From Pigoraptor vietnamica (taxonomy: Eukaryota > Opisthokonta > Filasterea), in assembly GCA_943704525.1 (NCBI GenBank), contig CALSCQ010001358.1, positions 1-26,180 on the forward strand: a stretch of 26,180 nt of DNA. The letters run 5' to 3'. The notes under the pieces were generated by a model that saw only the letters and a list, made by a program, of their open reading frames with translations, was not told where the DNA came from and ran no database searches. The translations under genes were made by a program, and so were the position numbers. Shown here in pieces: positions 1-26,180 of this stretch (position 1 is its first letter; every line of letters begins with the position of its first letter).

Positions 1-1500
1 CCCCCCATGCGGCACAAAAGCGCACGCACGCTCGTGCACGCACACACCCGTACACTCACACATCTGACGCGCGCCTGATGCTCAGCATATTCTGTAATAC
101 GACTGCGACATGAGCGCCGCGAACTGAGCCGGCCAGTGCGTCACCGTGCCGGCCGGCGGCTGGTCTGAAACACTGCCGATGCGGCGCGTCTCTTCTAACT
201 TCGTCGCGCCTCACATCAGTGCAATGTAGGCAGGTTGCACGCCTTTGTTAATCAGAGTTATGTGACGACGCACACAGTGTCTGACGCTGCTGCATCACGG
301 CCCCCGGACTGACTGCCGGACTGCGTCAACTCAACGGCCGGTGGCGTGTTGGTCTAAGGGCCGGCGCCGTTTGAATGTCCTGACGGACAGTTCACGCACT
401 GACGGCTGACTCGGCGTACAAATTTACGGCTGCTCAGCCGACTGAGCGATCAAGTGGTGCTAGTTGGTCGGCCCATAGCCTGACTGAATGTCGCCCGGGT
501 CGACTCATTCAGTGGTGGCTGAACGACCAGTGAGCCCTTGTCTGCCACGCTCTCTCATGGCTGCCGTGTTGTCGGTCACGTCCATCAAAATGCATTGGAT
601 GTCAGTTCTCAACGGAAAAAAAATTAATATAATTCCATTTCTGACGCGCTGCGGCTTTTCCGGAGCAATTGGTTCCGCACGGACTGCGCCACAGCCTATT
701 ATGTGAATGCTGAGCCGTGTCGGCCACTGTGAGCCGGCGGCCAGTGATCGCGACCCGCACGGCGTGCGCCGCCTGGTCACACCAGTCGTTAGTACTGAGT
801 GCCGTCGGTGCGGCAGTCCTGAGCACGCCATCTGATGGCGTTGCATGCGTTTTCGATTATCTCGACAGACTGACCGCAGCGTCCCCTCATCAATGAGCAC
901 GGTGGCTCACTGAGTCATATTAATCACAGTGTCAGTCGTTCCAGAAACTGAACTGGCGTCACTAGTCACACCGACCGCCTCAGAACTGAAGTCGGCGGTC
1001 CGCCGGCCAGCATCGCCGAGGTACATACGACCTGCCCCGGCCGGCGGCGGCAGGGCGGCGCCCGGTCGGTACCAACTGAGTAATTCAACTGCAAGTCCTA
1101 AACGGCTTCAGCCGAGCCGGGCTGCCTCAGGGTCGGATCACTGAGTCAGACGTCCCGGCGGCACCTTGACCGGCGGCGTCGTGGCGTGACTGGTCGGCGT
1201 TGCCTCCACGGGCTTGCCTAGCCGGCCGGGGCGGACGCGGCCGGCACCGTTCGGCGCCTCAGCACGACGGCCGGCGGCCGGCACTGAAACGGCGAAGTTG
1301 GTAGACTGCGAACAAGCCGCGGCAGAACCGCCCGGCAACGGCCCCCCGCGCGTTAGTCCGGCAAGTGTCACACACTGCCCGGCCCTGGCAAAGCGGCCAT
1401 TCGGTGCCGGGCCGCACTGGCCGAGGCAGCACCGAGTCGGCCGCCGTTAGTGAAATCACTGGCGACTCCGACACAGTGGGCACTGAGGCACATCAGGATC
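1..1500. other. Non-genic block rich in ACTGA and CCGGC words
   Basis: No convincing gene is seen here; open frames on both strands are short, lack recognisable motifs and are often closed by the TGA inside recurring CTGA words. The block has a visible oligonucleotide bias: ACTGA/TCAGT (for example near 306, 440, 484, 911, 945, 1075, 1139 and 1478) and CCGGC/GCCGG (near 130, 155, 340, 1010, 1035, 1215 and 1270) recur every few tens of bases in varying order. A short AT-rich island lies near 617-640. The bias stops near 1500. It could be a decayed satellite or transposon remnant; that is inference. Confidence 0.45.
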
Positions 1501-1525
1501 GCGCTATGGCTGATGCACTAAAACG

Positions 1526-1558
1526 ACGAATAAAATATTTTTTTTTATATTTTTTTTT
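1526..1558. other. AT-rich tract in GC-rich surroundings
   Basis: A run of A/T with two long T tracts separates the biased block to the left from the upstream region of the gene beginning at 2020. Between this tract and 2020 I see no gene. Several sequences resembling CCAAT elements (gattggttcg near 1672, and 'ccaat' near 1748) might belong to the promoter of the downstream gene, but this is weak. Confidence 0.4.
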
Positions 1559-2019
1559 GCGGGCACGCACGCCTTGCACAGGCGATGGAAGGCGATTGGT
1601 GTGACATGTTGCTGCTTGTGGGTGTCTTTTGGGTCCGTGCTTTCGGCGCAATTCGAATGCGCGTGAATTCCGATTGGTTCGTTTTGTATTTTTTAACTTA
1701 ACCGGCTCCCACTGTCCGGTTGGCCGGTTAAAAACACTTAAAATAAGCCAATCAGCGTGCGCCCTTCCTGCCATCACCGCGCAGAGCACGCAACGCTTTC
1801 GCAAGTATGCATCCTCCAGTGGGCACAGGCGCCACTGTGAACGCGCAAACCGGTTCACGCAACCCGTTTCATCCTTTGCACTCGTCAGTCGCATGGAGTT
1901 GCCGCGACATTTCTGCCTGAGTCCCACTTGTCAATAGAGTGAAGCGCGCCCGGTCGGATAATTATCAGGACATCTGCTGTCGCGCGTCAGCCACGTCCGA
2001 TCGGTCGTTTCGCGCAGTG

Positions 2020-3505
2020 ATGGCACCGAGCCCTTGGGAGCGCACCATTCCCATCCCTTCCGCGGCTGTTGCGGCACCCATTCACGCGAAGGTCGACGCA
2101 GTGTCGTCAGCGCCTGCGGCGGCGCAGGGTCCCATGGCGCTGTATGGGCCCCCGCCCCCTCTCGTTCCTCCCCTCGCAGCGCCCCTCGCACCGGCCCCCC
2201 TCGCCCTCTACGCTGCCGGCGCCGCCGCCGTATTGCCGACCCAGCTGTCGCAAATGGGGCAGTCGCCGATTTGCGCGCGCGACGGAATTGTGTGGAATGC
2301 GGCGCAGGACCCGCGCATGACGGCGCTCATGATGCAGACGTACAACCCCTACGTGAGCTTCTTCGGCTGCGTGAAGGACGAGAAGTCGGCGCTGTGCGTG
2401 CTCAATTTTGCGAAGCGGATAGGCGTGCGCAAGTGCAAGGAGCGCCCGCGCGACATCTCTTTCGGTCCGGGGCAAGGGTACATTTACGACACGGCCGAGA
2501 GCGGCCTGCAGCGGTGGACGGACACGGTCAAGTGGTGCGTGTCTCGCCACCCGTTGAAATCGTGCTCTGCAGGCGTTGTGTTTTTCTGCCTGCCTTTGCA
2601 CCGTGGCCAACGCATCTCTCTTTCGTGCTCCAGGGGCGACTCGCTCCATCCCGGCGGCCGCCTCATGATGTACAAGGAAGTGGAGACCTTCTACGACGAC
2701 CGCCTGCACAAGAAGCGGCGGAGGGAGAAGGCGGGCGGAATGCGCAAGGTCACCCTCGCCGACCCCTCGAGCACCCTGCGCCTCGTCAGCTATTACGACG
2801 AGAGGTCAGTCGCTCGCGCTGCCCCGCAATTGCGCCAGTGCACGTGTCTGACGCCGCGTTCCGCCCTTCGACAGATTTCTCACGCGGCCAGAAGCCCCCG
2901 AATTCCGATTTCTCGTCGAAGCGTCGTACGTCCTCGTGGGCCTTGAGACGTGAGTACGACAATGGCTGTTTCCCTCCCCGCCCCTTTCCCCCACGCCTTT
3001 CTCATGCGCCGTGTGACACAATCGCAGGCTGCGGCTCGAGTACTCGCTCCAGGCGCTCCAGTGGAAGGAGGCCGCCGCAGCACAGTCGTCTCGCCTGGTG
3101 GCCGCATCGAGCCAGCCCTCGATGTCGCCGCAGGAGCTGTCCCCAAAGGAGCATGCGCCGCAGCGCGTTCCCTCCGCCTCTGACAGCACACGCACGACCA
3201 CCACCTCCGAATCGCCCGCCGAGTACGGCGTCGTGCCAGTGTCTGCGCCGGCGCCAGTTCCCGCGGCATACCCGATGATGGTGCAGCACGGCCACCCCCT
3301 CGCACGCCCCGTGCCGTCATCCGTCTACATGAGCCTCCCGCCGTTTCCCAGCCCCACGGACTATCTTGCGGCCGCCGTGGCGTTTGCCGCAAACGAGGCC
3401 GCAGCGGCCGCGCAAATAGCCGAGCTCTCGCGCCCGCCGGCAACCAAGGACTTCGCACCCAAAATGCGCACGGAGCGAGCGTCGAATATCTGGCGGCCGT
3501 TCTGA
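2020..3505 (+). CDS. Unrecognised Pro/Ala-rich protein with basic core (possible DNA-binding factor)
   Basis: Modelled exons 2020-2534, 2634-2804, 2875-2949 and 3028-3505 give 412 residues with matching phases and GT-AG introns of 70-99 nt. The ATG at 2020 is preferred: it is in good context, and the open frame further upstream lacks an ATG. Residues 1-80 are Pro/Ala-rich. A compact region of about residues 85-260 contains NPYVSFFGCVKDEK, GGRLMMYKEVETFYDD, the basic run KKRRREK and LVSYYDER. The tail is low-complexity Ser/Pro/Ala ending IWRPF. The core has a faint likeness to the CG-1 DNA-binding domain (hydrophobic strand, basic run, then a YY-containing strand and a PEFRF strand). I could not confirm it, so the function is unknown. 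The gene converges on the calpain gene, 204 nt between stops. Confidence 0.75.
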
Positions 3506-3709
3506 GGGCTGCCGTTGCCTCTGCGTTCCCGCGAAATCGTTGCGTTGCGTTGCCGCACAGCACATGCGCCAGTGCCCCGTCGGTTTGGTCCGTCGGGGGA
3601 GTGCGCACTGAATATACACCCTGCATTGTTACACGGCAGGACTGCAGTGGGCAGCATTAACGCGGCTTTCATAGAGCACACGGCGAACGCCCCACAGCGC
3701 CCGCAGCGC

Positions 3710-6700
3710 TCACTTGGCCTTTGAGAACGACGCGTAGCATTCCTCGTGGCACTTGCCCGCGGGGGAACCGTCGGCCGCAGTGATCGGATAATACGAGCCC
3801 GAAAAGCGCCCGACCACCTCGCACAGCTGCGGAGTTGGAGGTGAGTAACAAGGCACTGCAACTCACGAGCGCCCGCACAAACACACCACTCTCTTGTAAG
3901 GTCTAGAAGAAACTCATCCACACGCACCCAAACACCTCACATCACACGCGCGCACAAATTTAGATGAGCGGAATGCGAGGCGTGTTGTACACATCACACA
4001 CCGGTCCCTTGCAGTGTATGCACTTTTCGGCGCGCATCTGGACGTAATTCTGCTCGCAGCGCACGTGCACCGTGTCTCCGTTTTCAAACTCCTGCAGCCG
4101 CGCGTACGTCAGCAGAGAGCCAAACAGAGGCGCCGCCAACGCACACCGTCCCACCTGATACGACTTGTCAAGAATGGGCATGAAGCACAGCGCACACTGC
4201 GGGCCATGCGACGCCTGGAAGAGCTCGTAGCACTCGACGTGCACCTGCAAACAGACGCAGGCCGTTTCAGCCACTGCGATTCGCCCTCACCGAACGCGAC
4301 CGTTGACCACACTCGCCTGCTGTGTGTTGTCGAGCACGCGATAGAATTTCCCCGAGAACTTGTCGTTTGCGGCGATCGCCTTTGAGCACTGTATGCACTT
4401 GGGCGCGAGGCTCTCCGCGTGTGCGTCAAAGCAGCGCTCGTGCACGGCGCTCCCGTCCTGCGATGCATCGAAATGGCGACAGCTGAGTTGTGGACAGGCA
4501 AGTGTGTAGTGTGACGACGAGCGCGCTCCTCCACCTTGAAGACCTTGTACTTGTCCTCGCGAATGGTCGTTTTGCAGTGCACGCACTTTGGCGCATTCCC
4601 CTCTTGGAACGTGTCGTAGCATTCCTTGTGCACCTGCGCAATGCGGCTGGTTAGGGGCGCAGCAGCGACACGACGACGCAGATTGAGCGCCACTTGCTGC
4701 CATCGACGATTTACCTTGCGTTCGACAGACTCCTGGGTTACGACGTAGAAGAGGCCGCTGAAGCGACCCTCAATCTCGATCAGCTGAGCGAAGCAGGAGG
4801 AACAAGGGTGTTAGAGAGTGTGCGGCGGCATCAGGTGGAAATCTGCATACGCACACACACACACGCAAAAAAAGGATAAGCGCGCACGCGGGTACACACG
4901 CACCGGCTCGCCGCACTGGTGACATTTCTCCGACGTCATCTCGATGTGTCGCTTGTTGCAGTCGGCGTGGCACTTGCCCTCGGGATACCCGTAAAAAACG
5001 CCTGCGCACGCACCGAAACGTCAATGCAAGGACACGGCAACACGCTTTCACACAGCGCGGCAGAGACGCACCCTCCACAGGCTTGCTGCAGACGAGACAG
5101 AGGGGGATCCGGCTGTCCACGCGTTTCATGCGCTCCGCATCCCCCGCATTCGGCGTCGGCGGCACAATCTGGGACACGGACACCGGACTCCTCGACGACA
5201 CCGTCAGCCAAAACGTGCCTTCAACGCCGGCTCCCCACGCGGCCACGACGCACACGAGACGCTCGTGGCGCCCGCGGCGAACAGCGGTTTCGGCCGATGC
5301 CGTGCGTCGGTGGCACTCGATTGTAAGCGCGGCGTCGGTGGGCTTTAGCGGGCCCGTCGGATTGCGGAAGACAAAGAGCTTGAACTCGAGGAAAGGCAAA
5401 TCTGTGCCGCGGACGTCTCGCTGAGCGACGGTAAACGTGACATGCCCCTCGTCGCACTCGACGGCGTACGTTGGGTTGAACTGGAACGTCTCGGGGGAGT
5501 AGCCGCCCGCAGTGCTGATCCCAGAGGCCAGTGTAAGGACAAGACGCGCACACGCAAACGCGCGGAACAAAAAGACACTCGACGCGACGCAGGTCTCTCC
5601 GTGCTCCCACCTCCCTGCGGCCCACGAGCCCCGGATGGACGCGTAGTTGAAGCCGAGTGGAAGGGGAAGGCAGGCGCCGATGTTCTCAAAGTGCGCCACA
5701 AAGTCCCTGAAGCTCATCCAGAAGGAGCCGTCGTCGCTGTTTACGTAGCCCACCTGCGCGTGCAAGCGCGAAACGGAGAGTGAGGAGCGCAGTGGGAGCG
5801 GTGTGAATCGGTGACGGTCGCCCTCGTCGGTGCGCAGTGGTAGCAAGTGTCCGATCTGCCACCACCCCAAACAAAGGAAAAAGTCCGATTCGGAAGAAAA
5901 TTCCGACATGTTACTCAGCCTGAATGGGCCATTCACCTCGCGCTTGAGGGCGTCTGTCCACAGGCGGCTGTTGTCGCTGAAGTCGCCGCTCCACTCGAAC
6001 TCTCCCCATGGGTTGCGACACTGCGCCACAGAGAAGTGTTGGACGCGCGCACGGTGCGGCAACATACGGTGTTACGCGTTGTTACTACGCACCTTCACCA
6101 GCCGTATCCCTGCGCTCGTGTCCTTGAGTGCCAGCACGGAGTAGGCGTGGTCGCTGATGAGACCCTGTCGTTCAACTACTGTGTCAGACGGTGGTGAACC
6201 TCTCTCAAAGCGCGAACATGCGCGCATGTGCCTTCGCTTGCCTTCGTCTTTGCAACCGCGGACGAAATCGTGTGGCGCACTTCCGTCGCCATGAACGGAT
6301 CGCGCTTCGAAATCGCCTGCGCAGAGCTCCACACCTGCATCCGCAACGAATTGCACACACTCAACTACAGTCCGTTCTGCGTTGCATCGCACGGAAAGTC
6401 CGCCATACCTCCTCGAGCTCCTTCTTGTCAGTGGTGTCGTGCGGCAGCAGAATGGTCGTCGTCGTGCCGCCCGTCAGATAGCCAAGGGCGTCGATGGTGT
6501 CGCCCGCAATGCACGCCTCGAAGCTCCCGTGCAGCTTCGCCCACGCCTGCGGCAGCCAGAAAAGGAGAAAAGTGTCTGAGTTCTCTTGTCAACGATGGGC
6601 CGTCTAAGGTGTAAGCTGACCCGGCATTGCGATGTGTCTCGGGTGGGGCAGTCTGCAAGGGAAACACAGCCTTGTCATTCGACCACACACCTTCTCCATG

Positions 6701-8837
6701 ATCATGCACCACGTCTCCTTCTCGCGGCTGTTGCTGCGCCCATAGCGGCTGAAGACGGGCATCCACTGCGACCCTTGCTTGTAGCACGGAAAGAGGTCGT
6801 CGATCACAACCTGCATCGATGGCGGAGTTCAAGAGCCTCAGATGCTTGTCGCCCGCACCCACTCGACGAGGGATTGCGCCGTGCTATTGCGGAGCGCTTA
6901 TGTGCATATACTAAAAGCATGCCCTGCTCATTAGTATTGTTCGTACACACGCTTCAGACTCGTGCGCATCGCCCACTCACCGTCACCCACGCGCCCTCGC
7001 GGAAAAACTTGACGCCGTAGAGGCCGACGTCCTCATGGTCCTCGACGACGAGATCTTCGATGAGCATGTTGCGCTTGGCGCACCCGGCGATCGCGGCGAG
7101 AAAATAGCAGTCCCCAAGTATACCCTGTAATAGGTGCGTCAGCAAGCGCCACGCGCACGCAACACACAGGCACGAGCGCCTCCATGCACACCTGGTGGAT
7201 GTCGTCGGGGTCAATGCCCTCGGAAAACACGCGCGGCACCGCAGTGATGTCGCCAAATTCCGTCGGGCGCTTCCATGCCAACGACAGCCGCTTGCCGCTC
7301 GAGTCCGTGAGAAATTCGGGGTGGAACTTGGCCGGCTTCGAAGGGTCCATGAAGAGCGCGCTGCGATCAAGGGGAAGGAGCAAGGTGGCCGCAGCGCCCG
7401 GCGTGGGTAAGAGATGAGTGCGGAAACACGAACAGTTACGTGCAGATAACGTCGAATTCCACTGAGGCAAATTCAAAATGGGCCTGCATGAAAGCAAGAA
7501 CGCACCGGTCGTCGGCGGGGAAATCGGGGTCGCGGAAGAGCGCCCCCCGGGCACGCAGCATGTCCGCCAGCTCTCCCACCATCGCCTCACCCTCCCGGTC
7601 GCGCACGCCGGCCCACACCCCCTTCCACGCCGCTGCCCCGGACCCGCGCGTTCGCAGCATCCGATCACGCAGTCGCGCGCACACTTTCGCCTCGGGCGGC
7701 GTCAGTTCACTGCTTCCCGCGGCACCCACTGCGCCCGTGGCGCTCGGCGCAGCGGCGGGCTTCGAATGGCGATCGGCCGCGCTGTCCTGCCACGCGACGT
7801 CGCGCTTGTTCTTCGGCAAGGCCGCCGTTTTCTTAACGAAGGCCGACGCGGCCGCAACCTTGACGGCAATCGACGCAAACGACTTTGGGGCGGTCTTCTC
7901 CAAGCCCCAGTGCTCCATGCGCGCCGGCGAGGCCATCGACAGTGCGGCCGCAAGTAGCGCCCACCCCCGCCGCTTCACGGTTAGGTGGGCGAGGCGCACA
8001 AATCGGCCGCGGCCCTTCTCGCATTTAAAGAGGCGCTCAGTGCCAGCAGTGCCGTCGTTCGCGTCCGCGCCGGGCTTGTCCAGTTCGACGCCGGCCCACA
8101 CGCCACGCCCGAGGGCCGTGGCGCCAATGTAGCGGATTGTGCACTCTTCGTCACCATAGTCGAGGTGCAAGGTCGCCTGCACCAACAAGGCACATGTGCG
8201 CTGAGTACCAGGGGTACTGCTGAGTACGCGCAGGTCCCACTGGCCGCAATAATCCCCACCTTTGCGCCGACCCTGAATTCGGAGGGGTATGCAGGCATGG
8301 CGTGGATCTCGTTCATCACGGACTCGCGCGTGCGATGCTGCACGCGGTGTCGGCATGAGCACACGGAGTGCAGTGGGTTCGCAGTGCCACAAACATTCAA
8401 CGCACCCTGCGGAAGAGCGACTGGAAGCGGCGTGCGGCATCGCGCGCAGTGCTGCCGCGGTACTGGAGTGCGGTGGCTTCCGGCAGAACGGCGTCCTCTG
8501 GCACAAACACGCCGAGGCCAGGCCGGCACTTGAAGAAGCGGCGGCCGTGCACCGTCCCCGCAGTGCCCACTGTGTGGCAGCGAGTGGTTCAGAGGAGTCA
8601 GCCAAGTCCAGTGAGGCCAGTGAAGCGCATCCAAGGCACCCTCACAGAGACGCACAGTCCGACACACGCACACCCACCCGTAAAGCCGTGCCTGCGCCAC
8701 GGTTCGTCCATAATGACGCCCAGCCACACGCCGTCCTCCCAGTAGACGCGCGACGACGACGCCACTGTGCCGAGTGCGCATGCGCCGCGCCCGTTGGGGA
8801 CGGCCACGCGGCGACCGACGGCCTCTCCCTCTGCCAT
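3710..8837 (-). CDS. CAP-Gly x2 / calpain cysteine protease / six LIM-like zinc fingers
   Basis: Exons (descending): 8837-8678, 8569-8406, 8337-8260, 8176-7440, 7360-7192, 7124-6981, 6810-6691, 6546-6409, 6334-6242, 6164-6093, 6020-5937, 5753-5611, 5514-5072, 5001-4904, 4783-4715, 4633-4535, 4457-4317, 4244-4155, 4091-4002, 3826-3710; 1082 residues. CAP-Gly 1 (about 1-75) starts at the chosen ATG and ends RRFFKCRPGLGVFV. CAP-Gly 2 (about 127-200) has GRGVWAGVELDKP and LFKCEKGRGRFVRL. The calpain core (about 350-700) keeps the triad: Cys442 in GILGDCYFLAA, His607 in SDHAYSV, Asn628 in CRNPWGEFEW, plus DDGSFWMSFRDF. A calpain domain-III-like sandwich (about 700-830) opens STAGGYSPETFQFNP. Residues 840-1082 hold six CxxC/HxxC fingers. 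No EF-hands are seen. CAP-Gly suggests microtubule targeting. Introns after 6242 and 4317 appear to use GC donors. An in-frame ATG at 8963 is an alternative start. Confidence 0.88.
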
Positions 8838-9402
8838 TGTTGGTGCAGCCGCGAGGCGACTCCAGGAGTAGCACAGACTTGGCGCGCGATGGCGACTTCG
8901 TGTGAATGCAGTGCCGCCAACTGGCTGGAATTTTTTTTTAGAAGTCAACAGAGGATCACTCAAGATGGGAATTTAATCCGGGGTAGAGTTACGCTTAAAT
9001 GCCGTAACTGACTCCGGATAATCCCGTGCAGTATCCGGCACACACACGTGGGCCTAGCGCAACACAACGTGGACCTTTGACAAAGCGAGATCACACTCTG
9101 AAACAGAATGACGCGAGAAAGGTGAGTCGCGCTGTGTGCACGCTGCTGTGTGTGGCCTAGGATTACAACAACAATGCACCACGCCTAATGGCCGCTTGGC
9201 CCTGAGGAAAACCAAACACCTCTAAGAAGTAATGAGGCCTCCGCTCTGCTTTCCATCCAATTTGAACTGGAGCTTATCGCCGCGCCCATTGATGCTCATT
9301 CCCCGACTACCTTGCGTAGCAGGTTGCAGAGAGAAAGACGAGCGCGCGGCGCGTGTTTATGGGGTGGGTTGCAGTGCCTGCTGCTCTTTGGTTTCCGAGG
9401 CA

Positions 9403-9596
9403 CACATGATGAGCAATTCGACGATGCCAGTTCTGCTGCTGAGTACTTTGATGATACCCTTTTTATTTTTCGTCTGGCTGATCCCTCATACGCATCAACG
9501 CCTTCTGCTTTGTTGGAAACCGTCACTTACTCTTTTATCGCTGTCTGTGTGCAGGCGACTTTGGGGAAGGGATTCGACGAACTTCAGTGTGAAGGT
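9403..9596 (+). other. Doubtful coding stretch (possible unrecognised exon)
   Basis: One forward frame reads like a soluble protein (THDEQFDDASSAAEYFDD, then LFIFRLADPSYAS and ATLGKGFDELQCE) and has a plausible acceptor at 9554 and donor near 9596. No ATG-led model could be completed, base composition is poorer in GC than neighbouring genes, and a second frame over the same bases reads as a hydrophobic peptide. It may be an exon of a small gene, an upstream exon of the Munc13-like gene, or chance. Confidence 0.15.
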
Positions 9597-10020
9597 TCGT
9601 GTTTGCTGTTGTGCTGCGGTGTGTGTTGCGCGGGCACCAATGGGATGGTCATAATTTGCGTCTGAGGGGAAGTGCGCTCGGTGCATTCGCCTGCAACCTC
9701 ATAGCCGCTCCTCGCGTTGATTACACTTGTGTTCTGATTGGCCCACACACACACTTTACGCGCGCGTTTGCGCCGTGACGCTTCCTTTCGCTCACGTGCC
9801 TTTCTTACGTTGTTGCAGGGCAAGGGCGCAAGGAGCTGAGAGCATGCGTGAAGGTCGAAACGTGATTTTCAATGAACTTGGCTCTGAAACACAATGGACT
9901 CAGTCGGTGCAATTGAATTGGATTTTGGCCAAAAGAGAGGCGATTTTGCACCGGATTTTCAATTTGGCGACACCCGCAAGACCCCCGGCTGTCCGGCCAG
10001 AAATCCGTCAACAATGGCCA

Positions 10021-10095
10021 ACACCGACACACACACACACACGCACACACACGCACACACACACACACACACATACACACACGCACACACGCACA
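10021..10095. repeat. (CA)n microsatellite
   Basis: An interrupted CA dinucleotide repeat, with occasional CG and TA steps, about 220 nt upstream of the Munc13-like start codon. It explains the Thr/His-rich and Val/Cys-rich conceptual peptides in this stretch, which are not genes. Confidence 0.95.
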
Positions 10096-10313
10096 GAGCC
10101 AAGGAGACTGCGCACAGCCGCGAACTCTCACGCGTACTACTTGCGGGGCGCATCGCATGGTCTAGCAGAAGAGCAGGACTTGAAGAGAGAGGCTGTTATA
10201 TCCCCTTGCTATACAATTCGTGCGAATCCGCGCCGAAGATGCGCTAGTGGCTGTCTGTGGTTTGTTTTGTCACACTCTGACGTGCGTGCGAGGCCCTGTG
10301 ACCGCGCTTGAAA

Positions 10314-13300
10314 ATGGTGAAGTTCAAGAAGCAGCAGGTCGCCTCGGGGCCTGCGATGGCCCCCGCGCGGGGCAGGTGCGTGCCAGTGCCCGTTTATGAT
10401 TGCTGTGGATGGCCTTGTTCCAACACTGAATGGCGAATGCGTGCGTGTGCGTGCGTGTGTGTGCGTTTCAGGAGCCTCCGCGACCTGACGGAGGCGGCGG
10501 GCATTGCGGACCTCGCATTCCTGAGCGAGATTGAGCAGGCAGCGCCCATCCCGACGCAGAACAAGCCGAAGGAGGTCCGTCTCACTCGGCCGCACACGCA
10601 CTAACAAACACGCACACAATCACACACACAGTTTACGGTGTTCATGGTCGCCTGTCTATGACCTAATCTGATCCCACGTCGGCCTGTGTGGTTGTCCGCT
10701 GGTGGCAGGGCATGGCGTGCGTGCGCGTCTTCATGCCGGACAATTCGTATGCGAGCTTCGTGGTCGCCGACGACGCGACGGCGGGCGATGTGGCGGGGAA
10801 GGCGTTTCGCAAGTTCTGCACGATGACGGGCGGCGACGAGTCCGTCGAGCACGTGCTGTACATGGTAACCTTCGACAAGGAAGGCGGGTCTCGCTGCGGC
10901 GTCTCGTGTGCTGTGTGACCCTGCACGCTCAATTTCATATGGCCTCTCGTGTGCTGTGTGACCCTGCACGCTCAATTTCATATGGCCTGCGCGCGCATGC
11001 AGATCGCCCGCTCTACGACGAGGAACGCCTCGTGCAGCTGCGTCAGAAGTTCCTGTCAAGCAAGGCGGCGCACGCTGCTGGCGACGGGGACGACATTGTG
11101 CGGTATGTAGTCTGGACACATTGGGAGTGGGGAGAAGTGTACTGACACCCGTCGCTGCTCCACGCAGGTTCCAGCTGCGGCCCAAGGCGAAGGAAGAGGT
11201 GATCGCCATGTACTTTCCGGACGAGTCGTACGGTTCGTTCCGCGTCACTGCCGAGACAACCGCAGCCGAGCTGGCGGAGGTGCGCTGAGTGCGAACTGGT
11301 GTGCATGCCGCAAGCACATGCTCGAGTGTATGGGCGCATGCGTATGTCACTGGTAGCCTCTGTGCTCACATGCACGTCGCGGCGCACGCTCACCCCCCGC
11401 GCTGCAGATGGGCCGGCGCAAGTACAACCGCATTATGGAATACCCCGACCAGGACCAGTCGGCCGCGCTTGCCATCCGCGTGCACACCTTCAACAAGAAC
11501 GGTGCGTGCGTGCGCAACGCCCAACACAACGCAGCGCACTTGCGTAGTGTGTGTGTTTGTGTGTATTGTGCCTGGAAGACGCTGCTTGCGTGGACGCGAG
11601 TGCCAATTCGTCACCCGCGCAGACAAGTACCTCGAGCCCGACGACAAGCCCCTCCTCATCAAAATGAACCTTGTGGTTGCCAACGGATTCGTCGACGGGC
11701 ACGCGGTCCGCTTTGAGCTCCTCGAGGTGCGCTGCCACCCCTCCCTTGCCCAGTTCTCTGCCTGCGTATGTGTTGTTAAGGGAGTTCGCTTGTCTGATAC
11801 TGGCCCTTCTACGCAGCGTGATTCCACCACGGACAAGCGCGCATCCTCCGTGCTCCCCGCGAGCACGGCGACCGAGGCAGCGCCGGCGAAGGAGGCAACG
11901 CCAGAGGTACGTAGCGACGCTTTCCCTTTTTGCTGTTTCTCGCTGCCCTCCGCAACACGCCAGCCTTTCATCGTGCTGACGAATTGCATGCCCACGTGCA
12001 GGACCGCGCCATGTTTGAAATTGCAGTGCGCGCGCTCATGTGCACACCCGCGTCGGCCGTGCGGTCCATGCGCTCAACGGATGCCGCCAGCGAGGACTCG
12101 AGCGCGCAGAAGCGCAAGTCGCGCGTGGGACGCAAGGTGTCCGTGGACAAGCTGCGCGCGCTGAGCCTCCGCTGCGCCGGCAGGGTCAACGACCTACAGG
12201 ACAAGCACAGCAAGGCCCCCGCGGACGACGGCGAGGCCGAGCGCGAGCGCGTGTACGTCGCGGCCCTCTCCCACTACCACGCGCATTTTCTGTGCCAGCG
12301 CGCGCGCCACCTCATCCTCATCAGCGACACGACGACGGACGACTTTGCCGCCATCTTCGGCACGACCCTCCGCAACGAAATCCGCCGATTCGACGCAGAC
12401 CTCGTCGACCGGCGCGCGGCCGAGACGCGCAACGCGCAGCAGCGGCGAACGGGCGCGGCGGGCGCCACACCCGCCCCACGCCCCCTGCCGAACATGCTGG
12501 GACCCGACAAGGACAAGTACGAGGCCTGGATGGCGGACTTCACGTCCATGCTGCTGGACGTCGTCGGTAGCGGTGCGGACGACACCAAGACCGTCGTCCG
12601 CAAGCGCCGCGCCACGGAAGTGTCGGCGGACGACACGGTGGCGACGCCGTCGGGGACTCTGCGGCTCTCGACGCTCTCGCGCACGCAGGCTGAGGCTCTG
12701 GGGCTGCTGCGCGCGGCGCTGTCGATTCCCCAGGCGGACGCCGACGCCATCGTGGAGCGCGAGCGCGTTGCCTTTGAAGCAAATCCGTCGGATCTTGTGC
12801 TCGGGCTGAGCCAGCGACTCGCGCGGGCAGCAGCGCACCCGTTCTACAACGAGACGTCCCTCGACAAGGCGCGCGCGGCTGCGTGGCGCGAGGCGGAAGG
12901 GTCGCAGACGCGCGAGCTCATGAAGGCCATCTGGTCTGCGCCGCGGCAGTCGAACCGCGAGTGCCTCTTCAAGTGCCGCCTGAAGATATCGCTGCTGGAG
13001 CTCGTGGGCGTGCGGGGCGGCGGCGTGGACTGCACGCGCCCCATGGCCCTCGCTCTCCTCGGCAAGAAGCAGCACATGACGCTGCCGATCGACTACAGCG
13101 ACAAGGCGGGCGCGGCGCCGATCGTGTGGCCGGACGCGACGTTTGAGTTTGACGTGAGCAACCCCGCCGCGATCATCGCCATTGAGGTGTGGGACGAGTC
13201 CAAGTCGCAGAAGATCGCAGTCCTCGAGGCAACGGCCGTGTCGTACATGGAGGGCCTGCTCAACAGCCCGCGCGGCCCCTCGCCCGACCCCATCCGCCGC

Positions 13301-13957
13301 CGCCGCCGCATGACGAGCGTCGTCGCACCGGACACGGCCCCGGAGGCCCTCTTCCAGGTTTCGTGCGTGGTCGACGCGTCCGTCCGCGCGATGGGCCACG
13401 TGCACGTGCGCGGCGGCGACTACTCGTCGTGGACGGACATTTTCATGGCCGTGCACGTGCTGGACGGTGACTCGACGGGCACGGTGTTCAAAATGTTTGC
13501 CCTGCCGCGCCTCTTCGACGGCGACGAGGAGGAGGACGGCGCACTCCCTTCGTCCACGCACAAGCGCACGCCGAGCAGTCTGTCGGTCTCGTCCCGCAAG
13601 CGGAACACGTCGGGCGGCGAAAGCGACAGCCGCATGCGGTCTGTCAGCGGTGCGTCGACGTCGAGCGCGAGCGAGCTCTCCCACTCGGGGTCGTCACTGT
13701 CCCTGCCGTCCGTGGCGTCTACGGCGGGCGCGGCAGGCAGCACCGGCACCGGCGGCGGCGTGCTGCAGCGCGAGGGCATGCTGACGTGCAAGAAGAAGAG
13801 CGAGTCGAAGCGGTCGTCGCTCAATCTGTCGCGCGCCAAGTGGAAGCCGATGTACTTTCTCCTGCGCAACACGCGGCTCTTCATCTACAAGGAGAAGCCC
13901 GTTGGCGTGGGTGGCCTGTGCCCGCAGCTCATTGTCGCTTAGGGAGCCGCACAGAGT

Positions 13958-14009
<52 letters not shown>

Positions 14010-17000
14010 ACATGTGTGCTTGCGAGCGCGTGGGTGTGTGGGTGGGTGTGGATATACAGAGTACTGTGCCTGACCCTATTGCCTCCCGCAGGATGTGTCC
14101 CCTGTGGCCGACTACGATGTCGTCCACGCCACCATCGAAGCGGTTGCCGAGCACAAGAAGCGCCCAAACGTCATCACGCTGACTCTCTCTGACGGTGTCG
14201 TCTACTTCATGCAAGCCGCCTCCTCCCCCGAGATGGACGCGTGGGCGGAGACCTTGCGCAAGGCCGCCGCCATGGGCGCCCCCATCCCGGCCGTCAGCCT
14301 CACGTCGTCCGGCAGCGTGCGGGGCCCCAGCAGCCGGTGGAAGAGCACCGCCAGCGCCGCGGTGGCCGCAAACGCATTTGCCGCGGCCGCCGCGACATCC
14401 ACGCGACGTGGCGCCGCGCCCACCGAGTCTGCGATTCCGGAGGAGGGCGGCCTTGCGGCGTCGTCCTCAGGGCCTCTCCGCAAACCCGCGGACGACGGCG
14501 CCGGGGACGCGCACGCGCGGGGCGACGACGACGGCACGCGGCCGCGCGAGGTGCGGATGGGCATGTTCCACCTGATTGGGGAGGAGCTCGAGGAGCCGCT
14601 CGGCGGGGACGTGCTGCCAGACCTCAGTTTTGACATTGTGACGGACGCCGGCACGCGCCTCTCGTTCCTCCTCCCGACCACGGCGGATTGGAAGGGGTGG
14701 CACGGCGCGCTCCGTGCCCTCACGCGCCGCCGCCGGCAAACGGACGCCGTGATGGTGTCTCGCGCTGACGCAGAGGGTAATCTCGCGATGCGGCAGCGCG
14801 TGCGAGACGCCTACGCCGCGCAGGGGACCGCCGTGCCGGAAGTCGTGAATTTGGACGTCGACCGTGCGCAACGCGTGTTGGCGCTGGCGCAGTCGGGCGC
14901 GCCACCGGCCCTCTCGACGCCGCTCGAGCTCTCGCTGGCGGAGGCGATCGATGAGGACCACCACGGACAGTTTCGCATGCTGCTCTACGCGCTCCTGGAG
15001 CACGACAGCGAGACGGAGGAGCTGAGCGAGGCCGCAGCGCTCGTCATGGACACGTATGGCACGTTTTACGGTGTCGCAGAGACGTACAGGCGGCTGCTGT
15101 ATGTGGACGCCCTCGCGCGGCAGTACAATCTTGAGTGCCACCGCAAGTCTGCGCGCAACGTGCGCTATCTCCCTGTGCTTGCCGAGCTCCTCGTCCAATT
15201 CGGACACGTGAGTGCCGGCCCGCCCGTTCCGCAAACACCCACATCTAACACACGCGCGCACAGAGACACACTCACGCACGCACGTATGCACTGACGCAAC
15301 CTGCAATCCTCGTGCTCATAGTCTGCACCCTGTGGTGCTCTCCCCTGCAGTCGATTGAGACGTCGCGCGTGGGCTTGTCGCTGCTGGAGAAGGCCATTTA
15401 CGACGACGTCCTCTCTCTCCTCGAAACGCTCCAGACGGAACAGGTGCGCTTGTGCTGCAGCCTTTACCTCGCGTGCTGTCCGTGAGCGCTTGCACTGACG
15501 ATTTTTGGCCCCGCAGATATCCGCGTACAAGGACTGGTTCCCCTACGCCAAGGGTGGCATCGAGGCGACGCTCCGCCTGCTCAACGTCGTCGTCCAATCC
15601 GAGTACTATCGCGCCAAGACAAAGCGGGCGCCGAACCCCATGGCGGACCTCCTCCTCGTCTGCATTGGGCGTGCGACGGTCGCCCGCTACGACCGCGTGG
15701 GCTCGATGACGGCCGACCTCGTGGCCGCCGTCCTCTCGGCGCAGGCGCAGACGCCGACGCAGCACGCCGACGCGCGCTCTCCGCTCCAGCTGATGAAGAT
15801 GGCGCAGCTCGTCGGCGAGGAGCTCGCTGAGGACGCGGAGTACTTTCGCATGGCGTTTGCGCCCTACACCGACGTCGTCGCGACGGCGGGAGGCGAGTAT
15901 GCACGACTGCTCCTGAAGGACGTGCGGCGGTGCGTCGCGAGTCCCGTGCACACGGACTCTGAGAAGATCGACCTGTACCTCCGCGTGCGCCGCCTCGTGG
16001 ACGGCCCACTGCGGGAGGCGCGCACGCCCAAGAGCGAGGCGGACGTCGATGGCCTCGTCGCCGCGTTTGAGCCGTGCATCCGGGGGTGGCTGACATCGAC
16101 GGGGAAGCAGCTGCGCGAGTGGACGCGGCGCGCTCTCAGGGACGACACGGTGGGTGTGGGGCTTTAGAGGTGGTCTTTTCGTGTGCCCATCTCACCCTTT
16201 TTCCGCGCTGCATGCAGTTCACGCTGGTGGAGTCGGGCGGCGGCACGCTGCACTCTGCGTCGGTCGTCGACGTCTTCTGCTGCTTCAACCAGGTGCGTGC
16301 GATGAGCGGTGTGCGGTGGCGTGCGTGGGCACGACGCTCTTGTTCCCTGCAACCGTACACTCGCGGGGAGACCACTGACCGCGACACCCCCGCAGAGCTT
16401 TGACTTTGTGCAGCGCCTCAATTGGCCCAACGCATCCGAGCGGCACCAATTCCTGGAAATGTTCTCGGAGGTGTGTGCGCTGTCCGGGTGTCGTCACTGT
16501 TATGTCTACCCCGTTCCCCTCCGAACGTGACATGTTCATGTCTCTCTCTTTGCACCCCTGTCGTGCCCCTGATGAGCGAGCCCCGCGCAGTCCACGTGCC
16601 GCACGCTCGAGGAATACGTCGTCGGGCTGAAGGATGCGTGCGCCGAGCGCTTTTTCGAGAAGGGACCCCCGCCGCCGCCAAACGCCAACCCAAACACGGC
16701 GATGGGGCAGCTGTCGGCCCTGCTGGAGAGCAAGATTGACCTGGTCGAGGCACGCGTGAACAGCGTCTTTGGCGCGCCGGAGAGGCCGAAGCCCCGCCCC
16801 ATGACCGTCGAGGATGTACGTACTGCGCCGCTCTGTGCGCGAATGCCATGGCAGAGCGACCTTGCGCACATGCAGCCCTTGTCAGTATATCCTAATGTTG
16901 GCGGCGCGCTAACACGCAATGCCCGGCGCAGCTGTTCACCGCCCTCAACAACATTGAGGTGGCGCGGCAGCAACTGGCGGAGCTCAAGCGCCTCTTCCTG

Positions 17001-18206
17001 GCGCACGCGGCTGCGCTGCCGGTGGAGAACGGCTTCACTGGCCGTCACTTTGACGAGGCCGTCTCCGTGCTGGACCACATTGCGCTCGCGGGCATCCTCG
17101 CCGACCTTGCCGAGGAAGTGAGTGCTGCCGCTGCCACACGCCCATGTGTCACGTGGTGACCCCATGCGAGGGGTCGTGTTGCACTCCGTGCGTTGGGTGC
17201 CCCTTTGCTAAGCCGCGTGTTACTGCTCGCAGATGGCCGGCAGCATCCAGAGCGGCCTGCTCCACTTGACGGGTGTCGACGTCTCCGGCCGGGCAGGGTC
17301 CGCGTCACGCGAGCTGACCGAGGCCGACCTGGGCGCGACGGACGCCGAGGTGCAGGAGCTCGTCGACCCCGTGATTGCGTACATGAACGAGAAGCTCGAG
17401 CTCTTCACCGAGCACCTCTACGATCCCGTCTTCCAGCGCGTTCTCGAGCGCATGTGGGTGCTCGTCCTCGAAACGATAGAGGCCATCCTGTGCCCGATCA
17501 GCGACGCGGCCGGCGCGCAGAACGGGGCGCAGGCTCCCCGCCAGCCCTCGCGGCACGTGGACCTCAGCGGGTCGATGCGCCGGCGCCTCCCGAGCGGCGT
17601 GAAGAAGGCGCTTGGCGGAGTGCTCACGCCGCGCCAGCACGCTATGTTCGACAAGGCCATCAACGTGAGCGCTGTTCTCTGCCGCCTGTGTCGGCTGGCA
17701 CCTTTGTTTTGCGTGCGTGGGTTGAACGGAGTGTGGGCCTCTGAGTTGTCTTGTCGCGCGTGTGCAGATTTTCCGAGGGTTCCTCCACGCCGACTCGGAC
17801 GGCCTTCCTCTCGATGTCCTCGACTCGCCGAAACTTGCGGAGACGCGCCGCTTGCTTGCGCACTGCCGCACACCGACGAAGGCGCTGGTGGAGGCGCACG
17901 ATGCGCAGGCCACGCCCGAGGCAGAGCGCACGCTGATCAGGTATGTTCCGCTGCGTTTCTTGTGTTGGTGTGCCACTTGAGTGATTGATGCTCTTGTACG
18001 CGCGATAACGTGCGACTCTCGCGTGCCACTTTTCTGATAAATGCCCTTTAACGTGCGACCTGTGTGCGCCGCGCAGGCTCGTCATATCGAACCGCCAACG
18101 GGACTCGGACGCCGTGCAGTGGATGCGCGGGCGGTCCAACTCGGCGGGGAGTGGGGAAAACGCCGTCGATCGCATTGGGCGCTCCATCACGTCGTGGTTC
18201 AAGTAA
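10314..18206 (+). CDS. Munc13/BAIAP3-like protein: RA-like x2, C2, PH, MUN
   Basis: Exons: 10314-10375, 10472-10574, 10709-10883, 11003-11102, 11168-11279, 11408-11501, 11623-11726, 11817-11906, 12002-13906, 14092-15207, 15351-15443, 15517-16149, 16218-16292, 16396-16470, 16591-16815, 16932-17117, 17233-17664, 17768-17940, 18077-18206; 1960 residues. Two Ras-association-like folds (about 56-148 and 150-250) share the signature PD-x-SY-x-SF-x-V. A C2 domain (about 600-700) seems to lack most loop aspartates, so calcium binding is doubtful. A PH domain (about 868-975) is split by an intron and ends MDAWAETLRKAA. The MUN region runs from about 1190 to the end, with YGVAETYRRLLYVDALARQY early and an MHD2-like segment (YMNEKLELFTEHLYDP, VLERMWVLVLETIEAIL) near 1755-1808. 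Munc13-family MUN domains prime SNARE-driven vesicle fusion. Intron 3 appears to use a GC donor. Confidence 0.88.
10902..10987 (+). repeat. Perfect 43-bp tandem duplication within an intron
   Basis: Copies 10902-10944 and 10945-10987 are identical head-to-tail. They lie wholly inside intron 3 (10884-11002) of the Munc13-like gene and carry in-frame stops, so they do not alter the protein. Identity indicates a recent duplication or an assembly artefact. Confidence 0.95.
13962..14008 (+). repeat. (TG)n microsatellite in Munc13-like intron 9
   Basis: A nearly pure TG run on the coding strand inside the intron 13907-14091 that interrupts the PH domain. UG-rich intronic RNA is a known ligand for CELF/TDP-43-type proteins in animals; any role here is unproven. 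Confidence 0.95.
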
Positions 18207-18348
18207 AGGGCACCAGCTTTGTTACGCCAGCGCATCGGTTTGCCATCGCAAAGAGAGACAACCGACATGCCCGCCACCCCTACCCGTCTCAAAAGGTTAC
18301 ACGATTTTGAGCAGAAAGTGTATCCTCACTGCGCCCAGGGTAACGTGG

Positions 18349-18457
18349 TTCAGGGGTTCAGTACCCCTGACGTGGTTACACCCGAAGCGAATTATTCCGA
18401 GAGCTCGCAATGTTTTGGAGCACACACAAAAGCGACCAGGGGTACTGAACCCCTGAA
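18349..18457. repeat. 21-bp perfect inverted repeat with self-complementary arms
   Basis: Arm 1 (18349-18369) and arm 2 (18437-18457) are exact reverse complements separated by 67 nt. Each arm is itself a small hairpin, CAGGGGT and ACCCCTG flanking five bases. Arm 1 is bracketed by two copies of ACGTGGTT (18343-18350 and 18370-18377, approximate). The structure sits about 140-250 nt downstream of the Munc13-like stop codon. A miniature transposon, a structured RNA or a 3'-end signal are possible readings. Confidence 0.85.
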
Positions 18458-18684
18458 AGCGACGCCATTTCACCCAATCGGGCCATCTGCTCCTTTTTTC
18501 CCTCTGCTTTCGTTTTGTTTGCCGCCGCGCGCGCGTTCTCTCATTCTGCTTGCTGTACATGTGGCTTAGTGTGTGGCAGTGCGGGTAGAGTGGGTTGGGG
18601 TTCACAGTGGGAGGGGTTTGTTTGCTAGTGCAGGGTGCCTATCAACATAGTCGGGCGACGGGAACGTTTCGTGCGTCCGCACAC

Positions 18685-18845
18685 GCGCTGCACGCACGCA
18701 CGCACGCACACACACACGCACGCACGCACGCACACAACTCGCGCGCCTAACCACGCGCACGCTATCACTCTCGTGCATACACCGCAGACACACGCAGACG
18801 CACATACTTTCGCCTCTTCGCACACACAAACACACAACCACACAC
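18685..18845. repeat. CA-rich low-complexity tract
   Basis: Degenerate CACACG/CACGCA repeats upstream of the SET gene, with scattered interruptions. No gene is supported; conceptual His/Thr-rich peptides are artefacts of the repeat. Confidence 0.8.
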
Positions 18846-18919
18846 ACCACAACAAAACGCGCGCATCGCACGCGTACATAATCGCGCACTCAGCACGCTT
18901 ACAGCGCGGCCTGTGCGCC

Positions 18920-18929
18920 TTTTGGCGCC
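18920..18929 (+). promoter_or_regulatory. E2F-like site upstream of SET gene
   Basis: TTTTGGCGCC matches the E2F/DP consensus TTTSSCGC and lies 66-75 nt upstream of the SET start codon. Together with flanking bases it forms GCGCC-TTTT-GGCGC, a short inverted repeat. S-phase control would suit a histone chaperone, but a single 10-base match is weak evidence. Confidence 0.35.
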
Positions 18930-18994
18930 TCAATTGCCCACACGCACTCGGCTACGCACGCAACACGACGCACCGCGCGTGATCGTGCTGCGAC

Positions 18995-20173
18995 ATGGCA
19001 GCACCGCCTGCGAAGGCACCCCGCCTGTCCGATGGGCCCACCGACATCCACGAGCGTCTGGCGGATGGCCAGCGCGCGAATGGCGCAAAGGACGCCGCCT
19101 TGGTGGCGCGCGCCCTGAGCGAGCTGGACGCGTCGCAGGAGGGTTTGGAGCGGCTGAATGAGATGGCCTCTGAGGAGATTCTCCGCGTGGAGCGCCAGTA
19201 CAACGCACTGCGGCAGCCGCTGTACCAACAGCGCTCGCAGATCATACGCGCGATTCCGGACTTCTGGCTGCAATGCGTATCCGTCCCGTCTCTATGCCGT
19301 CCTGTATGCCACCATGACACGCGCACAGACACACGCACGCAAACACGCTCGCAAACACGCACGCACGCGCGCAGGGACGCACACATTCGACACCGGAGTG
19401 TACAGTGTTATTCCCTCTGCCAGTCGTCGTCTGCGTATTTTCTTGACCGCACGTCTCGTGGTGCAGTTCCGCAACAACGAGCTCCTGCGTGGGCTGCTGA
19501 GCGAGGACGACGCCGAGGCTTTCCACTACTTGCGCTCGATTGACGTGGAAGAGTACGACGATGTCAAGTCGTACAAGATTGTCTTTGTAAGTGGCCAGCT
19601 GTGTGTGCGGCGTTGTGTGCGTGTGTGCTTTTGTGGGGCGATGGGGTGCGTTGCTAGTGTTGCTATCGCAGTATATGCACTCACGTCAACGCGCGCGCAT
19701 CACCCCCTCACTCACTTCGCTAATGCGTCGTGCACGCGCAGTCGTTCGACCCCGACAATCCCTTCTTTGAGAATGCGACGCTCGCGAAAGAATATCTCGT
19801 GGACGACAATGGCGACTTGCACACGACGTCGACACCAATCGCGTGGAAGCCGGGAATGGTGTGTCTTGTCGCCTGTATTGCCCTCGGTGTGTGCGCACAC
19901 GCGAACACAGAAAAGCATGCGCGGCCTCTCAAATGCCAGCTCTTGCGATGCGGCTGACGCATGTGCTGTTGCAGGACCTGACTGCGGAGAATGTCAACGC
20001 GACCAAGGGGCGCAAGCGGCGGCGAGAAGACGGGGAGAGCTTTTTCCGGTGGTTTGCGGGGGGACAGGCAGCGGACGTCGAAATTGGCGAGGTCATCAAG
20101 GAGCACTTGTGGCCGAACCCGCTTCTCCACTACGCCGCGCGGGTGGGTCGAGCACAGAACTTTTCTGGCTCTC

Positions 20174-20228
<55 letters not shown>

Positions 20229-20342
20229 TATCTGTGTGTCTGTGTGTGTGTGTGTATGTGTGTGTGTGTGGTGTGTGTGTGTGTGTGGTGTGTGTGGTGT
20301 GTGTGTGTGGTACGTGTGTGTGTGCGTGTGTGTTGTGCGTGC

Positions 20343-20396
<54 letters not shown>

Positions 20397-21033
20397 GGTC
20401 ATGCCTGTGCATTGAACGCCTTTCCATTTCGCGCCGCAGTCGAGTGATTTTTCGGATGCACGCGGGGATGGCACAGCGGCTGTTGGCGTGAACAATGGCC
20501 TTGGCGTAAACGGCGAAAGCGCGCTAGCAGTGGACGAAGAAGGTGCCAACGGCGATGGCGGGGACGTGGCCTACGACGGCTACGCGGGCGAGGAAGTTGA
20601 AGAAGAGGATGAGACGCTTGCGACCGCTGGCGCCGACGGAGCGGCTTTTGCCGAAGGAGAGGTGTATGCCGAGGGGGGTCTATCGGGAGAGGTGGACGAC
20701 GACGAGTACGCGGGCGAAGAGGTCGCTGAGGCGGAGGGTGCTGAGCATGCGGAGGGTGTGGAGGCTGCGGACGAGGAGGGCGGCGAGGAAGAAGGAGGGG
20801 AGGAGGAGGAACAGACTGGCGACGAGCCCGACGGCGCCGCTGCTGTCGGTGAGCCTGGCGTAGCGGCGTATGGCGGCGACGGCGCTGAAGACGAGGGCGA
20901 CGAAGGGGACGAGGGAGACGAAGGGGAAGAGGAAGACGGCGAAGGCACGTATGGGGCCGATGCCCCGGATGACGACGAGGGTATTGACGCGGGGGGCGAC
21001 GAGGAGGAGCCCGACGACACGTACCGATCGTGA
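18995..21033 (+). CDS. SET: SET/NAP-family histone chaperone with long acidic tail
   Basis: Exons 18995-19276, 19467-19586, 19742-19858, 19975-20142 and 20440-21033 give 426 residues. The N-terminus has a helical dimerisation-type segment (about 30-85) with EEILRVERQYNALRQPLY. It is followed by the NAP/SET earmuff signatures IPDFWLQCFRN, LRSIDVEEYDDVKSYKIVF, FDPDNPFFEN and IAWKPGMDLT, then FFRWFAG and a hydrophobic helix near HLWPNPLLHY. Exon 5 encodes about 198 residues that become overwhelmingly Glu/Asp/Gly/Ala. SET/TAF-I proteins bind core histones and also inhibit PP2A in animals; they act in nucleus and cytoplasm. All splice junctions preserve the family alignment. Intron 4 (20143-20439) contains a large TG repeat. 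The ATG at 18995 is preceded by an E2F-like site. Confidence 0.93.
20175..20396 (+). repeat. Large interrupted (TG)n repeat in SET intron 4
   Basis: About 220 nt of TG repeat with TCTATC, GGTG and TACG interruptions fill most of the intron between the globular domain exon and the acidic-tail exon. The interrupted order suggests an old expanded array. It accounts for the Val/Cys and Thr/His conceptual peptides on either strand. Confidence 0.95.
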
Positions 21034-21959
21034 AACGTGTATGGAATCGCCCGGGCTCATCGTACATCGTGCTTTGTCGTGCTCTCGTGAGCATCAACGT
21101 TAAGTGCGGGCGTTGTCATGTCTGCTGCGAATGTCTCCGCGTTGGTGGTGGCACGGGGTGCGGGGCGCGCGTGACGACTGCGAGGGGTGTTGACGGCAGT
21201 GAGGCGTATCTAACGGCGAGGCGTTGTGGAGCATGTTCGGGGCTTGATCGCTCGCGACGTTCGTTTGTTGTCCATGCCTGCGCGCGGCTGACGGGGGTGG
21301 CTGTGGCTGCGTCGTCTTCGTCCGGCGGCTGTGTTTTCGTGCTGCGCTTGCGTTGCGTTTGCTGCGTGCGCGCCAGCGGTCTCACGCGATGCACATTCCA
21401 CTCACAACACCACTCACCCAAACACACACACACACACACACACAAAGACGCAAACATGAACCTCACTGGAACGAAATGGCTCAATACAGAAGAGCTCGTT
21501 ACTCCGTCGAGCGAAGGCGGCCATGCAAAAAAAAAAAAAGGCTCAGGCTGCATAATTGGACCTTCGACGAAGAGAAGGCGTTTTGGGCGTATCGCTGTCT
21601 GTAAATCTCTTGATGTCATCCCGGCCCGACAAAACCCCAATCTGTCCAAGCGCAAATCGGGCACAGCAATCTCCCGTCGTCTCTTCCCAAGTCCTTTCCC
21701 TCCGACCGTTTCTTCTTTTCCGGAGTTTCCTTTTGCGCCGTTTTGCGTGCGCGCGCAAGCATTCTTCATCGGCGAACCCGTCTCCATCGGCGTAAAAAAC
21801 AAAGCGGCATCAGTTGCAACATCGTCAATCGTTTATCGGCTGCGACAACAAACCCTCTTCTCTCATTGCGTGCGACATCCTTCTTCACGCGCGCGAATGC
21901 GGCCCGCGCGTCGCGATGCGCCCCGTGGGGGGCCTGTCGGTCCCCCTGGGGAGGCGGAG
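21034..21959. other. Intergenic region downstream of SET gene
   Basis: This 926-nt stretch lies between the SET stop and the start of the small membrane protein. It contains a pure CA microsatellite (about 21422-21444), an A13 homopolymer (21527-21539), a short basic reading frame at 21476-21604 and a pyrimidine-rich part near 21660-21730. A reverse-strand frame at 21116-21802 is open but shows no family motifs and reads through the microsatellite. Confidence 0.5.
21476..21604 (+). CDS. Doubtful 42-residue basic ORF
   Basis: An ATG-led frame encodes a strongly basic N-terminal part (RRARYSVERRRP, then a Lys run from the A13 tract) ending NWTFDEEKAFWAYRCL. The WTFDEEKAFW segment slightly recalls the first helix of a Myb/SANT repeat but is too short to assign. 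No neighbouring exon could be joined with confidence. It may be chance or a first exon of a larger gene. Confidence 0.15.
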   Translation: MAQYRRARYSVERRRPCKKKKRLRLHNWTFDEEKAFWAYRCL

Positions 21960-22225
21960 ATGGCCCTCTACGACATTCGAGAGCGCGTGTTTGACGAGCG
22001 CAAGAAGGAGATGGGCGAATTGAGACAGAGGATTGCGCAGTTGCAAGGTCTGGCAGAGTTGCAGTTGCGTGTTCGTGTGTTGGCCATGCTCGTGCCGAGT
22101 GAGCGCGCCCGTCTGTGTGCGCGTGTGCGTGCGTGTTTACTGTACTCAAGTGAGAATGGGTGAATGTATGATGCGTTTGTTTGTGTGTGTGTGTGTTGTG
22201 TGTTGATGTGTGATTGCTGTACGCC

Positions 22226-22258
<33 letters not shown>

Positions 22259-22283
22259 GTGCGTGTGTGTGTGTGTGTGCGCT

Positions 22284-22320
<37 letters not shown>

Positions 22321-22701
22321 GCGTTTGTATGTGTGTGTGCGCTTGTGTTTGTGCCTGTGTGTGACTGTGAGCTGCTCTGCTCTGATGAAGCGCAGTGCGT
22401 GTGTGCCTTTATACTGTATATGGCATGCATATTGTGCGGGTCTGCACGTGTGCTTGCGCGTGCTCCATGATCGCGTTGCGTGCATGTGCCTCGTACAAAG
22501 ATTTTTCATCGCTGTGTTGCGTGTACTGTCCTCACCTTCTGTTCCGTTCGTGCAGACGCCATAAAGAGCGAGGGAAAGCCCTCCCACCAACCGTCGCTCA
22601 CCGCGCGAATCGCGAGTGTCGCGGGCGTGTGCGTTGCGCTGGGCATTATCGTGAGCGCGTATTACTCTGTCACTTTCTACGAACCCGAGAACGTAACATG
22701 A
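21960..22701 (+). CDS. Small single-pass membrane protein, unrecognised
   Basis: Model: exon 1 21960-22098 and exon 2 22556-22701, 94 residues. The N-terminus (DERKKEMGELRQRIAQLQ) is a charged, coiled-coil-like helix. The C-terminal exon has one hydrophobic span, ASVAGVCVALGIIVSAYYSV, followed by a short tail ending EPENVT. I do not recognise the family; a tail-anchored or inner-mitochondrial membrane protein is possible. The start at 21960 has good context (purine at -3, G at +4); an in-frame ATG at 21897 would add an Arg-rich leader. The donor at 22098 (GTGAGC) fits the consensus better than an alternative at 22047 (GTCTGG) in the same phase, so about 17 residues are uncertain. The intron holds a TG repeat, and the stop codon lies in a tandem duplication. 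Confidence 0.55.
22180..22360 (+). repeat. Interrupted (TG)n repeat in an intron
   Basis: TG repeats with regular TGCG and TTTG interruptions occupy much of the intron of the small membrane protein gene. The (GTGTGTGCGCTTGTGTTTGT)-like segments near 22275-22295 and 22335-22352 repeat, suggesting internal duplication within the array. Confidence 0.9.
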
Positions 22702-22898
22702 TCGTATCGTATGTTGCACAGGCCTCAGTCCATGCCCTTCCCTGCTGGCCGATACTTGCCTCTCTAGCACCCTCTCTCCACCACGCTGCGAACCCGAGAA
22801 CGTAACATGATCGTATCGTATGTTGCACAGGCCTCAGTCCATGCCCTTCCCTGCTGGCCGATACTTGCCTCTAGCACCCTCTCTCCACGGCACGCTGC
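22681..22898 (+). repeat. 109-bp tandem duplication spanning a stop codon
   Basis: Copy 1 (22681-22789) starts inside the last codons of the small membrane protein gene and includes its stop; copy 2 (22790-22898) repeats it head-to-tail with only a TC loss and a nearby two-base gain. The duplicated codons for EPENVT and the stop therefore occur twice, the second time in the 3' flank. The protein is not changed because the first stop is retained. Confidence 0.95.
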
Positions 22899-23107
22899 GA
22901 ACTTTCTGTTTCACATGCTGCCGGAGTTGGCTGCACCCGTGCTCTGTGCCAAGCCTGCATCCACTCTACGCATGCATGCTGCGAACAGTCACGCATCCGG
23001 CGTATTCTGTTGTGGCAATTCCATTCGCAGCGCGCACGCGGAGACCGGATAATGGGGTAATGACAGGCAGAAGGGTCTTCCCACACTCTATAAATGCTCG
23101 CACGCGG

Positions 23108-24876
23108 TCACGTGCTCCTGTGCACGACCGAGGACTCTGGCAGTTCAAAGGAGAGGTACTCGCCGCCCTTGCCACGCGGCATTTCGTGCACTTCGACCAC
23201 TGCGTCGCTCTCAATCGGCGCATAGACGTGCGGGAAGGAGGGCACGTCGGCAAGCTCCCGCGGCATGGGAACGCCAGGCGGCGGCGCGGCGGCCTCGAAC
23301 TTGAGCCCTGCGGATGCGGCGCTTTGTGAGCACCATCGAGAAGCAGCCGGAGGGAGCCTTTGGAGAGGAAGTGGTGGAGCGCGTGTGGAGACAAGTGCAG
23401 GCATGACGAGTGGATTTAGAGAGCAGACACGAGCGAGAGTGAGATTAATAGGAAGTGGAAAGCATGGGACGAGAGCAGGCCACGAGAGCCCCGAACCCTT
23501 ACACACACCCTTCAGCTTGTACTCGTCCAGCACGAGGACGACCGCCGTGCCTTCGATGCCCCGCAGAAAGGCGTTCGCGACAATGATGCACTGCGCGAGC
23601 GTGGCACAGCAGTGCGTGAAGCCCTCCTCCGCGAAGCCCGCGGGGACATACGCGCGACCGCCCGCCGTCGCCTTGGCATAATACTCGCGGGTTGTCATGT
23701 GAAACACAAACTTGCCTGGGTGCGGGTGGAGGCACCGCGGGAAGTAGTCTGTGGGGGGGGGGGGGGGATGTGTGTGCGTGTGTGTGTGTGAGTGTTTGTG
23801 CGCGCCCGTGCAGGTCGGCGCGCAAGTGTTTGCTTGTGAGTAAATGGTGCGTGCACTCGACAACAAATACGCATCTAGTCACTCCGTGCGACGCGCACTG
23901 CACGCACCCGCATACTCCGTGAATAGGTGCGGAAACGTCTTCTCGACGTATTCGCGCGTGACGAGCGTGCGTCCCTGCGGCAGCCACCGCGGCACAGTGC
24001 ACTCGCTCACGAGCGCAAAGTCGCCCCGCACCAGCTCGCTCGACTTCCAGTACCCCGCCGGTACAGTCATCTGCAGCCGGTCGCCAGCGGCCAAGTCGCC
24101 GCCGAGCGTGATTTGCTCCACGCGGCCCTCTGCGCGGACGACGCATGCGCGCACAAGTTAAACACGCCAGGCATGGGAATAAGGCGAGGTCTCATCTGGA
24201 ACGCATAAAACTTGGAAGGCGTCGCGAATAGTAAGTGTGCATTGTTGAGCTGTGCATGTGTGTGTGGCACGGGTGCATGAACCGTTTCTCTCTCTCTCTC
24301 GCCACACAACACGTTGCATCAGTTCACGGCGCACTAGCACAAACTGATGCAACAGCGCACTAGCGCCTTGAGGCAGCACATAAGGACGTGAAATGCGAAA
24401 GGGCTCTCGCAGCAAGTCGACACACACCTGGAGAGACGATCGTGTACCTCGAGGCACCGCCCTTGTGAAAAAAGTGCGTGATGTCGCACTCGTTCGTGTG
24501 AAAGTATCCGATGGTGTGCTCGCGCGTGAGCATGTAGAGGATGCAGCCGTAGAGCGGGACATTCTTGGACTTTGAGTCGTCGCAATCGGCCGACGGAACA
24601 GTGATCTTGAAGAAGCCGCCCTCTGAGGTGGAGGGAATGCGGTCACACCGCGTGTATACACACGCACACAGACACAGGCGCACGCACACACGCACACAGC
24701 ACTTACGCACACGCTACTACGCACGATCACTCATAACGGACGCACACGCTACTACGCACGCTCACTCATAACGGACGCACACACTACTACACACGCTCAC
24801 TCATAACGGACGTCCACTAACCCTCGTGCGGGATAAGCCCGAGGTGCGCAATAATAGCCTCGGCGGTGTCCGCCAT
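23108..24876 (-). CDS. Cupin_5 (DUF985) - DUF952 fusion protein
   Basis: Exons (descending): 24876-24822, 24622-24428, 24129-23908, 23748-23509, 23307-23108; 303 residues. The first half is a cupin_5/DUF985 domain: HEEGGFFKITVP (about 17-28), YMLTREHTIGYFHTNECDITHFFHKG, then SPEGRVEQITLGGDL and VPAGYWKSSELVRGDFALVS, with cupin-like histidines and glutamates. The second half is a DUF952 domain (about 170-290): FVFHMTTREYYAKA, EEGFTHCC, LVLDEYKLKG and SFPHVYAPI. DUF985 members are small cupins of uncertain, possibly sugar- or metabolite-related function; DUF952 is functionally uncharacterised. Joining exon 2 directly to 24129 reproduces the family motif across the junction. No targeting peptide is apparent, so it is probably cytosolic. 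Intron 1 carries a minisatellite, and intron 3 ends in a C15 tract. Confidence 0.85.
23753..23767. repeat. G15 homopolymer (C15 on coding strand)
   Basis: Fifteen G residues on the plus strand form a C15 polypyrimidine tract immediately before the acceptor of intron 3 of the cupin_5-DUF952 gene, followed upstream by a CA repeat. It probably serves as the polypyrimidine tract; its length may be unreliable because homopolymers are error-prone in sequencing. Confidence 0.9.
24706..24810. repeat. Three-copy 35-bp minisatellite
   Basis: Units 24706-24740, 24741-24775 and 24776-24810 are near-identical, each ending CTCATAACGGA, with one to three substitutions between copies. The array lies inside intron 1 of the cupin_5-DUF952 gene, beginning 11 nt from the exon 1 donor. 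Confidence 0.95.
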
Positions 24877-25794
24877 GCTTCAACGCTTAACCCGAAACCG
24901 TTCGCGAACACAGATGGGTATGTTGCTCTGTGCAACTCTCAGCGGCGAACTGCAGACTGAACGCGACAAGGTACGTGTGCGCACAAGGATACTGGGTAGA
25001 TCTTGTGTGTGTGTCTTGTGCCTGTGTGTGCATGTAGTCTGCGCATCAGCCGTGCATATGTACTCATCGCGTGCACTCTTCTCGCTGTGCATCCATTGGT
25101 GGGGTCAGCTGGCGGTGCTATTCTTGCGGGAGGGAGCACTCCATGTTACCCACCGCTGCCCGATTAGGAAATCGGCGCAAGGTGTCGACAGTAAGTGCTG
25201 CCAGTGTTCGGTACGGCAGCGGCGCGTGGCTCGTTTTGAAAAGATCGCCTGCGCGACAGCACTTTTCTTTCTTCGCACGCTTTGGCTGACTGCAACAATA
25301 AGTGGCTCCGGAAGTACCTCTGGTTATATAGGCTCCTGGCGCTGAGAGGGTTGGGCCAACTTTAGCTGTCGAGAAACTGTTGAGTTAGAGACTCGCAACG
25401 TCATGTAAACAGAGCCCGATAGTTCATATATTACGGTCGATGCCTCGAAAGCAGACACGCAACCGCGCGACCAACAACGACGCACGGCGAGCCGCTTTTT
25501 CACCAAGGCACTCTGAGGGCAATTCCGGACCAGAAAAAAACCGGCGCGCGATCACCAGCAGCGCGTTCACGCAATCAAATTAAATGAAAGAGAAAATGGA
25601 AGCGACGCAACGAGCGAATGTACAGAGGGCTACCAGAGCCCAAGAAACGCGCGCAAGCGAAGGAGGGGGGAGACGAGCTCAGACAAATGCCAGCGCAAAC
25701 AAGTGGCGCACACGCAAACACAAGGCATGCGTGCGCGACCCCACCGCGAACCCGCGCGGTGCAAGAGAGCGCTGCGCTTCGTCAAGCGCGCTCG
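24877..25794. other. Intergenic region between PDE and cupin_5-DUF952 genes
   Basis: This 918-nt gap lies downstream of the phosphodiesterase stop and upstream of the cupin_5-DUF952 start (both reverse strand), so it should hold a 3' flank and a promoter. Open frames on the plus strand (24866-25345 and 25584-26052) show no motifs. I see no tRNA or other RNA gene. Confidence 0.5.
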
Positions 25795-26046
25795 CTAAGT
25801 GGCTGCATCCGCAGCAGCCGCCGCCTTTTTCCGCGCCTCTTCCTGCTCCATGTCGACGTAAAACTGGTACACGCCGCGCAGGCGTGGTACGTAGATCTCG
25901 GCGAACGACGGAAGCGACGCGCCAATCGCCTCGTAGAGGGGCAGCGAGAACGTGCGGATGAAGAACGTCTGTGCGCCGGCCTTGGACACTGTCTTTCGGT
26001 CCATTCGAGGCGTGAGCGGAAGGCCCTCCACAATCTCGCGGTCACC
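25795..26046 (-). CDS. Class I cyclic-nucleotide phosphodiesterase, C-terminal exon (partial)
   Basis: The exon begins after an acceptor AG at 26048-26047 and encodes 83 residues to the stop at 25797-25795. It opens GDREIVEGLPLTPRMDR, the typical late segment of the PDEase_I catalytic domain. Then comes KAGAQTFFI, in which the Gln and following Phe correspond to the purine-binding glutamine and the aromatic clamp of this family, and SLPLYEAI. The tail is a charged helix ending in Ala-rich sequence. These enzymes hydrolyse cAMP and/or cGMP. The metal-binding HD motifs and any regulatory domains lie beyond the right edge; 26047-26180 appears to be intron. A single exon cannot settle cAMP versus cGMP preference. 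Confidence 0.8.
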   Translation of the reverse strand, partial: GDREIVEGLPLTPRMDRKTVSKAGAQTFFIRTFSLPLYEAIGASLPSFAEIYVPRLRGVYQFYVDMEQEEARKKAAAAADAAT

Positions 26047-26160
26047 CTGTGAGCATAAGAGAGGGTGTCAGCGCCAACAACATTCGAGCGCGTCACTGAC
26101 AATAAAACGTTGCACACAGCCAGCGTGCTATTACAGACAGCAGATCGAGAGGAGAGAGAG

Positions 26161-26174
26161 GTGTGTGTGTGTGT
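26161..26174. repeat. Short TG repeat at right edge
   Basis: A TG run followed by G6 ends the window, within the inferred intron of the phosphodiesterase gene; the full length cannot be seen. Confidence 0.8.
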
Positions 26175-26180
26175 GGGGGG

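Follow-up and report, generated by a model that had tools for sequence, protein, structure and literature searches.

Gene structure and domain architecture

On its minus strand, contig CALSCQ010001358.1 of Pigoraptor vietnamica carries a gene (3710..8837 of the window, i.e. the whole 26,180-nucleotide stretch of DNA that was analysed) predicted to encode a calpain in which a pair of CAP-Gly domains precedes the protease core, and the start of domain III is followed by zinc knuckles. Sequence analysis confirmed this architecture, most probably within one gene. An earlier note had proposed a single phase-consistent model with two CAP-Gly signatures, an intact Cys/His/Asn core and six CxxC/HxxC fingers in the place of the penta-EF-hand tail, in a domain order not previously described; these points were borne out, the last within the literature covered, and a profile search of the predicted protein, which the note had suggested as a check, returned the Pfam families CAP_GLY and Peptidase_C2 above their cut-offs.

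The gene was rebuilt from the sequence, with splice sites picked by eye and homology as the guide, into 20 exons that run from 8837 to 3710 and encode 1060 residues, with the sole stop at the end. Exons 1–5 span 8837-8678, 8569-8406, 8337-8260, 8176-7506 and 7360-7192; exons 6–10, 7124-6981, 6810-6691, 6546-6409, 6334-6242 and 6164-6093; exons 11–15, 6020-5937, 5753-5611, 5514-5072, 5001-4904 and 4783-4715; and exons 16–20, 4633-4535, 4457-4317, 4244-4155, 4091-4002 and 3826-3710. All features given below lie on the same strand. Splicing yields one open frame, with phases that agree across the 20 exons, each of which has a GC3 between 0.77 and 0.90. GT-AG borders delimit 17 of the 19 introns, and the remaining two, after exons 9 and 17, are GC-AG.

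A misjoin of adjacent genes is unlikely because exons 4 and 13 bridge both domain borders. Exon 4 (7506..8176) holds CAP-Gly domain 2, a linker and the first residues of the protease region in a single open frame, and exon 13 (5072..5514) likewise unites the start of domain III with zinc knuckle 1. The former border is less firm than the latter, since exon 4 contributes only some 11–15 residues of the protease region, whose start was placed near the exon end by Peptidase_C2 (from aa 348) and by the alignment to calpain-2 (from aa 344).

Protease core and calcium sites

The PC1-PC2 core (aa 348-659, 5670..7537) scored 249.6 bits with Peptidase_C2 (CysPc; cut-off 23.8), and its matches in the PDB included calpains 1, 2 and 9 (E 1.5e-45 to 5e-42); 124 of 330 positions aligned to calpain-1 are identical. 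The predicted catalytic residues are all present, namely Cys420 (codon 7107..7109), His585 (6147..6149) and Asn606 (6012..6014), which align to C115, H272 and N296 of calpain-1, and Gln414 and Trp608 are also kept. Relatives of the core were sought in prokaryotic genomes (22 pattern matches) and viral contigs (two), in scans that reach close relatives only, and none was confirmed.

In the region that follows (aa 660-805, 5136..5669), the start alone is recognisable as domain III-like. The Calpain_III match is confined to aa 672-701 and scored 16.8 bits, or 20.7 on the isolated piece, against a cut-off of 21, and calpain-2 in the PDB was matched over 32 residues with an E of 0.13. The domain-III-like sandwich of the earlier note was thus only partly shown, in that its start matches Calpain_III below the cut-off and most of the remainder is unrecognisable by sequence.

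No EF-hand family was found in a Pfam scan of the protein at E values up to 1, and the place of the classical penta-EF-hand tail is occupied by zinc knuckles. Calpains lacking EF-hands are ordinary, as many of the architectures described in the accessible part of PMC4631099 do without them. In the alignment to calpain-1, six of nine calcium-ligand positions of the core (ligand list from PMC4057710) are identical, and the equivalents of R104 and E333 are both altered. Calcium control through the core sites may therefore persist despite the absent EF-hands. The earlier suggestion of regulation without EF-hand calcium sensing holds as to the missing hands, but two core calcium sites are largely kept.

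A tentative IQ-like calmodulin-binding motif (aa 96-112, 8326..8444) lies between the CAP-Gly domains and is split by intron 2. It scored 11.7 and 12.9 bits with Pfam IQ (cut-off 20.3), and a similar pattern turned up in 7% of shuffles.

CAP-Gly domains

Over the whole protein, Pfam CAP_GLY matched two stretches with an E of 5.3e-26. Domain 1 (aa 7-80, 8490..8819), which is interrupted by intron 1, was delimited by searching the isolated N-terminus (E 4.5e-10; 39.8 bits against a cut-off of 26.5) and by alignment to the CAP-Gly sequence of contig C734. Domain 2 (aa 141-198, 7985..8158) has restin (CLIP-170) and dynactin-1 as its nearest solved structures. The motif GKNDG, which we take to be the mark of the CAP-Gly type that binds tubulin and EB tails, is broken in both domains, as VGTAG accompanied by an insertion in domain 1 and as DANDG in domain 2. 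It is kept as GK(N/H)(D/N)G in all four of the readable other CAP-Gly domains of the genome (six more were unread). No mention of GKNDG was found in two papers on CAP-Gly domains, PMC8511506 among them.

According to the available text of PMC8511506, microtubule binding is the canonical role of CAP-Gly domains, and the partners of those of CYLD include NEMO and ubiquitin. Targeting of the Pigoraptor protein to microtubules by its CAP-Gly pair is plausible. Delivery to microtubules or plus ends, as put forward in the earlier note, remains at that strength because GKNDG is broken in both domains and partners of a different kind are known for this domain type. The same assembly encodes an EB1 homologue; searches of it did not find alpha- or beta-tubulin. 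The tubulin matches that were returned comprised a sequence on contig C519, which we read as gamma-like, and a tubulin-family locus on contig C666.

Zinc-knuckle array

The C-terminal part (aa 818-1060, 3713..5099) comprises six predicted C2HC knuckles of the form CxxC-x(16-29)-HxxC, separated by exactly 11 residues in all five gaps. When the whole protein and the tail were each shuffled 20,000 times, no shuffle produced more than two knuckles. A two-knuckle unit underlies the array: units 2-3 and 4-5 are 38% identical, and introns are placed alike in repeats 2 and 6, as well as in 2 and 4.

No Pfam family matched the array above its cut-off. LIM is a double zinc module with the pattern CxxC-HxxC-xx-CxxC-CxxD, and identity with it was rejected, given that it scored 10.3 bits (cut-off 22.9), that hhalign gave 63% over 12 columns only, and that the distance from each HxxC to the following CxxC is 11 residues throughout, not two. 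The genome gave 31 LIM matches; the LIM alignment used nine of the 12 loci fetched, L049, L050 and L051 being omitted as partial or interrupted by a stop. Several families of zinc or unknown type, among them DUF7576 (19.8 against 27 bits) and DUF2175 (18.1 against 25.1), outscored LIM, likewise below their cut-offs. CEP104_ZnF was also discarded (17.0 bits, cut-off 27.4), as ligand spacing differs in the finger read. A single-knuckle profile matched the LIM protein FHL2 with an E of 0.0026, and the overall likeness to LIM is weak. Against the PDB, phmmer with the whole array returned six matches (best E 0.59), with no LIM or zinc-knuckle protein among them, and a two-knuckle profile returned four (best E 0.34), including one LIM protein at 0.87. 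In the genome itself, all seven matches corresponded to the array (three candidates scored). The array may be an undescribed module.

Comparison with known systems

The Pigoraptor protein shares the core, the triad, most core calcium ligands and, below the profile cut-off, the start of domain III with CAPN1, CAPN2 and CAPN9, but differs in having no detected EF-hands, an N-terminal CAP-Gly pair and C-terminal zinc knuckles. In the accessible text of PMC4631099, pC2~LIM of Entamoeba likewise places a zinc module after the protease, but this is a Pfam LIM and CAP-Gly is absent, whereas the Pigoraptor array consists of six knuckles that stand singly and fall short of the LIM cut-off. Calpain and zinc fingers are also combined in CAPN15/SOL and its kin, with RanBP, GRF or ZZ fingers and no CAP-Gly according to the same source. 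CAPN7/PalB resembles the Pigoraptor protein in its N-terminal scaffold domains, which are MIT rather than CAP-Gly; MIT binds ESCRT-III proteins (PMC13413365, in the part available), and none was found in the Pfam scan of the CAP-Gly calpain. A second calpain of the genome, on contig C1207, looks like a CAPN7, with two MIT stretches as apparent scaffold domains (their join to the protease part is inferred).

As described in the sources available, CYLD is a functional analogue in which CAP-Gly domains, three in number, also precede a cysteine protease, together with a zinc B-box; its catalytic domain is a USP deubiquitinase, whereas the Pfam scan of our protein found Peptidase_C2 and no UCH/USP. 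CEP104, which belongs to the ends of cilia and centrioles (PMC5222566, as far as available), likewise has tandem C2HC fingers, but the one CEP104-like finger read in this genome ends in Hx4C rather than HxxC.

Among the best candidates returned from the genome (six Peptidase_C2 and 12 CAP_GLY matches), this was the only contig with both domains. No CAP-Gly calpain was found described in the available portions of calpain surveys or of the literature pairing the two terms.

Proposed mechanism and alternatives

The explanation we consider best, to which we give an even chance, is that of a protist calpain with replaced regulatory ends, which would dock on a partner and cut substrates locally under calcium control. 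The CAP-Gly pair would dock the enzyme on an acidic-tailed partner (alpha-tubulin, EB1, CLIP-like proteins or a diverged ligand), and the zinc array would provide a second surface for protein docking or self-association. Calcium bound to the core would close the active site, perhaps with the help of calmodulin at the IQ-like stretch, and the docked enzyme would make limited cuts in cytoskeletal substrates on site. Consistent with this are the CAP_GLY and Peptidase_C2 scores, the triad with Gln414 and Trp608, the mostly identical calcium ligands, the single-exon bridges, the relatives of CAP-Gly 2, the EB1 homologue and the apparent scaffold domains on the second calpain. Against it stand the loss of GKNDG in both domains, the negative search of the assembly for alpha- and beta-tubulin, the altered R104 and E333 equivalents, and the weak sequence signal of domain III and the zinc array.

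The same loss, set beside the retention of GK(N/H)(D/N)G elsewhere in the genome, would suit CAP-Gly domains that have dropped microtubule tails for another partner, with the protease acting in signalling or turnover. By analogy with CYLD, a CAP-Gly cysteine protease that binds NEMO and ubiquitin (PMC8511506, available part), this is a tentative possibility of some weight, but NDG and the domain core persist in CAP-Gly 2, whose nearest solved relatives are microtubule-associated. Moreover, in the same portion of that source, CAP-Gly 1 and 2 of CYLD themselves assist the canonical microtubule binding, and ubiquitin binding is apparently CYLD-restricted. A calpain governed chiefly by calmodulin or core calcium, with CAP-Gly and zinc parts as passive scaffolds, would accord with the mostly retained ligands and with an IQ-like stretch that separates the two CAP-Gly domains; this appears improbable in view of the sub-threshold IQ score, the shuffle frequency and both altered equivalents. 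Least probable of all, and only barely credible, is a model that wrongly merges two or three adjacent genes for a CAP-Gly protein, a calpain and a zinc-knuckle protein: the model was derived from genomic sequence alone, needs GC donors at two introns, and is of the kind for which PMC4631099, in the part available, cautions about just such errors in odd calpain architectures, but the bridging exons, even with the softer border in exon 4, and the consistent phases oppose it.

Whether the docked calpain that we prefer represents a new subfamily, i.e. a plus-end-type CAP-Gly-targeted calpain with calcium control by core and calmodulin and an unclassified tail of single C2HC knuckles, is doubtful. 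Links between calpains and the cytoskeleton recur in the available literature, usually via substrates or via such members as CAPN6, whose action on microtubules is non-proteolytic, and a 2026 paper proposed that calpains act generally in microtubule-based cytokinesis (PMC13413365, accessible portion). In a calpain that has its own CAP-Gly domains together with an intact active site, this idea could be tested directly within one protein.

Gene reconstruction and exon structure

The gene was rebuilt from the minus strand of the window (GC 0.616), with splice sites picked by eye under the guidance of homology. The assembly containing the window comprises 1395 contigs (32.5 Mb), and its genes are of the eukaryotic type and rich in introns. 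The model runs from an ATG at 8837 to a stop at 3710, exactly the ends given in the earlier note, and comprises 20 exons encoding 1060 residues. All 19 introns (63–183 bases) end in AG and begin with GT (17/19) or GC (2/19). GC at third positions lies between 0.77 and 0.90 in each of the 20 exons, and overall GC is 0.64 in the coding sequence versus 0.58 in the introns. Since introns 11, 12, 15 and 18 have lengths divisible by three and contain no in-frame stop, keeping them may yield longer isoforms; the calpain alignment favours splicing out introns 11 and 12.

False gene joins are warned of for unusual calpain architectures in the available text of PMC4631099, and neighbouring genes might likewise have been fused by our model. 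This is unlikely, because both critical domain borders are each bridged by one open exon: exon 4 (8176–7506, minus strand) encodes CAP-Gly 2, a linker and the first protease residues (Pfam match from aa 348, calpain-2 alignment from aa 344), and exon 13 (5514–5072, minus strand) encodes the recognisable start of domain III along with the first CxxC. As judged from sequence, this is a genuine single gene for a probably active calpain with CAP-Gly domains, in a domain order for which we found no description.

Protease core and domain III

The Peptidase_C2 match (Pfam, 249.6 bits) covers nearly the whole model (positions 1–296 of 297), and the closest solved relatives of the core in a PDB search were calpains 1, 2 and 9 (E 1.5e-45 to 5e-42). 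Alignment to calpain-1 (7x79_A; identity at 124 of 330 aligned positions) places Q109, C115, H272, N296 and W298 at Q414, C420, H585, N606 and W608, all retained, so that the Cys/His/Asn core previously called intact (C420, H585, N606) is confirmed. Pro replaces R104, which in calpain-1 pairs with E333 in a salt bridge. Among the nine core calcium-ligand positions listed in the available part of PMC4057710, six are identical (G101, D106, E185, E302, D309 and D331) and three altered (V99S, M329S and E333S), the latter being backbone ligands according to a figure legend there. Regulation without EF-hand calcium sensing, as proposed earlier, thus stands insofar as EF-hands are absent, but calcium control through the protease core is plausible because of the six identical positions.

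The domain-III-like sandwich was recovered in part: the first 30 residues of the region resemble Calpain_III, just under the cut-off, and found calpain-2 in the PDB (E 0.13), whereas the remainder is assigned from its position in the protein.

CAP-Gly domains and their ligand

Both CAP-Gly signatures of the earlier note were significant in a Pfam scan of the predicted protein. The motif GKNDG is the mark of EEY/F-tail binding. It was not named in the available parts of the CAP-Gly literature checked for it. Its place is taken by VGTAG, plus an insertion, in CAP-Gly 1 and by DANDG in CAP-Gly 2. The best candidates in the genome included 12 CAP-Gly matches, two of them the domains of this gene; the place was readable in four of the other 10 (GKNDG twice on contig C734, GKHDG on C882 and GKNNG on C469), all of which keep GK, with six further matches outside the comparison. 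Because the motif is altered in both domains, targeting to microtubule tails is inferred, and the suggested delivery to microtubules or plus ends has a strong competitor in the binding of a different ligand. The genome has an EB1 homologue. Neither alpha- nor beta-tubulin was found in the assembly, where both are apparently missing, which suggests that it is incomplete; the tubulin matches were one gamma-like locus (C519) and one other tubulin-family locus (C666).

Between the two domains, aa 96–112 form a putative IQ motif, suggestive only (11.7 and 12.9 bits, cut-off 20.3), as such a pattern arises in 7% of whole-protein shuffles.

C-terminal zinc array

Residues 818–1060 hold the six CxxC/HxxC fingers reported before, as knuckles of the form CxxC-x(16–29)-HxxC separated by exactly 11 residues in 5/5 gaps; shuffled sequences gave at most two. 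Apparently a two-knuckle unit was duplicated inside the gene: pairs 2–3 and 4–5 share 38% identity, and repeats 2 and 6 are interrupted by introns at equivalent positions (after CxxCxxP), as are repeats 2 and 4 (before VHxEC). This pattern also lends support to the exon structure proposed here.

No Pfam family exceeded its cut-off over the array; LIM scored 10.3 bits (cut-off 22.9), below several other sub-threshold families. Against the PDB, a six-repeat profile ranked LIM proteins first (FHL2, E 0.0026; 7/11 matches up to E 10). Three other comparisons speak against LIM: in the PDB a two-knuckle profile gave four matches with one LIM protein (E 0.87), and the whole array gave six (best E 0.59), none a LIM or zinc-knuckle protein, while alignment by hhalign to nine LIM domains of the same genome covered 12 columns only (63%). 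CEP104 has a C2HC array according to the available text of PMC5222566; assignment to the CEP104 type was tried and rejected. We describe the region as an array of LIM-like C2HC knuckles whose family assignment is unsettled.

Genomic context

Six Peptidase_C2 matches in three loci were among the best candidates in the genome: this gene, an androglobin on contig C505 (locus L019) whose calpain domain is partial, and two MIT stretches followed by a calpain core start cut by the contig end on C1207 (locus L020). None of these candidates lay on other CAP-Gly contigs.

Elsewhere in the window, the plus strand encodes a Gti1/Pac2 (WOPR) transcription-factor domain at 2356–2547 (E 1.8e-10), of a mainly fungal family, and a succession of open frames at 11915–17988 in which a MUN (Munc13-like) domain exceeds its cut-off and two PH pieces do not. 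The minus strand encodes a DUF952 domain at 23507–23692 (41.0 bits, cut-off 23.7) and, at the window edge, a PDEase_I (cyclic-nucleotide phosphodiesterase) fragment at 25795–26067. Long CA/TG dinucleotide runs at about 9960–10160, 20170–20400 and 22150–22400 create spurious reading frames.

Comparison with known calpains

In their available text, the calpain surveys PMC3563603 (2012; 41 arrangements, LIM among the partner domains) and PMC4631099 (2015; 267 homologues, including pC2~LIM, a calpain with LIM, in Entamoeba) contain no occurrence of CAP-Gly, nor do the available parts of PMC3315469 and PMC13413365. Calpain and CAP-Gly are mentioned apart in what is accessible of PMC3380836 and PMC3499766; other papers naming both do not, by title and start of abstract, concern calpain architecture, and term searches of further literature gave no CAP-Gly calpain among the matches listed. 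The view that this order had no known description accordingly holds for the literature searched, a scope without figures, supplements, closed papers and eukaryotic protein databases. Surprise is tempered because calpains of protists commonly have fusion architectures, according to the available text of PMC3563603. The notable part is the direct fusion of CAP-Gly to a calpain, for which the closest working likeness is CYLD, a CAP-Gly cysteine protease (USP deubiquitinase): the protein resembles a protease with scaffold domains laid out as in CYLD, here on a calpain core.
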